NCBI GenBank assembly: GCA_036172455.1
Contig: JAXKVY010000004.1
Span: forward strand, 1 to 64,000
Origin: Candidatus Izemoplasma sp.
Lineage (GTDB): Bacteria; Bacillota_I; Bacilli_A; Izemoplasmatales; Izemoplasmataceae
Direction: 5' to 3'
Length of the DNA: 64,000 nucleotides
Shown: in pieces, positions 1-64,000 of the stretch
How the letters are laid out: the number at the start of each line of letters is the position of its first letter
Numbering within the stretch: the first letter of the stretch is position 1
Position numbers and translations under genes: made by a program
The notes under the pieces: generated by a model
Database searches by the model: none
What the model was told of the DNA's origin: nothing
Seen by the model: the letters and a program-made list of their open reading frames with translations, nothing else

Positions 1-113
1 TGAAGGGTTCTATAATCGAAAAAGGATCCACGGATCCATCGATTATTTAACTCCTCATGAAGTTCATTATTCAAAGAGAGAAATTCTTACTTAAGGTGTC
101 CACTTTCTTGACA
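1..113 (+). mobile_element. 3' end of an IS3-family insertion sequence (transposase C-terminus and right end)
   Basis: Frame 2 from the left edge to the TAA at 92-94 encodes a peptide containing EGFYNRKRIHGSIDYLTP, the typical C-terminal signature of the IS3-family OrfB integrase-core transposase (FYNxxRxHxxLxYxTP). The stop is followed at once by GGTGTCCACTTTCTTGACA (95-113), which looks like the terminal inverted repeat of IS3/IS150-type elements. The rest of the element lies left of the window, so intactness cannot be judged. It abuts an open frame that has no start codon, suggesting that the element interrupted that gene. Confidence 0.8.
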
Positions 114-949
114 TAGATACAAATAGCAATATAACTGTAGTTGAGAAATCCAAAGATATTAGAGATACAGTTTTTAAGCAAGATAACATTTTAGTTGGAT
201 TTTCCAACGATGTGGACAAATACATTGAGGATGCTGTAAGATTTACTTCTGAGACCAATAAATCTACATTTGAAATTGTTATGAATCCTAATACAAACAA
301 GCACGGAGCTAATGCTCTTGATTTTGAAAAAATTCTTTCTGGTATAAGATCTTTGTTCTCAGGAATAGGAAATTCTGCTAATCTCTTTATGGTGCCATCA
401 TTGGGTTCTTTAGTATTGAGATTTTATACTGATGAAGAAACAACGTTATTTAATCAATATCAAACTGATACTAATATAAAGAAAATAGTTACAATGGTCT
501 CAAGTGATAAAGATGAAGTTATACGAGAAATCATTAAAGCAAATCCTAAAATTATTCCGGGGTTACGAAAGTTTACTGAAAGTATCAGTAGGTTAGAAAG
601 TCCTATCAGGGTAATAGCATCATCTCCAGATAATTCATATTTTGTAAACAAAGTTGTTACAAGAAATCAAGTGCAAAGAATTGATCAAGTTATGGAAAAT
701 CTTGATATTGAAGTACAAGAACCTTTTGCTTATATTGGAGAAACACATGCAATTGATATCGATAATAAAACAATTAAATTTATTAATGAAGACGATAAAC
801 TAATTAAAGGAAAGTACGAAATACTTGAGGAAAGAAATTATAAAGTTATCTCAAAGTATAAATTTTCAGGTTTTAAAACATATAAGTTAGACAAAACCGG
901 AAAGGAAATCAGCCCTAAATTTGTGATTACATCAATAGTAGATTTGTAA
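113..949 (+). pseudogene. Unknown protein gene, 5' end cut off by the IS3-family element
   Basis: The reading frame is open from position 95, just behind the IS3 stop codon, through to the TAA at 949. No good start with a ribosome binding site is present; the first possible start is GTG at 212. Codons from about 116 to 211 already look like genuine protein (an acidic, helix-prone stretch ending DNILVGFSND), so translation of the original gene began upstream of the insertion. The remaining 245 or more residues are soluble, rich in Lys, Asp and Ile, without signal peptide or membrane segment. I do not recognise the family. No terminator is evident behind it. Confidence 0.5.
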
Positions 950-1251
950 AATTAATCATGGTTATAGTGAAAAAAGCTCTTGTGATAAAACAAAAAGAAG
1001 ATAATTTATATATCAGTTTAAAGCCGATTTGCATCTTGAAAGCATTTTAATTAATGGTTTTTCAAAATTAGCAAAGAACAATGCTCCATTTTATTTTTTA
1101 CATTGTATTTACCTTTAATTTTTATTAGTACCAGTATGCAGTAGTAGATTTACTGCTGCCTTTTCATTACTTCTGGTGTGAGTTCTTTTACTACTTAGTA
1201 AATCTTAATTAATTTCTTGTCTAAGCAGTTATGGAGATTATTACATTTCAC
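950..1251. other. Gene-poor stretch with a decayed recombinase tail
   Basis: No intact gene is visible. The only recognisable content is the minus-strand recombinase remnant at 1115-1198. The remainder is AT-rich spacer leading up to the antitoxin promoter at 1252. Confidence 0.5.
1115..1198 (-). pseudogene. Decayed 3' tail of a large serine recombinase gene
   Basis: Read on the minus strand, the frame ending at the stop complementary to 1115-1117 encodes SNEKAAVNLLLHTGTNKN. The tail of the recombinase at 2441-4081 reads KNTEAKPLLHTGAYKTK, and the 15 bases ACCAGTATGCAGTAG are identical between the two sites (1130-1144 and 2502-2516). Upstream of this fragment the frame is full of stops, so only the tail survives. 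It lies in the same orientation as the intact recombinases and on the far side of the toxin-antitoxin cargo. Confidence 0.6.
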
Positions 1252-1280
1252 TTGCAATTGGTCCATATATGACCTATAAT
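1252..1280 (+). promoter_or_regulatory. Promoter of the type III toxin-antitoxin locus
   Basis: TTGCAA (1252-1257), a 17-base spacer and a perfect TATAAT (1275-1280) form a strong sigma-A-type promoter. The predicted transcript starts near 1287 and runs into the antitoxin repeats from 1333. The layout matches known ToxIN/AbiQ loci. Confidence 0.75.
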
Positions 1281-1332
1281 ATATACGTAATCAATTTTTT
1301 ACTATCTTTAGTTTAATATTTTGATTACAAAA

Positions 1333-1440
1333 AGTCGGTATTTCTCTACCGTAAGTGAGAATTTAATTAGTTGGTGATACTCTACCATTAAGTGAGTAAT
1401 AAAAAAGTCGGTGACCCTCAGCCGTAAATGGGGAATAAAA
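1333..1440 (+). ncRNA. Antitoxin RNA: three tandem repeats of 35-37 nt (ToxI/antiQ type)
   Basis: Three direct, imperfect repeats follow one another without spacers: 1333-1368 (36 nt), 1369-1405 (37 nt) and 1406-1440 (35 nt). Each begins AGTYGGTG/A, has a central CTACC or CAGCC block, then a GTAAGTGAG-like block and an A-rich end. GGT near the start and ACC/GCC in the middle could pair, as in the pseudoknotted repeats of type III antitoxins. The array lies between a strong promoter and a hairpin, directly upstream of the toxin gene. In this family the toxin cuts the repeat precursor in the A-rich junction and each unit binds one toxin. The middle repeat is the most diverged copy. No promoter other than 1252-1280 is evident. 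Confidence 0.85.
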
Positions 1441-1447
1441 AATAATA

Positions 1448-1474
1448 AATAAGGTGGCTAAGCGCCGCCTTATT
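1448..1474 (+). terminator. Attenuating hairpin between antitoxin repeats and toxin gene
   Basis: AATAAGGTGGC and GCCGCCTTATT form an 11-bp stem with one G-U pair and a 5-nt loop, followed by ATTATA. In type III toxin-antitoxin loci a leaky terminator at this position lets antitoxin RNA exceed toxin mRNA. The weak T-run fits a partial terminator. Confidence 0.75.
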
Positions 1475-1501
1475 ATTATATTAAGGGAAGGTTAGGAAAT
1501 T

Positions 1502-1972
1502 ATGTCATTTAGGGTGGTACGCGTAAAAGATAAATATATCAAACATCTAAGGAAAATTGATAATAAAGTTCCTAAAAACTATAATCAAAAAAGGCCATAT
1601 GTAGGTGTATTGATTACAATTAATGGTTATAATTATTTTGCTCCTTTATCATCACCAAAAAATAAACATAAAAAGATGTCAAATTCAATGTTAGATGTAT
1701 TTAAAATTAAACAAGGTGAATATGGTATCGTTAATCTAAATAACATGATACCTGTCCATGAATCACAAATAATAGAGTTTGATTTCAACAATGAAGATTA
1801 TCAATACAGATTAATTTTAATTAATCAATATATCCATCTGAAAAAAGGAAAAAACCAATTAGAAAGAAAAGCTAGAGTATTATATGAAAAAGTTAAGAAC
1901 GGTCATCAGATCAGTGAGAGATGTTGTGATTTTGAAATTTTAGAAGACGCTTGTTCAAATTTCAAAAAGTAA
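1502..1972 (+). CDS. toxN: Type III toxin, ToxN/AbiQ-family endoribonuclease
   Basis: This 156-residue protein matches the ToxN/AbiQ family in length and in conserved blocks: an N-terminal YIKHLRKIDNKVP segment, the core GVLITINGYNYFAPLSSPK (about residues 35-53), KHKKM, a YGIVNLNNMIPV block (about 76-88) and a C-terminal helix. In characterised members the Ser/Lys region of the APLSSPK block forms the RNase site, and the enzyme cuts both cellular mRNA and its own antitoxin RNA. Free toxin stops growth, for example after phage infection. The start at ATG 1502 is preceded by GGGAAGGTTAGGAAA. The upstream repeat array and hairpin complete a canonical type III locus. No truncation is seen, and all key blocks are present. 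The tandem-repeat RNA makes the assignment firm. Confidence 0.92.
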   Translation: MSFRVVRVKDKYIKHLRKIDNKVPKNYNQKRPYVGVLITINGYNYFAPLSSPKNKHKKMSNSMLDVFKIKQGEYGIVNLNNMIPVHESQIIEFDFNNEDYQYRLILINQYIHLKKGKNQLERKARVLYEKVKNGHQISERCCDFEILEDACSNFKK

Positions 1973-2073
1973 TTTCCCACATAACTCAACTATAATATTT
2001 TCTATGATAAAACTTGAACTATTACAATAATTATGCCATATATGTAGTAACCCAAAAGAAGAGGAGACTACAT

Positions 2074-2466
2074 ATGTTTAAAGAATTTAATGCCCATCCA
2101 AAGGGAATCAAAACAAACGATTGTGTTGTTAGAGCTATTGCTACTGCAACGAATTCAGATTATTTTGAAACAAGAAGACGTTTGAATAATAAGAAAAGAG
2201 AACTTGGATTCGCTAGTTATAGGGAATCCAAGTTTTTATATGCTTATTTGAAAGACTACCCTCGATTAATATTTAAACCTATAAAAGGGGAACCTAGAAT
2301 AAAGGGGAAAGATTTCGTTTTACTTTATCCCAAAGGCAATTATATTTTAAAAATGGCGGGACATGTTGTTGCTTGTGTAGATGGAACATTAATAGATACA
2401 TGGGATTGTAGTGATCAATCTGTTTATACTGCCTGGGAAATTAACAAAGACGAATACTCCATTTGA
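2074..2466 (+). CDS. Phage-type papain-like (cysteine hydrolase fold) protein
   Basis: The ATG at 2074 is chosen because AGAAGAGGAG (2057-2066) lies at the right distance; the in-frame TTG at 2014 has no binding site. The 130-residue product begins FKEFNAHPKGIKTNDCVVRA and has Cys in NDCVVRAIA, His in KMAGHVVACVDG and Asp/Trp in LIDTWDCSD, in the order Cys-His-Asp expected of papain-like hydrolases. I recall similar small proteins from Firmicutes phages and prophages, without a known role. It follows the toxin by about 100 bases on the same strand and its last 26 bases overlap the 3' end of the convergent recombinase gene. Function is not established. Confidence 0.55.
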   Translation: MFKEFNAHPKGIKTNDCVVRAIATATNSDYFETRRRLNNKKRELGFASYRESKFLYAYLKDYPRLIFKPIKGEPRIKGKDFVLLYPKGNYILKMAGHVVACVDGTLIDTWDCSDQSVYTAWEINKDEYSI

Positions 2467-4081
2467 TTGTTGTATCAATTCTACCTTTTGTTTTGTAGGC
2501 ACCAGTATGCAGTAGCGGTTTCGCTTCTGTATTTTTCATTGTATGATGGTTTAGTTTTTTTCCTGTTACATTGATAAATAAAATGATCGTATCATAATCA
2601 GCTATTAGTAAACCATCAAAAATAGAATTTATGATATCAGGGTTTAAGCTTTGTGTTGGATACGTTAATGCTTTGATACGTTTTTTAATGTCGAGTACAT
2701 GTTGCTGGTGTTCTTCTAGATTGTTGTATTCATCTTCTAATGCAGTATAATTGATACTTTCTTGAATGATGAGTGTTTCTAGTTCGTAGAGTAACATCCG
2801 GTCTTTTTTACTTTTTGGTGTTTTGCGTCCAAGTGCATAATATTGTCTCATATAATCTTCAACAATATGTTCCTGGTCTGTTAACTCTGTTAATATATCA
2901 TCCTTGGATAACAAGTTATTCGTATGGTGATCAAATATGAGTTCCATACGGCCAAATTTTCGCGATAAGGCGTTTAATGATCGGTAGAGTACTTTGGATA
3001 GGTGCTTGTGGTAAAAACGCGGGAGTTGGGAACTAATGAGATAATCTTGCTTATTGGTTTCTTCATCATTGACATCAAGATTGGTTTGTAATCGGTATAT
3101 CTTTTTCTTATGCGGAATGGAATACCCAAATTGTTCGTAGTGTTCAAGGTCTAATCGTTTCCTTTTTTTCTGTTTTCTTTTCTGCTTGTCATAAATAGCT
3201 TGAACTGCATCAAACGTTTCGATATCAATAATCGGTTCATGATGATTATTGATAATGTATTTTGGTTGTTCACCGTTGTTAATACAGCTCTTTTTTTCTA
3301 AACCATCGACTTTAATATAGGTTTTACCATAAATTATCTTCCCGGCGTATTTTTCATTTTTTAGAATCGTTTGTATTTGACTAGGTTTAGTAAAGGGATA
3401 ACCACGAGTGGTTCGGTGGTTTTTACTTTGTACATAGCGGAGGATTGTACCTGGTTTTTCTCCTGCTAGTTTCATTTGAAAAATGGCTCTAACAGTCTCT
3501 GCCTCATCTTCATTGATGATATATTTTCGGTCTTTGGTGATGTCATAACCAAAACATGGATGTATATGTAACTTACCATTTTTTGCTCGACTGCGATGTC
3601 CCCATCGGATGTTTGATGATATTTGTTGAGATTCTGCTTCAGCGAGTCCTGCCATCATTGTAAGAATCATATCAATCGTATAATCAAGAGAAGAGAGATT
3701 TTCTTTTTCAAAGAAGAATTCTACACCTAATTTTCTTGTTTCTTGAATGACTTTTAACGCATCAATGGTATTTCTTGCAAAGCGAGATAGTGATTTCACT
3801 AAGACTAAATCAATATGGCCAGCATAGACTTTTTTAAGTAATGCTTGTAAGCCATCACGTTTTTTCATAGATGTACCACTCTTGCCGTGATCATAATAAA
3901 TACCAGCAAAGATATAGTCGGGGTGAAAGATGATCTCTTTTGCGTAGTAACGGACCTGTATATCTAAAGAAGATTCTTGCATTTCTTGTTTAGTGGAAAC
4001 GCGGGCATATGCTGCGACCCGTTTGATTTGATGTTTATATGCTTTTGCTTGTTTTGATTGTATTATTTTAATATCCTTCAT
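2441..4081 (-). CDS. Large serine recombinase (second of a tandem pair), without zinc ribbon
   Basis: The 546-residue protein has an N-terminal resolvase domain with catalytic Ser29 in RVAAYARVST, the SRFARNTIDAL motif and a recombinase domain (about 190-290, including KNEKYAGKIIYGKTY), then a helical C-terminal region. It would catalyse site-specific DNA integration or excision. Unlike its neighbour it lacks the CxxC zinc ribbon usual in this class. Its start overlaps the end of the upstream recombinase gene by 14 bases, so the two are translationally coupled. The C-terminus after HTGAYKTKGR runs on through 12 codons into the end of the convergent papain-like gene; the related remnant at 1115 stops just after HTGTNKN, so the tail here may be extended by an insertion. 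Expression is probably from the promoter at 5795-5822. Confidence 0.85.
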   Translation of the reverse strand: MKDIKIIQSKQAKAYKHQIKRVAAYARVSTKQEMQESSLDIQVRYYAKEIIFHPDYIFAGIYYDHGKSGTSMKKRDGLQALLKKVYAGHIDLVLVKSLSRFARNTIDALKVIQETRKLGVEFFFEKENLSSLDYTIDMILTMMAGLAEAESQQISSNIRWGHRSRAKNGKLHIHPCFGYDITKDRKYIINEDEAETVRAIFQMKLAGEKPGTILRYVQSKNHRTTRGYPFTKPSQIQTILKNEKYAGKIIYGKTYIKVDGLEKKSCINNGEQPKYIINNHHEPIIDIETFDAVQAIYDKQKRKQKKRKRLDLEHYEQFGYSIPHKKKIYRLQTNLDVNDEETNKQDYLISSQLPRFYHKHLSKVLYRSLNALSRKFGRMELIFDHHTNNLLSKDDILTELTDQEHIVEDYMRQYYALGRKTPKSKKDRMLLYELETLIIQESINYTALEDEYNNLEEHQQHVLDIKKRIKALTYPTQSLNPDIINSIFDGLLIADYDTIILFINVTGKKLNHHTMKNTEAKPLLHTGAYKTKGRIDTTIKWSIRLC

Positions 4082-5765
4082 AGGTTATTACCTCGTATGT
4101 CAATTTTGTTTTTGTTGTGTCATCATAATACTGTCCTACTAAAAAGGGTTTCATTGTTATTAATACCTCAATATTGTCATGTAAATCATCAATGATTGAA
4201 AAGATATTATCAATAACATAGCGAAGATGATTCTTGCCCATGACAAGAATCATTCCAAAGAAGCTTTTGATGATTCGTTTGTCTTCGTAATTGGAATCAA
4301 TAAAGCTCTTTAAGGCGTATAGACGACGTCTTGTAAGAAGTTCTCGGTTGATTTCATTTCTTAGGTTGATGATGTCTATTTCGCATTGTTCTAGTTCCCC
4401 TTCAATTTTGGAGTAAATACTATCATATTCTTCATCGGACATGCCGGAACGTATTTTGTTTCGGACATGTTTTTTAAGTTCGTTCGCTAAATCAACACTT
4501 TTTTCTTTTAACTGTTTTAGGGGTTCATGGGAATTGATTTGTTCTAAGGATTTTTCCATAAAGGCTAAGAGAGCTTGTTGCATGTCTTCTGTCTTGGTGA
4601 GTTTTTTAATGAGATGGAGTGTTGCTTGTTCGACTAGTGGTTCATGAATCGATGGATTGTCACAATTGTGAGGATTGTTTCTGTCTGTATGGCACTTCAA
4701 CATGCGTTTTTTGAAGGTTGTGCCTGAGTTGTGCATTTTTGAATTGTACATGCGTTTGCATCTACTGCAGTATACCAATCCTTTAATTGGTTTATGAGCC
4801 AGATGTTTATAACGTTCTTTGTTATCGTTACTTAATATAATATCCCTTGCATGAATCATTGTTTGGACAATATCAAAGGTTTCTCGATCAATAATGGCTT
4901 CGTGATTATCTTTGATATAGTATTTTGTGGCGTGGCCATCATTGGATACTGTTTTATGGGAAAGATAATCAATCGTGACTGTTTTTTGTAGCATAAGGTC
5001 ACCTACGTATTTTTCATTCCGTAAGATTTCTTTTACGGTATCAGGGTACCAAGTGACAACACCTCGTTCATTTTTATAGCCTTGTGTTTTTAAATGTCTA
5101 GCAAGGCTTGTGATGCCCATACCGTTTAAATATTGATTGAAGATGTACTGTACGGTTTTAGCTTGCTTTTTGTTAATGATGAGTTCGCCTTCATCGTTTT
5201 TATCGTAGCCAAGGAAGTACGTTGTTGTCATCATTAATTGTCCATCAGCAAAGCGTTTGCGAAATCCCCATTTGGTATTTTCACTAATGTTTCTTGATTC
5301 TTCTTGGGCGATCGATGACATAATTGTTAAGATGAAATCAATCTTTGGGTCAGCACTACTAATGTTTTCTTTTTCAAAATAAATTTCGACATTGATTTCC
5401 CGCATTTCTTTGATTACGGTAAGCATGTCAACTGTGTTTCTCGCAAAGCGGGAAATTGATTTGGTGATGATCATATCAATTTTCCCGTTTCTAGCAGCCT
5501 CTAACATGTTCTGCATCCCAATCCGTTTTTTCATACTGGTTCCAGTGATGCCTTCATCACTATACATACCAGCAAATTCCCATTCCGGATTATCTTTAAT
5601 TCGTTTTGTAAATTCTTTGATTTGCACTTGATAAGAATTTAATTGATCAGTCTCGTCGGTTGATACACGGGCATAGGCTGCGACCTTTTTTTGAATTGTG
5701 ATTTCATTGGTTTTTTCATCTTTAAACCGTATTGTTGGTTCAATGATTTCTACATATGTGTTCAT
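4068..5765 (-). CDS. Large serine recombinase (first of a tandem pair), with zinc ribbon
   Basis: The start at 5765 is preceded by AAGGAGG at good spacing; a longer frame to 5822 has no binding site. The 565-residue protein has a resolvase domain with catalytic Ser35 in VAAYARVST, SRFARNTVDML, a recombinase domain with LRNEKYVGDLMLQKT, a zinc ribbon (VYCSRCKRMYNSK ... LKCH ... NC) and a coiled-coil C-terminal part. Enzymes of this class integrate and excise phages or conjugative elements, often in cooperating sets. It overlaps the next recombinase by 14 bases. A decayed tail of a third recombinase lies at 1115-1198. Confidence 0.88.
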   Translation of the reverse strand: MNTYVEIIEPTIRFKDEKTNEITIQKKVAAYARVSTDETDQLNSYQVQIKEFTKRIKDNPEWEFAGMYSDEGITGTSMKKRIGMQNMLEAARNGKIDMIITKSISRFARNTVDMLTVIKEMREINVEIYFEKENISSADPKIDFILTIMSSIAQEESRNISENTKWGFRKRFADGQLMMTTTYFLGYDKNDEGELIINKKQAKTVQYIFNQYLNGMGITSLARHLKTQGYKNERGVVTWYPDTVKEILRNEKYVGDLMLQKTVTIDYLSHKTVSNDGHATKYYIKDNHEAIIDRETFDIVQTMIHARDIILSNDNKERYKHLAHKPIKGLVYCSRCKRMYNSKMHNSGTTFKKRMLKCHTDRNNPHNCDNPSIHEPLVEQATLHLIKKLTKTEDMQQALLAFMEKSLEQINSHEPLKQLKEKSVDLANELKKHVRNKIRSGMSDEEYDSIYSKIEGELEQCEIDIINLRNEINRELLTRRRLYALKSFIDSNYEDKRIIKSFFGMILVMGKNHLRYVIDNIFSIIDDLHDNIEVLITMKPFLVGQYYDDTTKTKLTYEVITYEGY

Positions 5766-5794
5766 GGGTGAAAACCTCCTTTTTGTTAGTATGT

Positions 5795-5822
5795 ATATTA
5801 CCTCTAAAAAGTTTATTATCAA
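5795..5822 (-). promoter_or_regulatory. Promoter of the serine recombinase operon
   Basis: On the minus strand TTGATA (5822-5817) and TAATAT (5800-5795) are separated by 16 bases and lie 30 bases upstream of the recombinase start at 5765. An inverted repeat GTCTTAATATAAGAC (5845-5859) lies just upstream and could be an operator. Confidence 0.5.
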
Positions 5823-5865
5823 GGTTTATGGTCTTATTGGTAGGGTCTTAATATAAGACATAAAA

Positions 5866-5912
5866 AAACGAGATATGTTTCCCCTATAAGGGGAGAACAT
5901 GTCCCGTTTTCG
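5866..5912 (-). terminator. Intrinsic terminator of the XRE repressor gene
   Basis: Read on the minus strand, GGGACATGTTCTCCCC pairs with GGGGAAACATATCTC around a short loop, then TTTTTTTATG follows. The hairpin sits directly downstream of the repressor stop at 5941 and separates it from the recombinase promoter. Confidence 0.7.
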
Positions 5913-5940
5913 ATTTTCACCAAGTATAGTATATCAAAGG

Positions 5941-6687
5941 TTATGTCATTTGAACATCATCAACAGATGGTAAATCGTGAAAATCGTACATTATTTTTTC
6001 GACGATGCCATCAATTGTACTTAAAAATTCTCGGTAGCCCATGTGTTTGATCGTTCGATGATCATAATACATCACGTAGGTTCCTTGTTTAATATCAGTA
6101 ATGAGCTTCGCCCTTGTAATGAATTGTTTAGATCCTCGGCGTGCGTTCATAACAGCGGGGTCTAATCTTTTTTTGCTTGAGTTATCATTTCCATATTCTG
6201 GATGCGTTGCTTTTGGTACGGTAATTAAATACATTCGTTCTGTAGATGTGACATCGATTTTATCTGTTGTTTTTAAACGGAGTAACAATCTTGTATCAGT
6301 TGGTAACTCTAGGGTCTGGTCATGTGCGGTAAGTTGATAGTATTGATACCGGTTAGTTGCAATATCAATTGATTGATTAAAATCATAACTAATTAATGGC
6401 TCTGGTTTGATTTTTTTTACTTTGTGATTTTCATAAGCATAATACAAGGTATCAATTGTGTGATGAATCTGATGGGTAGGTTCACAATCAAATAAATCCT
6501 GGATGGTACATTGGTATAATTTTGATAACGCAACCAAATATGAAGCAGGGGCATTACGTTTTCCTTGTTCATAATTGCGAATGGAAGAAATACCATAGGT
6601 TCTATTTAATGCTTTATATAGGTCTGTTTGAGAATAGCCATGGCCATGTCTCATTGTTTTGCCTATTTTGGGATACGGTGAATGCAT
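5941..6687 (-). CDS. XRE-family DNA-binding repressor with C-terminal sensor-like domain
   Basis: The 248-residue protein has an N-terminal XRE helix-turn-helix (about 10-70: MRHGHGYSQTDLYKALN, SSIRNYEQGKRNAP) and an all-beta-looking C-terminal half. The arrangement resembles phage-type repressors with an S24-like domain, but I cannot identify the Ser/Lys dyad, so cleavage is not claimed. The start ATG is preceded by CAGGAGG. It is transcribed away from the integrase operon at 7320 across a 632-bp control region, as expected for a lysogeny-type or element-maintenance repressor. Confidence 0.7.
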   Translation of the reverse strand: MHSPYPKIGKTMRHGHGYSQTDLYKALNRTYGISSIRNYEQGKRNAPASYLVALSKLYQCTIQDLFDCEPTHQIHHTIDTLYYAYENHKVKKIKPEPLISYDFNQSIDIATNRYQYYQLTAHDQTLELPTDTRLLLRLKTTDKIDVTSTERMYLITVPKATHPEYGNDNSSKKRLDPAVMNARRGSKQFITRAKLITDIKQGTYVMYYDHRTIKHMGYREFLSTIDGIVEKIMYDFHDLPSVDDVQMT

Positions 6688-7319
6688 CGAAAGGGCCTCC
6701 TGTTGTTAGTAAATACTTAAATATTATACTTCAAATTAAACTTTTTTACAGAAATAATTGATTATTTTAATGATTTTGCATTCCGGATGTGTTGTTTTTT
6801 AAAAGCAGGTGCGTTCACAATTATTATGGTAACTCTTAATTATATCGTAATATATTTATCAATTTGATGTTGTTTATATGAAATGAGCATTATCGAAATA
6901 TACTTTTGCTAAGCGACTAGTGCTTTAAGCGCTACATCATATGTGTTGTGAAAATAGTTTCTTTCTTGGTTCATTTTATTTGTGGTTTTGTTTGATAAAA
7001 TATGGATAAGCAAGAAGTGTCTTGTTCTTGTAGATTGGAATCTTCCAATCGAACTAGACTTGAAACTATATCGATATTTCACCACCATGATTTTCACCAA
7101 AAAACATGTCCTGTGTGTGAAGTGTCTCATACCGTGTTCAACGTTGTGTTTGGTGATGTTTATATATCACCAACAATAAGTTTGATATGGCGTAAACAGA
7201 TCCCAATATATAAGAATGAGTTGATGAAAATCAACTTTTTGTGTTGGATAAACACGTTAAATTCGGCCGATTTCACGTTGTTTTTATGACAAAGTAAAGG
7301 AGCGTAAAGCAAAAGATAA
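6688..7319. promoter_or_regulatory. Divergent control region of the mobile element, with several hairpins
   Basis: No gene is supported in these 632 bases between the two divergent XRE genes. It contains the palindrome GATTGGAATCTTCCAATC (7033-7050), TTGGTGAT/ATCACCAA arms around 7150-7173, and AGTTGAT-GAAA-ATCAACT followed by TTTTG (about 7219-7241), which resembles an intrinsic terminator on the plus strand. Open frames here are short, AT-biased and lack ribosome binding sites. The hairpins may be operators, a leader RNA or part of an attachment site. Confidence 0.5.
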
Positions 7320-7586
7320 ATGGATAAATTAAAGATAAAAGGGCAAAGCCCTATTTCTTTCATACGATATTACTTATATGATTATCGAAAAACAAATGAT
7401 TATACGATGGAAGACATGGCAGAGATGATGGGAATTAGTCTTAATTATTATGGTGATTTAGAAAAAGGGAATAAGGGTGAAAAGATGTCAATCCATACAG
7501 CATATAAGATTGCTCAAGCATTACAAGTATCATTAGATAACTTATACCTATTAGAAGAAGAGTATCAAGAGAGGATTTTATTATGA
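7320..7586 (+). CDS. Small XRE-family regulator
   Basis: This 88-residue protein is essentially one XRE helix-turn-helix: MEDMAEMMGISLNYYGDLEK and TAYKIAQALQVSLDNLYLLE match the five-helix fold with its recognition helix. The ATG at 7320 has a poor binding site, since GGAG lies 18 bases upstream; no better in-frame start exists because a TAA precedes it. Its TGA overlaps the integrase ATG (ATGA), so it is the first gene of a four-gene coupled operon and probably controls excision or integrase expression. Confidence 0.75.
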   Translation: MDKLKIKGQSPISFIRYYLYDYRKTNDYTMEDMAEMMGISLNYYGDLEKGNKGEKMSIHTAYKIAQALQVSLDNLYLLEEEYQERILL

Positions 7587-8530
7587 TTAAGATACATCCA
7601 TTAGAACCATTAATAACATTATATTGTGACAATCTTGATATTAAGAAAAACAGCATCAGGAGTTATAAGGCCTTGCTAGATCGATATGTCTATTACCTAA
7701 AACGACATAATATTCAGTTTGCTAAACGTTCAGACATCATCGATTATAGAGAACACATGTGGGAAGAAGGTTTACGGGCGAATACGATTCAAAAACAAAT
7801 TGTCGTGATTCGTAATTTCTATCAATGGTTAAAGTTAAATCAACGACAATTTGCCTTAGATGATATCTATCAATTTAATATCGCAGAGAAAATCAAAGGC
7901 GCAAAGATTGATCACAACTATAAAAAAGAACCATTAAACAAAGAACAGGCCATCAAACTCATTGAAGTGGCGAAGCAACAACGAACCGATATTACGGGGT
8001 ACCGTAATTTCGCAATCATCTTGTTAATGATTATCACAGGCGTACGATCAATTGAAGTTGTTCGGGCAAAAAAGGCAGATGTCTCAAGATTGTTTAAGTA
8101 TTCGATTCTTTATGTCCACGGAAAAGGAAAAGATGGGGCAGATACTTTTGTAAAATTATCGAACGAAGTGACGGATGCGATCAATGATTATTTACACAAA
8201 AGAACAGATAATGCTAGGTATTTATTTGTTACGCATGGCGATACATCAAGTTGCCAACAGTTGTCATCAAATACTTTAAGAAGAGCAATTACGAGGTTAA
8301 TGAAACATGCTGGGATTTATGACAAGAAGCATACCCCACATTCATTGCGACACACGACGGCATATCTTAACTTACAGTCGGGTGGATCGTTAGAATCCAC
8401 CCAACAGTTACTAAGGCATAAAAATATTGAGACAACGTTAATTTATGCGCATAACATTAACCGGATGAATGATGATTCAGAATTTCGAATCAATGATTAT
8501 TTATTTCGTGACGAGGAGGAAACGACATGA
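7583..8530 (+). CDS. Tyrosine recombinase (phage/ICE integrase type)
   Basis: The 315-residue protein has an N-terminal SAM-like core-binding domain (about 5-95) and a C-terminal catalytic domain with all expected residues: Arg in ITGVRSIEV, Lys in VHGKGKDG, HSLRH (H-x-x-R), His in LLRHKN and Tyr in TTLIYAH. It carries out strand exchange at attachment sites. It overlaps the preceding XRE gene and the following excisionase gene by ATGA. It is a different recombinase class from the two serine recombinases nearby, so at least two mobile elements are stacked here. Confidence 0.9.
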   Translation: MIKIHPLEPLITLYCDNLDIKKNSIRSYKALLDRYVYYLKRHNIQFAKRSDIIDYREHMWEEGLRANTIQKQIVVIRNFYQWLKLNQRQFALDDIYQFNIAEKIKGAKIDHNYKKEPLNKEQAIKLIEVAKQQRTDITGYRNFAIILLMIITGVRSIEVVRAKKADVSRLFKYSILYVHGKGKDGADTFVKLSNEVTDAINDYLHKRTDNARYLFVTHGDTSSCQQLSSNTLRRAITRLMKHAGIYDKKHTPHSLRHTTAYLNLQSGGSLESTQQLLRHKNIETTLIYAHNINRMNDDSEFRINDYLFRDEEETT

Positions 8531-8733
8531 TTAAAGAAGATATTACCCATTATACAGTTAAAGAAGTAGCCAGTTATTTGCGGGTCACACCACGAACCAT
8601 TTACAACTATATTTACATTGGGAAATTACGGGGAATTAAAGTCGCTGGTAAATGGCGATTCTCAAAAAAGCATATTGATGATTTTTTAAAGAAGCTAGCA
8701 GAAGTGGAGTATCCGCGTTATGTCAAAAAGTAG
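8527..8733 (+). CDS. Excisionase-family DNA-binding protein (MerR-like HTH)
   Basis: The 68-residue protein consists of a helix-turn-helix of the excisionase/HTH_17 type: YTVKEVASYLRVTPRTIYNY followed by GKLRGIKVAGKWRFSKKHID. Such proteins bend DNA at attachment sites and steer the integrase towards excision. It is coupled to the integrase by an ATGA overlap and overlaps the next gene by 14 bases. Confidence 0.85.
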   Translation: MIKEDITHYTVKEVASYLRVTPRTIYNYIYIGKLRGIKVAGKWRFSKKHIDDFLKKLAEVEYPRYVKK

Positions 8734-9517
8734 TGCAGGATTAGATTTCTTTAATCTCGATGTCAATCTCTTTAGCGATGCCAAAATTATCAAATTGATG
8801 CATCGCTATGGACCGATTGGGTTTATGTGTTATTTACTAACGCTAACCAATGTATATATGAATGGATATTATTTAGAAGCATCTATTAATGATTTAGCGT
8901 ATGTGTTATTAAACGGCATTGGCGGGAAATACATCAATGGTAAAAATAAGTTACAAGAAATTATTTTGTATTTAGGCTATATTGATTTAATTGATCAAGA
9001 CTTATTATCACAGGGAATTATAACATCAAGAGGGATTCAAAAACGGTTTTTAATTGCGACAAAAAGTCGCAAGAATCAAGCCTATGATAAATATTGGTTA
9101 TTAGAACATCCAACCCAACCAGGTGAAATTCTAAAAGAGGTAAAGAAAGAGCAACAGTCTAAGCCAAAGAAAACGAAGAAACAAAAAATCTTTGAACGAA
9201 AGAAAAAAGATATTCTAGAACACGCACCGAAGAAACATTATCTTACGAGTTGTCTTATTGAATACCGCTATATCAACGAATATTCACTTGATATCTACAA
9301 ATATAATGAACTATTTGAAGACTTATTAACGAGTTATGATGGTGATTTACTCTATCAAGCAGTGCGTTATTTATGTAATTATGCATCAAGACCTGCAACA
9401 AAAATTGATGATCGATATAAGTTCTTTGAATCTTCGATTACCAAAAACTTATCACGCTTAACCAATGAGGATTCTAATACATCGATTGAATCATGGTTTA
9501 AGTCCTTGATAGGATAG
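8720..9517 (+). CDS. DUF4373 (Lin1244/Lin1753-type) phage replication-like protein
   Basis: The 265-residue protein opens with LDFFNLDVNLFSDAKIIKL and YGPIGFMCYLLTLTNVYMNG, the hallmark of the Lin1244/Lin1753 N-terminal (DUF4373) domain found in phage and plasmid replication-associated proteins. A very Lys-rich linker (about 145-165) precedes a helical C-terminal part. It overlaps the excisionase gene by 14 bases and is the last gene of the operon. A role in element replication is inferred from family context only. Confidence 0.75.
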   Translation: MSKSSAGLDFFNLDVNLFSDAKIIKLMHRYGPIGFMCYLLTLTNVYMNGYYLEASINDLAYVLLNGIGGKYINGKNKLQEIILYLGYIDLIDQDLLSQGIITSRGIQKRFLIATKSRKNQAYDKYWLLEHPTQPGEILKEVKKEQQSKPKKTKKQKIFERKKKDILEHAPKKHYLTSCLIEYRYINEYSLDIYKYNELFEDLLTSYDGDLLYQAVRYLCNYASRPATKIDDRYKFFESSITKNLSRLTNEDSNTSIESWFKSLIG

Positions 9518-9913
9518 ATAAATCACTGGCACTAATAGATGTGAACAGTATCGTAAGTAGCATATTTTCAACATAGTGTAAGGCGAAGTGTACCATGCCT
9601 TTACACTCTGTTGAACAACCATATTAACGAGAAAATTAGATTTTCCAGAAATTGAGTGCATTTAGAATTGGTAGCTAATAAATGATAGTAAATAGGAGTG
9701 GCTCATTTTTAACTGGTAAGTGATTACAGTTTGCATGGAAATAAACTCACCCTGTCCATCATAAAATGTAAAAAGATTGTATTTATGCTTGATTCACACT
9801 ACTTTTATTTCAATGTTGTCATTAGAAATGAAATAAAAAGTTATCTTGATACAACTTGTTTCAAAAAAATATCTAAAAATGAAACAAGTAATTCTAGAAT
9901 GCAAAAGGAGGAA
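9518..9913. other. Intergenic stretch with two inverted repeats
   Basis: No gene is supported. An imperfect inverted repeat at 9567-9615 (arms TTCAACATAGTGTAAGGC and GCCTTTACACTCTGTTGAA) could be an RNA hairpin at the end of the integrase operon, although no T-run follows. A second one, ACTTGTTTCA (9854-9863) with TGAAACAAGT (9880-9889), ends 14 bases before the ribosome binding site of the next gene and could be an operator or leader hairpin. Confidence 0.5.
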
Positions 9914-10441
9914 ATGATGATGTACTTTTATTGTGCGAGGCTCGCTTATGATGAATTACAAAATACTGTCTTACCATCTAAAAGAGAAGAAGGATATAAC
10001 CTTTTTACATGGCATGTGTTGTTATTGCCAATTAAAGAGTTTGGGCTGCTTTGTTTTAGTAATGACGCTAGTGGACTGACAATAATCTTTAAGTATGAAG
10101 TTGAAGATGATATTCAGGTTGATTACGATCTGTTTAAACATGAATTATATAAGATGATGATTCAAATGGATTATCCAGAAGGGTTGGTTCAAACCTATTT
10201 AAGAATGTTTTCAGAAATAAATGTGTCTTATCATTTCGATGAGGATCACATTTTTGAAATAAAAGATTTTATGATGAAAAGTAGAATCGATTTCTTTCAT
10301 AACTTTGATAAGAATGTATGTGTTCAGGATAAAGCATCCACAATCCTAAACAATGCAAAACTTGGGAAGTGGTTTGGTCGTGATATAGATAAAACGCCAC
10401 AAGCTGAAATGTTGTATCTCATTCAACAACTGTTTAAGTAA
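9914..10441 (+). CDS. DUF6933-like protein of unknown function
   Basis: Three consecutive ATGs (9914, 9917, 9920) follow AAAGGAGG (9904-9911); the second or third is best spaced, giving about 174-176 residues. A longer frame from 9731 lacks a binding site and its first 60 residues look random. The start MYFYCARLAYDELQ and the block YNLFTWHVLLLPIKEFGLLC, then FSNDASGLTIIFKYE resemble the DUF6933 family (small cytosolic proteins with a W-H and an N-D-A motif), in my recollection. No membrane segment is seen. The gene stands alone between the mobile island and the sugar operon and ends in a strong terminator. Confidence 0.55.
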   Translation: MMMYFYCARLAYDELQNTVLPSKREEGYNLFTWHVLLLPIKEFGLLCFSNDASGLTIIFKYEVEDDIQVDYDLFKHELYKMMIQMDYPEGLVQTYLRMFSEINVSYHFDEDHIFEIKDFMMKSRIDFFHNFDKNVCVQDKASTILNNAKLGKWFGRDIDKTPQAEMLYLIQQLFK

Positions 10442-10467
10442 AAATACATATAACTCTATCAATCTAA

Positions 10468-10498
10468 CAATGAAGATGCATCATCTTCATTGTTTTTA
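10468..10498 (+). terminator. Intrinsic terminator after the DUF6933-like gene
   Basis: CAATGAAGATG and CATCTTCATTG form a perfect 11-bp stem, followed by TTTTTA. Confidence 0.9.
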
Positions 10499-10640
10499 TA
10501 TCCCCCCCGGTCTTTTAATTAAAGGGCTTTAAGGGTACCGTGTAGGGGAATGTCTTATTTACTGAAGCCACATTTTTTGAAAATATGAGAAATCGTTTTG
10601 AAACTTTTGTTCGTTTTTTTAACAAAAACTTGAATTACCC

Positions 10641-10669
10641 TTGTAAAATAACCGATTATCATATAAAAT
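10641..10669 (+). promoter_or_regulatory. Probable promoter of the exopolysaccharide operon
   Basis: TTGTAA (10641-10646), 17 bases and TAAAAT (10664-10669, within TATAAAAT) lie about 45 bases before the first gene of the operon. The region just upstream holds T-rich and A-rich tracts. No other clear promoter is seen until 31165. Confidence 0.5.
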
Positions 10670-10713
10670 AGAATTATTCAATTATCGAACAAAGTAAGAG
10701 ATTGGAGTAGATT

Positions 10714-11700
10714 ATGAGCGAATATAATATTTTAATATTAAGTGCAGGAAGAAGAGTAGAACTTGTAACACTTTTTAAAAATGCAGCTAAGGATTTAAAT
10801 ATAAACTCAAAAGTTGTTGCTGCCGATTGCTCAAATACAGCACCCGCTTTATATTTTGCTGATAAAATGGTTATTCTACCAAGAATCGATAATCCTACTT
10901 ATGTAGATGAGATAATTGAAAATAGTAAAAAAGAGCAAATAAAACTTATTGTTCCAACAATTGATACAAATCTAATGCTACTTTCAAAAAATCAAGATTA
11001 TATTTTTGAAAAATCAGGAGCAAAAGTTTTAATATCGAGCGAACAAGTTATAATGATTTGTAGAGACAAAATTAAAACTCACTATTATCTTGAAGAAAAA
11101 GGATTTAACATTCCAAAGTTATATGAATTAGACAATCAAAATATAGTTTTTCCAGTTTTTATTAAACCTGTGGATGGAAGTTCAAGCATAAATGCGTTTA
11201 AAGTAAATAGTAAAGACGAATTGAATAATCATTTAAAACTAATAAAAAAACCCATGATTCAAGAGTATATTTTAGGGGATGAGTTTACGGTAGATGTATT
11301 TTTAGACTTCCAATCCAATATAATTAGTATTGTCCCAAGACTAAGAATGCAAGTTCGAGGTGGCGAAATCTCTAAAGGCAAAATTATTAAGAACAGAATA
11401 GTAATTGATGAAGTTGCTAAACTTATGAATACGTTAAAGCCAATAGGACATATAACCGTGCAATTGATGCTGGTTGATAATGATGTTAAATTCATAGAAA
11501 TCAATCCAAGGTTTGGTGGAGGAGCTCCAATGAGTATTCAAAGTGGAGCAAACTCTTGTAAAAATCTATATAAGCTATTATTGAATGAGAAACTTACTTA
11601 CAATGAAGATTATGAGGAAAATTTAGTTTTTCTACGATATGATAAATCAATATGTTTAAAAGATGGAGTCATACAAGATGATAAAAGCGATAATATTTGA
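10714..11700 (+). CDS. ATP-grasp ligase-like protein of the polysaccharide locus
   Basis: The 328-residue protein has an N-terminal Rossmann-like pre-ATP-grasp part (ILILSAGRRVELVTLFKNA) and an ATP-grasp core (about 100-290) with FPVFIKPVDGSSSINAFKV, EYILGDEFTVDVFLD and the metal-binding FIEINPRFGGGAP. It resembles the carbamoyl-phosphate-synthase-like ATP-grasp proteins that often occur in capsule clusters, where they probably join an amino or carboxyl group to a sugar precursor. The exact substrate is unknown. It starts the operon, and its 3' end overlaps the HAD gene. Confidence 0.8.
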   Translation: MSEYNILILSAGRRVELVTLFKNAAKDLNINSKVVAADCSNTAPALYFADKMVILPRIDNPTYVDEIIENSKKEQIKLIVPTIDTNLMLLSKNQDYIFEKSGAKVLISSEQVIMICRDKIKTHYYLEEKGFNIPKLYELDNQNIVFPVFIKPVDGSSSINAFKVNSKDELNNHLKLIKKPMIQEYILGDEFTVDVFLDFQSNIISIVPRLRMQVRGGEISKGKIIKNRIVIDEVAKLMNTLKPIGHITVQLMLVDNDVKFIEINPRFGGGAPMSIQSGANSCKNLYKLLLNEKLTYNEDYEENLVFLRYDKSICLKDGVIQDDKSDNI

Positions 11701-12361
11701 TTTAGATGATACTTTAATATCTGAAAAAGATTATGTTGTGAGTGGCTTTAATGCAGTATCAAAATATGTTTCCAATAAAGTGGAAAAAAATACTTCTGAA
11801 CAAATTTTTGAAATTCTTCAAAACTTGCATAATACTAATCCAAATAAAGTTTTTAACAGAATGATTGATGATTTAAATTTCGGTAGTGAGATAGATGTAA
11901 AAGAGTTAATAGATGTTTATAGGTCTCACAAACCAGTTATTTCATTTTTTGAAGGTGTGCTTCCAGTCATTAATAAATTAAAAGATCAAAACTATAAACT
12001 GGGCATTATAACAGACGGGTACTTTATAACACAAAAGAAGAAACTTGAATCTTTAAACATAAACAATCTATTTGATGAAATTATCATGACTGATGAACTT
12101 GGTAAAGAGTACTGGAAACCTAGCGTGATTCCATTTGAATTAATGTCAAAAAAATTAAATATTCATTACTCTGAGATGATTTACATCGGTGATAATCCAA
12201 GAAAAGATTTTTATGTTAGTGCTGTCCACCCAATTACAACAGTAAGAATTTATAGAGAAGGTTACTACAAAGATAGTAATTATTTCCAAAATGTGAAAGA
12301 GAAATTTTTAATAAATAAACTAGAAGAACTCTTTAACATAATAAATAAAGTCAATTTATAG
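11678..12361 (+). CDS. HAD-superfamily hydrolase
   Basis: ATG 11678 is preferred to the in-frame ATG at 11663 because GATGGAG lies just upstream of it. The 227-residue protein has all HAD motifs: IIFDLDDTLIS (nucleophile Asp), GIITDGY (Thr), the Lys in YWKPSVIPF and YIGDNPRKDF. The cap is of the small helical type seen in phosphoglycolate-phosphatase-like enzymes. It overlaps the ATP-grasp gene by 23 bases, so the two are probably consecutive steps, for example removing phosphate from a precursor. The substrate is not deducible. Confidence 0.85.
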   Translation: MIKAIIFDLDDTLISEKDYVVSGFNAVSKYVSNKVEKNTSEQIFEILQNLHNTNPNKVFNRMIDDLNFGSEIDVKELIDVYRSHKPVISFFEGVLPVINKLKDQNYKLGIITDGYFITQKKKLESLNINNLFDEIIMTDELGKEYWKPSVIPFELMSKKLNIHYSEMIYIGDNPRKDFYVSAVHPITTVRIYREGYYKDSNYFQNVKEKFLINKLEELFNIINKVNL

Positions 12362-12994
12362 ATGGTGAATAATATGAATGAAAATCTGTTTTTTAAACCG
12401 ACAACACAATACAGAAAATTTCTTATTTTAGATTCTATTGATAAAAACAAAGATATAACTCAAAGAAAACTGAGTAAAGAAGTTGGCGTTGCTGTTTCAA
12501 TGATTAACTCGTATTTAAATGATTATGAAAAAGAAGGGTTGATCAAGAAAAGTTATCAATCAACAAAGACTGTATATTATTTTTTGACTAAAAAAGGAAT
12601 TGAAAAGAAAAAAGTACTTAACATCGGATATTTAAATTCATCCTTAGGTGTTTATAATAAAGCAAAAAAGAACATCATTGATTTTTTAGATCAAATTGTA
12701 ATAAAGGGCTATAGAGATATAATTTTGTATGGTGCAGGCGAAGTTGCTGAAATTCTTCTTCAAACAATTGCTTTGAATCATGATTTTCCTTTAAATATTA
12801 TTTGTGTTATAGATGACGATGAAGATAAACAAGGGAAAAAGATTGTTTCAAATGAAATTGTATCATTAGATATGATTAATAATATTGTACATGATGGCAT
12901 ATTGATTTCTAGTTATACGAATAACAAAAAAATTATTGATAAATTAAAAGCTATGAACTATGATTCTAAAAAAATCATTCAGTTCTTTGATTAG
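12362..12994 (+). CDS. Winged-helix regulator fused to a PglD-N-like nucleotide-binding domain
   Basis: The 210-residue protein begins with a winged helix-turn-helix (about 15-85: DITQRKLSKEVGVAVSMINS and KEGLIKKSYQSTKTVYYFLT) of the MarR/LRP-like wing type. It continues with a Rossmann-like domain (about 110-205) containing DIILYGAGEVAEILLQTI and VIDDDEDKQGKKI, as in the N-terminal domain of PglD-type sugar acyltransferases. ATG 12362 directly follows the upstream stop; ATG 12374 with GGTGA before it is an alternative start. It sits inside the sugar operon, so it may sense a sugar nucleotide and regulate the cluster. I infer that role from domain order only. Confidence 0.65.
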   Translation: MVNNMNENLFFKPTTQYRKFLILDSIDKNKDITQRKLSKEVGVAVSMINSYLNDYEKEGLIKKSYQSTKTVYYFLTKKGIEKKKVLNIGYLNSSLGVYNKAKKNIIDFLDQIVIKGYRDIILYGAGEVAEILLQTIALNHDFPLNIICVIDDDEDKQGKKIVSNEIVSLDMINNIVHDGILISSYTNNKKIIDKLKAMNYDSKKIIQFFD

Positions 12995-13002
12995 GTGGTC
13001 AA

Positions 13003-14121
13003 ATGAAAGAAAAAATCTATCTAGCCTCACCACATATGAGTGATGAAGGTTATGAACAAGAATATGTTAAAGAAGCTTTTGATACTAACTGGATTGCCCC
13101 ACTTGGTCCAAATGTAACTCACTTTGAAAAAGAGGTTTGTGAAAAAGTGGGTATTGATTATGCGGCAGCTTTAGTATCTGGAACTGCAGCTATCCATATG
13201 GCTTTAAGAGCGTGTGGAGTTAAAGAGGGTGACGTTGTTTTATGTCAATCATTAACTTTTTCAGCTACTGCTAATCCTATCATATATGAAAAAGCTATAC
13301 CTGTATTTATTGATAGTGATTTAGAGACTTGGAATATGAGTCCTAAATACTTAGAAGAAGCTTTAATTAAATATCCTAATGCAAAAGCGGTAATAGTAGT
13401 TCATTTGTATGGGCTATCGGCTGATATGGATAAAATATTAGAAATGTGTAAAAAATACAATGTGACATTAATTGAAGATGCAGCTGAAAGTTTAGGAACT
13501 ACATATAAAGGCAGATATACTGGAACCTTTGGTGATTATGGAATCTTTAGTTTTAACGGTAATAAGATCATCACAACTTCGGGTGGAGGTATGTTAGTAT
13601 CTAATAATCAAGAAAGAGTTGAAAAAGTAAGATTTTGGTCTACACAAGCTAGAGATATAGCGAGACATTATCAGCATTCTGAATTAGGATTTAATTACAG
13701 AATGAGCAATATTGTCGCAGGAATTGGTAGAGGACAATTAAAAGTCTTAGATCAGAGGGTTACTAAGAAACAATACATATATAATTACTATAGAAAACGT
13801 CTTAAGGGTATTGCTGATATTGAGTTTATGCCTGTTAATGATTGGAACAATCCCAACTGCTGGTTAACAAGTATCATCTTAAAAGGGAAAGTGAGACCAC
13901 TAGATATCATAGAGGCACTAGAAAAAGAAAATATCGAGTCAAGACCTATATGGAAACCAATGCATCTTCAACCATTTTTTGAAAAATATGATTATGTTGG
14001 TAGTAATGTAGGAGAATACATATTTAATAATGGGGTATGTCTACCAAGTGATACAAAAATAAAAGATGTGCAATTAGATGAAATTATCGAAATCATAAAA
14101 GGATTATGGGATAATGCATAA
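13003..14121 (+). CDS. DegT/DnrJ/EryC1-family sugar aminotransferase
   Basis: The 372-residue protein is a PLP-dependent sugar aminotransferase: the start MSDEGYEQEYVKEAFDTNWI, SGTAAIHMALRACGVKEGD, LIEDAAESLGTTYKG (Asp that binds the pyridine nitrogen) and FSFNGNKIITTSGGG (Schiff-base Lys). These enzymes aminate a 4-keto-6-deoxy-sugar nucleotide, as PglE and WcfR do. The keto sugar could come from the CapE-like dehydratase at 26894. GTGG lies before the ATG. The gene overlaps the initiating transferase by 8 bases, so the amino sugar is probably the first sugar of the repeat unit. Confidence 0.9.
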   Translation: MKEKIYLASPHMSDEGYEQEYVKEAFDTNWIAPLGPNVTHFEKEVCEKVGIDYAAALVSGTAAIHMALRACGVKEGDVVLCQSLTFSATANPIIYEKAIPVFIDSDLETWNMSPKYLEEALIKYPNAKAVIVVHLYGLSADMDKILEMCKKYNVTLIEDAAESLGTTYKGRYTGTFGDYGIFSFNGNKIITTSGGGMLVSNNQERVEKVRFWSTQARDIARHYQHSELGFNYRMSNIVAGIGRGQLKVLDQRVTKKQYIYNYYRKRLKGIADIEFMPVNDWNNPNCWLTSIILKGKVRPLDIIEALEKENIESRPIWKPMHLQPFFEKYDYVGSNVGEYIFNNGVCLPSDTKIKDVQLDEIIEIIKGLWDNA

Positions 14122-14734
14122 AAAAGGAATATATGAGAAATACTTTAAAAGAGCATTTGATTTCATAATTTCATTAACTGCTCTAATTGTATTGTCACCA
14201 TTATTGTTGATTGTTGCTGTTTTTATAAGAGTAAGACTTGGAAGTCCTATAATATTCAAGCAAAAAAGACCTGGTTTAAATGAGAGAATTTTTACAATTT
14301 ATAAGTTTAGAACCATGACGGATAAAAGAGATGATCAAGGATCACTTTTACCTGATGGTGATAGATTAACTAAGTTCGGAAAATTTCTTCGTTCAACAAG
14401 TATTGATGAATTACCTGGATTAATAAATATTATTAAAGGGGATATGAGTATTGTAGGTCCAAGACCATTATTAGTTGAGTATCTTGAATTATATAATTCT
14501 GAACAGAGTAAAAGACATGAAGTAAGACCCGGATTATCAGGATACGCACAAATAAACGGACGTAATGCATTAAGCTGGGAAGACAAATTCAGATTAGATG
14601 TAGTATATATAAATAATGTCACACTTCGACACGATATAGGAATTATATTAAAAACAATAATAAAAGTACTTAGGAGAGAAGGAATCAGTTCATCTAGTTC
14701 TGCTACAATGGAAAAGTTTAATGGGAATAATTAA
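14114..14734 (+). CDS. Initiating sugar-phosphate transferase (PglC/WcfS type)
   Basis: The 206-residue protein has one N-terminal re-entrant membrane helix (about 15-40) and the compact polyprenyl-phosphate phosphoglycosyltransferase domain: FKQKRPGLNERIFTIYKFRT, DELPGLINIIKGDMSIVGPR (catalytic Asp-Glu pair) and RPGLSGYAQINGRNALSWED. It lacks the large N-terminal domain of WbaP, so it is a small PglC/WcfS/Cps2E-core enzyme. It moves a sugar phosphate from UDP to undecaprenyl phosphate at the inner face of the membrane. It is coupled to the DegT aminotransferase by an 8-base overlap, which suggests that a 4-amino sugar is the substrate. Confidence 0.9.
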   Translation: MHKKGIYEKYFKRAFDFIISLTALIVLSPLLLIVAVFIRVRLGSPIIFKQKRPGLNERIFTIYKFRTMTDKRDDQGSLLPDGDRLTKFGKFLRSTSIDELPGLINIIKGDMSIVGPRPLLVEYLELYNSEQSKRHEVRPGLSGYAQINGRNALSWEDKFRLDVVYINNVTLRHDIGIILKTIIKVLRREGISSSSSATMEKFNGNN

Positions 14735-14768
14735 ATTATTTAAAAGAATATAAATAATGGAGGATATT

Positions 14769-15935
14769 ATGAAAATAGCAGTAGTTGGTACAGGTTATGT
14801 AGGCTTATCTAATGCAGTTTTATTAAGTCAAAAACACGAAGTGATAGCATTGGATATAATAAATGAAAAAGTGGATATGATTAACAACAAGAAATCTCCC
14901 ATCATAGATTCTGAGTTGGAAGATTATTTATTAAATAAAAAACTAAACTTAAAAGCGACACTAGATAAGGAAGAAACATACAAGCATGCTGATTTTGTTA
15001 TTATATCAACTCCAACAAATTATGATTCTAAACTAAACTATTTTGATACATCTTCAGTTGATAATGTGATTTATGATGTTGCAAGACTGAATCCCCAAAC
15101 AACTGTTATCATAAAGTCCACAGTTCCTGTAGGTTATACTTTGGAGCAACGAAAAAAATATCCCAAATTAAAAATTATTTTTTCTCCAGAGTTTTTAAGA
15201 GAAGGAAAAGCTTTATATGATAACTTATACCCCTCTAGGATAGTTGTCGGTGAACATTCTAATGAAGCAAAAATCTTTGCTGATTTGTTAAAAGAAGGTG
15301 CAATAAAAAAGGATATACCAGTTTTGATTACTGACTCTACAGAAGCCGAAGCAATTAAATTATTCTCGAATACATATTTAGCAATGAGAGTGGCATTTTT
15401 TAATGAATTAGACACTTATGCTGAAGTCAGGGGTTTAGAATCAAAAGATATAATAGAAGGATTAGGTTTAGACCCAAGAATCGGTTCACATTATAATAAT
15501 CCTTCATTTGGATATGGCGGATATTGTTTACCTAAAGACACTAAACAGTTATTAGCAAACTATAAAGATATTCCACAAAATATTATGCAAGCAATAGTTG
15601 ATGCTAATAGAACGAGAAAAGACCATATCTCCGAGATGATAGTGGCCAAAAAACCTAATGTTGTTGGGATCTACAGGTTAGTTATGAAAAGTAATTCGGA
15701 TAATTTTAGACAATCTGCTATACAAGGAATTATGAAACGAATAAAGGCAAAAGGTATTGAAGTCGTTGTTTTTGAACCTGTTTTAAATGAAGCAACATTT
15801 TTTGGATCCAAAGTTATGAAAGACTTGAGAGAATTCAAAAGTTATTGTGATATTATTGTCTCTAATAGATTCTATCAAGAACTATCGGATGTTAAAGAAA
15901 AAATATATACTAGAGACTTGTTTAATAGAGATTAG
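14769..15935 (+). CDS. ugd: UDP-glucose/UDP-sugar 6-dehydrogenase
   Basis: The in-frame ATG at 14757 is part of the ribosome binding site (GGAGGATATT), so ATG 14769 is the start, giving 388 residues. Motifs are [19 protein letters not shown] (NAD-binding), [17 protein letters not shown] and [14 protein letters not shown] with the catalytic Cys. It oxidises UDP-glucose (or a related UDP-sugar) to the uronic acid with two NAD+. The length is normal for the short-form Ugd of Firmicutes capsule loci. It supplies a negatively charged sugar to the polymer. Confidence 0.9.
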
Positions 15936-16006
15936 AATTTATTAACGATGAAAAAAATATAGATATGGATAAAGACCATATAGATAATAAGTATAGAGGT
16001 GAATGA

Positions 16007-16846
16007 ATGAACTATGACGCAGAAAGATTAAAGTCTATTCAATTATCAATACTAATTGAATTTTATAATATGTGTAAAAAAAATGATATAAACATTTATT
16101 TAGCATATGGAACAGCATTAGGAGCTTTCAGACATAAGGGCTTCATCCCTTGGGATGATGATATTGATGTATTTATTTTACAAAAAGATCGTGATAAAAT
16201 AATTGAATTATTTAGGAAAAACAAATCTTCTAATCTATTTTATCAATCATATGAAACTGATAAAGCATATAGATATGCAGTTGATAGAATAAGGTTATCA
16301 AACACTACTCTAATTGAAAACGATACAGTAAACGATGACATAAACCATGGAGTATTTATCGATGTTTATCCACTTTTTAAATGCTCTAATAACAAAATTA
16401 AATATTATGTTCAAATAGCATCTCGATTTATTTATAGGCTATTTGTATATAGAAAAGTGCCTAAAAATAAAAACTTCATTGTCAAAACTATTTGTAAAGT
16501 GCTTTTACTATATCCGAAGAAGTTAAAGCGTAAATTTATTAATAATAATTATACTTATACAAATAATTTGGGTGATGATAATTTTTTTTCAACTTTTTAT
16601 GGTGATGAGGTAAAACACAAATATCCTAGCGAATGGTTTAAAACCATAACACTACTTGATTTCGAAGATGATTTATTTCCTGTGCCTAGCGATATAGAAA
16701 AATATCTTAAACTTGATTATGGCTCGAACTATAAAGATTTGCCTCCTATAGAAAAAAGATTAACTAATCATAATTATTTTTTCGTAGATCTTGATAAAAA
16801 GTATAGCGAATACAAATACCATAAGTATATGGAGAAGTTAAAATGA
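16007..16846 (+). CDS. LicD-family phospho-group transferase
   Basis: The 279-residue protein has the LicD signature YLAYGTALGAFRHKGFIPWD followed by DDIDV near residues 30-55, and further blocks DINHGVFIDVYPLF and LKLDYGSNYKDLPP. LicD proteins transfer phosphocholine, or other CDP-activated phospho or phosphono groups, onto glycans. An aminotransferase and a LicC/PntC-like cytidylyltransferase lie in the same operon (21344 and 22423), so the group may be an aminoalkyl phosphate or phosphonate. The start is ATG 16007 after GAGGTGA. It overlaps the next glycosyltransferase by 4 bases. Confidence 0.88.
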   Translation: MNYDAERLKSIQLSILIEFYNMCKKNDINIYLAYGTALGAFRHKGFIPWDDDIDVFILQKDRDKIIELFRKNKSSNLFYQSYETDKAYRYAVDRIRLSNTTLIENDTVNDDINHGVFIDVYPLFKCSNNKIKYYVQIASRFIYRLFVYRKVPKNKNFIVKTICKVLLLYPKKLKRKFINNNYTYTNNLGDDNFFSTFYGDEVKHKYPSEWFKTITLLDFEDDLFPVPSDIEKYLKLDYGSNYKDLPPIEKRLTNHNYFFVDLDKKYSEYKYHKYMEKLK

Positions 16847-18021
16847 AAATTTTATACCTGTCACAAAGATTTGATTTTGAAACAGCTGGAGTGTATGCAG
16901 ATTTGGTGACTGAACTAATAAAAAACAATCATGAAGTTACCATACTTACTTGTGATTATAAAAAAAAAACGGTATATAGTTCGATTGTAACCGCGAATTC
17001 AATAAAAATAATTTATACTAAAGTACCAAATCAGTTTGTAAAAAGTAAATTGATAAAAGGATTGACTCAATTGATTTTACCATTTTTAATGATTAGAACT
17101 TACAACAAAGTTCTCAAAGGAAAGGAGTTTGATTTGATTCTCCACCCAACTCCTCCTATTTCTTTTTATTATTTGGTTAAGTACATAAAGAAAAATGTTA
17201 AAGGAATCAAATCATATTTGATGCTTAAAGACATTTTTCCTCAAAACGGAGTCGATTTGGACTACTTTAAAAAGAATTCTTTAGTGTATAAATACTACAG
17301 GAGTATCGAAAAAAAGTTATATGGAATTTCAGATAGAATTGGATGTATGTCTGTAGGTAATAAGAATTACGTTATTGATAACAATAAACAACTTAATAGA
17401 AGTAAGATTGAAGTTTTTCCTAATACAATGAAAAAATACGAGTACAGTTTTAGTCATTCAAAGGATGAGAAGATAAAGTTTCTAATAGGTGGAAATTTGG
17501 GTTTGCCACAAGATATTCCGTATTTGATGGATTGTTTATTGGAAGTTAAGTATTTGACAAATATAGAGTTTTTAATTGCTGGAACAGGTACTTATAGTAA
17601 ATATATTCATGATTTTATTGAAGAAAACAAACTAGTAAATGTGGTATATTTAGGAGAATTAGACAGGAATGAATACGAAGAATTAGTGAAAAAGTGTCAT
17701 ATAGGAGTTATATCATTGAATTACAAGTTTACGATACCAAATATACCTGCTAGATTTTTATCTTATATATCAAAAGGACTACCTGTTCTCTTAATATCTG
17801 ATGTAATCACAGATTTAAAAAGCATTATTTTATATGATGCAAAGTGTGGGTTTTGGTCTCCATCTAATGATGTTAGTAAATTTCAGAGAGAAATTCTCAA
17901 AATATGCAGCACAGATTTAGTGGCCTTGTCAAAAAATGCATACAGCTTTTTTAATGATAATTATCAAGTCAAATATTCTGTTGAGATTTTAGAAAGATTT
18001 TATAGGGAGGAGATAAAATGA
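16843..18021 (+). CDS. Glycosyltransferase, family 4-like (GT-B fold)
   Basis: The 392-residue protein begins MKILYLSQRFDFETAGVYAD with a GT-B N-terminal Rossmann fold. Its C-terminal domain has FLIGGNLGLPQDIPYLMD, VVYLGELDRNEYEELVKKCH and IPARFLSYISKGLPVLLISD, typical of WbuB-like GT4 enzymes of capsule loci. It adds one sugar to the lipid-linked repeat unit at the cytoplasmic face. Both its ends overlap neighbouring genes by 4 bases. Donor and acceptor are not deducible. Confidence 0.85.
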   Translation: MKILYLSQRFDFETAGVYADLVTELIKNNHEVTILTCDYKKKTVYSSIVTANSIKIIYTKVPNQFVKSKLIKGLTQLILPFLMIRTYNKVLKGKEFDLILHPTPPISFYYLVKYIKKNVKGIKSYLMLKDIFPQNGVDLDYFKKNSLVYKYYRSIEKKLYGISDRIGCMSVGNKNYVIDNNKQLNRSKIEVFPNTMKKYEYSFSHSKDEKIKFLIGGNLGLPQDIPYLMDCLLEVKYLTNIEFLIAGTGTYSKYIHDFIEENKLVNVVYLGELDRNEYEELVKKCHIGVISLNYKFTIPNIPARFLSYISKGLPVLLISDVITDLKSIILYDAKCGFWSPSNDVSKFQREILKICSTDLVALSKNAYSFFNDNYQVKYSVEILERFYREEIK

Positions 18022-19280
18022 TTGAAAATGATGTAGTAGTTGTTCACCCTATTCAGCAACACTCTCATTTACTAGCTAATGTTTTGTATAAGCATGATCG
18101 ACTCAGTTGCCTATATACAACAATGTATTTTGATGAAAACACATTTCTTTATAAGTTATTAAATGCTGTTCTCCCTAAAAAATATAAATATAAACTTAGC
18201 AGTAAAATGAATCTTCCTTTTGATAAAAAGGTTAAATCCTATTATACAATTTTAGGTTTAATTTTTATAGGTTTAGGGAAAACACATATCCCAAAGAGAT
18301 TTTTAAATGTATATAGGGAGTGGCTTACGAAAATATTTTCAAAGAAAGTCGCGAGGGACATAAGGAAAAACACAAATATAAAATATATTATTTCATTTGA
18401 TACTTATTCGTACTTTTTATATAAGTACTTAATCAACTCAAATTTAATTAAAATTCTTGATATGTCCAGCATACCAATAAATGTCATTAACAAAATTATT
18501 AGTTTTGAAATTCAAAAAAATTATAATTTTACAAAGGATTTGAAAAGAACTAAAAAATCATTTACAAAAAAAATGTCTGATAGATCTTTACACGAAATCA
18601 AAATGTCTGATAGATTTTTAGTTGCTTCTACTTTTACTCAAAAATCCTTAACTGAAACATTTGAAAACGCAATTAGTAAGAAGATTTCGATAGCTCCATA
18701 TTTTATAGATAGTCGTTTTTTCAATATGAGGGAATCACACAATATAGCAGATAAAGTAAATTTCTTATTTGTAGGTAGACTTACTGCAGTAAAAGGATTT
18801 CATTATCTACTTGAAGCTATAAAAAAATTACATTCTAGCGCAGAATTTAAATTTGTAGGGCATATTCAATTATCAAAAGAATATATAGATAGTTTACCAG
18901 CAAATATAAAATACTTAGGAGTAATTGATAAATCTCAAATGTGTAATATTTACTCAACCTCAAACGTATTAATATTTCCCTCACTATTTGATGGGTTTGG
19001 ACAAGCTATTATAGAGGCTATGGCTTCTTCGATGCCTGTAATTGTTACAAAGAATTCCGGTGCTTCAGACTATGTTACAGATGAAGAAAATGGATTCATA
19101 ATCGAACCTGGTAATATTGAAAGTCTAGTAGAAAAAATTCAGTGGATGATTGATAATAAAGATAAGATTGATTCAATGGGGAAGAATTCCTATAAGATTG
19201 CTATTGAATTTACAGAAAAGAATTATTATAAAAAAGTTGCTGAAATTATAGGTTTTGAGGGTGAACAAGATGAGAATTAA
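18018..19280 (+). CDS. Glycosyltransferase family 4
   Basis: The 420-residue protein has a less conserved N-terminal domain and a clear GT4 donor-binding domain: FLFVGRLTAVKGFHYLLEAI, KYLGVIDKSQMCNIYSTSNV, FPSLFDGFGQAIIEAMASS (E-x7-E motif) and SGASDYVTDEENGFIIEPGN. It is a retaining GT-B enzyme adding a sugar to the repeat unit. It starts inside the stop of the preceding gene (ATGA). Its 3' end overlaps the TupA-like gene by 11 bases. Confidence 0.88.
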   Translation: MIENDVVVVHPIQQHSHLLANVLYKHDRLSCLYTTMYFDENTFLYKLLNAVLPKKYKYKLSSKMNLPFDKKVKSYYTILGLIFIGLGKTHIPKRFLNVYREWLTKIFSKKVARDIRKNTNIKYIISFDTYSYFLYKYLINSNLIKILDMSSIPINVINKIISFEIQKNYNFTKDLKRTKKSFTKKMSDRSLHEIKMSDRFLVASTFTQKSLTETFENAISKKISIAPYFIDSRFFNMRESHNIADKVNFLFVGRLTAVKGFHYLLEAIKKLHSSAEFKFVGHIQLSKEYIDSLPANIKYLGVIDKSQMCNIYSTSNVLIFPSLFDGFGQAIIEAMASSMPVIVTKNSGASDYVTDEENGFIIEPGNIESLVEKIQWMIDNKDKIDSMGKNSYKIAIEFTEKNYYKKVAEIIGFEGEQDEN

Positions 19281-20208
19281 ATATGTTATTAAAAAAATTA
19301 TTCCATATATTTATATATATCGCTTACAGACAATATGGAAAAAAATCGCTTTATGTATTTGGAATGATGAACAGTATATCAAAAGAAGATATAAAAAAAT
19401 AGTAGGTAGAAATATAAACTTTCAAAATCCAACAACTTTTTCTGAAAAATTACAAGTCATGAAATTACACAATCGTAATCCCCTATTAACAAAATGCACT
19501 GATAAACTTCAAGTACGAGAATATGTCATATCTAGAGGTTTAAGTGAAATATTGGTCCCAATAATTTCTGTACTTGATAACTCTTCTGAGATAGATTTAA
19601 GCATTCTTCCAAATGAGTTTTTCCTTAAATGTAATCACGCTAGTGGAACAAATTTATATGTTAAAGACAAGACTACTATGAAAGAGAAGCAAATTAAAAA
19701 AACATTTAAAATATATATGAGTAGGAATCACTATGTTATGGAGCGTGAATGGAATTACAAAAATATAGTTCCCAAGATTATTGTCGAAAAACCGATTAAA
19801 GATTCAAAAGGGAATCTACCTTTCGACTATAAATTTATGTGTTTCAATGGTATTCCTAAAATTGTCATGGTTTGTACAGGAATTATAAATGAGAGTGGAA
19901 GTAAAGGAAATCCAGAATGTAATTTTTATGATATTGATTTTAATCTTCTAGATTTAAGAATAAATAATAATAACATAAAAAACAGAACAATTACAAAACC
20001 AAAAAATTTCGACAAGATGGTTGAAATTTCTAGAAAACTATCAAGTGAATTTACCTTTTGCAGAGTTGATTTATTTAGTGTTGACAATCAAGTGTTTTTT
20101 GGAGAACTAACCTTTATTCATGGATCAGGACTTTTGCATTTTGAGCCTAGAGAATATGATTATCTATTTGGTCAGTGGTTAGGGACAAGACAAGGAGATG
20201 TTCAATGA
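19270..20208 (+). CDS. TupA-like ATP-grasp / glycosyltransferase-associated protein
   Basis: ATG 19270 follows GAGGGTG at good distance; an upstream TTG has no advantage. The 312-residue protein has the TupA-like ATP-grasp pattern: NPTTFSEKLQVMKLHNRNPL, FFLKCNHASGTNLYVKDK, PFDYKFMCFNGIPKIV and FCRVDLFSVDNQVFFGELTF. In Bacillus TupA takes part in teichuronopeptide synthesis, so amide or peptide-like modification of a polysaccharide is a reasonable guess; many capsule loci carry such a gene without a known substrate. The gene overlaps the next one by 4 bases (ATGA). Confidence 0.82.
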   Translation: MRIKYVIKKIIPYIYIYRLQTIWKKIALCIWNDEQYIKRRYKKIVGRNINFQNPTTFSEKLQVMKLHNRNPLLTKCTDKLQVREYVISRGLSEILVPIISVLDNSSEIDLSILPNEFFLKCNHASGTNLYVKDKTTMKEKQIKKTFKIYMSRNHYVMEREWNYKNIVPKIIVEKPIKDSKGNLPFDYKFMCFNGIPKIVMVCTGIINESGSKGNPECNFYDIDFNLLDLRINNNNIKNRTITKPKNFDKMVEISRKLSSEFTFCRVDLFSVDNQVFFGELTFIHGSGLLHFEPREYDYLFGQWLGTRQGDVQ

Positions 20209-21347
20209 AAGTAATTATTTTTTTAGGTGGCTTTTTCCCATCAATGAATCATGGTGGTCCAGTGGTTAGTATTGATAATCTTTGTAGATTGTTAAGCGAT
20301 AAAATTGATTTCTACATAGTTACAAAAGATCACGACTTAGGAACAAAAGAAAGATTTAAGGACATTAAGGACACATGGATGATCAAAGAGAATTATAATA
20401 TATTATATTGGCCCGATTCTTTTTTTACTAAATCAAGAATTAATAATTTGTTAAAAGAGATTAACCCGGATTTAATCTATATTAATTCACTATTTAGTTA
20501 TAAAATTGTAATACCAATTTTAAAAGGCAAAGGTAATATTCCTGCACTGATTGCTCCTCGAGGCCAATTATGTAAGAATGCGTTTAGAAAAAAAATAAAA
20601 AAATATATGTATCTTTTTATATTTAAGAGTTTATTCAAAAGTAAAACTGTATTTTATCAATTTACTTCAATGGAAGAGAGATTATCAATATTAAAGCATA
20701 TCAAGGTTCGTGAAAATAAAATATTCTTCTTGGATAATATTTCCATTGGTCCCACTCAAAATGTTGGAATACCAATTGAGAAATCAACAAATAATTTAAA
20801 AATTGTATTTATTTCTAGGATTCACCCAAAAAAGAATCTCGATTTTGCACTAAGTGTAATCAATAATCTTAGTGGAGATATTATTTTTAATATTTATGGA
20901 CCAATAGAAGACACTATTTATTGGGAAAGCTGCAAAAATATTATTGCAAATTATCCAAAAAATATTATAGTCAATTATAATGGTGTGATTTCACATGAAG
21001 ATGTATATAAAGTATTTACTGAGAATCATGTATTTTTGTTTCCAACAAAATCAGAGAATTATGGGCACGTGATTCCAGAAGCGCTAATTATGGGGTGTTC
21101 TGTGATTACAAGTGATCAAACTCCTTGGCAAGCAAATTCAGATCAGATGTTTTTGCACAGCATCCCTCTTAACAAAAAGGATGAATATTTATCTGTAATT
21201 AAAAAGTTTGTTGCCATGAATCACGATGAATACAAACGACTTAGTTCAGAAGCAATTTTATATGCTCATGATAAAATTGATCGGCAAAAAATCAAAAACG
21301 AGTATATTAATGTTTTTACAAAAATTATTGATTATAGAGGAGAATGA
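20205..21347 (+). CDS. Glycosyltransferase family 4
   Basis: The start is ATG 20205 after AAGGAGATG; a longer GTG frame to 20175 overlaps the previous gene without need. The 380-residue protein opens MKVIIFLGGFFPSMNHGGP, a GT-B N-terminal nucleotide-fold glycine-rich loop, and has KIVFISRIHPKKNLDFALSV and SENYGHVIPEALIMGCSVIT in the donor domain (E-x7-type motif). It is a cytoplasmic or membrane-associated glycosyltransferase of the operon, overlapping both neighbours by 4 bases. Confidence 0.87.
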   Translation: MKVIIFLGGFFPSMNHGGPVVSIDNLCRLLSDKIDFYIVTKDHDLGTKERFKDIKDTWMIKENYNILYWPDSFFTKSRINNLLKEINPDLIYINSLFSYKIVIPILKGKGNIPALIAPRGQLCKNAFRKKIKKYMYLFIFKSLFKSKTVFYQFTSMEERLSILKHIKVRENKIFFLDNISIGPTQNVGIPIEKSTNNLKIVFISRIHPKKNLDFALSVINNLSGDIIFNIYGPIEDTIYWESCKNIIANYPKNIIVNYNGVISHEDVYKVFTENHVFLFPTKSENYGHVIPEALIMGCSVITSDQTPWQANSDQMFLHSIPLNKKDEYLSVIKKFVAMNHDEYKRLSSEAILYAHDKIDRQKIKNEYINVFTKIIDYRGE

Positions 21348-22426
21348 AAATAATGAAACTTTTTACGGTTGGTCCAGTTCAAATGCAAAAAGATATCCTT
21401 GATATTGGAATACAACAAATACCATATTTTAGAACTGAAGAATTCTCAGATATTTTATTTGAAGTTGATAGAATGCTAAAGACATTATTGCAGTCAGATA
21501 ATAGCAATTTGTTGATTTCTTCATCCGGTACTGGCGCAATGGAAGCTGCGATAACAAATCTTTTTAATTCGCAAGATAAACTATTAATTGTCAACGGAGG
21601 GTCATTCGGACAAAGATTCGTTGAAATATGTCAAAAATATAATTTTAATTATCATGAAATAAAGTTATCATTTGGAGAAAAATTGACTGATCAACATCTT
21701 ATAAAATATTTACATCAAAATTTTTCTGGATTTTTAATAAATCATCATGAAACTTCAACAGGAGTTTTATATGATTTAAAACTTGTATCTGATTTTTGTA
21801 AAAATAATAATATTACTTTGGTCGTTGATGCAATTAGTTCGTTTTTATCTGATCTGGGGAAACTAGATAATTTATCAACAGATATACTAATCTTTAGTTC
21901 ACATAAAGCATTGTCATTAATGCCTGGGTTAAGCATTATAAACTTTAGTGAAAAGGCAAAAATGTTAATATCTCAAAATGAATCGAAAACATATTATTTT
22001 GATTTACAAAAAGCAATTCAAAATTCATTGAGAGGACAAACACCTTTTACACCATCTATTTCAATAATATACCAACTTCATAGAAGGCTCGAATTATTAA
22101 TCCAAAGAGGTGGCCTTGAGGTAGAGTTAAATAAAGTTACTAAAATTGCGGAATATTTTAGAAAATCTATTGCAGATTTACCTGTCTATATTCCACATTA
22201 TAACTTGTCGAATTGTTTAACTCCAATTGTGTTTAAATCGAACAGTGTGGATGCATACAACATATTTGAAATATTGAGAAATGAATATGAATTAGTGGTA
22301 AATCCTTGTGGGGGAGAACTCAAAAACAAAATGTTAAGGATAGGACACATTGGTAATCTTACTATAAGCGATATAGATTTATTATTAGATGCATTGAGAG
22401 ATTTAGAAAGGAAAAGAATAATATGA
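21344..22426 (+). CDS. Class V aminotransferase (2-aminoethylphosphonate transaminase-like)
   Basis: The 360-residue protein is a class V PLP enzyme. It shows LFTVGPVQMQKDILDIG at the start, SSGTGAMEAAITNL, NGGSFGQRFVEIC, LVVDAISSFLSDLG (Asp) and FSSHKALSLMPGLS (Schiff-base Lys). This arrangement is shared by alanine-glyoxylate and 2-aminoethylphosphonate aminotransferases. It overlaps the cytidylyltransferase-like gene by 4 bases. In other bacteria AEP transaminase and PntC are adjacent or fused, so a role in making an activated aminoalkyl group is plausible. The required PEP mutase and phosphonopyruvate decarboxylase are not in the window, so the substrate remains open. Confidence 0.75.
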   Translation: MKIMKLFTVGPVQMQKDILDIGIQQIPYFRTEEFSDILFEVDRMLKTLLQSDNSNLLISSSGTGAMEAAITNLFNSQDKLLIVNGGSFGQRFVEICQKYNFNYHEIKLSFGEKLTDQHLIKYLHQNFSGFLINHHETSTGVLYDLKLVSDFCKNNNITLVVDAISSFLSDLGKLDNLSTDILIFSSHKALSLMPGLSIINFSEKAKMLISQNESKTYYFDLQKAIQNSLRGQTPFTPSISIIYQLHRRLELLIQRGGLEVELNKVTKIAEYFRKSIADLPVYIPHYNLSNCLTPIVFKSNSVDAYNIFEILRNEYELVVNPCGGELKNKMLRIGHIGNLTISDIDLLLDALRDLERKRII

Positions 22427-23148
22427 AAGCAATAATTTTAGCTGCAGGAAGAGGTACAAGAATTAGTAGACATTTATCAGGGAATCCTAAGTGCACTGTA
22501 GATATTGGTGGGACAACACTTATTCGCTATACTATCAAGTTGCTACAAGAAAACGGAATAACCGATATTGCGATAATATTAGGATACAGAAGTGAGGTTA
22601 TTATTAAGGAACTAGAAGATTTTAACATCACATATTTCTATAATCCTTTTTTTGATGCAACAAATAGTATTGCATCAATGTGGTTTGCAAAAGAATTTTT
22701 GTCAGATGATGATTTCTTAATTATGAATGGTGATGTTTATATAGAAAAACCTATATTACAAATAATAGAAAGTGAAAAAAAAGAATTTTTACTTTTATCT
22801 GATGAAACAAGGATAACTGAGGCAGATTACAAACTAAAGTACAATGATGGTATTTTGGAAAAATATGGCAAAGAGCTTTCAGAAGATGATACAACAGGGG
22901 AATACGTTGGTATCGCTATTATCAGAAAGGAAGCCATACCTAAATTTAGCAAAGAATTAGACTCTTTGATAAATAAACAAAAACATAATTTATGGTGGGA
23001 AAACATTTTATACGAATTATCAAATGAAATCAAAATATATGTCCGAGATGTCGAAAAGAATTTTTGGGCAGAAGTAGATTACATAGAAGATTTTGACAGG
23101 ATTATTTCACATAGATCTAATATGAATGATAGTGAAAATGCAAAATAA
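22423..23148 (+). CDS. LicC/PntC-like CTP:phospho(no)alkyl cytidylyltransferase
   Basis: The 241-residue protein is a small nucleotidyltransferase with MKAIILAAGRGTRI, GNPKCTVDIGGTTLIRYTI, YNPFFDATNSIASMWFAKEF, FLIMNGDVYIEKP and NFWAEVDYIEDFDR. The N-x4-TNSIASMW pattern and the aspartate pair resemble LicC (phosphocholine) and PntC (aminoethylphosphonate) cytidylyltransferases rather than hexose-1-phosphate enzymes. With the LicD protein at 16007 it would form an activate-and-transfer pair. It overlaps both neighbours. Confidence 0.78.
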   Translation: MKAIILAAGRGTRISRHLSGNPKCTVDIGGTTLIRYTIKLLQENGITDIAIILGYRSEVIIKELEDFNITYFYNPFFDATNSIASMWFAKEFLSDDDFLIMNGDVYIEKPILQIIESEKKEFLLLSDETRITEADYKLKYNDGILEKYGKELSEDDTTGEYVGIAIIRKEAIPKFSKELDSLINKQKHNLWWENILYELSNEIKIYVRDVEKNFWAEVDYIEDFDRIISHRSNMNDSENAK

Positions 23149-24250
23149 AATGAATACTGTAATTCACATTGTCAGAGATACGGGTGGAGTAATAAAGTTG
23201 GTTTCAGAGCTGGCTAACATTCAAACCAAATGTGGAAATAAAGTTTATGTTTTATATTCAAATTTAAGTAATTCACACTTGAAGTTATTTAGCTCTCTGG
23301 TAACATTAATTGAAATTAAACATTGGTTAAAACTACCACCTTTATTATTTGGTTTAAGAACGAAAAGAACGTTAAATAAGATTATATCTGATGATTTTCC
23401 ATATATTATTCATTTTCATAATGTTGCCACTGTAGGTATATTTTGTTCAAGATATGTTAAAAATTCAATTTGTACTATACATGGGTTAAGTTGGTATAAT
23501 AACACCGTTAGGACAAAGATATCAAAATGGATAACAAAAAGAATTATTTCTAGTATTTTTAAAAAAAATGGACAAGTAATTGGAGTTAGTAAAAGTACTT
23601 CATCTTTTTATAACAACTTATGCAACTTTAATAGAGTTGATACCATATATAATGGGATAGCAGCCTTGAAAATTAAAAAGATTCTAAATTCAAAGTTAAT
23701 TGTAGCTCACATTGGAGATGTTAGTGATAGTAAAGGATGGAAATATACATACAATGCCATATCTTCACTTAAAGCAGATCTTAAAAATAAAATTGAATTC
23801 ATTATGGCAGGACGTTTAATTGGAAATGTGAACGATGAAGTCCAAAGGGCTTTGGAAGCCTCAAAAGGTGAGTTCGAATTTAAGTACTTAGGTATTATTG
23901 AAAATGCTTATGAGAATTTAGTGCCTAGTATTGATTTACTAGTTTTACCATCTATTAGTGAAGGTCTACCAATGTCTATACTTGAATGTCAAAGCATAGG
24001 AATACCAGTTATTGCGACAGATGTAGGAGGAATATCTGAAATCATTACAGACAATTATAATGGCTTTTTAGTTACTAGAAATAGTGAAAAAATTCAAGAC
24101 AAGTTAGAATACATTTTAATGAATCTTGACCAGTATAGTATATTTTCTGCTAACTCATTGATTAGATTTAACGAAAAATTTTCTATTCAAGTAACAAACG
24201 ATAAATATGACAATCTATATAATTTGGTGCAGAACAGGAGAAAAATATGA
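23138..24250 (+). CDS. Glycosyltransferase family 4
   Basis: Possible starts are ATG 23138 and ATG 23150, both overlapping or touching the end of the previous gene; neither has a strong binding site, so the start is uncertain by a few codons. The protein of about 367-370 residues has an N-terminal HIVRDTGGVIKLVSELANI and the donor-domain blocks VAHIGDVSDSKGWKYTYNAI, LVLPSISEGLPMSILECQ and IPVIATDVGGISEIITDNYN. It is a retaining GT-B enzyme for repeat-unit assembly. Confidence 0.86.
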   Translation: MQNKMNTVIHIVRDTGGVIKLVSELANIQTKCGNKVYVLYSNLSNSHLKLFSSLVTLIEIKHWLKLPPLLFGLRTKRTLNKIISDDFPYIIHFHNVATVGIFCSRYVKNSICTIHGLSWYNNTVRTKISKWITKRIISSIFKKNGQVIGVSKSTSSFYNNLCNFNRVDTIYNGIAALKIKKILNSKLIVAHIGDVSDSKGWKYTYNAISSLKADLKNKIEFIMAGRLIGNVNDEVQRALEASKGEFEFKYLGIIENAYENLVPSIDLLVLPSISEGLPMSILECQSIGIPVIATDVGGISEIITDNYNGFLVTRNSEKIQDKLEYILMNLDQYSIFSANSLIRFNEKFSIQVTNDKYDNLYNLVQNRRKI

Positions 24251-25359
24251 GTATCATATCAAGTGCTTTTATAGCAATATCAATTATTCTCTTTACACTA
24301 GTATCATTCCAAAATAAAAAAATATCTTTAAAGACAATAGTATTAATTATGCTTCCTTTTTTGGTTGGAGTAGTTATATACGGTTACAATTTTCAACCAA
24401 TTGAAGCAGATGACTTGTTTCGATATTATTTCGAGATGAATAGATATATGACTCAGAATTTCAACGAATTTTATAGTAATTCGACATGGAGTTCAACAAT
24501 AATATCTAGTGCTATTATGTTTTTAATTTCAAAAACTGGTGATATTAATTTGCTTGGCGGGCTGACTATAGTTCTCTATTTTTTAACTTTTGTGATTGTT
24601 ATTTTGATTTTGGGTAAAGGCAAAAAAAGTTCAAGAGGAATCTTTTTTATATTTTTATTTTTTATATCTAACTTATACATTTATGAGTTTATTTCTATAA
24701 CAAGATTCTCAATGGGAATATTCTTTATAACACTAGTAATATACTTAGATTTTTTTAAGTTAGAAAATAAGTATATTGTTTTGCTCCTCTATTTTGTTAG
24801 TTTTTTTATTCACACATCTTTAATTGCTTTTTTAGGTATAAGGCTGATTTTTATGATAAAAAACAATGTTGTGAAATATAGTTTTTTAATTATTACACCG
24901 TTTATAATTAAAGGATTATCTTCTCTCCTGACATTAACTCAAATACCGTTTTTAGTAGATTTAGCGATCAAAATTGCTGCAACCTCTACAACATCTGCTT
25001 TATTTACAAGTTGGATTAGGATAGTTATATACTTAATGATAATACTATTGATTTTAATTGTTATTATTGGTTATACAAGAGTTACTACGACACAAAAAAT
25101 AAAAAATAATAATATTTCTTATAAATATATTAATTATTGTCGATTTTTATTAGCATTAATTGTATTTTTGTTAACTACTCCATTTTGGATGCAACTTGCA
25201 TTTCATAGATTTATTCAAGTGATAATTGTTTTGTCATTGCCAATTCTTTATAACTATTTTTTTCACACGAGAAGATCGGCACTTAAATATGTACTGTTTT
25301 CTATAACTATTGCTATATCGATTTCCAATATTATTTATCAACTTTTGTTGTATGTATAA
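24247..25359 (+). CDS. EpsG/Wzy-like polysaccharide polymerase
   Basis: The 370-residue protein is an integral membrane protein with about 10 hydrophobic helices and a characteristic cytoplasmic/periplasmic YGYNFQPIEADDLFRYYFEM block near residues 46-65. That D-DxxRYY pattern is typical of the EpsG family. It would polymerise lipid-linked repeat units on the outer face of the membrane. It lies directly before the flippase gene, the usual Wzy-Wzx arrangement, and overlaps the preceding glycosyltransferase by 4 bases. Confidence 0.83.
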   Translation: MSIISSAFIAISIILFTLVSFQNKKISLKTIVLIMLPFLVGVVIYGYNFQPIEADDLFRYYFEMNRYMTQNFNEFYSNSTWSSTIISSAIMFLISKTGDINLLGGLTIVLYFLTFVIVILILGKGKKSSRGIFFIFLFFISNLYIYEFISITRFSMGIFFITLVIYLDFFKLENKYIVLLLYFVSFFIHTSLIAFLGIRLIFMIKNNVVKYSFLIITPFIIKGLSSLLTLTQIPFLVDLAIKIAATSTTSALFTSWIRIVIYLMIILLILIVIIGYTRVTTTQKIKNNNISYKYINYCRFLLALIVFLLTTPFWMQLAFHRFIQVIIVLSLPILYNYFFHTRRSALKYVLFSITIAISISNIIYQLLLYV

Positions 25360-25380
25360 ATATAGAGACAAGGTGTGTTC

Positions 25381-26901
25381 ATGAGCGAACTAATAAAAAG
25401 CAAGAAGACGATTTTAAATACAGTTGCCAATTTGACAAGCAGATTATGGAGTATGCTATCAACATTCATTTTTTTACCTTTATTTTTGAGGTATTTAGAT
25501 TCTGAAGCATACGGATTGGTGACATTATTTGCGACGTTTTTGGCGGTTATGAATTTACTGGGAATGGGATTGTCTGGTGCTTTAAGAAGAGAGTTTGCAG
25601 CAGGGAATGAATCTCTCTCAAGTAGACAATATAAGTTCAAACTTCTAAAATCTGTCGAATTTATATATCTATTTATTTTGATTGTTATACTGATTATCGG
25701 CTTTTTCATTTCACCTTACATTGCAAAAAATTGGTTAGTGTTTGAGTCACTAAATGTCTCAATTGTAACGACATCAATTACTTTAATGTTTATATCTATA
25801 TCTATTATTATATTAAGTAATTTGTGGCATGGATGTATTTTAGGTTTGAATAATCAGGTAAGGGCAAATGTTTATTATGTTTTATGGTCAATAGGCAAAA
25901 ATATACTGGCAATATTAGTAATACAAAGATTTCCAAATCCTATTTCATTTTATTTAGCGTATATAATTATTGATCTTTTATATGCATTTTTCCTAAGATT
26001 ATTCCTTGTAAGAAGAATAAAGAAATCTGATAGTATGAAATGGAACATTAAAGACCTTAAATTATTATCAAGCGTTTGGAAATACACTGTTGGATTATTG
26101 TTTATTACAGGGTTGTCCATATTACTTACACAAATAGATAGGATTATTCTAAGTCGATATATTAGTTTGACTGAGATTGGAATATACAATTCAATTAAAA
26201 CTATGGGGTCACTAGTAAGGATTATAGCAGCATCAGTTGGAATAACAGTCCTTACTGAATTTACAAATCTATTTTCACAAGAAAAGCATGAGAAGCTTGA
26301 AAAATATTACCTTGACATATGGAAATATGTGTCAGTTGCAACTATAACTCTTAGTGTTTTTGTCACAAGTTATTCGTACTCTATAATGTATGTGTGGACA
26401 GGAGATATAACTTTTGCAGAAGCATCGATTTCAGTCGCTCCATACTTGTTAATTGGAATATGCGGTTTAGCTCTACAAGAAATACCATATAGCTATTTGC
26501 TGTCGAAGGGCATCACAAAAATTAATATAAAGTTAGGATTACTTATTTTACCTATTTATGTGGTTTTATTATATTTTTTAATTAGAAGTTATGGGATTTA
26601 TGGAGCTTCATTGGCATATGGAATAACTTTTTCTGCACATACAATTTTATATTTTTGGTTATCAAACAAAAGCATTAAATTGAAAGAAAAACTGTATAAA
26701 ATTTATTTGGTAATGTTGCTATCTGCAATAATAAGTTTAAGTTTTTCTTCGATATCTAAGCAAATGGTTGCTAATATTTCAAATCAAACATATGTAGTTT
26801 TAATTGGGATTACATTTGGGATAATTGCTTTAGCAGTTAATTTGTTTGTGTTTGGAGCTTATAAGTTTGTAAAAAAGTACAGGGAGGTACATAATGAATA
26901 A
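25381..26901 (+). CDS. Wzx-type polysaccharide flippase
   Basis: ATG 25381 follows AAGGTG. The 506-residue protein has 12-14 predicted hydrophobic segments and the MATE/MVF-like Wzx layout, with FIFLPLFLRYLDSEAYGLVT near the start. It moves undecaprenyl-linked repeat units across the membrane. Its 3' end overlaps the dehydratase gene by 8 bases. Confidence 0.87.
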   Translation: MSELIKSKKTILNTVANLTSRLWSMLSTFIFLPLFLRYLDSEAYGLVTLFATFLAVMNLLGMGLSGALRREFAAGNESLSSRQYKFKLLKSVEFIYLFILIVILIIGFFISPYIAKNWLVFESLNVSIVTTSITLMFISISIIILSNLWHGCILGLNNQVRANVYYVLWSIGKNILAILVIQRFPNPISFYLAYIIIDLLYAFFLRLFLVRRIKKSDSMKWNIKDLKLLSSVWKYTVGLLFITGLSILLTQIDRIILSRYISLTEIGIYNSIKTMGSLVRIIAASVGITVLTEFTNLFSQEKHEKLEKYYLDIWKYVSVATITLSVFVTSYSYSIMYVWTGDITFAEASISVAPYLLIGICGLALQEIPYSYLLSKGITKINIKLGLLILPIYVVLLYFLIRSYGIYGASLAYGITFSAHTILYFWLSNKSIKLKEKLYKIYLVMLLSAIISLSFSSISKQMVANISNQTYVVLIGITFGIIALAVNLFVFGAYKFVKKYREVHNE

Positions 26902-27910
26902 TAGTTACTTAAAAAATAAAATACTGCTCATTACTGGCGGTACAGGATCTTTTGGTAATGCTGTTGCAAGGCGTTTTTTAGATTCAGAAATAAGCGAGAT
27001 ACGTATATTATCTAGAGACGAAAAAAAACAAGAGGATATGAGAAAAACATTTAACAATGATAAGCTTAAATTCTACTTAGGAGATGTTAGGGATTACTCT
27101 TCTATAGAAGGGGCTTTTATAGGAGTTGACTATGTGTTTCACGCTGCAGCTTTGAAACAGGTTCCTTCATGCGAATTTTATCCTATTGAAGCGGTTAAAA
27201 CAAATATACTAGGTAGTGATAATGTAATTACAGCTTCTGTTAAAAACAATGTAAAAAAGGCGATATTTTTGTCTACAGACAAGGCAGCTTATCCAATTAA
27301 TGCCATGGGAATGACTAAAGCTGTAATGGAAAAAAATGTTATAGCAAGATCACGACAATTAACAATAAATGATACAATATTATGTTTAACAAGGTATGGT
27401 AACGTAATGGCTTCTAGGGGTTCTGTTATTCCACTATTCCTAAATCAAATAAAGGAAAACAAACCTATTACAATCACAAATCCAAATATGACTCGATTCA
27501 TGATGACTTTGGATGATGCAGTTGACTTGGTGATATATGCTTTTGAAAATGGAGAACAAGGTGATCTTTTTGTTCAAAAGGCACCTTCTGCTACAATTGA
27601 TACTTTATCTAAAGCAATCCTTGAACTAGAAAAATGTGATATACCACCTAATTGTATTGGAACAAGACATGGCGAAAAACTATTTGAAGTGTTAGTTACA
27701 CAAGAAGAAATGGCAAAAGCGGTAGATTTAGGCGAATTCTTCAAAATACCCGTAGATAATAGGAGTCTAAATTATGATCAATATATAGATAAAGGTGACC
27801 AAAAAATTCAACATTTTGAATCATATCACTCTCACAATACGGAGAAACTAGATGTAGAGGGAATGAAGAAACTGTTACTTAAATTGAATTTATTTAGGAT
27901 GGTGGATTAA
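26894..27910 (+). CDS. capE: UDP-GlcNAc 4,6-dehydratase (5-inverting), CapE type
   Basis: The 338-residue extended SDR protein has LLITGGTGSFGNAVARRFL (NAD(P)-binding) and STDKAAYPINAMGMTKAVME. The active-site motif is M-x3-K (MGMTK) rather than Y-x3-K, which I recall as a feature of this dehydratase group. The MTRFMMTLDDAVDLV and GTRHGEKLFEVLVTQEE blocks are typical of CapE/PseB/FlaA1 enzymes. It is the first step to UDP-L-FucNAc, and CapF and CapG follow at once. The keto sugar could also feed the DegT enzyme at 13003. Confidence 0.9.
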   Translation: MNNSYLKNKILLITGGTGSFGNAVARRFLDSEISEIRILSRDEKKQEDMRKTFNNDKLKFYLGDVRDYSSIEGAFIGVDYVFHAAALKQVPSCEFYPIEAVKTNILGSDNVITASVKNNVKKAIFLSTDKAAYPINAMGMTKAVMEKNVIARSRQLTINDTILCLTRYGNVMASRGSVIPLFLNQIKENKPITITNPNMTRFMMTLDDAVDLVIYAFENGEQGDLFVQKAPSATIDTLSKAILELEKCDIPPNCIGTRHGEKLFEVLVTQEEMAKAVDLGEFFKIPVDNRSLNYDQYIDKGDQKIQHFESYHSHNTEKLDVEGMKKLLLKLNLFRMVD

Positions 27911-29020
27911 TTGAAAGTATTAATTACAGGAGCAAAAGGTTTTATTGGCAAGAATCTTTTTCAAACTTTAGCTAATCAAAAGAATATTGAAATACTGCAG
28001 TACGATATAGAATCCTCTCAAAATGAACTTATTAAGTACACTGAGTCATGTGACTTTATTTTTCACTTAGCTGGTATAAATAGGCCTGAAAAGGATGAAG
28101 ATTTTATGAAAGGAAATTTTGGGTTTACTAATGAATTATTAGATTTACTTCAAAAGCATAATAATAAATGTCCTATAATGATTTCATCATCAATTCAGGC
28201 AAAACTTGATAATCCATACGGTAAAAGCAAAAAAGCTGGAGAAGATTTAATATTAGAATACGGCAAAAATACTGGAGCAAAAGTTTTAGTGTATCGCCTA
28301 CCTAATGTTTTTGGAAAATGGTGTAGACCAAATTACAATAGTGCTGTAGCTACTTTTTCCCATAATATTGCAAATAATCTCCCCATTGAAGTCAACGATC
28401 CAAATGCCTTGATGAATCTAGTTTACATAGATGATGTAATTAGAGAGCTTGTCTTAGCTTTGAATGGAAAAGAAAATAGAAAAGGTGATTATTGTTATAT
28501 CGAACCAGTTTACTCAATCAAACTTGGTGAAATTGCAAAGTTATTGTATTCATTCAGAGATTCTCGTCAGAATCTTGAAATCCCAAACACGAAAGATTCT
28601 TTTGTTAAGAAACTATATTCTAATTACTTAAGTTATTTACCAAAGAACGATTTTTTGTATGATTTAAAAATGAATTCAGACCATCGAGGATCATTCACAG
28701 AATTTATTAGAACAGCAGATAGTGGCCAAGTCTCTGTAAATATTTCAAAACCTGGTGTCACAAAAGGAAATCATTGGCATAATACTAAAAATGAAAAATT
28801 TCTTGTAGTAAAAGGTACAGGTTTGATTAGTTTTAGGAAAATAGATGAATATGAAATTGTAAAGTACTATGTAAGTGGTGAAAAATTACAAGTAGTAGAT
28901 ATCCCTCCAGGGTACACACATAATATTAAAAATATAGGTGACACAGAAATGGTTACCATAATGTGGGCAAACGAGAAATTTGATCCAGATAATCCAGATA
29001 CATTATATTTAGAGGTGTGA
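27911..29020 (+). CDS. capF: CapF-type bifunctional reductase/epimerase (SDR plus cupin)
   Basis: A TTG at 27911 directly behind the capE stop, after GGATGGTGG, starts a 369-residue protein. Residues 1-245 are an SDR domain (VLITGAKGFIGKNLFQ, YGKSKKAGEDLI with Y-x3-K), and residues 250-369 are a cupin (GVTKGNHWHNTKNEKFLVVK). CapF epimerises C3 and reduces the 4-keto group on the way to UDP-N-acetyl-L-talosamine. Both domains and the metal-binding histidines are present. Confidence 0.9.
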   Translation: MKVLITGAKGFIGKNLFQTLANQKNIEILQYDIESSQNELIKYTESCDFIFHLAGINRPEKDEDFMKGNFGFTNELLDLLQKHNNKCPIMISSSIQAKLDNPYGKSKKAGEDLILEYGKNTGAKVLVYRLPNVFGKWCRPNYNSAVATFSHNIANNLPIEVNDPNALMNLVYIDDVIRELVLALNGKENRKGDYCYIEPVYSIKLGEIAKLLYSFRDSRQNLEIPNTKDSFVKKLYSNYLSYLPKNDFLYDLKMNSDHRGSFTEFIRTADSGQVSVNISKPGVTKGNHWHNTKNEKFLVVKGTGLISFRKIDEYEIVKYYVSGEKLQVVDIPPGYTHNIKNIGDTEMVTIMWANEKFDPDNPDTLYLEV

Positions 29021-29021
29021 T

Positions 29022-30149
29022 ATGAAAAAAATCAAAGTAATTACAGTAGTTGGAACAAGACCGGAAATTATTAGATTATCAGCTGTGATAAATAAGTTAA
29101 ATAGTTTAGATGCAATTGAACATGTACTCATCCATACTGGCCAAAACTATGATTATGAATTGAATGAAATCTTTTTTAAAGATTTAGGATTGAATAAACC
29201 TGACTATTTTTTAAATGCAGCAACAGGAAATGCAATTGAGACGATTGGAAATATCCTGATTAAAATTGACCCAATCCTAGAAAAAATTCAGCCAGATGCT
29301 TTTCTAATACTTGGAGATACCAACAGTTGCTTAGCCTCCATAGCGGCAAAAAGAAGACGTATACCGATTTTTCATATGGAAGCAGGAAACAGATGTTATG
29401 ACCAGAGAGTTCCAGAAGAAACGAACAGAAAAATTGTTGACCATATAGCTGATATAAATCTACCTTATAGTAGCATAGCTAGGGAATATTTACTTAAAGA
29501 AGGTTTAACAGCTGATAGAGTGATCAAAACTGGAAGTCCAATATTTGAAGTTTTACATAATAACATAGAAGCAATTAAGCAATCGAAAATTTTAGACAAA
29601 CTTAAGTTAGAAGAAAATAATTATTTTGTTATATCCGCACATAGAGAAGAAAACATTAGTTCCGAAAATTTTTCTTGCTTAGTTGAAACATTAAATACTC
29701 TAGCTGAAGATTACAAGTTACCTATAATACTTTCTACGCATCCAAGAACAAGGAATATGATAGGAGAGAAACAAGTAGTTTTTCACCCTCTCATTAGAAC
29801 TCTAAAACCTCTTGGCTTTATTGATTACAACAGACTTCAATTATCTGCTAAAGTTGTTTTAAGTGATTCAGGAACAATTAGTGAAGAATCATCAATACTT
29901 AAATTTAAAGCATTGAATATTCGCGAGACTCATGAGCGTCCTGAAGCTATGGAAGAAGGCGCAGTGATGATGGTTGGGGTTATGAAAGAAAGAGTGTTAC
30001 AAGGTATAAGCATATTAGATTCAAATATGAAACCAGTTCATGATGTAGATGATTATACTTTAGATAACGTTTCTGATAAAGTAGTCAAAATAATTATTAG
30101 CTATACAGATTATGTTAAAAAAAACGTTTGGAAAGATAAAATAATTTAA
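29022..30149 (+). CDS. capG: CapG-type UDP-N-acetylglucosamine 2-epimerase family enzyme
   Basis: The 375-residue GT-B-fold epimerase has VVGTRPEIIRLSAVINKL, HTGQNYDYELN, FHMEAGNRCYDQRVPEETNR and SDSGTISEESSIL. Following CapE and CapF it is best read as the enzyme that converts UDP-N-acetyl-L-talosamine to UDP-L-FucNAc, rather than general WecB. The genes are separated by one base. The ERPEAMEEGAVMMVG block is also typical of this group. Confidence 0.88.
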   Translation: MKKIKVITVVGTRPEIIRLSAVINKLNSLDAIEHVLIHTGQNYDYELNEIFFKDLGLNKPDYFLNAATGNAIETIGNILIKIDPILEKIQPDAFLILGDTNSCLASIAAKRRRIPIFHMEAGNRCYDQRVPEETNRKIVDHIADINLPYSSIAREYLLKEGLTADRVIKTGSPIFEVLHNNIEAIKQSKILDKLKLEENNYFVISAHREENISSENFSCLVETLNTLAEDYKLPIILSTHPRTRNMIGEKQVVFHPLIRTLKPLGFIDYNRLQLSAKVVLSDSGTISEESSILKFKALNIRETHERPEAMEEGAVMMVGVMKERVLQGISILDSNMKPVHDVDDYTLDNVSDKVVKIIISYTDYVKKNVWKDKII

Positions 30150-30172
30150 TTATTTTTATTGGAGGTGATACT

Positions 30173-31165
30173 TTGAATATTTTAGTTACAGGAGGATTAG
30201 GATATATTGGTTCTCATACTATTCTTGAATTAGATAGTACGAAAAATCAAGTAATTATTGTTGATAACTTAGCTAATTCAAAAATAGATGTTTTAAAAAT
30301 AATTCAACAAATATCTTCTCAGAAATATGATTTTTACAAATATGATGTAACAGATTATTATCTGATTGAGAGTTTATTTATGAAGTATAAATTTGATACA
30401 ATAATGCATTTTGCTGGCTTTAAGGCTGTAGGTGAATCTGTCCAAAAACCACTAACTTATTATAAAAACAATCTATTGGGGACAATAATCTTGTCTGAAC
30501 TTGCTATTAAATATGGTGTAGAACACTTTATATTTAGTTCTAGCGCTACTGTATATGGTGATCAACAATCACCTCTATTTGAAACACTTGATCCGAAAAA
30601 AACAACTAATCCTTATGGTGAGACAAAAGCAATGTCTGAAAGAATTCTAATTGATACTGCTATTGCAAATCCAGGACTAAATGTTACTTTGTTGAGATAC
30701 TTTAATCCTGTTGGGGCTCACAATTCAGGTTTAATTGGTGAAAATTCAAATGGTACTCCTAATAATTTGGTGCCCTATATAACTAAAGTTGCGAAAGGTG
30801 AATTGAAAGAATTAAGCATTTTTGGAAATGATTATGATACAGAAGATGGTACTGGTGTGAGAGATTATATTCACGTTGTTGATTTGGCAAAAGCTCATGT
30901 TGCTGCTATGGAACATATGAAATCAGGAGTAAATATATATAATCTTGGTACTGGAAAAGGTATCAGTGTTTTAGAGATGGTACATGCTTTTGAAAAAATA
31001 AATGCTTTAAAAGTGCCATTCAAAGTGGTTGGAAGAAGACCTGGTGATCTTGCTGTAGTTTATGCCGATGTATCTAAGGCGAAAAAAGAACTTCAATGGG
31101 AAGCGAAATTAACTCTAGAAGATATGGTTAGAGATGCTTGGAATTTTGAAAAAAACAGTTTATAG
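30173..31165 (+). CDS. galE: UDP-glucose 4-epimerase
   Basis: A TTG at 30173 after GGAGGTGATAC starts a 330-residue protein with LVTGGLGYIGSHTILEL, MHFAGFKAVGESVQKPL, NPYGETKAMSERIL (Y-x3-K) and VGRRPGDLAVVYADVSKA. It interconverts UDP-Glc and UDP-Gal, or the GlcNAc forms. It is the last gene of the sugar operon. No intrinsic terminator is obvious behind it. Confidence 0.92.
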   Translation: MNILVTGGLGYIGSHTILELDSTKNQVIIVDNLANSKIDVLKIIQQISSQKYDFYKYDVTDYYLIESLFMKYKFDTIMHFAGFKAVGESVQKPLTYYKNNLLGTIILSELAIKYGVEHFIFSSSATVYGDQQSPLFETLDPKKTTNPYGETKAMSERILIDTAIANPGLNVTLLRYFNPVGAHNSGLIGENSNGTPNNLVPYITKVAKGELKELSIFGNDYDTEDGTGVRDYIHVVDLAKAHVAAMEHMKSGVNIYNLGTGKGISVLEMVHAFEKINALKVPFKVVGRRPGDLAVVYADVSKAKKELQWEAKLTLEDMVRDAWNFEKNSL

Positions 31166-31709
31166 CTATTTTTAAAGTGGTGACTTTCCATAACAACTGA
31201 CAGTTCAAAGTAAAGACTCTGGGCAAATTTTATCGCTTTTAGCGCCTTGACAAATCGCGAAAAGTATGATTTTGTCTTAGTTAAGATGCAATCAACTGAT
31301 TGCAAAACACAAAAATTGGGTTAAAAAAATGACCTATTTTTCTTTAATAAATTGACAGTCCAATGTGAAGGGTTAAGAGACCCCTGACCCTTTAGATAGA
31401 ACGATTAAGTTTTTGGGAATCATGTTCCACATCTTAGTTGAGACATTTCATAGCCACGTACATTGGGTTCATAATGACCGACAGTTCAAAGTGAAGGGTC
31501 GGGGCATGGAGTCGAGATGATTTAGAATTTTGATGGAATCAACTTAATATTTCCCACGGATAAGATGTTAAATAGTGTTTTATTTAACAGAAAAAACTCA
31601 TAAATAGGCAGTCCAAAGTGTAGGATGTTATTCGTTGATCTATAAAGCAAGTCAATTTAAATGCTATTATGAGTTTCATAAGAGTTATTTTTAAACAGGA
31701 GGCTGATTT
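31166..31709. repeat. Intergenic region with four spaced copies of a ~20-bp motif
   Basis: No gene is supported. A motif GACAGTTCAAAGTGAAGGGT (consensus) occurs at 31199-31218, 31354-31373, 31480-31500 and 31607-31627, all on the same strand. Start-to-start distances are 155, 126 and 127 bases. Sequence between copies is only loosely similar (for example TGGAATCAACT-like and TTCCAC/TTCCCAC blocks), as in an old tandem array of about 126-bp units. Function is unknown. Confidence 0.6.
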
Positions 31710-33041
31710 ATGGATACAGTTTTTAATAAATTTATTCAAGGTACACAATATGTAACGATTGAAAGCGCCTTGAAAAATGAACTTTTCCATAAGGTTAAGT
31801 ATTCAGAAGAAATAAACGATAATCTAATGATAAAAAAATTCATCCCAGCAAGTGGCGCAGCCACGCGCATGTTTCAATCACTTTATACTTATTTAGACGA
31901 TGAGATTGAGACTGACTTTATTAAAACCTATAGTAAGAATCTAGATAAGTTTAGTTTTTATAATACATTAGCCTTAGAGGGATTACCTATTAAGGATGCG
32001 ATTAAGAAAGTACTAGATACTTATTGTCATACACCCAAAGCATTAATTGATATTCATAAGTATAATCATCTTACCGTTACGCCTATTGAAGAACATATCA
32101 ATGAAACATTAGAACTTAACTTAGACAATACGCCTGAACTCCATTTCACTATTTCTAAAGAACATGAAAAGTTATTTAAACAAAAGCTTAAAGAAATAGA
32201 TACGAAAGATATGGATATTACTTACTCATTTCAAGAGCCAGAGACTGATACACTTGCTGTTGATATGAACAATACACCATTTTTAAAAGACGATGGTACA
32301 CCACTGTACCGTCCTGGGGGACATGGTGCATTAATTCATAACTTAAATCAGCTAGACGCTGATATCATCATGATTAAGAATATTGATAATGTGTGTCACC
32401 ATACGTTCTTACAAGACACCATAGATGCTAAAAAGACATTATTAAACACAGGTCTTTATGTTCAAAAGAAGATTCATCAGTATATCACTGACTTATTAAA
32501 TGGTAATTATGATTTAGAAAACATCAATCAGTTCTTACAAGGCACATTAAATATTACCTATAAAAAAGATCTAACAAAAGCACAAGCACTTAAATTCTTA
32601 GATAGACCGTTACGTGTCTGTGGAGTTGTTAAAAATCAAGGGGAACCTGGGGGTGGTCCATTCATCGTAGATGATGGAGATTACCTATCACCACAAATCG
32701 TTGAAATGAAAGAAATCAATTTATCTAATCACCAACACATTGTTGCTAAAGCAAAGTATTTTAATCCCGTTGACTTAGTCTGTTTTGTTAAAGACTATCA
32801 AGGGAATAAATATAACTTATTAGACTATCTGAATGACAACCGTTATTTTACAAGTGAAAAGACCTATAAAGGAAGACCTTTAAAAGCCTTAGAACATCCC
32901 GGTCTTTGGAATGGTGCGATGCACCATTGGAATACCGTCTTTGTTGAAGTCCCTTTAACAACCTTTAACCCCATTAAAACAGTGAATGATTTATTAAGAG
33001 AAGGACACTTAGGGTATAAATTAGAAGAAGAGCAGAAGTAA
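31710..33041 (+). CDS. DUF4301 family protein
   Basis: The start ATG follows AACAGGAGG. The 443-residue protein carries KKFIPASGAATRMFQSLYTY near residues 40-60 and the later blocks YRPGGHGALIHNLNQLDADI, VCGVVKNQGEPGGGPFIVDD and LEHPGLWNGAMHHWNTVFVE, which I recognise as the DUF4301 family. The SGAATRM and GGHGAL loops resemble nucleotide-sugar pyrophosphorylase motifs, so a nucleotidyltransferase-like fold is possible. DUF4301 is best known from Bacteroidetes. It is transcribed alone. Confidence 0.75.
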   Translation: MDTVFNKFIQGTQYVTIESALKNELFHKVKYSEEINDNLMIKKFIPASGAATRMFQSLYTYLDDEIETDFIKTYSKNLDKFSFYNTLALEGLPIKDAIKKVLDTYCHTPKALIDIHKYNHLTVTPIEEHINETLELNLDNTPELHFTISKEHEKLFKQKLKEIDTKDMDITYSFQEPETDTLAVDMNNTPFLKDDGTPLYRPGGHGALIHNLNQLDADIIMIKNIDNVCHHTFLQDTIDAKKTLLNTGLYVQKKIHQYITDLLNGNYDLENINQFLQGTLNITYKKDLTKAQALKFLDRPLRVCGVVKNQGEPGGGPFIVDDGDYLSPQIVEMKEINLSNHQHIVAKAKYFNPVDLVCFVKDYQGNKYNLLDYLNDNRYFTSEKTYKGRPLKALEHPGLWNGAMHHWNTVFVEVPLTTFNPIKTVNDLLREGHLGYKLEEEQK

Positions 33042-33078
33042 TTTTCAGGTTTAATTAAATTTCTGTGTATTTGATAGC

Positions 33079-33120
33079 ATCACAAACTTTTAGCTAAAGC
33101 GGAAACTAAAACTTTGTGAT
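33079..33120 (+). terminator. Long hairpin behind the DUF4301 gene
   Basis: ATCACAAACTTTTAG and CTAAAACTTTGTGAT form a 15-bp stem with one mismatch and a 12-nt loop. No clear T-run follows, so it may be a weak terminator or an mRNA-stabilising hairpin just before the next promoter. Confidence 0.45.
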
Positions 33121-33137
33121 ACAATCATAGAATTTTC

Positions 33138-33166
33138 TTGTAAGATATCGTCAATATGCGTATAAT
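33138..33166 (+). promoter_or_regulatory. Promoter of the HtrA-like lipoprotein gene
   Basis: TTGTAA (33138-33143), 17 bases and a perfect TATAAT (33161-33166). The transcript would start near 33173, giving a leader of about 97 nt that contains the hairpin at 33213-33244. Confidence 0.75.
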
Positions 33167-33212
33167 ATAAGTGATTGGTGTAGGGGATAACTTGAAGATA
33201 CAACATAACATA

Positions 33213-33244
33213 AATAAGCACCTGATAGGTGCTTATTTTTTTAT
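33213..33244 (+). terminator. Intrinsic terminator inside the leader of the lipoprotein gene
   Basis: ATAAGCACCT-GAT-AGGTGCTTAT is a perfect 10-bp stem followed by TTTTTTTAT. It lies between the promoter and the start codon of the same gene, so full-length mRNA needs read-through or antitermination. Confidence 0.8.
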
Positions 33245-33269
33245 AAAAGATTATTATAGGAGGCAATGT

Positions 33270-35756
33270 ATGCGCACATTATTTAAGGGATTCATTATCG
33301 TTTTATTGGCATTGATATTAGTGGGGTGTAGTGAAGACACGGCATCCAATGACAATATTAATACCCAGATTTATAGCATTTATGAAATAGCTCTAGAAGC
33401 AGACACTTCAGATATGACTTATGAAGAATGGCTTAAGACAGTTAAAGGACCTCAAGGGGAAGATGGGCGAGAGGTATCTTTACGTGTAGATGATGGAGCG
33501 ATTCAGTGGCGATATGTCGGCGATGATCGCTGGATAAATTTAGTCAAACTGACGACACTGACTGGAAGTGACGGAAAATCCGTAGTATTTCAAGTCGCAA
33601 ATGACCATATTCAATGGCAGTACGTTGGTGATGACACTTGGACAAATCTTATCGCCTTAGATACATTAACTGGTAATGATGGTAAGAATGTAGAATTACA
33701 TGTAACAGAGGGGTTTATTCAGTGGAAACATACAGGCGATGACGTTTGGATGAATTTAGTCGACCTCACGACATTGACCGGCGAAGATGGTCGTGAAGTA
33801 TCATTTCGGGTTGACGGGGGAATGATTCAATGGCAATACATTGGTAATAAAACCTGGAGAAATCTTATTGCTTTAGAAACATTAACTGGTAATGATGGTA
33901 AGAATGTAGAATTACAAGTAACAGAAGGATTTATTCAGTGGAAACATACTGGCGATGACGTTTGGATGAATTTAGTCGACCTCACGACATTGACAGGTAA
34001 AGATGGTCGCGAAGTGTCTTTTCGTGTTGATGAGGGAGCGATTCAATGGCAATATGTTGGTGATGACACCTGGACAAATCTCATAACCTTAGAAACATTA
34101 ACTGGTAATGATGGTAAGAATGTAGAATTACAAGTAACAGAAGGATTTATTCAGTGGAAACATACAGGTGATGATACCTGGATGAATTTAGTCGACCTCA
34201 AAACACTGACAGGTAAAGATGGTCGCGAAGTGTCTTTTCGTGTTGACGAGGGAGCGATTCAATGGCAATATGTTGGTGATGACACCTGGACAAATCTTAT
34301 TGCCTTAGATACATTGACAGGTGAAGATGCTAAAGACGTTACCTTTCAAGTAACTGATAATACCATTCAGTGGCAATACATTGGTGATAACACATGGACT
34401 GATTTAATTGACTTAAATAATGTTATTGATGTATCTGGGATTGAGTCAAGTATCACAGCCTTAGAAGATCGGGTTACGCAGTTAGAATCAGACTTAGAAA
34501 GTAGTGATTTGCAAGAACAATTATCTACCACTATAGATACAGTAACAAGTTCGGTTGTGGGTGTAAAAACCTATCAAAGTGATGAATATGTTGCGCTAGG
34601 TAGTGGTGTAATTTATAAGCAAATAGAAGATACATATTATGTCATAACCAACTATCATGTTGTTGAATCAGGTGATAATTTTAAAGTATACCTTCATGAT
34701 AATTCAGAAAAATCAGCAACATTAGTAGGCTATGATTATTACAGCGATTTAGCAGTACTAACCTTTACGACAACAAATACCTATACAACATCATCCTTAG
34801 GAGATAGCAACTTACTTATGCCTGGTGATTTTGTGTTTGCGATGGGATCACCGTTAGGATTGGCAAATTACAATTCAGTGACATTTGGAATTATTTCAGG
34901 AACCAATCGGTTACTTCCATCTTATTTAGACGATACCTATTATGGAGAATTATTCATTCAACACGATGCGGCGATTAATCCAGGAAATAGTGGTGGACCA
35001 CTATTTGACTTAGAGGGTAATGTGATAGGCATTAACAGCCGAAAATATGTTGGTGACTATGTGGATACGATGGGATATTCAATACCATCTAATGCCGTAA
35101 GTAATGTCATTAGCGTAATTGAAACGGGTGAATTTTATAAACATGCAGGGAATTGGTATGAAACCATGATTAGTGTCAACTATGTCAGAAATAATCCATC
35201 ACTTTACCCTGAAATCACGATTCCCGACACGGTTATTAATGGTGTTTATGTCGATACACCAGATCCTGATGGTATCTTTGGCCTTGCCGGTATGCAAGAT
35301 GGTGATATTATTTTAGCGATTAATGATACATTAGTAAACTTCTGGTATGAAGTTAAACACCAGATTTATTACCAAAATTTACCTACCGATAATATTACTT
35401 TTACCGTACATCGAAATGGTAGTGTTGTTGAATTAACATATAACCCAACGACTTACACCTATGGTTATTATTGGTATGAAGTTATTACATTTAGTAATAG
35501 GGATATGTATTATGGTGAGATGTATGATTACTACATGCATGGAGATGGTGCCTATTACTTTAGTGATGAAGACTATTATATTGGAGAGTTTTCGTTCGAC
35601 GAACCAAATGGATTTGGTACGTATTATTGGCCGAATGGGGATTACTTTGAGGCAGATTGGATAGATTGGGATAATACAACAAATGGTATATATTATTATG
35701 CCGATGGTACCACTGAAAATAAGAATCTTCAGAACGGGTATTGGGTGTATTATTAA
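33270..35756 (+). CDS. Repeat-rich surface lipoprotein with HtrA-like protease, PDZ and MORN repeats
   Basis: ATG 33270 after AGGAGG gives an 828-residue protein. Residues 1-20 are a lipoprotein signal peptide (lipobox LVGC, Cys20). After EEWLKTVKGPQGEDG come nine tandem 36-residue units (residues 66-389) of the form GxxVxxxVxxGxIQWxYxGDD, then TW-x-NL and LTG-x-D. A short coiled coil (about 390-425) leads to a trypsin-like protease domain with the full triad: His in VITNYHVVESG, Asp in YYSDLAVLTF and Ser in INPGNSGGPLF. A PDZ-like domain (GMQDGDIILAINDTLV) and C-terminal MORN repeats (MHGDGAYYF, YYIGEFSFDEPNGFGTYYW) complete it. It should act on the outer face of the membrane in protein quality control or surface processing. 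The combination is unusual. The repeat tract may change length by recombination. Confidence 0.88.
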   Translation: MRTLFKGFIIVLLALILVGCSEDTASNDNINTQIYSIYEIALEADTSDMTYEEWLKTVKGPQGEDGREVSLRVDDGAIQWRYVGDDRWINLVKLTTLTGSDGKSVVFQVANDHIQWQYVGDDTWTNLIALDTLTGNDGKNVELHVTEGFIQWKHTGDDVWMNLVDLTTLTGEDGREVSFRVDGGMIQWQYIGNKTWRNLIALETLTGNDGKNVELQVTEGFIQWKHTGDDVWMNLVDLTTLTGKDGREVSFRVDEGAIQWQYVGDDTWTNLITLETLTGNDGKNVELQVTEGFIQWKHTGDDTWMNLVDLKTLTGKDGREVSFRVDEGAIQWQYVGDDTWTNLIALDTLTGEDAKDVTFQVTDNTIQWQYIGDNTWTDLIDLNNVIDVSGIESSITALEDRVTQLESDLESSDLQEQLSTTIDTVTSSVVGVKTYQSDEYVALGSGVIYKQIEDTYYVITNYHVVESGDNFKVYLHDNSEKSATLVGYDYYSDLAVLTFTTTNTYTTSSLGDSNLLMPGDFVFAMGSPLGLANYNSVTFGIISGTNRLLPSYLDDTYYGELFIQHDAAINPGNSGGPLFDLEGNVIGINSRKYVGDYVDTMGYSIPSNAVSNVISVIETGEFYKHAGNWYETMISVNYVRNNPSLYPEITIPDTVINGVYVDTPDPDGIFGLAGMQDGDIILAINDTLVNFWYEVKHQIYYQNLPTDNITFTVHRNGSVVELTYNPTTYTYGYYWYEVITFSNRDMYYGEMYDYYMHGDGAYYFSDEDYYIGEFSFDEPNGFGTYYWPNGDYFEADWIDWDNTTNGIYYYADGTTENKNLQNGYWVYY
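33465..34436 (+). repeat. Tandem repeat: nine 108-bp (36-aa) units
   Basis: The units lie in frame within the lipoprotein gene. Units 3 to 8 form a higher-order repeat of about 216 bp (two types alternate: GKNVELQVTEGFIQWKHTGD and GREVSFRVDEGAIQWQYVGD), nearly identical in DNA between copies 5-6 and 7-8. Units 1, 2 and 9 are more diverged, as expected for the edges of an expanding array. Confidence 0.9.
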
Positions 35757-35828
35757 TTAGAAGTTTATAAAATATATTTCGTTTTACTCTATAATTGAGG
35801 CATTTCAAGTGATAAAAAAAGGAAACGT

Positions 35829-35860
35829 TTAAGGCGATTCATGTCAAATGAATCGCCTTA
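35829..35860 (+). terminator. Hairpin after the HtrA-like gene
   Basis: AAGGCGATTCAT and ATGAATCGCCTTA form a 12-bp stem with a 5-nt loop about 70 bases after the stop at 35756. Only a short T-run follows. Confidence 0.6.
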
Positions 35861-35891
35861 TGGTTAAGTTGTATATATAAGTGGAACTATA

Positions 35892-36098
35892 TTATGGTGC
35901 TTCATGTGCTCTGATGATAATAAATTCTATTTTCTCAATATCATTGCTTGTTTCTAACTTGTGAAGTTGCTATTCATAATCTCTAATGTATTTCTTTACC
36001 GTGTGTCCAATTATACGAATTTGTCTTGCAATCTCACTTTTGTTGTTTCCTTCTAAATACATTCTTATTATATTGTGCTTTTCAATCAAAGTAATCAC
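35892..36098 (-). pseudogene. IS21-family istA remnant (N-terminal HTH only)
   Basis: On the minus strand a frame from GTG 36098 reads VITLIEKHNIIRMYLEGNNK then SEIARQIRIIGHTVKKYIRD. This is the N-terminal helix-turn-helix of IS21-type IstA transposases (EGxSxSEIARxLGIxRxTVRKY). It hits a TAG at 35972-35970, continues in frame as QLHKLETSNDIEKIEF and ends at 35892. The remaining 300 or more residues are missing. Confidence 0.65.
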
Positions 36099-36158
36099 CT
36101 TCTCTTTCTTCCATATCTCTTTTTATTTGATATGGATATTGTATTATGTAGGTGATGA

Positions 36159-36201
36159 CTTTTCAATTGCTATAGTGCCTAATTTTAAATTACCATAAAC
36201 A
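36159..36201. repeat. 43-bp direct repeat, left copy
   Basis: The sequence from CTTTTCAATTGC to TACCATAAACA recurs at 37365-37407 with a single mismatch (A/G at the seventh base). The copies flank the IS256-type remnant. On the minus strand this copy starts TGTTTATGG and leads into the istA remnant, so it may be an IS21-type left end. Confidence 0.85.
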
Positions 36202-37365
36202 TTCACCTTGAAAATGCTATTAATGAACTTCTAAGAACAGAATTAAGTGGCTTTTTATAGGATGGTAAGTATGATCGCACTGGATTTAACACAGGCAATA
36301 GTCGTAATCGAACCTATGAACATACCATTAAGAGTGAGCTTGGGGAGTTGACACTTAACATTCCTTGTGATCGTAACAGTGAGTTCAAGAACCAAACGTT
36401 AGAGCCATATCAACGCCATGACGACACCTTAGAATCTACAGTCATTCATTTATACCGTAAAGGCATGACCACAAGTGATATCGGCGATTTAATTAAAATG
36501 TACGGTCATCACTATTCAAGAAAAACTGTATCAAACTTAATACAAGTAATGGAATTCCATGTGAAAGCCTATCATGAAAGACCGCTAAATAAGCGTTACA
36601 CAGTCGTTTACCTAGATGCGACCGATTTACCCATTCGTAGGGATACCGTAGAGCGTGATCCGATCTATCTCGTAGTAGGTATTACAATAGAAGGCTATAA
36701 AGAACTCTTAGCCTACAATATTCACCTGACTGAATCTGCGTATAACTGGAAAAACATTACTTGAAGATCTTAAGTCACGTGGCGTCACAGATGGGCTTAA
36801 AAAAATTAAGACAACAATTGAAATAGTTTATCCAAAAGCTGCGTATCAATCGTGTTGGGTACATATCGCACGTAATATGAGCCATAAAGTACGTACAAAA
36901 GATCGAATGGTTGTCTTAGATGACTTAAAACGCGTGTATCGTTCAAAGATTAAGGCAGACGTGAAACAAGCACTTGAGGAGTTTTCCAGTAATAGGAAGA
37001 AAACTTATCCTACAATGGGTAGACATATACGATCAAAGGAGAGTCTTTTCTCGTTTAATCACTTTCCAGAAGTAATCAGACCAAGTCTTTATACAGCAAA
37101 TCTCATTGAAGCATTTAATAAACAACTTAAGCGATTTACTAAGCGTAAAGAGCAATTCCCAAATGTCAACTCACTTGAACGCTTCTTAGTGACCTATGCG
37201 ATGGATTACAATGAACGATTTAAGAACCGAATCCATAAAGGATTCAATAAAGCTCAATACGAAATTGAACAACTCTTTAATGAGATGCATCATAGCTAAT
37301 AATAAGTAGATCTCTTGACTTACATATTGAGTTGATTCTATTTACACAAAATTCTTGACACTACC
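36202..37365 (+). mobile_element. Degenerate IS256-family element
   Basis: The transposase is recognisable in two frames. The first part has TGNSRNRTYEHTIKSELGEL, NIPCDRNSEFKNQTLEPYQR and VVYLDATDLPIRRDTVERDP; the second has YPKAAYQSCWVHIARNMSHK and FPEVIRPSLYTANLIEAFNK. Defects are a missing N-terminus, an in-frame TAG upstream of DGKYDRTGF, a one-base gain in the A-run at 36750-36754 and a small deletion before TDGLKKI. The right terminal repeat TTTACACAAAATTCTTGACA (from 37341) is IS256-like; the left end is absent. The element is dead. Confidence 0.85.
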
Positions 37366-37407
37366 TTTTCAGTTGCTATAGTGCCTAATTTTAAATTACC
37401 ATAAACA
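37365..37407. repeat. 43-bp direct repeat, right copy
   Basis: It matches 36159-36201 in 42 of 43 bases and follows directly on the right end of the IS256-type remnant. It is far longer than the 8-9 bp target duplication of IS256 elements. Confidence 0.85.
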
Positions 37408-37598
37408 CATATGGTGAATCATCGATGGAGATAATGTTAAATCTTTTTAACTTGCTTTATTCATACAGTTTTTTACCAAGCTAACGTGACTCATTTTAAT
37501 TCATTCATCGGTTGACGCTGACAAATGGGTCGTATATGGCCTTTTATTAACTTGATAAATATGTCATAATTGGGAATGATGATGAGAGGGTGTTATAA

Positions 37599-38404
37599 AT
37601 GGAAAGTTCAATTGATATTATTGTAGCCTTTATTGCAGGTGTTTTTACTGTAGTTGTAGCAACAAGTAATAATAATAGCAAATATATTACTGGAGAAAGA
37701 ACTGGGTGGAGAAAATATGTGCGAGAATGGATTTCTGATATAGCAAGATTAAGTGAAACAATACCTGATATATCGAATTTTGATTATTGCTGTTCATTAA
37801 GCAAAAATATAAGAGTATTGTTGGAGGAGAAAAAATACGGATTAACATCAAAGTTAAATCCGATAAGAGATAAAGAGTTAATAAATAGTATAAAGGCAAT
37901 TACATATAGTGATTTATATACATTTCGTTCTATAGGTCAAGGGAAGATTAGTGATATAATTGATAACCTTGAGAAATTACTAAAACATGATTGGGAGAGA
38001 GTCAAAAAAAATAAAAGTTTTCTGGGAAAGTATTATCTAACTAATATAGTAATTTTAACTACCGTATTTTGTTTTCTGATGAAAACGTATAAATATTTTT
38101 CTCCAACTAAGATAATTTTTGATTCAAATATGATTATCAGTTTGGCATTAATTATTCTAGGGAAATTCATTGTTATAGAAATAGAAAAAATTGTTATAAT
38201 AAGAATTAAAGCAACTTTTAATCTTTTTAGTAGTTTTAACCTCGCCTTAGACTTCCATCATTAATCGAAGTTACTACATTAGTTATTGTTATAACCTTAA
38301 ACTTATTAACGTTCAAATTTGAGATATATCTAATCTGGTTAATAATAACATTCTCTTTACTTTGTGTTGGATTGTTCTTGAAATTTAAGGAAGAACTAAA
38401 ATGA
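37599..38404 (+). pseudogene. Membrane protein upstream of AbiH, C-terminus frameshifted
   Basis: The intact frame gives 221 residues (stop at 38264): an N-terminal membrane helix (IIVAFIAGVFTVVVATS), a motif ITGERTGWRKYVREWISDIA, a helical cytoplasmic middle and two more membrane helices (YYLTNIVILTTVFCFLMKTY, MIISLALIILGKFIVIEIE). From 38238 the next frame is open and hydrophobic (LVIVITLNLLTFKFEIYLIW, LIITFSLLCVGLFLKFKEEL) and ends in a TGA that overlaps the AbiH start as ATGA. The original product was therefore probably about 267 residues, with a one-base change near 38238-38262. The ATGA coupling suggests joint function with AbiH. I do not know the family. The break could be genuine or a sequence error. 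Confidence 0.65.
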
Positions 38405-39483
38405 TAGTGGTTTTAGGGAACGGCTTTGATTTACAATGTGGGTTGAAAACTACATATAAAGATTTTTTTGAAAATAGATATAAAGATATGGCATTTAAAA
38501 AATTAAATAAAATACTGGAAAATAATGAATTATTTAATTTGAGAAAATACTTTGATGAGTATGATAAGAGTATATTTAGTGTAATAACATTCTGGGATCT
38601 AGTTTTTATGTACGAAAATATTTTGAAAAGAAATGATGGATGGAGTTATATTGAAGAGATTATCTCTAAATATCTAAGTGAGAATTTAGTGACTATTAAT
38701 AGTATTAGAAATTATAAAGAATCGAACAAACTTAATTATTTAATAAGTTTATTAGGATATTTGTTTGAAAGTAAGGAAATGTCGTTTACACCTCTAGCAT
38801 TTAATCAATGGCTTTTAAAGCAACTAAACTTACTAGAAGCTGATTTCGCTACTTACGTTAGAAAAGAAGTTGAATCTAATGAGATGTATCCTATAAAAGC
38901 GGATGGTCTTTTCACAAGACTAATTAGCAATTATCAAGATTCCAGAACAGCAAATACAATAATTAATTTTAACTATACAAAACCCACTTTTTTGATAAAT
39001 TTAAGAAATCTTGGTAAATCTAAACTGTCTAACATTACAAATGTGCATGGGACCATAGACGATAAAGTTATCTTTGGAATAGATGAAAAAGATATTTCAA
39101 AAACAGGCCAATACATTAAACCAAGTGAGTCCAAATACCTCTTTACTAAAACTGCTAGAAAGTTTAATAATTTTGAAAGAGAAAGCAAGTTCAGATTACC
39201 CTCAAAAATTAAGACCATTGTTGTTTATGGGCACTCCTTAAACGAGCAAGATTATTCATATTTCCAGAGTATTTTTGACACATATGATATTTATACGAGT
39301 AAGATCAAGTTGGTTTTTGCTTATTCTAATTATGATAAAAAGAAAAAAATAAAAACAAAGTTAATAGAGAGAACAATAAAACTTTTAAAAGAATATGGTA
39401 AGACTATGGCCAATCCTGATCATGGTAATAATTTATTGCATAAGCTATTGTTGGAGAATAGGTTAATTGTTAAAGAGGTTTAA
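38401..39483 (+). CDS. abiH: AbiH-family abortive infection protein
   Basis: The 360-residue protein has the AbiH signature: IVVLGNGFDLQCGLKTTYKD at the start, ANTIINFNYTKPTFL, NVHGTIDDKVIFGID and VVYGHSLNEQDYSYFQSIFD near residue 280. These blocks resemble the nucleotide-binding pockets of SIR2-like proteins (NFNYT, HG, GHSLN-x2-D). AbiH was first described as a phage-resistance protein of Lactococcus; its mechanism is not settled. Here it is coupled to a membrane protein gene by an ATGA overlap and lies beside IS remnants, which fits a mobile defence locus. No terminator is clear after it. Confidence 0.85.
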   Translation: MIVVLGNGFDLQCGLKTTYKDFFENRYKDMAFKKLNKILENNELFNLRKYFDEYDKSIFSVITFWDLVFMYENILKRNDGWSYIEEIISKYLSENLVTINSIRNYKESNKLNYLISLLGYLFESKEMSFTPLAFNQWLLKQLNLLEADFATYVRKEVESNEMYPIKADGLFTRLISNYQDSRTANTIINFNYTKPTFLINLRNLGKSKLSNITNVHGTIDDKVIFGIDEKDISKTGQYIKPSESKYLFTKTARKFNNFERESKFRLPSKIKTIVVYGHSLNEQDYSYFQSIFDTYDIYTSKIKLVFAYSNYDKKKKIKTKLIERTIKLLKEYGKTMANPDHGNNLLHKLLLENRLIVKEV

Positions 39484-39570
39484 ATTTCTTGATTATGATA
39501 CACTCTTTACTAGTTTTTTTTACCAAATAATTGTATAATGTTACTAACATATTCTCTGAGGAGGAATACT

Positions 39571-40659
39571 ATGAATGTTGCATTATTAGGTTTAGGTGTT
39601 GTTGGTAAAGGTGTCTATGATATCTTAACGGAGTTACATCCAGATATTAACATATCCTATGTGTTAGATAGAAATGAAGACTTGATAAAAGATCTTGATA
39701 CAAAACGAGCTAAAAACATCGATGAAATTGTAAATGATAGAGATGTTGATGTCGTGATAGAGTTAATTGGGGGTAAAACGTCAGCCTATGACTTTATTAA
39801 ACAATCTTTACAAAAAGGCAAACATGTCGTCACAGCTAACAAAGCTGTCATCAGTGATTACTTTGATGAGTTACATCAAATTGCTAAACGCCAACAAGTA
39901 TCCTTGCGATATGAAGCCAGTGTTGGTGGTGGGATTATTATTTTAAACCCATTAAGTCAATTACGTAATGTCAATCCTGTCACAGAAATCTCTGGTATTA
40001 TTAATGGATCAACAAACTTTATTCTTTCAAAAATCTTTTTAGAAGATTATACTTATGAAGATGCCTACGCAGAAGCGTTATCACTAGGCTATATTGAAAC
40101 AGGCTCTACAGATGACATGGATGGGCTTGATTTAATGCGTAAAATCAATATCTTATCAATGATGTCATATGGTCAGTTAATCGATGAAAAAGATATTAAC
40201 TTAGTGCCTTTATCAATGATCTCTAAAAAGATGATTGATTATGTCAAAGAACAAGGAAAAACCATAAAGTATACTGCCTTTTCATCATTGAAAGATGGGG
40301 ATATCACAATATCACTTGAACCAGTCATTATGGAACTAACTGATCCATTAGGGATGATTAACTATGAAGAGAATGCCATTACCATTAAAGGCAAACATCA
40401 TAAGTTCCAAACTTTTATAGGCCTTGGCGCAGGACGGTACCCAACAGGGAGTGCTGTTGTCTATGATTTACTGCAGCTACAGAATCATATACCATTTAAT
40501 GTGAGCGCAACGGATTTAGGATATACAATTAATCAAAAACCGGTTCAAACACAATATCTCATTGAGACTAAAGATGGTTTTCATATAAAAGAAAAGACCA
40601 CCTTAAAAGCATTATTAGAAGATGATACAATTATATCCTTTGCGGGTCTTGAATGGTAA
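39571..40659 (+). CDS. hom: Homoserine dehydrogenase
   Basis: ATG 39571 follows GAGGAGG; an upstream in-frame start at 39538 overlaps the probable promoter. The 362-residue protein has MNVALLGLGVVGKGVYDIL (NAD(P) binding), GKHVVTANKAVISDYFDELH, YEASVGGGIIILNPLSQLRN and SGIINGSTNFILSKI with the substrate-binding region. It reduces aspartate semialdehyde to homoserine for Thr/Met synthesis. There is no C-terminal ACT domain, so it is a short, probably feedback-insensitive form. No other threonine or methionine genes are nearby. Confidence 0.9.
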   Translation: MNVALLGLGVVGKGVYDILTELHPDINISYVLDRNEDLIKDLDTKRAKNIDEIVNDRDVDVVIELIGGKTSAYDFIKQSLQKGKHVVTANKAVISDYFDELHQIAKRQQVSLRYEASVGGGIIILNPLSQLRNVNPVTEISGIINGSTNFILSKIFLEDYTYEDAYAEALSLGYIETGSTDDMDGLDLMRKINILSMMSYGQLIDEKDINLVPLSMISKKMIDYVKEQGKTIKYTAFSSLKDGDITISLEPVIMELTDPLGMINYEENAITIKGKHHKFQTFIGLGAGRYPTGSAVVYDLLQLQNHIPFNVSATDLGYTINQKPVQTQYLIETKDGFHIKEKTTLKALLEDDTIISFAGLEW

Positions 40660-40801
40660 TACACAGTTTGTTTTTCCCTCTTTTGGAGGGTAAAATTATT
40701 AAGAAACCTCTCATAAAAACCTTTCTGTGAAAAACATGATTTTCATGATATAATACATCATAAGAAGTTATGGAGATAAGCTTAATACATAGAATATATA
40801 T

Positions 40802-40836
40802 AAGCGATTCCTGTAGCGGAATCGCTTCTTTTTATT
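40802..40836 (+). terminator. Intrinsic terminator inside the leader of the next lipoprotein gene
   Basis: AAGCGATTCC-TGTAGC-GGAATCGCTT is a perfect 10-bp stem, followed by CTTTTTATT. It lies downstream of the TATAAT at 40749-40754 and about 45 bases before the start codon at 40881, as in the leader at 33213. Confidence 0.8.
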
Positions 40837-40880
40837 GTGGTGAGTGCACCACGTATATATTAAATTTTGGGAGGATATAT

Positions 40881-42721
40881 ATGAAAAAAATATTTGTGCT
40901 CATGATAACGATGTTAATGGGATTAATCCTTGTGGGTGTGCTAGGTTGTTCCCTATATCGTCTGAGGACATCTTAGATGAACTACAGTCAATGAATACTG
41001 TCTTGGTGGAAATATCCATCAATGATAAAACCGAGGACTATCTTATTCAATGTGATGATTTTTGTATATGGGGGACATTAGAAGAAGACCATATAACAAA
41101 AATCAATACACCGTTTGATACCTATGTGTATGATGACCCCTCTTCTACTTGGGAAAAATCTGATAGTAGACATACCTATTACGGTTACTTACACTATCCA
41201 TTTGACGCATTTACCTATGATGAAGAGACTAAAACCTATCATGCAGAAGATGTCAATATGGGCAGTCAGTTTACTGAAGTCACGTTATCACTCAATGAGG
41301 ATCATGAGATTATTGATCAAAGAGTTAAAGACACCGGGTTAGCATTAACCCTTACGTATAAGGACTTAGATGCTGAGTTTGATGTTGATTTAAGTGGCGT
41401 GTGCCCAGATACATATCAAGATGGCATGTGTTATACAGATTATGAGACCTTTTTTGATTTTACCCCTGACTATACAAAAACGTTAACTGATTTAGATGAA
41501 GTTATAAATGATCTAAACGTAATTATGAGCTATTACGACACAACCCAATTTAGAACACTTAGTGAAGAATTTGTTGAGACTTATCAAAATCGGTTATATC
41601 CTGAAGATGTCTATCAAGAAGCAACATTTGATAAAACCTATAGTATTGAAAGCAGCTTATATAATGATATTTTTTCAGTTCTTTCATTAATTAATACAGA
41701 TAACATCGTACTCGGCCATAGTGGTCGTGTCATACAGGAATATGAACAAATTACGTGTTGTGAACAATACGGTGAGACAAAAGAAATGACACCATTTAAT
41801 GGTGACATCACTGTCTTTATCAATGAAAATACCTTATATGTTGATTATCAGCTATATGATGAAGATGAACTGTCTAAACGTGAAGTGTATCTGATGACCT
41901 ATGATGATAACACACTCACTTCTTTTCAATCATATCAGTTTGATAATGCACTTGATGATGTCATTTTAAGTAACCGTCTGAGTGTTATTGATTATCACCG
42001 GGGTGAAGAAGGAAGTATATTTACAACGTATAATTATTTGCGAGATACAGCCAGTATTAATTATACATCAATTGAAGAAAATGGCTCTTATACAACGTAT
42101 CATTATAGTCAACGTACCGATAATAATAAACGGTATATCCGTGTTGATCAAAGTGATGAATATTTTTATTTAGATTTTACTGATAATCGGTTTGATAATG
42201 ATATTTTATTAACCTATAAAGATGGTGTGTTTGTTGTCTCAAGACGTCGTATTTATGATAGAGTAACGAATGAATATTTAGCCGGCAATAACAATAACAT
42301 TGCCTATAATTTATTATACCTTGATGGGTGGGACTATGTCTCTTATGGAGATCTTTATAAAAATGATGCGAATCTCACATTCTCAAACCCAATCGGGATA
42401 TCTGTTGCCATCAGATCACCTTATTATAGTCAATATTTTACCAAAGATATGAATGGAGAAATCAGTCGTGCTACTTATGAAACGCCTTTATCAGGCGTGA
42501 CCTTTGATGAGGTCAGTTATAGTGATTTTCAAAGTGTGTGGCAGAGCGTCGAAACTCTGTCAGAGAATTTTACGGTGAATGGCGACATCGTTGTTATGGG
42601 AGACATGACTTATGATTTCAGTGAATACGGTAGTGTCATCTTAGAAGCCACTTATGATGGAGAAATCAGTCGCTTCTTCGATCAAGTATTTAGTCAATGT
42701 GATGACTGTATTGTTGACTAA
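40881..42721 (+). pseudogene. Large lipoprotein gene, frameshifted just after the lipobox
   Basis: ATG 40881 after GGGAGGATAT opens a perfect lipoprotein signal peptide, MKKIFVLMITMLMGLILVGV then LGC. That frame stops at 40974-40976. The remaining 580 or so residues (from about PISSEDILDEL, 40952) lie in the -1 frame and run to 42721. A single-base loss near TTCCC (40949-40953) explains both frames. The body is acidic, Tyr/Asp-rich and beta-rich with paired cysteines (ICCEQ-like, DCIVD end); I do not recognise a family. It is expected on the cell surface if the frame is restored. The frame could be closed by a sequence error or reversible slippage. Confidence 0.7.
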
Positions 42722-42758
42722 TGAGAAGCAAAAATAAAATAGAATAGAAACGTATAAA

Positions 42759-42800
42759 AATGACAGATTAGATTGTCGAATCTAATCTGTCATTGTCTTA
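42759..42800 (-). terminator. Terminator between convergent genes
   Basis: AATGACAGATTAGATT and AATCTAATCTGTCATT form a perfect 16-bp stem with a GTCG loop. A T-run follows on the minus strand (TTTTTATACG), so it mainly serves the GDPD gene; on the plus strand it can also end the lipoprotein transcript. Confidence 0.85.
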
Positions 42801-44636
42801 TTCATTCCGTTTAAAGAGTATCTTTAGAATCTGATCTAAAGTATCATTGGTTAAGTCTTTGTAGACCAATTCTCTAACGTAACGCGGTCTGTCTGTAATA
42901 ATCCCATCGACACCTAAGGTGTTCATCTTTTCAAGTTTTGTTTCATCATTAACGGTATATACAAAAATGCCCTTACCATGTTGCTTGAGTGTTTTTATGA
43001 CAGAAACATTACCTTCTATCAAACGATAGCTAAGCCCGTAGTAATCAATCATCTCATTATTCGCAAGGACATCGATATTGCCTAAAAAAGTACTGATTAA
43101 TTGGACCGTATCGATATCATTATTTACGGTCTTAATCTCTTCTAAGAGTAAGCCATTAAAGGATAAGATTTTAACTTGATGCTCTGTCCGTGTGTCACGA
43201 ATAATATCTGTCAAAATCTCAGGGGTGTTCTCAACGCTCGCCTTTAATTCAATATACACATTAATCCGGCCTCTGGTTAAGGTTAAGACTTGGGCGAGTG
43301 TTGGAATTGGTTCACCAGCGAATTCATCAGAAAACCAACTGCCCGCATCTAAATGATCAATCTCATCATACCGTAAGTATTCTACAAAACGGTTAGAGGG
43401 ATCATCGGTGGTTCGTCCTAAAGTGGCATCATGCATTAAGATAGGCACATTGTCTTTGGTGAACCTCACATCAATCTCAATGGCGTCTGCGCCGTCGTCA
43501 ATCGCTTGTTCAATAGCGGCAATAGTATTTTCCGGTGCATCTAAAGAACTGCCTCTATGGGCAATTATCCGCGGACGATTAAATAATTGGACGGGGACAT
43601 TGTAGTTTATGACCGAATCTCTCACTAAATATATATTAAAGGCGAGTAAAAGCGCCAACGCGCCAATGAAAAGGCGTTTTACATTACGACTTAAATGCCA
43701 AGGACTCGCGAATTCATAGGGTAATAAAGATTTTGCTAAACTGATGTCTTTCGTTTCTTTTAATTCAAAATATACCGCATGAATGAACGCATAATTTATT
43801 GGCATCAATAGAAGTGTTGCGATGAACCCAATCACTACATAAATGGTATAAAGTCCACTAAGCATGATCCCAAAGATGGCCAATTCTGAATAGATGAAAG
43901 AAACAATCAAAGCGACAATCCCGACCACAATCATATAGAGTATATATAAAAAGCCATTCATGAGCGCATTGATCATGATAAAATCTCTGATGGTTGTTAA
44001 AGGGGTTTTATAAAACAGTTTGATACTCCCCAAAAATGGGGAGTGTGTGTGCGTGTTGTCTGTTACAACAAGCAATTCATAAAATAACGTATGGAAAAAC
44101 ATGACAACAACACATATTACAAAAATCACAAAGAGTAGATCAAAATAGGGCATATCTCCGAGGCGTTCTTGAATTAAGTTTGGTAATGTCACCGTTGAAG
44201 CAATCCCTGATATATGAACAAGTTCTATCGTAAAAACAAATAAAGACACCGATAAAAGAATCTTAATGTGATACTGTTTTAAGACTTGACGCAACTTTTT
44301 CAGTCCTGCTAATAAATAGGAATAGAGTTTATGGTGTTTGCCATATTCACTTTCATGGAAGATAAAACTTAAGACAATCACTTCATAAAGTAAGTATAAC
44401 CCAATCATGATGCCAAGAAGTAAACTCAAGAGTAATGTCCCTGGACTGAGTAAATAATCCATTAAGTCTGCGTTCGTAATATAGGCGTTGCCATATAGGG
44501 TAATAGAAAAATAAAATAACTGTCTAGCCATCGGAAAAATGATCGCGAGACCAATCAGGCGATAGAGGGTTTCAAACAATATGAGTGTGTTCACTTGTTC
44601 ATGTAAGAGTCTAAAGGTATGTTTTAGCCGTATCAT
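42798..44636 (-). CDS. Membrane-anchored glycerophosphodiester phosphodiesterase
   Basis: The 612-residue protein has an N-terminal membrane domain of about 330 residues with 8 or so hydrophobic helices (the GDPD-associated membrane domain). A GDPD TIM-barrel domain follows (about 355-600) with PRIIAHRGSSLDAPENTIAA, ADAIEIDVRFTKDNVPILMH and DATLGRTTD, which contain the catalytic His and the metal-binding Glu/Asp. It hydrolyses glycerophosphodiesters to glycerol-3-phosphate, probably from lipid or lipoteichoic acid turnover at the outer face. It lies 25 bases downstream of mscL on the same strand. Confidence 0.9.
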   Translation of the reverse strand: MIRLKHTFRLLHEQVNTLILFETLYRLIGLAIIFPMARQLFYFSITLYGNAYITNADLMDYLLSPGTLLLSLLLGIMIGLYLLYEVIVLSFIFHESEYGKHHKLYSYLLAGLKKLRQVLKQYHIKILLSVSLFVFTIELVHISGIASTVTLPNLIQERLGDMPYFDLLFVIFVICVVVMFFHTLFYELLVVTDNTHTHSPFLGSIKLFYKTPLTTIRDFIMINALMNGFLYILYMIVVGIVALIVSFIYSELAIFGIMLSGLYTIYVVIGFIATLLLMPINYAFIHAVYFELKETKDISLAKSLLPYEFASPWHLSRNVKRLFIGALALLLAFNIYLVRDSVINYNVPVQLFNRPRIIAHRGSSLDAPENTIAAIEQAIDDGADAIEIDVRFTKDNVPILMHDATLGRTTDDPSNRFVEYLRYDEIDHLDAGSWFSDEFAGEPIPTLAQVLTLTRGRINVYIELKASVENTPEILTDIIRDTRTEHQVKILSFNGLLLEEIKTVNNDIDTVQLISTFLGNIDVLANNEMIDYYGLSYRLIEGNVSVIKTLKQHGKGIFVYTVNDETKLEKMNTLGVDGIITDRPRYVRELVYKDLTNDTLDQILKILFKRNE

Positions 44637-44661
44637 GATGATCCCCCTTTATACAAAACGA

Positions 44662-45090
44662 TTAACCCTGGTCTTTTAAATTCTCCCGTAATAGATTTTT
44701 AATGTCAACTAAGGTATTTTCAACTTTACCTTTATTGTCAGATAAGTTGTCTTCTAAACGATTATATAATGTCCGTGTATGATTAATAAACGTCACCACT
44801 AAAAAGACGACAAACGCGATAATGAAAAAGTCAAGAATGTTTTGAATAAACGTCCCATAATAAATCGCATTTTCCGCAATCCCTAAATCAGGGTTCGCTT
44901 CAGTAATAACATACTTGTAGTTGTGAAAACCTTCTTGGCCAGTCGCCAAACTAATGACAGGCATGATGACATCTTTCACTAAACTATTGACAATCCCTGT
45001 AAACGCAGTCCCAATCACGACCGCAACCGCTAAATCTAACACATTGCCTTTGGTTATAAACGCTTTAAATTCTGTTAAAAATGATTTCAT
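44662..45090 (-). CDS. mscL: Large-conductance mechanosensitive channel
   Basis: The 142-residue protein has both MscL helices and the family motif GNVLDLAVAVVIGTAFTGIV, with a second helix near IQNILDFFIIAFVVFLVVTF and a charged C-terminal helical bundle. It opens under membrane tension as a homopentamer and releases solutes in hypo-osmotic shock. The start is preceded by AGGAGAGG. Confidence 0.93.
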   Translation of the reverse strand: MKSFLTEFKAFITKGNVLDLAVAVVIGTAFTGIVNSLVKDVIMPVISLATGQEGFHNYKYVITEANPDLGIAENAIYYGTFIQNILDFFIIAFVVFLVVTFINHTRTLYNRLEDNLSDNKGKVENTLVDIKNLLRENLKDQG

Positions 45091-45283
45091 AATTATCCTC
45101 TCCTAATACTTATTTTACCAAACATTTCTATGAATAGACAATAAAAAAACATATCAATGTGAAATACTGTAAATGATGATAAAAAAGACACTCTATAAGA
45201 AATGACCCAACGTTATCTTTTGTATTTACAAAAGGACATTAACGTCAAATTATCCGGATGGGATGCTTTAATGAAGCATAATA

Positions 45284-45312
45284 AAAAGGGCAACATAGTT
45301 GCCCTTTTTGAA
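45284..45312 (-). terminator. Terminator of the aldo/keto reductase gene
   Basis: AAAAAGGGCAAC-ATA-GTTGCCCTTTTT is a 12-bp perfect stem with A and T runs on both sides, so it can act in both directions. It lies 6 bases behind the reductase stop on the minus strand. The rest of the 45091-45283 gap shows no gene. Confidence 0.88.
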
Positions 45313-45317
45313 TGACA

Positions 45318-46157
45318 TTAATCAATGTCATCCCATCGTCTTGGATCGCCTTGAATCGTATCTAAGAAATCCATGTCTTCAGACGTGATCTCAAAGTCTA
45401 GTTGGCTGTTTTCTACCATTCGATGTTTATGGGTACTTTTTGGTAAGGGTGCGACGCCTTTTTGTAGTAAGTACCGAATACAAATTTGTGCGACGGTTTT
45501 GTCATATTTCTTTGCGATTTTTTTGATGTCATCATTATCGAGTAAGTACCCAATACCAAGTGGTGAGTATGCTTCAATAAAGATTTCGTGTTGATCACAG
45601 AAATCAATCGTTTTTGATTGGTCTAATCCAATGAAATACCCAATTTGATTCACATGGGGGACAATATCATTATTGTCGATAATATTTTGTAGGTGTTCTG
45701 GTTCAAAGTTTGAGACACCTATCGCTTTGGCTTTCTTTGCTTTATAGGCCTCTTCAAGCGCCTTATACGCTTGTACATTGCCTGCGCTACAATCTTTACC
45801 CATCTCACTCCATGGCCAAGGGGCATGGATAATGAATAAATCAATATAATCAAGGCCTAAGTTATCCAGTGTTTTTTCAAACGCTTTTTTAGCGCCCTCA
45901 TAATCTTTAATATGGGACTCTAATTTAGATGTGACAAAAATCTCATCACGTGGGATACCAGAATCTTTGATGGCGCGTCCCACACTTTTTTCATTACCAT
46001 AGCCTTCGGCGGTATCAATGTGACGGTATCCTACATCTAAAGCATCTAAAACAGCGTTATAGGCATCGTCACCTTCTTTGATTTGCCATGTACCAAATCC
46101 AACTTTGGGAATCTGTACCCCATTATGTAACGTGTATGTTTCATTTAATATACTCAT
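45318..46157 (-). CDS. Aldo/keto reductase
   Basis: The start at 46157 is chosen because GGAGG lies 5 bases upstream; the longer frame has no binding site. The 279-residue protein has VPKVGFGTWQIKEGDDAYNA, YRHIDTAEGYGNEKSVGRAI (catalytic Asp and Tyr), IFVTSKLESHIKDYEGAKKA (Lys), YIDLFIIHAPWPW (His) and AIGVSNFEPEHL. It is an NADPH-dependent reductase of the AKR5/2,5-diketogluconate reductase-like group; the physiological substrate is unknown. Confidence 0.9.
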   Translation of the reverse strand: MSILNETYTLHNGVQIPKVGFGTWQIKEGDDAYNAVLDALDVGYRHIDTAEGYGNEKSVGRAIKDSGIPRDEIFVTSKLESHIKDYEGAKKAFEKTLDNLGLDYIDLFIIHAPWPWSEMGKDCSAGNVQAYKALEEAYKAKKAKAIGVSNFEPEHLQNIIDNNDIVPHVNQIGYFIGLDQSKTIDFCDQHEIFIEAYSPLGIGYLLDNDDIKKIAKKYDKTVAQICIRYLLQKGVAPLPKSTHKHRMVENSQLDFEITSEDMDFLDTIQGDPRRWDDID

Positions 46158-46301
46158 CATGTCCTCCTTTTTTATCTTTCCAATTCTATTATATAATAAA
46201 TAAGACATACGTTTTAGCTAAATACGATACTTTTTGTGTTTGTTTATGCTTGTATTATACAAAATCATGTGTTTACTGTATAATAGAATGGAGGTGGTGT
46301 T

Positions 46302-46757
46302 ATGAGACATAATCGATGGGCAATGGTTGTTTTGTGGATGTTTGTCATCTTTTTATTCTCCCACCAAGATGCATCTATGTCTTTAGAGAGTTCCGATTTT
46401 TTATCTGATATCGTAAAGACGTTAGTGATTAATATCCGGGAAGATCAATTTATTGAACAATGGATCATTGAACACATCAGAGAACTCGCTCATATTGGTG
46501 TTTTTATGATCCTAGGCGGATTATTACTACACGCCTTAAATCACCATCATGATAGTGAACAATATACCTACACGAGTGTGATTGGGATATCTTACGCTAT
46601 TATTGATGAAATCCATCAATCGTTTATTCCAGGACGCGCTTTTCAATTAACCGATATAGCACTTGATACATTAGGGGTTGGCTTAGCTATATTCGGGCTT
46701 ATTGTTATGAAACACTTTATGAAAAAGGAGACGAAGAATGACACAACTACGACTTAA
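46302..46757 (+). CDS. VanZ family membrane protein
   Basis: ATG 46302 after ATGGAGGTGG gives 151 residues with four hydrophobic segments and the VanZ pattern FSHQDASMSLESSDFLSDIV near the start, LAHIGVFMILGGLLLHAL and YAIIDEIHQSFIPGRAFQLT plus DIALDTLGVGL. VanZ-like proteins are linked to lipid or glycopeptide resistance traits in some species; the molecular role is unclear. Its end overlaps the EAL gene by 20 bases. Confidence 0.88.
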   Translation: MRHNRWAMVVLWMFVIFLFSHQDASMSLESSDFLSDIVKTLVINIREDQFIEQWIIEHIRELAHIGVFMILGGLLLHALNHHHDSEQYTYTSVIGISYAIIDEIHQSFIPGRAFQLTDIALDTLGVGLAIFGLIVMKHFMKKETKNDTTTT

Positions 46758-48210
46758 TATTGTATTAACAAGTATCTTTGTAGTAATTATTGCTATGGTC
46801 ATTGCACTAAGGTTATCACAACTCACATTGATGAGAGAAATCATGATTATTGTTAACCTAGGCATCATGGCTTATTTAATTTATGATTTATTACTTATTA
46901 AAGCCTTAACCATGCATACGGTGATGCTGAGAAATCCATATACACAATTCCCCACAAAGTATGAACTATTTCGCGATATGACAAAAGTGTCGTTAGAACA
47001 CAAAACCGTTTATGCAATACAAGTTCAAAATTATGACGAGATTATCGAAGCATGCGGTATGTCGTTTGTGAACGTTATTGATCATAACATTAAACAGCGG
47101 TTGTTAGCACTTGCTAAGAGTGATCATATTTATGAAATAAGAGATCATACCTATTTAATTGTCAATAACAGTGATGTTTCAGAACAGGCGATATTAGATG
47201 TATTTGAGTCACCGATGCAAGGCCATGATGAGAATCAAACCTATCCGTTACATCCGAAAGTAGTGATTGTAAAAGACATGGCTAAAAGTGTATCTAATAT
47301 TCGTAACTTACTAGGCTTTATTGATGTTGCGCTCGCAGACAATATGAATTATCATCATCCAGTGGTAATGTTAGATGAAGCGTTTATCACCAAAATCAAT
47401 ACGGAAAACTATTATAAAGCCCATTTACATACAGCCATTCAAAAAAAACAAATCAAAACCTATTTTCAACCCAAACTCAGTTTAAAAGAAAAGACGATTG
47501 TTGGCGCAGAAGCCTTGAGTCGTTGGGTTGAAAATGATCGAACAGTGAGTCCTGCTCATTATATTTATCTCGCAGAAGCGACTGGTTTGATTGTAGATAT
47601 TGATTTGATTTCATTTAAAGATACCTGTGACTTATTAGAGCGTCTTAAACAACAAGAGACACTGACTGACCAATTTAAAATATCGACAAACTTTTCACCG
47701 ATTACGCTAAAGAATATTAACGCGTCACAACTGGAGACCATTCTTGACCAACATAATATCGACCCCCGTCATATCAGTATTGAAATCACAGAACGTGTGG
47801 CGATGCGTTATACAGAACTGAAAGATATTTTAAGAGATATTAAAGCCTTAGGCATTCAAATAGAAATGGATGATTTTAGTGCGGGGCATGCGTCCTTATC
47901 ATTATTGCCTGTGCTTGGGGTAGACACGGTTAAAATAGATCACAGTGTCTTACCACGTCAACCATTTGATCATGATGATATTGCCATTTATAAAGGCTTA
48001 GTCGCTTTATTAGATAGTTTAGATATTGTGATTGTGGCTGAAGGGGTTGAGACCACAGAAGAATACTTAATGATTCATGATTTACCGATCGATCTGATTC
48101 AAGGGTATTATATCTCACACCCTGGACCACTCGATGAATTTGTCAAAATGATGGCATCACTTGAAGAATTTGCAAGTGAGGATGACAAAGATTTAAATCC
48201 TGAAACATAA
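46738..48210 (+). CDS. Membrane-anchored EAL-domain c-di-GMP phosphodiesterase
   Basis: The 490-residue protein has two N-terminal membrane helices (about 5-55), a degenerate GGDEF-like or PAS-like middle domain (about 75-215, no GG[D/E]EF motif) and an EAL domain (about 225-475). The EAL catalytic set looks complete: GAEALSRW, SIEITE, MDDFSAGHASLS, VKIDHSV, VAEGVET and IQGYYISHP. It should hydrolyse c-di-GMP to pGpG and so influence surface or motility traits. No matching diguanylate cyclase is visible in the window. Confidence 0.9.
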   Translation: MTQLRLNIVLTSIFVVIIAMVIALRLSQLTLMREIMIIVNLGIMAYLIYDLLLIKALTMHTVMLRNPYTQFPTKYELFRDMTKVSLEHKTVYAIQVQNYDEIIEACGMSFVNVIDHNIKQRLLALAKSDHIYEIRDHTYLIVNNSDVSEQAILDVFESPMQGHDENQTYPLHPKVVIVKDMAKSVSNIRNLLGFIDVALADNMNYHHPVVMLDEAFITKINTENYYKAHLHTAIQKKQIKTYFQPKLSLKEKTIVGAEALSRWVENDRTVSPAHYIYLAEATGLIVDIDLISFKDTCDLLERLKQQETLTDQFKISTNFSPITLKNINASQLETILDQHNIDPRHISIEITERVAMRYTELKDILRDIKALGIQIEMDDFSAGHASLSLLPVLGVDTVKIDHSVLPRQPFDHDDIAIYKGLVALLDSLDIVIVAEGVETTEEYLMIHDLPIDLIQGYYISHPGPLDEFVKMMASLEEFASEDDKDLNPET

Positions 48211-48215
48211 TATAT

Positions 48216-48252
48216 AGATGTCTTTGCCAACTGGCAAAAGACATCTTTTTCT
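48216..48252 (+). terminator. Terminator after the EAL gene
   Basis: AGATGTCTTTGCCA and TGGCAAAAGACATCT form a 14-bp stem with one bulge, followed by TTTTTC. Confidence 0.88.
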
Positions 48253-48323
48253 TTCACAAAATATTCAAACCATTCAAATTATGGTATAGTATACTTAGAG
48301 TAATGCGTTACAGGGGGAGACAC

Positions 48324-51300
48324 ATGGCACTAAAACAAGACAAATTATTATATGAACTCGATCAATTAAGAGACACGTTACATTACCGGTATCACTTAAA
48401 CACACCATCTGATATTTGTAAAGATGAAGCCTTAAGAGAGATCGCTGAAAAAAAGCCTTTAAAAGCATCGGATTTTCTTGCGATACCGGGGATTAATCAA
48501 ACATTTGTGGAAACCTACGCCACAGATTTTTTACGTGTATTAAAAACCTTTCATCACGCCTCTGTGAAAGAGCGTGCTTTAACAAAAAATGCTTATCAGG
48601 TGCTCGATCATTATAAAGATCGCTTAACCAATCTGAATCGGCGCAATAAAAATCTCTATATGGGAAGAACGACCAAACGTCATAGTTTAGATATGACGAC
48701 GCTCGTTGACCCAGATGAACTTACAGACTTTTTAGTAAATAATCGAAAAAAGATGATTGAATTACCAGTAAATGATGCATCGCTTTATCGCCACGTGACA
48801 ACCCTTTACCGTGAAGTCAACAAACAAGAAAAAGAGTTGGGTTCTTATGAACTCTATCTTGCCTATCCTTATATAGAAGGCATTTTTAAACAAGACAACT
48901 TTGCGATTCGCGCCCCGCTTGCTTATTTACCAGTTAAAATTACCCGACATAAAAAGACTTTTAAATTACGGAAAGATGAGACCAAAGACATTGTGTTAAA
49001 TCGGGATTTAATCTTAGCCACACAAAAATTCTTACAATCGGATGTAATCGACACCCCGCATATTAAAAAACTGGATAAAAAACATATCATAGACACCATC
49101 ATACCTTTTTTTGAAGCCTCTGGCCTCACCATTAAACGGCCTAAAATAGACCATACATTTGAGCCGTTTGACTCGGTTAGAAAAGATGATTTTAGACATC
49201 AACGTAAAGGGGTATTTCATCTAAAAGAAATGCTTGTCTTAGGACGGTTTAAACGCCACTCATCGATGATTCAAAAAGATATGGATTACATTTTAGATCA
49301 AAAAACATACAATGACTTATTAGAGGGGTTAATTGAAGAAGAACACTTATATGATATAGAAAAACGTATCCCTTATGATCATCAAAATATCACAGTAGAT
49401 GAATCAGAGTTAGCGTTTTTAAGTGAGGTAAACTATTCACAAGAACAAGTCATTCAAGCGTTAAACCATACAAACAAACTTGTCATCTGGGGACCACCAG
49501 GTACCGGGAAAAGTCAAACAATCACAAACCTTGTTGCGGCGCGATTGTTAAAAGGGGAAAATGTTTTAGTCGTGAGTGAAAAGAAAGTGGCACTAGATGT
49601 TATTTACTCACGCTTAAAATCACTGAGTGATTATACAATGTTTTTAGAAGACGCTGAAGATAAACAAACCTTTTATCATCAACTCAGTCAGTTTATCGAT
49701 CCTTCTCCCCCTATTCGAACGATTAGTAACGATATCGATACCTTAGAAGACGATATCAAAGAGACATTATCAAAACTAGATCAGGCCTTACAATTAGTGT
49801 ATAATACCAAACTTGATAATGTCCCCGTTCATAAGCTATATCACCGTTACATTATTGATCGCAAAATGAACATTGATTTAACCCCAAAAACCGTGTATAA
49901 CATCTTGCAAAAAGCATTTAAACATCCGACCGTGGCATTGTTTAAAAAACTCGAACGGTCCTTTAAACGCAATAAACGGTTAAGAGAACATATCGCATAT
50001 GATACAATCATTCAAACCTACGGAAATTTAAAAGGCTTTAACTTAAAACTTACCCGATCTGAACAAGTAGACTTCAAACAATTTCATCAAGCGTTTGACA
50101 AAGCAAGAAGAAAATATCAAGACGCTTGGGTATTTAAAGGCCGTGTTAAACGGCGGTTTATTCGTGAACATCGTGATAAACTAAACGTCTTTATTCCAAG
50201 TTGGTGGAAACGCAGACGCTATCTTAAACAGTTATTCAAAGATGATACGTTACAAGAATTTTTTATCACACACATTGGTAAATGGCATTTATTACAGAAG
50301 CATTATGAGGCGTTAGATCAAGAAATGAAACGCTTTGTCAGACTCTTGCATACACATGAGACATTTACACAATTTGAGGATATTGCCAGTCACCGTAAAT
50401 ACATCTTTGATGCTTTTTATACAGGTTTCTTAGAAGCCTTTGAAGCACAACATAGTGGCGTGATTGACATGATTGAACATGTCCATGACGCCCAACAAGA
50501 GTTAAAACGATCTCATCAAGATAAACAACAAATGGATTATGAAAGTGTCGCAGTTAAACTTTATGAAGACGCTCTACACTTAAGTCATTCAAAACGGATT
50601 ATGGACATTAAACGCCTGCTTGAAAGCAAACAAAAAATGAGTGTGCCAGCTTTTATCTCGCACTTTCAATTAGAAATCTTAAACCATATCAAAATCTGGC
50701 TAATGACCCCAGAAACCGTGAGTGCGATTTTACCACTCGTCTATGGCATGTTTGATACCGTTATTTTTGATGAAGCATCACAACTCTATGTTGAAAAAGG
50801 TATCCCAAGTATTTACCGGGCTAAAAAAGTCGTTATTGCTGGGGACACCAAACAGTTACGCCCATCGTCATTAGGGATGGGTCGTTTAGACGATTTAGAT
50901 GAGTTTTATGAAGAAGATAGTTTGACAGATCTTTCCCTTGATGCGAAAAGCTTACTTGATTTAGCCCGTTATAAATATCAAGAGATTATCTTAAATTATC
51001 ATTATCGATCTCGCTATGAAGAACTGATTGCCTTTTCAAATCATGCCTTTTATCAAGCCAATCTATTTGTGTCACCGAACAACGAAATCAGTGAGAAACC
51101 CCCAATTGAATATGTATATGTTAAAGACGCAATTTATGAAGACCGCCAAAATGACAAAGAAGCCAAAAAAGTGATCGCCTTAATCCGAAAAATCTTTCGG
51201 GAAAGAAAACACAATGAAAGCATTGGCGTCATTACCTTTAACAGTACCCAACGTGATTTAATCGAAAACTATATTGATGAAGAACTCTTTAAACGGGGGA

Positions 51301-51998
51301 AATACCGTAAACTCTTCGAAGAAGAACTCTACCGTGAAGAAGATGGGGAAGATCAAAGTTTATTCATTAAAAACATTGAAAATGTTCAGGGGGATGAACG
51401 CGATATCATCATCTTTAGTATGGGGTATGGGAAAGACACAGAGGGCAAAATCTATCGCCGCTTTGGTTGGTTAAACCAATCAGGTGGAGAAAACAGATTA
51501 AACGTTGCGATTACCCGAGCCAAACAAAAAATCTATTTTGTTTCCAGCTTAACCCCAGAAGAACTTAAAGTTGACGATTTAAACAGTACCGGACCAAAAC
51601 TGTTAAAAGATTATATGCGTTACTGTAATATGATTAGCCGTAACAACCATGACCAAGCGGAACAGTTACTGAATCAGCTCTATCAAAAAGATAGCGCTAA
51701 AGACCTCGCAGAAAGTGTATTAGTAGATGATATAGAAAAACGGTTATCGCGTACAGAAACGGTTCACACATCCATAGGGATTGGCCACTTTAAGATTGAT
51801 TTAGCGGTATATGATAACGACAATCAAACCTATAAACTCGCAATCTTATGTGATGTCACTAGTACGAATGCAAGAAAAGATCTCTATCATCAAACCAATT
51901 ACTTAGAAGCCAGAGGATGGCAAGTTTATCGTGTCTTTTCAAGTCAATATTTTAAAGACCCGAATAAAGTAATTAGAGAGATTCGTAAACAATTGTAA
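48324..51998 (+). CDS. HRDC / DUF4011-like / SF1 helicase with nuclease-like C-terminus
   Basis: ATG 48324 after GGGGGAGACAC gives 1224 residues. The order is an HRDC-like domain (about 5-80), a DUF4011-like region (RLTNLNRRNKNLYMGR near 105), and an SF1 helicase with Walker A VIWGPPGTGKSQT (about 389). A 425-residue insertion precedes motif II VIFDEASQLY (about 815); then come GDTKQLRPSSLG, NYHYRSRYEELIAFSNHAFY, ENVQGDERDIIIFS and GENRLNVAITRAKQ. The tail (about 1150-1224) is a Vsr/MTES_1575-like nuclease fold: FKIDLAVYDNDN, LAILCDVTSTN, ARGWQVYRVFSSQYF. In related proteins the middle block usually reads IECDG; here the Glu is Leu, so nuclease activity may be lost. Such helicase-nucleases have been linked to phage defence. 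Confidence 0.85.
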   Translation: MALKQDKLLYELDQLRDTLHYRYHLNTPSDICKDEALREIAEKKPLKASDFLAIPGINQTFVETYATDFLRVLKTFHHASVKERALTKNAYQVLDHYKDRLTNLNRRNKNLYMGRTTKRHSLDMTTLVDPDELTDFLVNNRKKMIELPVNDASLYRHVTTLYREVNKQEKELGSYELYLAYPYIEGIFKQDNFAIRAPLAYLPVKITRHKKTFKLRKDETKDIVLNRDLILATQKFLQSDVIDTPHIKKLDKKHIIDTIIPFFEASGLTIKRPKIDHTFEPFDSVRKDDFRHQRKGVFHLKEMLVLGRFKRHSSMIQKDMDYILDQKTYNDLLEGLIEEEHLYDIEKRIPYDHQNITVDESELAFLSEVNYSQEQVIQALNHTNKLVIWGPPGTGKSQTITNLVAARLLKGENVLVVSEKKVALDVIYSRLKSLSDYTMFLEDAEDKQTFYHQLSQFIDPSPPIRTISNDIDTLEDDIKETLSKLDQALQLVYNTKLDNVPVHKLYHRYIIDRKMNIDLTPKTVYNILQKAFKHPTVALFKKLERSFKRNKRLREHIAYDTIIQTYGNLKGFNLKLTRSEQVDFKQFHQAFDKARRKYQDAWVFKGRVKRRFIREHRDKLNVFIPSWWKRRRYLKQLFKDDTLQEFFITHIGKWHLLQKHYEALDQEMKRFVRLLHTHETFTQFEDIASHRKYIFDAFYTGFLEAFEAQHSGVIDMIEHVHDAQQELKRSHQDKQQMDYESVAVKLYEDALHLSHSKRIMDIKRLLESKQKMSVPAFISHFQLEILNHIKIWLMTPETVSAILPLVYGMFDTVIFDEASQLYVEKGIPSIYRAKKVVIAGDTKQLRPSSLGMGRLDDLDEFYEEDSLTDLSLDAKSLLDLARYKYQEIILNYHYRSRYEELIAFSNHAFYQANLFVSPNNEISEKPPIEYVYVKDAIYEDRQNDKEAKKVIALIRKIFRERKHNESIGVITFNSTQRDLIENYIDEELFKRGKYRKLFEEELYREEDGEDQSLFIKNIENVQGDERDIIIFSMGYGKDTEGKIYRRFGWLNQSGGENRLNVAITRAKQKIYFVSSLTPEELKVDDLNSTGPKLLKDYMRYCNMISRNNHDQAEQLLNQLYQKDSAKDLAESVLVDDIEKRLSRTETVHTSIGIGHFKIDLAVYDNDNQTYKLAILCDVTSTNARKDLYHQTNYLEARGWQVYRVFSSQYFKDPNKVIREIRKQL

Positions 51999-52012
51999 TG
52001 AGTTGTTCATGT

Positions 52013-52040
52013 AACAGGTAGCTTGTCTACCTGTTTTTTT
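52013..52040 (+). terminator. Terminator after the helicase gene
   Basis: ACAGGTAG-CTTGT-CTACCTGT is a perfect 8-bp stem followed by TTTTTTT. Confidence 0.9.
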
Positions 52041-52054
52041 GCAAGGTTTTGTGC

Positions 52055-52082
52055 TTGTTGTTTTATCTAGATGTGGTATACT
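52055..52082 (+). promoter_or_regulatory. Promoter of the Cof-type HAD gene
   Basis: TTGTTG (52055-52060), 16 bases and TATACT (52077-52082), 22 bases before the start codon at 52105. Confidence 0.6.
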
Positions 52083-52104
52083 ATCTCTGGATTGAGGTGA
52101 CTTG

Positions 52105-52881
52105 ATGAAAAAATTATTTGCATTTGATGTTGATGGGACACTCTATGATCACGTCACAGGTGAAGTGCCTAAAAGCGCACTCGATGCGATTAAAATATTA
52201 AAAGAACAAGGACATATTGTTGGTATTGCGACAGGTCGCAATAAACGCCAACTCAGTAAAGCGTTACGTGATACCTCACTATTTGACTTTGTCATATTAG
52301 TCAATGGTGGCTATTGTGAAATTGATGGTAAACGCTTTTATGACCAACAATTTTCATTTGATCAAAAGAAACGGTTATGTGATTTATTCGATGACTTAGG
52401 GTATAGTTATGGGATTACCACAAACCATCACTTATACGCCAAAGACCCGCAGTCTGAAGGCGTACAAAATGTTATTAACGCCTATCATGTGTTCACCCCA
52501 GAACAACATGATCGTTTATACGAATTGCCAGTCTATCAGTTTTCTGTCTATGAACCTTCAGAGGTGATTGAAAACTTCCGCTTTTTAGAAACGGAATATC
52601 AAATCCACTCTTTAGGAGACTATGGCTATGATATGGTGATTCCTGGGGTGAATAAAGCATCGACATTAGAGGCTGTCGCAAACCATTTTCATATTGATCA
52701 AGCGCATACTATTGTCTTTGGCGATTCAGATAATGATCAAGATATGGTCTATCATGCCGGACTGGGTATTGCGATGGAAAGTGGCACAGAAGCAACCATC
52801 AAAAAAGCTAAAAAAGTCGCAAAAGCACCACATAAACATGGTATATATCACATGATTAAAGAGTTAGGATATATTGACTAA
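52105..52881 (+). CDS. Cof-type HAD-IIB phosphatase
   Basis: ATG 52105 follows GAGGTGA. The 258-residue protein has KLFAFDVDGTLYDH (nucleophile Asp), IVGIATGRNKRQL, NKASTLEAVANHFHID (Lys) and IVFGDSDNDQDMVYHAGLG, with a C2B-type cap between. It dephosphorylates small sugar or cofactor phosphates in the cytosol; the substrate is not deducible. A single-gene unit with its own promoter and terminator. Confidence 0.9.
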   Translation: MKKLFAFDVDGTLYDHVTGEVPKSALDAIKILKEQGHIVGIATGRNKRQLSKALRDTSLFDFVILVNGGYCEIDGKRFYDQQFSFDQKKRLCDLFDDLGYSYGITTNHHLYAKDPQSEGVQNVINAYHVFTPEQHDRLYELPVYQFSVYEPSEVIENFRFLETEYQIHSLGDYGYDMVIPGVNKASTLEAVANHFHIDQAHTIVFGDSDNDQDMVYHAGLGIAMESGTEATIKKAKKVAKAPHKHGIYHMIKELGYID

Positions 52882-52906
52882 GATGCTTATTAAGCATCTT
52901 TTTTTG
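52880..52906 (+). terminator. Terminator after the HAD gene
   Basis: AAGATGCTTA and TAAGCATCTT are fully complementary and are followed by TTTTTG; the stem begins inside the stop codon. Confidence 0.85.
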
Positions 52907-52937
52907 TTGACGAAAACTATCAAAAAAGGGTAAAAAA

Positions 52938-52946
52938 TGCTATACT
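52938..52946 (+). promoter_or_regulatory. Extended -10 promoter of the Ldh_2 gene
   Basis: TGCTATACT is an extended -10 (TGnTATACT) 27 bases upstream of the start at 52974. No good -35 is seen, as is common for extended -10 promoters. Confidence 0.5.
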
Positions 52947-52973
52947 ATTAAGTGAAGAGAAAGGTGGATAATA

Positions 52974-54080
52974 ATGGAAAACAGAACATGGGTCCCCTTT
53001 GATGATGTGGCGAACTTTATGGTTGAAGCATTCGTTAAAATGGGGGTACCAAAATCAGACGCAGTCATCTGCGCAGATGTCTTAATTGAAAGTGATAAAC
53101 GCGGGATCGAGTCACACGGTGTGAATCGTTTTAAGCCAATTTATATTGATCGCTTAGAAGCAAAAATTCAACGCCCAAAAACAGACATCGATACGATAAA
53201 AGAAGGCCCTACAACGGCTGTATTAGATGCTAACCATGGTATGGGAATGGTCGCAAGTCATAAAGCGATGACAATGGCTATTAACAAAGCAAAAACCTAT
53301 GGTATGGGGATGGTAGTTGTGAGAAACTCAACCCACTACGGGATTGCTGGGTACTACGCAACAATGGCAACTCAGGCGGGAATGATTGGTTTTACAGGGA
53401 CGAACGCTCGCCCTAGTATTGCCCCTACATTTGGGATTGAACCGATGTTAGGAACAAATCCCTTCACAGTTGGCTTACCAACAGATGAAGCCTTCCCGTT
53501 TGTTTTAGATTGTGCAACAAGTATCACACAACGGGGTAAGATTGAATACTTTGATAAGATTCATAAAGATACCCCAAAAGGGATGGTTGTAGGTAGTGAT
53601 GGCAAACCTAAAACAGACTCCCATCAGATTTTAAGTGATTTATTAAATGGTGAGGCTGCCCTCGCACCTCTTGGTGGTATTGGCGAGGAATTAGCTGGGT
53701 ATAAAGGCTATGGGTATGCAACGCTTGTTGAAGTCTTAAGTTCAGCTTTAAGCGCAGGAAACTTTTTAAAAGCCTTATCTGGGTATGATGAAGATAAAAA
53801 CAAAAAGCCTTACGGATTAGGACATTATTTTATCGCGATTGATCCAGAAGCATTTATGGGTCTTGACGTATTTAAAAAGACGACCGGTGACATTTTAAGA
53901 GCCTTACGTAATAGTAAAAAAGCCCCTGGTGAACAAAGAATCTATACGGCTGGTGAAAAAGAATATATCGCCCATATGCATCGTCAAGATAGAGGTGTCC
54001 CTTTTACAGAAGGTGTAAAAGAAGATTTTAAAACGGTGAAAGACATGTTAGATTTAGACACAGTTTTACCATTTGAATAA
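52974..54080 (+). CDS. Malate/L-lactate dehydrogenase family (Ldh_2) oxidoreductase
   Basis: ATG 52974 follows AAGGTGG. The 368-residue protein has DKRGIESHGVNRFKPIYIDR (catalytic His region), VVRNSTHYGIAGYYATMATQ, GFTGTNARPSIAPTFGIEPM, LGTNPFTVGLPTDEAFPFVL and AGYKGYGYATLVEVLSSAL. This is the NAD(P)-dependent 2-hydroxyacid dehydrogenase family that includes YlbC, ComC and ureidoglycolate dehydrogenases. The substrate among malate, sulfolactate and similar acids cannot be fixed from sequence. Confidence 0.9.
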   Translation: MENRTWVPFDDVANFMVEAFVKMGVPKSDAVICADVLIESDKRGIESHGVNRFKPIYIDRLEAKIQRPKTDIDTIKEGPTTAVLDANHGMGMVASHKAMTMAINKAKTYGMGMVVVRNSTHYGIAGYYATMATQAGMIGFTGTNARPSIAPTFGIEPMLGTNPFTVGLPTDEAFPFVLDCATSITQRGKIEYFDKIHKDTPKGMVVGSDGKPKTDSHQILSDLLNGEAALAPLGGIGEELAGYKGYGYATLVEVLSSALSAGNFLKALSGYDEDKNKKPYGLGHYFIAIDPEAFMGLDVFKKTTGDILRALRNSKKAPGEQRIYTAGEKEYIAHMHRQDRGVPFTEGVKEDFKTVKDMLDLDTVLPFE

Positions 54081-54123
54081 AGATAGTGAAAAAGTTTATA
54101 TAGTTTGATATAATATAAATAAC

Positions 54124-54172
54124 AAAGCGGTTATGACCTGATGAATAGTCATGACCGCTTTAATTATTTTTT
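54124..54172 (+). terminator. Intrinsic terminator in the leader of the zinc-ribbon gene
   Basis: AAAGCGGTTATGAC and GTCATGACCGCTTT form a 14-bp stem with one mismatch, followed by AATTATTTTTT. TATAAT (54109-54114) lies directly upstream of the stem, and the start codon follows at 54185. It can also end the Ldh_2 transcript. Confidence 0.8.
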
Positions 54173-54184
54173 GGGAGGGAAATA

Positions 54185-54694
54185 ATGATATGTAAACACT
54201 GCGAGGCACCCATTTTAGATGATACAGAAAAATGTCCTGTTTGTGGATATGTCTATGTTAACGAGGTAGAAGAAGCCGATTAGGTTGATCCTCAAATGAT
54301 TGAAGCCCAAATTGAACAAGAACAAGATCATCCGTTTTCATGGGTCTTAGGCGTGCGTAAGATAAGTAAAGCATTGACACCGTTTTTCATTGTGATAACT
54401 ATTTTCATAGTGGGACTTCAGTTAATCGGTATTATTATCGATGAACAGACGGTGACTAACGTCGAGTCAACCATCCCTATCATCACATTTAGTGGAGAAA
54501 CTATTGTACTATCAAATAACCTGAGTACCGCAGGGCTAACCGTAAATCAATCAGGGGGTAATAGTATTATAACTAACGCTTCTACTGGGGTAAAGACGAT
54601 ATCGTTACCTGATGTTGTCATTGATTTAGCACGTAAGAAAAAAATCACGCTTTTTCCAATAAAAAAATCATATCAGATTGATATGATTTTTTAA
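54185..54694 (+). pseudogene. Zinc-ribbon membrane protein gene with an in-frame amber codon
   Basis: ATG 54185 after GGGAGGG begins MICKHCEAPILDDTEKCPVC with GY following, a two-CxxC zinc ribbon. The frame meets TAG at 54281-54283 after EVEEAD and then continues without a break as VDPQMIEAQIEQEQDHPFSW, a membrane helix (FFIVITIFIVGLQLIGIIID) and an extracytoplasmic tail to 54694. One base change from CAG would restore a protein of 169 residues. Such zinc-ribbon/transmembrane proteins are common in Firmicutes with unknown function. The gene's last codons overlap a terminator hairpin (54662-54693). Confidence 0.75.
54662..54693. terminator. Bidirectional terminator between the zinc-ribbon gene and rhomboid
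   Basis: AAAAAATCATATCA-GAT-TGATATGATTTTTT is a 14-bp stem with A and T runs. It lies inside the 3' ends of both convergent genes. Confidence 0.85.
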
Positions 54695-55308
54695 TTGATT
54701 ACTTTAAACACATTCCGTCTAATCAGTATGAACGATAATAAGAATCCACTGATAATGCCACCGACATGACCTAATATACTAATGCCAGGATACAACAAGG
54801 TGAAGATCACATTGATTGCGATTAAGCCTCTAATTGAGGAAATATCACTTTGGTTAACCAAATCTTTACGGTAAATGGTAATATATAATAACGCACCAAG
54901 GATACCGTAAATAGCACCACTTGCGCCAAGACTAACGGCATTTTGTGGGCCAAATAAAATGAATAATCCCGCTAAAATACCACTTCCAAAGTATATGGCA
55001 CTAAATTTCAAACTCCCTATTAGCCGTTCTAAGGCAGTCGATAACACTAAAATTCCTATGAGTAAGTTACCAATTAAATGAAATGTTGAGCCATGTAAAA
55101 ACATCGCGGTTAATAATCGATAATACTCGCCACCTTCAGTTACTAAAGGCGGTAAAATCGCCCCTAATTTAATAAAATTAGTTGTGGTAAAACCACCGGT
55201 TACTATGGTAATAATAAACATGATGATATTTATCCCAATAAGGACTGCCGATACAGGGGAATCTTCCCACACATAGTTCAATCCTTCCCGTCGTCTGAAT
55301 ACACTCAT
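54691..55308 (-). CDS. Rhomboid-family intramembrane serine protease
   Basis: The start at 55308 follows AAAGGAGTGAG; a GTG frame to 55317 is less likely. The 205-residue protein has six hydrophobic segments, the LHGSTFHLIGNLLIGI loop, catalytic Ser in SLGASGAIYGILG and catalytic His in LGHVGGIISGFL. It cleaves transmembrane substrates within the membrane. The targets are unknown. Confidence 0.92.
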   Translation of the reverse strand: MSVFRRREGLNYVWEDSPVSAVLIGINIIMFIITIVTGGFTTTNFIKLGAILPPLVTEGGEYYRLLTAMFLHGSTFHLIGNLLIGILVLSTALERLIGSLKFSAIYFGSGILAGLFILFGPQNAVSLGASGAIYGILGALLYITIYRKDLVNQSDISSIRGLIAINVIFTLLYPGISILGHVGGIISGFLLSFILIRRNVFKVIN

Positions 55309-55406
55309 CAGTCTCACTCCTTTTTTACTATCATTATTATATCACAATAATCATTTTAACATATCAATAAACTATGATAAACTAATAAGTAGAAAGAAGG
55401 TGTGTC

Positions 55407-55844
55407 ATGAAATTTTTTGAATTGATTGATCGTAACATTTATCGACGGGTGATTAATATTGAATATCACAATGACCAAGACGTGTTAATTCATGGGATGA
55501 AAGAAAAAAAGAAAATGAAAATAAATACGAAAGATTCGTATCTTATTGATAATATAAACGAGCATTTATTCAGTCTCTTTTTCAAGCGCCATGTATATTC
55601 AGAAGGGATTGATTCACTCGATGTTGAAATGACGATTCGAATTAAATGTGCTATGCGGCGAGATAAACGTCAGTCATATTCCTTTTTAAATATGGATGTG
55701 AATGATATCATCAAGAATAACACAAACATCGTATTTGCCGGAGTACCACATACCTGTAGTGCCTTACTTAGTAATATAATGATGAGTTTTGGTGAAAACC
55801 CACTCATTTTACCACCCAAATTGAATTTAACCAATGAATCGTAG
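55407..55844 (+). CDS. Unknown 145-aa protein
   Basis: ATG 55407 follows AGAAAGAAGGTG. The protein starts MKFFELIDRNIYRRVINIEY and has a cysteine near PHTCSALLSNIMMSF; it has no signal peptide or membrane segment. The general layout (a beta-rich first half, then a helical C-terminal Cys block) reminds me of DUF2889 proteins, but the match is too weak to assign. It ends in its own terminator. Confidence 0.65.
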   Translation: MKFFELIDRNIYRRVINIEYHNDQDVLIHGMKEKKKMKINTKDSYLIDNINEHLFSLFFKRHVYSEGIDSLDVEMTIRIKCAMRRDKRQSYSFLNMDVNDIIKNNTNIVFAGVPHTCSALLSNIMMSFGENPLILPPKLNLTNES

Positions 55845-55866
55845 ATGATTCTCATCTACGTTTTTT
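55840..55866 (+). terminator. Terminator after the unknown 145-aa gene
   Basis: CGTAGATGA and TCATCTACG form a 9-bp stem with a 3-nt loop, followed by TTTTTT; the stem includes the stop codon. Confidence 0.88.
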
Positions 55867-55883
55867 CTTAGCGGGGTGATTCC

Positions 55884-56846
55884 ATGCCAAAACCATCGTT
55901 AACCTATGCGTTAACTAAAGCCTTTCAACGGTTTATTCCACTCGTTATAGTATATGCGATAATGGTTATGCTTGAAGAGTTGAATACACCGTATAAGCCT
56001 ATATTCGATGATATAAATACAGTCATTGAATGGTTACTTACACCTGTATTAGCAGTTTTAATTGGGTATTATTTAGATCGTACAAAAAGTCTCATTCCAA
56101 ATCTACTCGTAGGGGCACTTGCTGGTGTGTATGGTACCACATTTTTAGGGGGATTACTGGTTGCGTTATCTTATCATATATTATATACGCGTTTAAAACA
56201 CGTATTTAAGATTGAAGGATTACCATTACAACTTATCGTAACTGTATTACAACTTGTCTTGTTTTATGTTGTTATGATTCCTGCGATTCTATCATTACTA
56301 CAGGGCTTAAACAGTTTTTTAAGTTCAATGGCAAACTATGGGGTTGTCATATTAGTTATGATTCTTGCAGGATTTACGGCACTTGATTTAGGTGGACCGT
56401 TTAATAAAGCTGCCTTTAGTTTTACTATGACAGCCTTTTTAGAAGGAGAGTATCATATTGCAGGACCTGTTTTATTAACCACAGGCATACCAGTCTTAGC
56501 CATGGGCGTGATCCATCTATTTCATCCCGCCTTTAAGGAGGCCTATTTATTAGGACATCCTTTAAAAACACTTGTTTTAGGGATTGTTGGTTTAAGTGAA
56601 GGTGCGTTACCCTACGCCGCGAAAAAGCCCTTACCCGTTATACTATCCGGTGTTATTGGGTGCATGATAGCAGCGATGACAGCCGCTTTATTAGGGGTGA
56701 CTAATACACTATTCATCAGTTCAGTGATTGGTGTCGTTGGATCGAATAAGCCCATCTTATGGCTTATGAGTATTGATATTGGTATTATCACAACAATCAT
56801 CAGTTATTATCTTTTACATATAATCCAAAGAAAAAAGGAATCGTAA
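55884..56846 (+). CDS. Stand-alone PTS EIIC-like membrane protein (fructose family)
   Basis: The 320-residue protein has about 9 hydrophobic helices and the fructose-family EIIC motifs: ALDLGGPFNKAAFSFTMTA and GIVGLSEGALPYAAKKPLP with the substrate-binding Glu in GLSEGALP. EIIC forms the sugar channel of a phosphotransferase transporter. No EIIA or EIIB domain is fused or adjacent, so it must use partners elsewhere or has another transport role. GGGGTG precedes the ATG. Confidence 0.82.
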   Translation: MPKPSLTYALTKAFQRFIPLVIVYAIMVMLEELNTPYKPIFDDINTVIEWLLTPVLAVLIGYYLDRTKSLIPNLLVGALAGVYGTTFLGGLLVALSYHILYTRLKHVFKIEGLPLQLIVTVLQLVLFYVVMIPAILSLLQGLNSFLSSMANYGVVILVMILAGFTALDLGGPFNKAAFSFTMTAFLEGEYHIAGPVLLTTGIPVLAMGVIHLFHPAFKEAYLLGHPLKTLVLGIVGLSEGALPYAAKKPLPVILSGVIGCMIAAMTAALLGVTNTLFISSVIGVVGSNKPILWLMSIDIGIITTIISYYLLHIIQRKKES

Positions 56847-56870
56847 TCTAATTTGATGATTCCTTTTGTT
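56832..56870. terminator. Terminator between convergent genes
   Basis: AAAAGGAATC and GATTCCTTTT pair around a 15-nt loop that includes both stop codons. A and T runs allow function on both strands. Confidence 0.75.
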
Positions 56871-57099
56871 TATAATAAAACTCTTTTAATGCGATATCTT
56901 TCCGTTCTGTTTCACATGCTTCTTCAGATGCATGATTATCATATTTCACAGAACATGACCCAGCAGCATGACAACTTGCACATTCAAATAATGGTTTATC
57001 ATCATTTGGTGGCTTTGTATCATTATTCCACTTGTAACTTAATATATAGAGTGTAATCACCACGCCAAGGAGTAATGCAACGATTAAGAAATTACCCAT
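56848..57099 (-). CDS. Small Cys-rich single-pass membrane protein
   Basis: The start at 57099 follows GAGGTGATAATT. The 83-residue protein has one N-terminal membrane helix (FLIVALLLGVVITLYILSY) and a soluble tail with FECASCHAAGSCSVKYDNH and one more Cys. The pattern resembles FeoB-associated Cys-rich membrane proteins, but no feo gene is next to it. It might bind metal or take part in redox chemistry at the membrane. Confidence 0.6.
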   Translation of the reverse strand: MGNFLIVALLLGVVITLYILSYKWNNDTKPPNDDKPLFECASCHAAGSCSVKYDNHASEEACETERKDIALKEFYYKQKESSN

Positions 57100-57278
57100 A
57101 ATTATCACCTCGTAATTTGATTATAGCACTAAAACTAGCAATCATTAACTGAGATGCTAAAAAATATGCTTTATAATTTATATATTTTCTAAATTATAGT
57201 ATAATACTAATGTATTCAAATAAAGAGATATTTTTTTATTTTTCTCTTAATTATAAAAAATCTAATAAGGAGGCAGTT

Positions 57279-58364
57279 ATGCTTACAAAGAAATTTGATC
57301 CATTGAAAAAGAAAATTTTTCAAGTATTAGATCATGAAGGGAATATTACTGATGAAAAACTCGTTCCCAAGATTGATGATGAAACATTGCTTAAAATGTA
57401 CAAAACAATGTTACTAGGACGTATTGCTGATACAAAAGCATTGCAATACCAACGCCAAGGTCGGATGTTAACATATGCACCGATTAAAGGACAAGAAGCG
57501 GCGCATACAGCGCCTATTGCAGCATTAGATAAGAAAGACTGGATGGTCCCAGCGTTCCGTGAAATGGCGGGAATGCTATATAAAGGAGCCGACTTAGAAA
57601 AACTATATCTTTATTGGTATGGGAATGAAGAAGGAAATCATTTTGATGAAGAGTTAAGAATCTTGCCAATTAGTGTGCCAATCGCATCACAAATTAACCA
57701 TGGTGCGGGGGTTGCGTATGCGGCAAAATATAAAGGTGACAAAGAAGTTGCGGTTGCTTTTGTTGGTGATGGTGGAAGTAGTCATGGTGAATTCCATGAA
57801 GGATTAAACTTTGCGGCAACAACACAAAGTCCACTGATTGTCATTATACAAAATAATCAATGGGCAATCTCTACGCCACGTGAAGCACAGTCAAAAGCAC
57901 AAAACCTAGCATCTAAAGGGATTGGATATGGTGTCCCAAGCATCTTAGTCGATGGGAACGATCCATTGGCGATGTTTGCGGCTGTTAAAGAAGCACGTGA
58001 ACGTGCTATTAATGGCAACGGACCTACTTTAATCGAAGCGTTAACTTACCGGTTAGGACCACATACAACCAGTGATGACCCAACGATTTATCGTGATGAT
58101 GATGACTTAAAATATTGGGAAAAACGCGATCCTATTATCCGTTTTAAAAAGTATTTAATTGATAAAGAATTATTAACTGAAGAAGAAGACGAAAAACTTC
58201 AAAAAGAATACAAAGACTTTTCAAATAAAACATTCAAGAAAGTTGAAAAATCAGGTCTTGTACCACTTGAAGATGTCTTCAATTATACGTATGCAGAATT
58301 ACCAAAAGACTTAAAAGAACAGCTTGCTTTGCATAAAAAACTTGCTGAAAGTGAGGCGAAATAA
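57279..58364 (+). CDS. pdhA: Pyruvate dehydrogenase E1 component, alpha subunit
   Basis: ATG 57279 follows AAGGAGGCAG; the longer frame to 57210 lacks a site. The 361-residue protein has MLLGRIADTKALQYQRQGRM, FREMAGMLYKGADLEKLYLY, the thiamin diphosphate motif AFVGDGGSSHGEFHEGLNFA ending in NNQWAIS, and YRLGPHTTSDDPTIYRDDDD (phosphorylation-loop-like region). With PdhB it decarboxylates pyruvate and reductively acetylates the E2 lipoyl group. First gene of a four-gene operon. Confidence 0.95.
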   Translation: MLTKKFDPLKKKIFQVLDHEGNITDEKLVPKIDDETLLKMYKTMLLGRIADTKALQYQRQGRMLTYAPIKGQEAAHTAPIAALDKKDWMVPAFREMAGMLYKGADLEKLYLYWYGNEEGNHFDEELRILPISVPIASQINHGAGVAYAAKYKGDKEVAVAFVGDGGSSHGEFHEGLNFAATTQSPLIVIIQNNQWAISTPREAQSKAQNLASKGIGYGVPSILVDGNDPLAMFAAVKEARERAINGNGPTLIEALTYRLGPHTTSDDPTIYRDDDDLKYWEKRDPIIRFKKYLIDKELLTEEEDEKLQKEYKDFSNKTFKKVEKSGLVPLEDVFNYTYAELPKDLKEQLALHKKLAESEAK

Positions 58365-58365
58365 C

Positions 58366-59343
58366 ATGGCTGTACAAACAGTATTAAGCGCAATTAATCA
58401 AACGCTATTTGAACAAATGAAAAAAGATGACAGTGTTGTTGTCTTTGGTGAAGATGTTGGATTTGAAGGTGGCGTATTCCGTGCAACAAAAGGACTCCAA
58501 CAGGAATTCGGTAAAGACCGTAGTTTTGATTCACCCCTTGCAGAAAGTGCGATTATCGGTAGTGCTATTGGGATGGCAGTTAATGGTTTAAAGCCAGTTG
58601 TCGAAATCCAATTTAGTGGATTTATGTTCCCAGGGTATAACCAAATCGTTGCTCATGCAGCACGGTATCGTAACCGGACACGGGGATTATATAACGTCCC
58701 AATGGTTATTCGTATGCCATATGGTGGAGGCATCCGTGCACTCGAGCATCATAGTGAAAGTTTAGAAACGTTATTTGCTCATATTCCAGGGTTAAAAGTG
58801 GTTATTCCATCAACCCCATATGATGCGAAAGGCTTATTAACAAGTGCGATTCAAGATCCAGATCCGGTTATCTTTATGGAACCTAAACGGATTTATCGAG
58901 CATTCAAACAAGAATTACCAGATAAAGAATTTAAAGTCCCAATTGGTAAAGCAAAAACACTTAAAAAAGGTGAAGACATTACTGTCGTTGCTTGGGGCGC
59001 ATTAGTACGTGAAACTGAAAAAGCAATCAAAGGCTTAGAAGATGAAGGTATTGATGTTGAATTAATCGATTTAAGAACAATTCAACCCTATGATAAAGAA
59101 GCAATTGCCAACAGTGTCAAGAAAACAGGACGTTTACTTGTTGTGCATGAAGCGGTTAAATCATTTGGGCCTGGTGCTGAAATCATTTCGATGATTAATG
59201 AAAAAGCATTCCTTTATTTAGAAGCACCACCAACACGTTTAACGGGACCAGACATTACTGTCCCGCTACCTAAAGGAGAACATCACTTTATCATCTCACC
59301 AGAACGGATTCGTGCTAAAATCAAAGAAGTCATGGCATTTTAA
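58366..59343 (+). CDS. pdhB: Pyruvate dehydrogenase E1 component, beta subunit
   Basis: The start ATG 58366 lies one base after the pdhA stop, with GAGGCGA upstream. The 325-residue protein has VVVFGEDVGFEGGVFRATKG, FDSPLAESAIIGSAIGMAVN, RMPYGGGIRALEHHSESLET and the C-terminal transketolase domain VVHEAVKSFGPGAEIISMIN. It completes the ThDP site with PdhA. Length and motifs are normal. Confidence 0.95.
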   Translation: MAVQTVLSAINQTLFEQMKKDDSVVVFGEDVGFEGGVFRATKGLQQEFGKDRSFDSPLAESAIIGSAIGMAVNGLKPVVEIQFSGFMFPGYNQIVAHAARYRNRTRGLYNVPMVIRMPYGGGIRALEHHSESLETLFAHIPGLKVVIPSTPYDAKGLLTSAIQDPDPVIFMEPKRIYRAFKQELPDKEFKVPIGKAKTLKKGEDITVVAWGALVRETEKAIKGLEDEGIDVELIDLRTIQPYDKEAIANSVKKTGRLLVVHEAVKSFGPGAEIISMINEKAFLYLEAPPTRLTGPDITVPLPKGEHHFIISPERIRAKIKEVMAF

Positions 59344-59356
59344 GGAGTGATGACAA

Positions 59357-60691
59357 ATGAATTTTAAATTTGCAGATATTGGAGAAGGGATACACGAAGG
59401 TGTGATCCTTGAATGGAAATACAAAGTTGGTGACACGATTGAAGAAGGTGAAACCTTAGTCATCGTTGAAACAGACAAAGTTAACGCAGAAATTCCAAGT
59501 CCTGTGACCGGTGACATTAAAACACTCGGACCTGATGCAGGCGAAGAGATACATGTCGGAGAAACCTTAGCTATCATTGATGATGGCGAAGGTGATGACG
59601 AGGATGAAGCAGCAACTGTTAAAGATTCAGATCAGAAAGATGATACATCAAATGATGAATCATCTAGCGAAAGCGCTGAAGAAGAAAAAGGAGCAGGCGT
59701 TGTTGGATCGATTGAAGTCTCAAACGATGTGATCGCATCATCGACTGAAGGTGAAGAAGAAGACGAAGAAATCGTTAATAAACGTGTCCTTGCTACACCT
59801 GTCGCAAGAAAACTCGCCAAAGATTTAGGAGTTGACATAAAAACGATTAAAGGCTCAGGTAAAAATGGTCGTGTCATGAAAGATGACATCTACCAAGCAG
59901 CTGAGAAAAATGGACCGCAATCTGATAAAGAAACCTCATCAAAAGGGTCTAAGCGTATCCAAGTCGATGCGTCTTTACCAAACTTTGATGAAAACCGTAC
60001 ACGTCGTGAAAAAATCTCTAAATTACGTCAGACTATCGCCGACAATATGACCACATCTAAAACAGTCATACCACATACAACGGTTATGGATGAAGTCATT
60101 GTAGAAGCGTTAGTACAGTTTAGAGAAGAGAATAAATCCTTAGCAAAAGAACGCGATGTCCATATGACTTACATGCCATTTATTATTAAGGCATTAACGA
60201 AAACATTAGAAGAGTATCCACGTTTTAATAGTAGTTTTGATTATGACAAAAGTGAAATTATTTATAAAAACTATATGAATATTGGTGTCGCAGTTGATAC
60301 CCCTGATGGGTTAATTGTACCTAATATTAAAGATGCCGATAAACGTGGTGTCTTTGGTCTTGCCAAAGAATTAAGTACGCTTAAAGAAAAAGCAAATAAT
60401 AAGAAAATTCAATTAGAAGACTTACGTGATGGCACCATCAGTATTACCAATTATGGTGTTTTCGATTCAACATTCGGTGCCCCTGTCATTAAGTATCCAG
60501 AAGTGGCAATTCTCGGAATCGGACGTATTTCTGAAAAACCTGTTGCGGTTGACGGAGAAGTCGTTATAAAACATGTCTTACCACTTTCATTATCCATTGA
60601 TCATCGTGTCATTGATGGTGGCGACGCAGGACGCTTCTTAAGAACCTTTAAATCGTACTTGAAAAACCCAATGTTACTCTTGTTGAGTTAG
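59357..60691 (+). CDS. pdhC: Dihydrolipoamide acetyltransferase (E2) of pyruvate dehydrogenase
   Basis: The 444-residue protein has one lipoyl domain (1-78) with the lipoylated Lys in VETDKVNAEIPSP, a very acidic linker (about 79-140), an E3-binding domain (TPVARKLAKDLGVDIKTIKG near 148-185) and a catalytic domain (about 210-444) with SIDHRVIDGGDAGRFL (His and Asp of the active site). It passes acetyl groups to CoA and forms the complex core. AAGGAGTGATG precedes the start. Confidence 0.95.
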   Translation: MNFKFADIGEGIHEGVILEWKYKVGDTIEEGETLVIVETDKVNAEIPSPVTGDIKTLGPDAGEEIHVGETLAIIDDGEGDDEDEAATVKDSDQKDDTSNDESSSESAEEEKGAGVVGSIEVSNDVIASSTEGEEEDEEIVNKRVLATPVARKLAKDLGVDIKTIKGSGKNGRVMKDDIYQAAEKNGPQSDKETSSKGSKRIQVDASLPNFDENRTRREKISKLRQTIADNMTTSKTVIPHTTVMDEVIVEALVQFREENKSLAKERDVHMTYMPFIIKALTKTLEEYPRFNSSFDYDKSEIIYKNYMNIGVAVDTPDGLIVPNIKDADKRGVFGLAKELSTLKEKANNKKIQLEDLRDGTISITNYGVFDSTFGAPVIKYPEVAILGIGRISEKPVAVDGEVVIKHVLPLSLSIDHRVIDGGDAGRFLRTFKSYLKNPMLLLLS

Positions 60692-60699
60692 GTGATTGT

Positions 60700-62076
60700 A
60701 TGAAATCTTATGACATCATAATACTTGGTGGTGGGCCAGGAGGATATGTGGCCGCCATCAAAGCAGCGCAAGAAGATATGAAAGTCGCCTTAATTGAAAA
60801 AGATGTTGTTGGCGGTGTGTGTCTGAACTGGGGATGTATCCCAACGAAGGCAATGCTTAAAACAGCGAAAGTGTATTCACAATTTATGCACGCAAGCGAC
60901 TATGGTTTAAAAATTAGTGATACAAGTGTTGTTGAAGTAGACTTAAAAGCCATTAAAAAACGTAAAGATAAAATCGTTAAACGGTTAACAAATGGTGTAA
61001 AAGGATTACTCAAGAAAAATGGTGTAGATGTATATAACGGATTTGGCGAAGTCAAAGATCCGCATACCGTGACTGTGAATGATGAGACATTAGAAACAAA
61101 GAAACTCATCTTAGCAACCGGGTCACATCCATTTATACCACCGATTGAAGGATTAAAAGATGCTGTAGAAAGTGCTCGTGCAGTCACGGCTAAAGGTGTC
61201 TTAGAGCTTGAAGAACTCCCGAAAACAATGACTGTTATTGGTGGCGGAGTTATCGGTGTAGAATTCGCAACACTCTATAGTAATCTAGGGACAAAAGTCA
61301 CTGTGGTTGAAATGGAAGACAGGATTTTAACATTAATTGATGACGATATTCGTGATCAATATATGAAACTCTTCCTAAACGACAATATTGATTTGAAACT
61401 AAACGCGAAAGTGACAAAAGTCAACGATGACCAAGTGACTTATGAATTTGATGGTCAGGAACATACCGTACAAAGTGATAAAATTCTTGTATCCATTGGT
61501 ACCCGTCCTAACATGAAAGGTCTTGAAGCATTAGACCTTGAAATGACCGAAAACGGTGTCAAAACGAACGATAAATTAGAAACCAATATTGAGGACGTTT
61601 ACGCTATAGGTGACATGAATGGTAAAGCTATGCTTGCCCATGTTGCCAGTAAAGAAGGCATCGTTGCGGTTGAAAATATCGCTGGTAAAAAAACCCACAT
61701 TGATTACTTTAAAGTACCGAGTGGCATTTACGGTTTCCCTGAAATCGCTTATGTTGGGGTAACCGAACAACAAGCAAAAGCACAGGGGATCGACTATATC
61801 GTTTCACAGTTCCCACTTAGTGCGAATGGTAAAGCATTAGCAGAAGGGGAAAGTGATGGACTCATTAAGTTGATCGCAGCCAAGAAATATAATGAATTAA
61901 TTGGGATGCATATCTTAAGTCCAAATGCGACAGATATGATCAGTGAAGGTGTGATTGCGATGGAATTAGAATCTACTGCAGACGAAATTGCAGCAAGTAT
62001 ACATCCGCATCCAACACTCTCTGAATCAATCATGGAGGCAGCTCACGGTGTGGTAGATAAACCAATTCACTTATAA
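60700..62076 (+). CDS. pdhD: Dihydrolipoamide dehydrogenase (E3)
   Basis: The 458-residue flavoprotein has DIIILGGGPGGYVAAIKAAQ (FAD binding), the redox disulfide GGVCLNWGCIPTKAML, TVIGGGVIGVEFATLYSNLG (NAD binding), VYAIGDMNGKAMLAHVASKE and the C-terminal HPHPTLSESIMEAAHG with the catalytic His-Glu pair. It reoxidises the lipoyl group with NAD+. No lipoyl domain is fused to it. Last gene of the operon, closed by a terminator. Confidence 0.95.
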   Translation: MKSYDIIILGGGPGGYVAAIKAAQEDMKVALIEKDVVGGVCLNWGCIPTKAMLKTAKVYSQFMHASDYGLKISDTSVVEVDLKAIKKRKDKIVKRLTNGVKGLLKKNGVDVYNGFGEVKDPHTVTVNDETLETKKLILATGSHPFIPPIEGLKDAVESARAVTAKGVLELEELPKTMTVIGGGVIGVEFATLYSNLGTKVTVVEMEDRILTLIDDDIRDQYMKLFLNDNIDLKLNAKVTKVNDDQVTYEFDGQEHTVQSDKILVSIGTRPNMKGLEALDLEMTENGVKTNDKLETNIEDVYAIGDMNGKAMLAHVASKEGIVAVENIAGKKTHIDYFKVPSGIYGFPEIAYVGVTEQQAKAQGIDYIVSQFPLSANGKALAEGESDGLIKLIAAKKYNELIGMHILSPNATDMISEGVIAMELESTADEIAASIHPHPTLSESIMEAAHGVVDKPIHL

Positions 62077-62123
62077 ATATATCCATCCTATTCCCGTCGG
62101 GACGACCCGATACGAATAGTCTT

Positions 62124-62154
62124 AAAACCAGCTTGTAAAGAGCTGGTTTTTTTA
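62124..62154 (+). terminator. Terminator of the pyruvate dehydrogenase operon
   Basis: AAAACCAGCT and AGCTGGTTTT form a perfect 10-bp stem with a TGTAAAG loop and TTTT behind. Confidence 0.9.
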
Positions 62155-62323
62155 TGTAGACGTTCTAGTGTGAACGCTTGATGTATGATTAAGTTAGGAA
62201 ATCTTTCTTCTTATGATATGCAAAATGTGGTATGATAAACTTAGTTTATAAGGATAATTTTCACAACTTTATCACATGGACAAAGAGCAAACTGATATAA
62301 TTAAGATATATGAGGTGACCACA

Positions 62324-63007
62324 ATGCATAAAACGATTTTGATTATTGAAGACGAGGTGTCATTATTAGAAATTTTGACATCATATTTTTCAAAAGAAGG
62401 GTTTCACGTATTAACCGCAGAAAATGGGTTTGAAGGCATTCTGTTATTTAAAGAAAACACTGTTGATATTGTCTGTTCTGATATCATGATGCCAAAAGTA
62501 GATGGGTTTGAAGTAGCGAAAAAGATTCGTGAGACTAGTGATGTACCAATCATCCTTTTAACAGCTTTAGATACAGAAGAAGACCAGTTAAAAGGATATG
62601 AATTGCACATTGATGAATATGTCACAAAACCGTTCTCACCGAGTATTTTGGTCGCAAAAGTTAAAGCAATTTTACAACGGATTTCACCTAAAAATACGGC
62701 GTCTGATGACATCATAAAATATGCTGGGTTAACCATTAATATACCAGCACACAGTGTATTGGTAGATCAAACACGCTTGCATCTATCAAAAACAGAATTT
62801 GATATGCTTACTTATATGGCGAAACGACCGAATCAAGCTATTTCTAGAACAGACTTTTTAGATGAAATATGGGGTATGGACGTGTATGTCGAAGAGCGAG
62901 TTGTTGATACCAACATAAAAATGTTACGAAAAAAAATAAAACCGTATGATTATTTCATTCAAACGGTATTTAAAGTAGGGTATAAATTTGACATTTCTCA
63001 AGATTAA
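62324..63007 (+). CDS. OmpR/PhoB-family response regulator
   Basis: ATG 62324 follows GAGGTGACCAC; the longer frame has no site. The 227-residue protein has a receiver domain (TILIIEDEVSLLEILTSYFS, phospho-acceptor Asp in CSDIMMPKVDGF, YVTKPFSPSILVAKVKAIL) and a winged-helix output domain (LHLSKTEFDMLTYMAKRPNQ, DTNIKMLRKKIKPYDYFIQT, FKVGYKF). It is regulated by the kinase that overlaps its 3' end by 20 bases. Targets are not deducible. Confidence 0.93.
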   Translation: MHKTILIIEDEVSLLEILTSYFSKEGFHVLTAENGFEGILLFKENTVDIVCSDIMMPKVDGFEVAKKIRETSDVPIILLTALDTEEDQLKGYELHIDEYVTKPFSPSILVAKVKAILQRISPKNTASDDIIKYAGLTINIPAHSVLVDQTRLHLSKTEFDMLTYMAKRPNQAISRTDFLDEIWGMDVYVEERVVDTNIKMLRKKIKPYDYFIQTVFKVGYKFDISQD

Positions 63008-64000
63008 ACATAGCTTTATCAAAAAATTATTCATCTCGCTCGCTTTACTCTATCTCATCGTATTTCTTGTTATTGTATTATTTCAATCAACCATATTTGA
63101 ATCCTTTTACACGCAACGCACCATCGATTCGACACTCACCGAGATTGAACATACGTTACCTATCACAAACGAAGATGACCTGTCTCGCCGTATTTTAGAT
63201 TTCTCACAAAGTACTCAAACAACCACATCATTGGTACCGGCAAGTAGTTTGCAAGAACAGTTTAATGTCTTGCAATTACAAATTATTACAGTTCTAACTG
63301 ATCGTGACACGTATGATATTTATGTTCCTAACCTAAAAAATCAAACCTATAACGTTGATGCATCAGTAACAGGCACCTTGGTTTACCATGATGCGAGTGC
63401 ACGTTATATTCCACTCGAATTACAGATTGATGATCACAATATTATGCGTTCTGGTCGAAGACGCATGAATCCGATGTATCAAGAATTTTATCCGGATTTA
63501 GATACCAGTAATACCATCACCATCTCTGGCAATATTACAGCCGTTACTCAGGCCTTAGAAACCCCTGAAATGGATCAGGCGATTAATCCGATTATCTCAA
63601 ACGAGATATTAAACATTGTGACCGAAAATTATGAGGATGTATCATCATTTCAAGAGAATGGATTTCTTTACTATAGCACCAATCCAAACTCTGAAGAGAA
63701 AAACATCGTTTATGTTGTCAGTACAAGTATCGATGATACACCTTATTTATTTATTTCAGTTTTTCCCTATGCACATATTGAAGCCGTAGTTGCTTCTGTC
63801 AGGCAAATTAATACCTACACATTTATCCTTATTTTCATTGTATTGTTGATTGCGGCATTTGTGTATTCAAAGGCATTTTCTAAACCATTACTGACATTAA
63901 ATACCGCAACTAAACAACTATCAAACCTTGATTTTAGTGGGGATCAGATACAATTGGACACTGGTGATGAGTTTAGTGAACTTGCGGATAATATCAACGC
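62988..64000 (+). CDS. Sensor histidine kinase, N-terminal part (runs off the right edge)
   Basis: A TTG at 62988 after GTAGGG is the likely start, overlapping the response regulator by 20 bases. The visible 337 residues have a membrane helix (LFISLALLYLIVFLVIVLF), a large extracytoplasmic sensor region (about 40-260), a second helix (YTFILIFIVLLIAAFVYSKA) and the beginning of a HAMP domain (FSKPLLTLNTATKQLSNLDF). The phosphotransfer and ATPase parts lie beyond the window. It pairs with the regulator at 62324. Confidence 0.88.
   Translation, partial: MTFLKIKHSFIKKLFISLALLYLIVFLVIVLFQSTIFESFYTQRTIDSTLTEIEHTLPITNEDDLSRRILDFSQSTQTTTSLVPASSLQEQFNVLQLQIITVLTDRDTYDIYVPNLKNQTYNVDASVTGTLVYHDASARYIPLELQIDDHNIMRSGRRRMNPMYQEFYPDLDTSNTITISGNITAVTQALETPEMDQAINPIISNEILNIVTENYEDVSSFQENGFLYYSTNPNSEEKNIVYVVSTSIDDTPYLFISVFPYAHIEAVVASVRQINTYTFILIFIVLLIAAFVYSKAFSKPLLTLNTATKQLSNLDFSGDQIQLDTGDEFSELADNIN

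What the first reader, a model, noticed from the sequence alone, without database searches (positions are those of the whole stretch)
1252..1972. Complete type III toxin-antitoxin locus (ToxIN/AbiQ type)
A strong promoter, three tandem repeats of 35-37 nt, a leaky-looking hairpin and a 156-aa ToxN/AbiQ-like protein follow one another in the canonical order of type III systems. Only about 500-700 bases are needed, so this is easily missed when the repeats are not read. The element sits in mobile DNA, and such loci give abortive infection against phages. The repeat sequence (AGTYGGTG... CTACC... GTAAGTGAG) appears to differ from those I know (ToxI, antiQ), so it may be a new specificity class.
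Basis: partly seen in the sequence, partly recalled or inferred. Interest (0 to 1): 0.78.

Follow-up and report, generated by a model that had tools for sequence, protein, structure and literature searches.

The report
Ordinary ToxIN-type RNA-antitoxin/toxin locus
This is a complete, ordinary-looking toxin-antitoxin cassette of a well-known kind, in which a short repeated RNA holds an RNA-cutting protein in check; such pairs elsewhere stop phage infection or stabilise mobile DNA, and nothing found here makes this one a new class.

Summary
A promoter-like site (1252-1280), three 36-37-nt tandem units (1333-1440), a terminator-like hairpin (1448-1474) and a 156-aa ORF (1502-1972) lie in type III toxin-antitoxin order. 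The ORF is ToxN (Pfam E=1.2e-46); its AlphaFold model matches three solved ToxN toxins and AbiQ at Z about 22. Each unit fits the ToxI pseudoknot, and the differing copies keep stem 2 through paired changes. No shuffle (0/5000) gave a chain of three such units. Across 12 relatives 94% of cells pair, against 35-47% when slid.

The hint of a "new specificity class" is not supported: the same core and 5' tail precede ToxN in Phascolarctobacterium and on a Fusobacterium plasmid, and 470 relatives exist in one genome collection.

Modest points: the array is unusually heterogeneous; the R1-R2 junction has lost the A-run where such toxins usually cut; and the cassette lies between two diverged 104-nt repeats, one the 3' end of a serine recombinase gene. 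Only 1 of 49 genomes of the family has ToxN, so horizontal gain is likely. Function (phage defence or element maintenance) is inferred, not shown.

The parts
1252..1280 (+). Promoter-like site (TTGCAA, 17 nt, TATAAT) for the toxI-toxN transcript
   Evidence: Consensus scan; not above chance in number for this AT-rich stretch, but in the position expected for the family
1333..1368 (+). ToxI repeat 1; pseudoknot core from 1336 (S1 CGGU/ACCG, S2 UUCUC/GAGAA); 3' junction AATTTAATTA lacks an A-run
1369..1405 (+). ToxI repeat 2; pseudoknot core from 1372 (S1 UGGU/ACCA, S2 UACUC/GAGUA); 3' junction AATAAAAAA
1406..1440 (+). ToxI repeat 3; pseudoknot core from 1409 (S1 CGGU/GCCG with a U-G wobble, S2 CCUC/GGGG with a U-G wobble); A12 and A21 in place of the usual U12 and G21
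1448..1474 (+). Terminator-like hairpin between antitoxin and toxin gene, weak T tract (attenuator)
   Evidence: (1452-1480 folds at -11.3 kcal/mol, z -2.15)
1484..1496 (+). Purine-rich ribosome-binding-site-like stretch before the toxin start
   Evidence: Read from sequence
1502..1972 (+). toxN: 156-aa type III endoribonuclease toxin (ToxN/AbiQ family)
   Evidence: Pfam PF13958 1.2e-46, PADLOC AbiQ 1.2e-45, PDB 4ato/7d8o/2xd0/4glk, model Z 21.6-21.8 to the same structures
1065..1168 (.). Left copy of a diverged direct repeat that flanks the cassette (remnant of a serine recombinase 3' end)
   Evidence: 73% identity over 107 aligned columns to 2438-2540, E 1e-7; shares ACCAGTATGCAGTAG, found only at these two places in the genome
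2438..2540 (.). Right copy of the flanking direct repeat; overlaps the 3' end of the serine recombinase gene 2441-4081(-)

Best explanation
The locus is a complete type III toxin-antitoxin module of the ToxIN family. One transcript starts near 1285. Most of it should end at the hairpin 1448-1474 and give the toxI RNA; a minor share reads through and gives the ToxN mRNA. ToxN should cut the toxI precursor in its A-rich junctions into pseudoknotted units of about 36 nt, which bind it head to tail in a closed ring and block its active site. When transcription stops (phage shut-off) or the DNA is lost, the unstable RNA precursor runs out and free ToxN cuts A-rich mRNAs and stops growth. Shown here: family, fold, active-site residues, repeats, pseudoknot pairing, order of parts. 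Inferred from studied relatives (PMC5086642, PMC8860590, PMC10853763): transcription, processing, ring assembly, toxicity, phage defence or element maintenance.
For: Toxin: PF13958 E 1.2e-46 over 4-154 of 156 aa, AbiQ profile 1.2e-45, PDB 4ato 3.7e-22. Model pLDDT 90.8 and Z 21.6-21.8 to the three solved ToxN toxins and AbiQ, 13.9 to CptN, 7.0 or less to MazF/CcdB. Active-site positions of ToxN_Pa Y29, K33, T52, S53, K55 (PMC5086642) read Y27, R31, S50, S51, K53 in the alignment; S51 is invariant in both large alignments, and R31 and K53 in that. Antitoxin: TRF array; three pseudoknot units at 36-37-nt spacing, 0 of 5000 shuffles. In 12 units from different hosts 93.7% of cells pair against 35-47% when slid, with 19 two-sided changes against 5.3 in shuffles. 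In 98 units selected without regard to S2 pairing, S2 pairs in 86% against 39-47% slid, and pair 10-24 occurs as CG, TA, GC and AT. Between the window's own copies S2 reads UCUC/GAGA, ACUC/GAGU and CCUC/GGGG. Same order of parts in relatives.
Against: No transcript, processing or toxicity data. The promoter is only a consensus match. The terminator's T tract is weak. Repeat 1 departs from the usual G5/A6, and its junction to repeat 2 lacks an A-run, so one of three units may be less active. The plain MFE fold of the array is not better than shuffles, as expected for pseudoknots, which that program cannot form.
Confidence: 0.95

Rival explanations
1. A ToxIN module that is decaying: toxin intact, antitoxin array losing function copy by copy.
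For: Array only 70% self-identical where many relatives exceed 90%. Repeat 1 lacks G5/A6. The R1-R2 junction lost its A-run.
Against: The pairing of both stems is kept in all three copies through paired changes. The toxin reading frame and active-site residues are intact. Heterogeneous arrays with intact pairing occur in other ToxIN loci, e.g. L031, L126, L127. An intact toxin with a failed antitoxin could hardly be kept.
Confidence: 0.1
2. A maintenance (addiction) module of the mobile element next to it rather than a phage-defence module.
For: Lies beside two large serine recombinases and a HTH regulator, is flanked by diverged direct repeats and is absent from 48 of 49 genomes of the family. 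Plasmid stabilisation by ToxIN systems is documented (PMC5086642). 193 plasmid records carry relatives.
Against: Same molecular parts serve phage defence in studied members; the two roles are not exclusive, and sequence cannot separate them.
Confidence: 0.4
3. A chance repeat in AT-rich DNA upstream of a lone ToxN gene.
For: AT-rich region; plain MFE not better than shuffles.
Against: 0/1000 shuffles reach the TRF score and 0/5000 the three-unit pseudoknot chain; same core in unrelated hosts in the same place.
Confidence: 0.005

Closest known systems
ToxIN of Pectobacterium atrosepticum / E. coli (PDB 2xd0, 7d8o)
   Same: Order promoter, repeats, hairpin, toxin; 25-nt ToxI core with S1 and S2; fold Z 21.8; active-site positions conserved or conservatively changed
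   Different: 28-29% identity in the structural alignment; 3 units, where the Pectobacterium plasmid locus L036 has about 10 and E. coli clusters 3 to 5.6; K33 is R, T52 is S; heterogeneous units
AbiQ/antiQ of Lactococcus (PDB 4glk, pSRQ900)
   Same: Toxin family, fold Z 21.7, about 3 units, Ser at the position of AbiQ Ser51
   Different: antiQ core has a shorter loop 2 and A12/G13 in every unit; here only repeat 3 has A12/G13
ToxIN locus of an uncultured Phascolarctobacterium (L049)
   Same: Nearest toxin in the tree (97/90 support), 48% identity; repeats share AAAAGTCGGTGA...CTACCG...AAGTG
   Different: Units nearly identical to each other; all junctions A-rich
ToxIN on Fusobacterium polymorphum plasmid pKKCOM1330A (L038)
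   Same: AAAAAGTCGGTGTACTCTACCGTATAAGTGAGAACTA repeats, with a divergent last unit (CAGCC...GAATG) like repeat 3 here
   Different: Toxin about 43% identical; four units; different toxin branch

Membership tests
Type III toxin-antitoxin, ToxIN family | Toxin homologous to ToxN/AbiQ | tested here: met
   PF13958 1.2e-46, 159 bits against a cut-off of 25; AbiQ profile; PDB matches
Type III toxin-antitoxin, ToxIN family | ToxN fold with RNase active-site residues | tested here: met
   Z 21.6-21.8 to 7d8o, 2xd0, 4glk, 4ato; Y27, R31, S50, S51, K53 at the active-site positions (with PMC5086642)
Type III toxin-antitoxin, ToxIN family | Tandem array of about 34-40-nt repeats upstream | tested here: met
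   TRF 1329-1442, period 36; 0/1000 shuffles
Type III toxin-antitoxin, ToxIN family | Each repeat forms an H-type pseudoknot | tested here: met
   Pairing and covariation across units; by sequence only, no probing
Type III toxin-antitoxin, ToxIN family | Rho-independent terminator between array and toxin gene | tested here: met
   1448-1474, 11-pair stem, weak T tract (2 sites found in the region against 0.3 expected)
Type III toxin-antitoxin, ToxIN family | Single promoter upstream of the array | tested here: inconclusive
   TTGCAA-17-TATAAT present, but such matches are about as frequent as in shuffles
Type III toxin-antitoxin, ToxIN family | ToxN processes the antitoxin RNA and is neutralised by it | not testable with these tools
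   Needs RNA and growth experiments
Abortive infection system | Lowers phage yield through host growth arrest | not testable with these tools
   Known for relatives (PMC5377504, PMC10853763); not shown for this locus
CptIN / TenpIN families | Toxin closer to CptN or TenpN than to ToxN | tested here: not met
   Z 13.9 to CptN (4rmo) against 21.6-21.8 to ToxN/AbiQ; only PF13958 passes its cut-off. TenpN has no row in the structure list and was not compared directly.

The most novel reading that the evidence does not exclude
The array is functionally split. The R1-R2 junction has lost its oligo-A cutting site, so ToxN would release a joined R1-R2 double unit and a single R3 with a changed helix junction (A12-U22 pair instead of the U-U-G triple). 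This would give an unusual stoichiometry or ring instead of the equal units of known ToxIN systems.
Probability: 0.15. Interest if true: 0.35.

Novelty: new member of a known kind. Interest (0 to 1): 0.17.

Why it matters
It adds one clear, complete ToxIN locus in a bacterial family where no other sampled genome has a ToxN, with an array whose copies differ yet keep their pairing. This makes it a natural set of compensatory mutants of the ToxI pseudoknot. Otherwise it is an ordinary member of a family with hundreds of known relatives.

Tried and rejected
Rfam has no matching family (three sub-threshold chance hits). NCBIfam gave only chance hits for the toxin. Plain MFE folding of single units and of the array is uninformative, because S1 and S2 exclude each other in nested folding; it finds S1 in unit 1 and S2 in units 2 and 3. 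Searches with the window toxin alone found no close relative in viral or genome contigs; a 6-sequence alignment did. A 22-sequence alignment was too diverse for that search. Idea rejected: a coordinated U12A13G21 to A12G13A21 change marking the last unit of arrays. It occurs in the last units of L001, L038, L004 and L030, but many arrays carry A12/G13 in all units, or G12/C12 with matching partners, so it is ordinary variation of one helix-junction pair. An early scan missed arrays of loci held on the minus strand; corrected.

Full report
What was checked. The finding names a promoter, three tandem repeats, a hairpin and a ToxN-like protein at 1252-1972. All are present at those places. TRF gives an array at 1329-1442, period 36, 3.1 copies, 70% matches, score 100; none of 1000 dinucleotide shuffles of the region reached that score (maximum 59). 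The hairpin 1448-1474 has an 11-pair stem and a weak T tract; terminator-like sites are scarce by chance (0.3 expected). The promoter TTGCAA-17-TATAAT is well placed, but such matches are no more frequent than in shuffled sequence (10 against 7.0 with sd 3.0).

The protein. The 156-aa ORF matches Pfam ToxN_toxin over almost its whole length (E 1.2e-46, 159 bits against a cut-off of 25) and the PADLOC AbiQ profile (1.2e-45). By sequence it finds ToxN of B. thuringiensis (4ato, 3.7e-22), E. coli (7d8o), Pectobacterium (2xd0) and AbiQ (4glk) in the PDB. An AlphaFold2 model on 31 homologues has mean pLDDT 90.8 and aligns to these four structures with Z 21.6-21.8, rmsd 2.0-2.2 over 151-154 residues; CptN follows at 13.9 and MazF/CcdB at 7.0 or less. 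The active-site residues given for ToxN of Pectobacterium (Tyr29, Lys33, Thr52, Ser53, Lys55; PMC5086642) align with Y27, R31, S50, S51 and K53. S51 is invariant in alignments of 22 and 31 homologues; R31 and K53 are invariant in the latter. Ser at the T52 position is what AbiQ has (PMC5086642).

The antitoxin. In the crystal structure of E. coli ToxI (PMC8860590) the 25-nt core has stem S1 of four pairs, stem S2, G5, A6 and a U12-U22-G21 triple. My reading of the core (S1 1-4 with 13-16; S2 9-11 with 23-25, often longer) fits that description. The three units of the window fit with starts at 1336, 1372 and 1409. S2 reads UCUC/GAGA, ACUC/GAGU and CCUC/GGGG in units 1, 2 and 3; the outer S1 pair is C-G, U-A, C-G. 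The copies differ but the pairing is kept. A chain of three such units occurs nowhere else in the 64-kb window and in none of 5000 shuffles.

Relatives. A search with a 6-sequence alignment found 470 relatives in one collection of genomes, of which 80 were kept, and nine in viral contigs; 193 plasmid records and two phage records hold relatives. Most oriented loci carry a repeat array in the same place. On 98 distinct units chosen by a sequence motif that does not use S2, S2 pairs in 86% of cells against 39-47% when slid; position pair 10-24 occurs as C-G 38, U-A 24, G-C 12 and A-U 6 times. On 12 units from the window and representative relatives, 93.7% of cells pair against 34.7-46.8% in slid versions, with 19 two-sided changes against 5.3 in shuffles. 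The shuffle control ignores relatedness between sequences, so the slid control is the safer one. The pseudoknot is therefore well supported at the sequence level.

Is it a new specificity class? The evidence is against it. Units with the same 5' tail and core (AAAAGTCGGTGA...CTACCG...AAGTG) precede ToxN in an uncultured Phascolarctobacterium (L049), on a Fusobacterium polymorphum plasmid (L038) and, with smaller changes, on a Sutcliffiella plasmid and in Paenibacillus. In a tree of 52 toxins the window protein groups with the Phascolarctobacterium toxin (97/90 support), which agrees with the co-evolution of toxin and repeat described before (PMC5086642). Specificity itself can only be settled by cross-neutralisation.

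What is slightly unusual. First, the array is more heterogeneous than most (70% matches; many relatives exceed 90%). Unit 1 has A5/U6 in place of the usual G5/A6, and unit 3 has A12-U22 with A21. Both states occur in other loci, including the last unit of the Fusobacterium array. Second, the R1-R2 junction (GAATTTAATTAG) has no run of three or more A, while R2-R3 and R3-hairpin have six A. Of 205 junctions scored, 20 had runs under three; on inspection, apart from chance units, these are arrays that lack the run throughout, plus the window and one Cohnella array (L080) where only one junction lacks it. Studied ToxN proteins cut in A-rich sites (PMC5086642, PMC8860590), so poor cutting between R1 and R2 is a testable prediction, not a result.

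Surroundings. The locus lies near the start of a 182-kb contig of a 1.69-Mb genome in 10 contigs. Just downstream is a 130-aa ORF of a phage family of unknown function (phrog_3754, 4.9e-28). Then, on the minus strand, come two large serine recombinases and a HTH regulator, followed by a tyrosine recombinase on the plus strand. A 104-nt stretch at 1065-1168 matches 2438-2540, at the 3' end of the recombinase gene, at 73% identity; their shared 15-mer ACCAGTATGCAGTAG occurs only at these two places in the genome. The toxIN module and the small ORF thus sit between two diverged copies of a recombinase gene end, which suggests a cassette gained by recombination there; the mechanism is inference. 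ToxN is absent from the other 48 genomes of the family searched and present in 27 of 392 sampled from the phylum, this one included, so horizontal gain is likely.

Mechanism. From the studied family: the toxI transcript is cut by ToxN into pseudoknots that close a ring and block the active site; shut-off of transcription depletes the unstable RNA and frees ToxN, which cleaves A-rich mRNAs (PMC5086642, PMC8860590, PMC10853763). The weak T tract after the hairpin would let a share of transcripts reach toxN. All functional steps are inferred for this locus.

Verdict.

Noticed in passing
window 1065-1168 and 2438-2540: Diverged direct repeat (73%) flanking the toxIN module; the right copy is the 3' end of a serine recombinase gene, the left a remnant. 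The 15-mer ACCAGTATGCAGTAG occurs only at these two places in the genome.
   Followed up: partly
window 2074-2466 (+): 130-aa ORF downstream of toxN, related to phrog_3754 (unknown function, 4.9e-28); its D-C-V-V-R-A and G-H-V-V-A stretches recall a cysteine peptidase (impression from reading, not tested).
   Followed up: partly
window 2441-5822 (-): Two adjacent large serine recombinases, 44% identical over about 280 aa, with a HTH regulator at 5941-6687; a tyrosine recombinase follows at 7583-8530.
   Followed up: partly
window 1-115: Contig starts with what reads like the C-terminal end of an IS3-type transposase (EGFYNRKRIHGSIDYLTPHEVHYSKREILT) and a terminal-repeat-like sequence; too short for a Pfam hit.
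   Followed up: no
window 1258-1275: The promoter spacer holds small palindromes (GGTC...GACC, CATATATG), possibly an operator; not tested.
   Followed up: no
window 33609-34333: Tandem array of 108/216-bp units (3.4 copies of 216 bp, score 1142) inside the 861-aa ORF 33171-35756.
   Followed up: no
L132 repeat units, positions 12 and 22: In ToxI units of relatives position 12/22 occurs as U-U, A-U, G-C and C-A, e.g. CTCAGCC...AAATGAG beside CTCGGCC...AAACGAG in one array, which suggests that this junction pair is under pairing constraint.
   Followed up: partly

Follow-up and report, generated by a model that had tools for sequence, protein, structure and literature searches.

Here, we show by comparative sequence analysis and structure prediction that an AbiH gene in the genome of Candidatus Izemoplasma, a relative of wall-less bacteria, overlaps a membrane-protein gene directly upstream of it, that this pairing recurs in a second genus, that the two AbiH proteins so paired fall into different clades, that the AbiH structure model is SIR2-like, and that the membrane gene has lost its reading frame in the genome under study. 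We tentatively propose, with a confidence that stops a little short of even, that the pair represents an accessory and modular two-gene unit in which a SIR2-like AbiH effector would be joined to a membrane-bound sensor or tether, and whose membrane partner was broken recently in this genome. Coordinates refer to the window, the whole stretch of 64,000 nucleotides that was analysed.

On the + strand, the order of genes is a broken transposase, the membrane-protein ORF, AbiH and then a homoserine dehydrogenase gene (hom, 39538–40659). The Mutator/IS256-type transposase is split into two ORFs (36348–36764 and 36877–37299; PF00872, E 3e-36 and 1.8e-19), which form the boundary element upstream of the pair (36348–37299), and a 69% identical copy is present elsewhere in the genome. 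A 43-nt direct repeat (98% identical) is found on both sides of the transposase, at 36159–36201 and 37365–37407; the target duplication usual for the IS256-type family is far shorter than 43 nt. The membrane gene, recognized by its ORF, its hydropathy and its homologue in the HR2 genome, follows a ribosome-binding-site-like GAGAGGG (37584–37590, direct reading), starts at ATG 37599 and as it stands runs for 221 codons to a TAA at 38262–38264. Its C-terminal part lies in another frame (38240–38404) that ends with a TGA at 38402–38404, and this TGA overlaps the ATG of AbiH (38401–39483, 360 aa) as ATGA (38401–38404). The initial annotation had described the locus as lying among IS remnants and the AbiH ATG as overlapping the TGA of a multi-helix membrane protein, and both descriptions hold. 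A second ribosome-binding-site-like sequence, AAGGAAG (38387–38393, direct reading), sits inside the membrane-gene tail and 7 nt before the AbiH ATG, so that AbiH could be translated independently of the partner. Upstream of the pair there is one terminator-like site (37527–37542, 0.4 expected); promoter-like sites were no more frequent than in shuffled sequence (10 found, 17.7 expected), and no RNA gene in the window exceeded the threshold. The hom neighbour was rejected as a marker of the empty site, as the match in the genus is a different, fused gene. Elsewhere in the window, 33171–35756 encodes a lipoprotein-like trypsin-type protease that contains numerous internal repeats resembling one another (GREVSFRV..GAIQWQYVGDDTWTNL) as well as a MORN repeat at its C-terminus, and 48303–51998 encodes a 1231-aa helicase with strong PADLOC matches to PDC-S37 (E 5e-141) and Hhe (E 7.5e-77); in the related genome G080, an ORF whose N-terminus resembles this helicase directly follows another AbiH gene.

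The AbiH reading frame is intact, and its assignment draws on profile, alignments, model and structural alignment with VIA-align. It matches PF14253 (E 4.9e-23, 83 bits against a curated cut-off of 30.9) and the PADLOC AbiH profile (E 2.1e-6), and it shares the GNGFD start motif with the AbiH abortive-infection gene of Lactococcus and Streptococcus. GNGFD (residues 6–10), FNY (190–192), H216, G277 and D284 are invariant in two alignments, of 13 and 20 sequences. A tblastn search with the window AbiH found no match in phage records. AbiH is regarded as a single-gene system. PMC12322248 treats it as a system in its own right, in contrast to the window, where a membrane gene overlaps it upstream; that paper lists the trigger and mechanism of AbiH among the unknowns and describes activity against Vansinderenvirus.

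The best evidence against a chance coupling is an intact, overlapping pair in Candidatus Izimaplasma HR2 (JRFF01000036.1). Among 90 genomes of the order, seven carry AbiH (36 of 392 in the phylum) and two the membrane gene, namely the window genome and HR2. The HR2 membrane protein (253 aa) is encoded in one frame, is 43% identical to that of the window over query residues 4–210, and its gene ends in a TAATG overlap with a downstream AbiH that scores 143.3 bits on PF14253. Both known members of the membrane family thus overlap an AbiH start, in different genera, and because the HR2 version is intact we consider the coupling real and recurrent. The HR2 neighbourhood looks like a defence island, since a ThsB-like TIR gene followed by a PDC-M50A-type small-protein gene lies 1.4 kb after the pair (8115–9084 of the HR2 locus). 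A 313-aa gene upstream of the HR2 pair was considered as a third component; no trace of it is found upstream of the window pair, and it has no solid relative among the loci examined.

The two AbiH proteins share only short motifs (20 and 25% identity in two alignments). In a tree of 46 of the 68 AbiH proteins surveyed, with fragments, near-copies and some others left out by choice, the window AbiH groups with that of locus L030 (100/99) inside a 27-row clade (100/99), and the HR2 AbiH sits in a separate 7-row clade (99/96). Only these groupings are used here, because the tree has long branches and its midpoint root serves for drawing. The partner label needs two changes on the tree, and the well-supported branches force two; no partner is seen in the remaining 26 rows of the clade that holds the window AbiH, one of which (L045) has its upstream side off the contig. 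As the two AbiH proteins lie in different well-supported clades, two kinds of AbiH have become linked to a single membrane family. That a rare gene should stand twice directly before AbiH, each time of a different clade, would be hard to explain without some link.

How widespread is this arrangement? Neighbourhoods were collected from 33 loci, 32 viral-contig loci and 9 class loci (6 of which repeat the first set), giving 68 distinct AbiH loci, some of them AbiH fragments. By layout and a profile search over all ORFs of 96 loci, the partner occurs in two, the window and HR2, and is absent from the other 66, although the AbiH genes of L045 and L048 start right where their contigs end, which leaves the upstream side out of view. 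The AbiH proteins nearest to that of the window (L030/L072, 45–46% identical) have no adjoining membrane gene, and a non-membrane gene lies 98 bp upstream. Four plasmid AbiH genes, hand-picked from 53 matching records, show no annotated gene overlapping AbiH upstream, in a gene table that is incomplete. Other membrane ORFs lie near AbiH, upstream in four loci (L010, L022, L034 and L055) and downstream in four (L012, L061, L068 and L076), and none of these matches the partner profile. In L022 (154–1411) and L009 (2638–3870, both in AbiH-strand coordinates), AbiH has as neighbours a cyclase-like gene and one for a small membrane protein, which we take to resemble a Pycsar pair. The gene-neighbourhood survey, proposed in the initial annotation as a check on its candidate two-gene defence system, therefore gives no support to a general two-gene AbiH system, whereas the pair itself stands, since a second genus holds an intact version of it in which the genes overlap and the AbiH is very different. 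Because most AbiH genes lack the partner, we regard it as an accessory and not as a requirement of the AbiH family.

The same counts give weight to the most serious alternative, that AbiH acts alone here as it does elsewhere. The membrane gene would then be a passenger, or an independent small gene carried by the same mobile segment, and AbiH would be unaffected when the frame of that gene is lost. Besides the 66 loci and the four annotated plasmid neighbourhoods that lack the partner, this would agree with the state of the window, in which the partner is broken and AbiH intact. However, a passenger is not expected to overlap an AbiH start twice, as both copies of this rare gene do in different genera and beside different AbiH clades, and we consider a solitary AbiH rather unlikely. 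The accessory two-gene unit is in turn weakened by the fact that only two pairs are known, both from one family.

Wider searches added little to the membrane family. No match was found in phages, plasmids or viral contigs, and a pattern scan of genome contigs recovered HR2 as the one relative. A draw of 392 genomes across the phylum, in which HR2 was not among the matches, returned the window and one 37-residue match (L005), which was judged false because the 233-aa ORF that contains it encodes another type of membrane protein. When the N-terminal half was searched against 296 genomes, the two known proteins were joined by two 162-aa proteins of similar layout (L099 and L100; E 0.0013 and 0.0026); neither of them has AbiH as a neighbour, and their kinship to the family is tentative. 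With these two added to the query, the same four proteins only were found in 326 genomes, in draws that overlap, and none in viral contigs. Plasmid searches yielded six records at E 8 only with the N-terminal half, taken as chance, and none with L099; a comparison of the membrane protein with PDB chains gave nothing credible.

By hydropathy, the membrane protein would comprise an N-terminal transmembrane helix, a charged region of ~110 residues and then further hydrophobic segments; this topology rests on hydropathy because the structure model (pLDDT 42.7) is too poor for use or for a structure search. The charged region holds the conserved stretch KLLKHDWERVKKNKS, the longest identical run shared with the HR2 homologue. 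The initial annotation had recovered the C-terminus only in a shifted frame, and a second frame is indeed open for 54 codons (38240–38401) up to the TGA and hydrophobic, with a GRAVY of 1.2; of 5000 base shuffles, 65 were as open, so this openness is unusual. This tail runs collinear with the C-terminal ~60 residues of the intact HR2 protein, at a score of 35 against 22.9 ± 6.6 that 117 of 2000 shuffles equalled, so that homology to the HR2 C-terminus, taken alone, is weak and suggestive. Since one frame stops at 38262–38264 and the other is open from 38240, the frame is lost somewhere between ~38,240 and ~38,261. We read the shifted C-terminus best as a broken gene. Programmed frameshifting was rejected, as direct reading of the stretch that has to contain the change of frame shows no standard −1 slippery heptamer, and the HR2 protein is encoded in a single frame.

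Is the break a mutation? We compared 1361 ORFs of the relative G080 with 462 kb of the window's genome and found one frame break among 271 conserved regions (14 of which lie in the window), in a gene of that same genome (14725–15397 of its locus) that is presumably radC-like. Sequencing indels are thus rare in this genome, and the break in the membrane gene is therefore more likely a mutation; the frameshift is probably real, and its best reading is a recent loss. A lipoprotein gene (40770–42721) is also split, with its signal peptide MKKIFVLMITMLMGLILVGVLGC in one frame and its mature part in another; its break at ~40,960 lies outside the regions of the 271-set test and is evidence that frame breaks of whatever origin do arise in this neighbourhood. 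A sequencing error, by which the window pair would be intact and normal, concerns the frame only and is compatible with any other reading. It could explain why both halves of the membrane gene are otherwise well preserved and why a second break lies ~2.7 kb away in the lipoprotein gene, but the rarity of frame breaks across the 462 kb and the lack of a long single-base run at the break site make it unlikely.

The window AbiH was modelled from 20 sequences with a pLDDT of 79.6 and a pTM of 0.83. Foldseek alone gave no match at E ≤ 0.001 and no SIR2 entry among the best 50. When VIA-align was applied to the Foldseek candidates, the best 13 rows were entries with SIR2 or SIR2-HerA proteins. The first row (Z 10.9, 232 residues aligned, rmsd 4.3) has a title that names HerA, and its chain G is presumably the SIR2 subunit; the second is PsSIR2 (Z 9.4), these values to be read against best Z scores of 7 to 8 that are common without kinship. 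Because the leading rows agree with each other (PsSIR2, SIR2-HerA, ThsA, KomBC and a human SIRT2 complex), we accept that the AbiH model resembles a SIR2 fold. N191 and H216, both invariant in the 13- and 20-sequence alignments, may correspond to the catalytic Asn and His of SIR2 enzymes. An earlier prediction (PMC3506569) already held that AbiH contains a Sir2-superfamily enzyme. The predicted fold is shared with the SIR2 antiphage effectors (SIR2-HerA, ThsA of Thoeris, KomC, SPARSA and Avs5), from which the window pair differs in having no HerA, TIR, Argonaute or STAND partner; against PDB chains, the AbiH sequence matched no SIR2 chain and sequence similarity to these effectors was not detectable.

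The fold also bears on which of the two proteins would act on the cell. Membrane effectors are common in defence, and the several hydrophobic helices at the partner C-terminus would suit a membrane-damaging effector of the RexB or Pycsar type with AbiH as its activating switch. However, a SIR2-like fold with an invariant Asn and His suits AbiH as the effector, the partner matched no membrane-effector family in Pfam, NCBIfam or PADLOC, and PMC12322248 counts AbiH as a system in its own right, which together render a membrane effector quite improbable. Least probable is a role of the membrane protein in holding AbiH in check, as an immunity protein or antitoxin would. The overlapping order with the partner first recalls many toxin-antitoxin pairs, yet most AbiH genes lack such a neighbour and AbiH is here intact, with its own ribosome-binding-site-like sequence, beside a partner that has lost its C-terminus (a truncated protein might still work).

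In the accessory unit that we favour, AbiH would be a soluble SIR2-fold enzyme and the effector, and once triggered it would probably consume NAD+ or a related nucleotide, stopping the infected cell. Its partner would have a single N-terminal helix, then a charged region in the cytoplasm and, at the C-terminus, several further helices, probably four. This membrane protein would hold AbiH at the inner membrane and may signal to it that a phage is entering or that the membrane is disturbed, in the way that KwaA serves KwaB. In Kiwa, according to PMC12904381, KwaA detects infection at the membrane and KwaB is the component that acts, and the pairing of a membrane sensor with an effector is an established arrangement. 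Kiwa likewise consists of two genes, for a membrane protein and a soluble partner (PMC12904381), but here the soluble partner is AbiH, and no Kwa profile matched either window protein (PADLOC at E ≤ 1 found AbiH only). A sensor or tether joined to a SIR2-like effector would fit the predicted fold, the overlap, the modular pairing and the Kiwa precedent. The unit would be modular, as the same membrane family stands before AbiH of two clades. Because the membrane gene lost its frame, apparently recently, and AbiH has its own ribosome-binding-site-like sequence, AbiH probably persists in this genome either on its own or as what is left of a failing system.

A bolder form of this proposal, possible though doubtful, is a conserved membrane platform that takes interchangeable SIR2-like AbiH effectors, in which the sensor gene stays and the effector is swapped. 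Such membrane-gated AbiH defence is not described in the literature searched. Among the matches listed, mostly open-access and without preprints, no title or abstract opening reports a membrane partner of AbiH, and the accessible parts of PMC11514479 and PMC9503650 contain nothing on one.

A rare lineage in which AbiH of two types is joined to a membrane protein provides a natural means of asking where AbiH detects infection, and the SIR2-like model makes the consumption of NAD+ by AbiH a concrete and testable idea.
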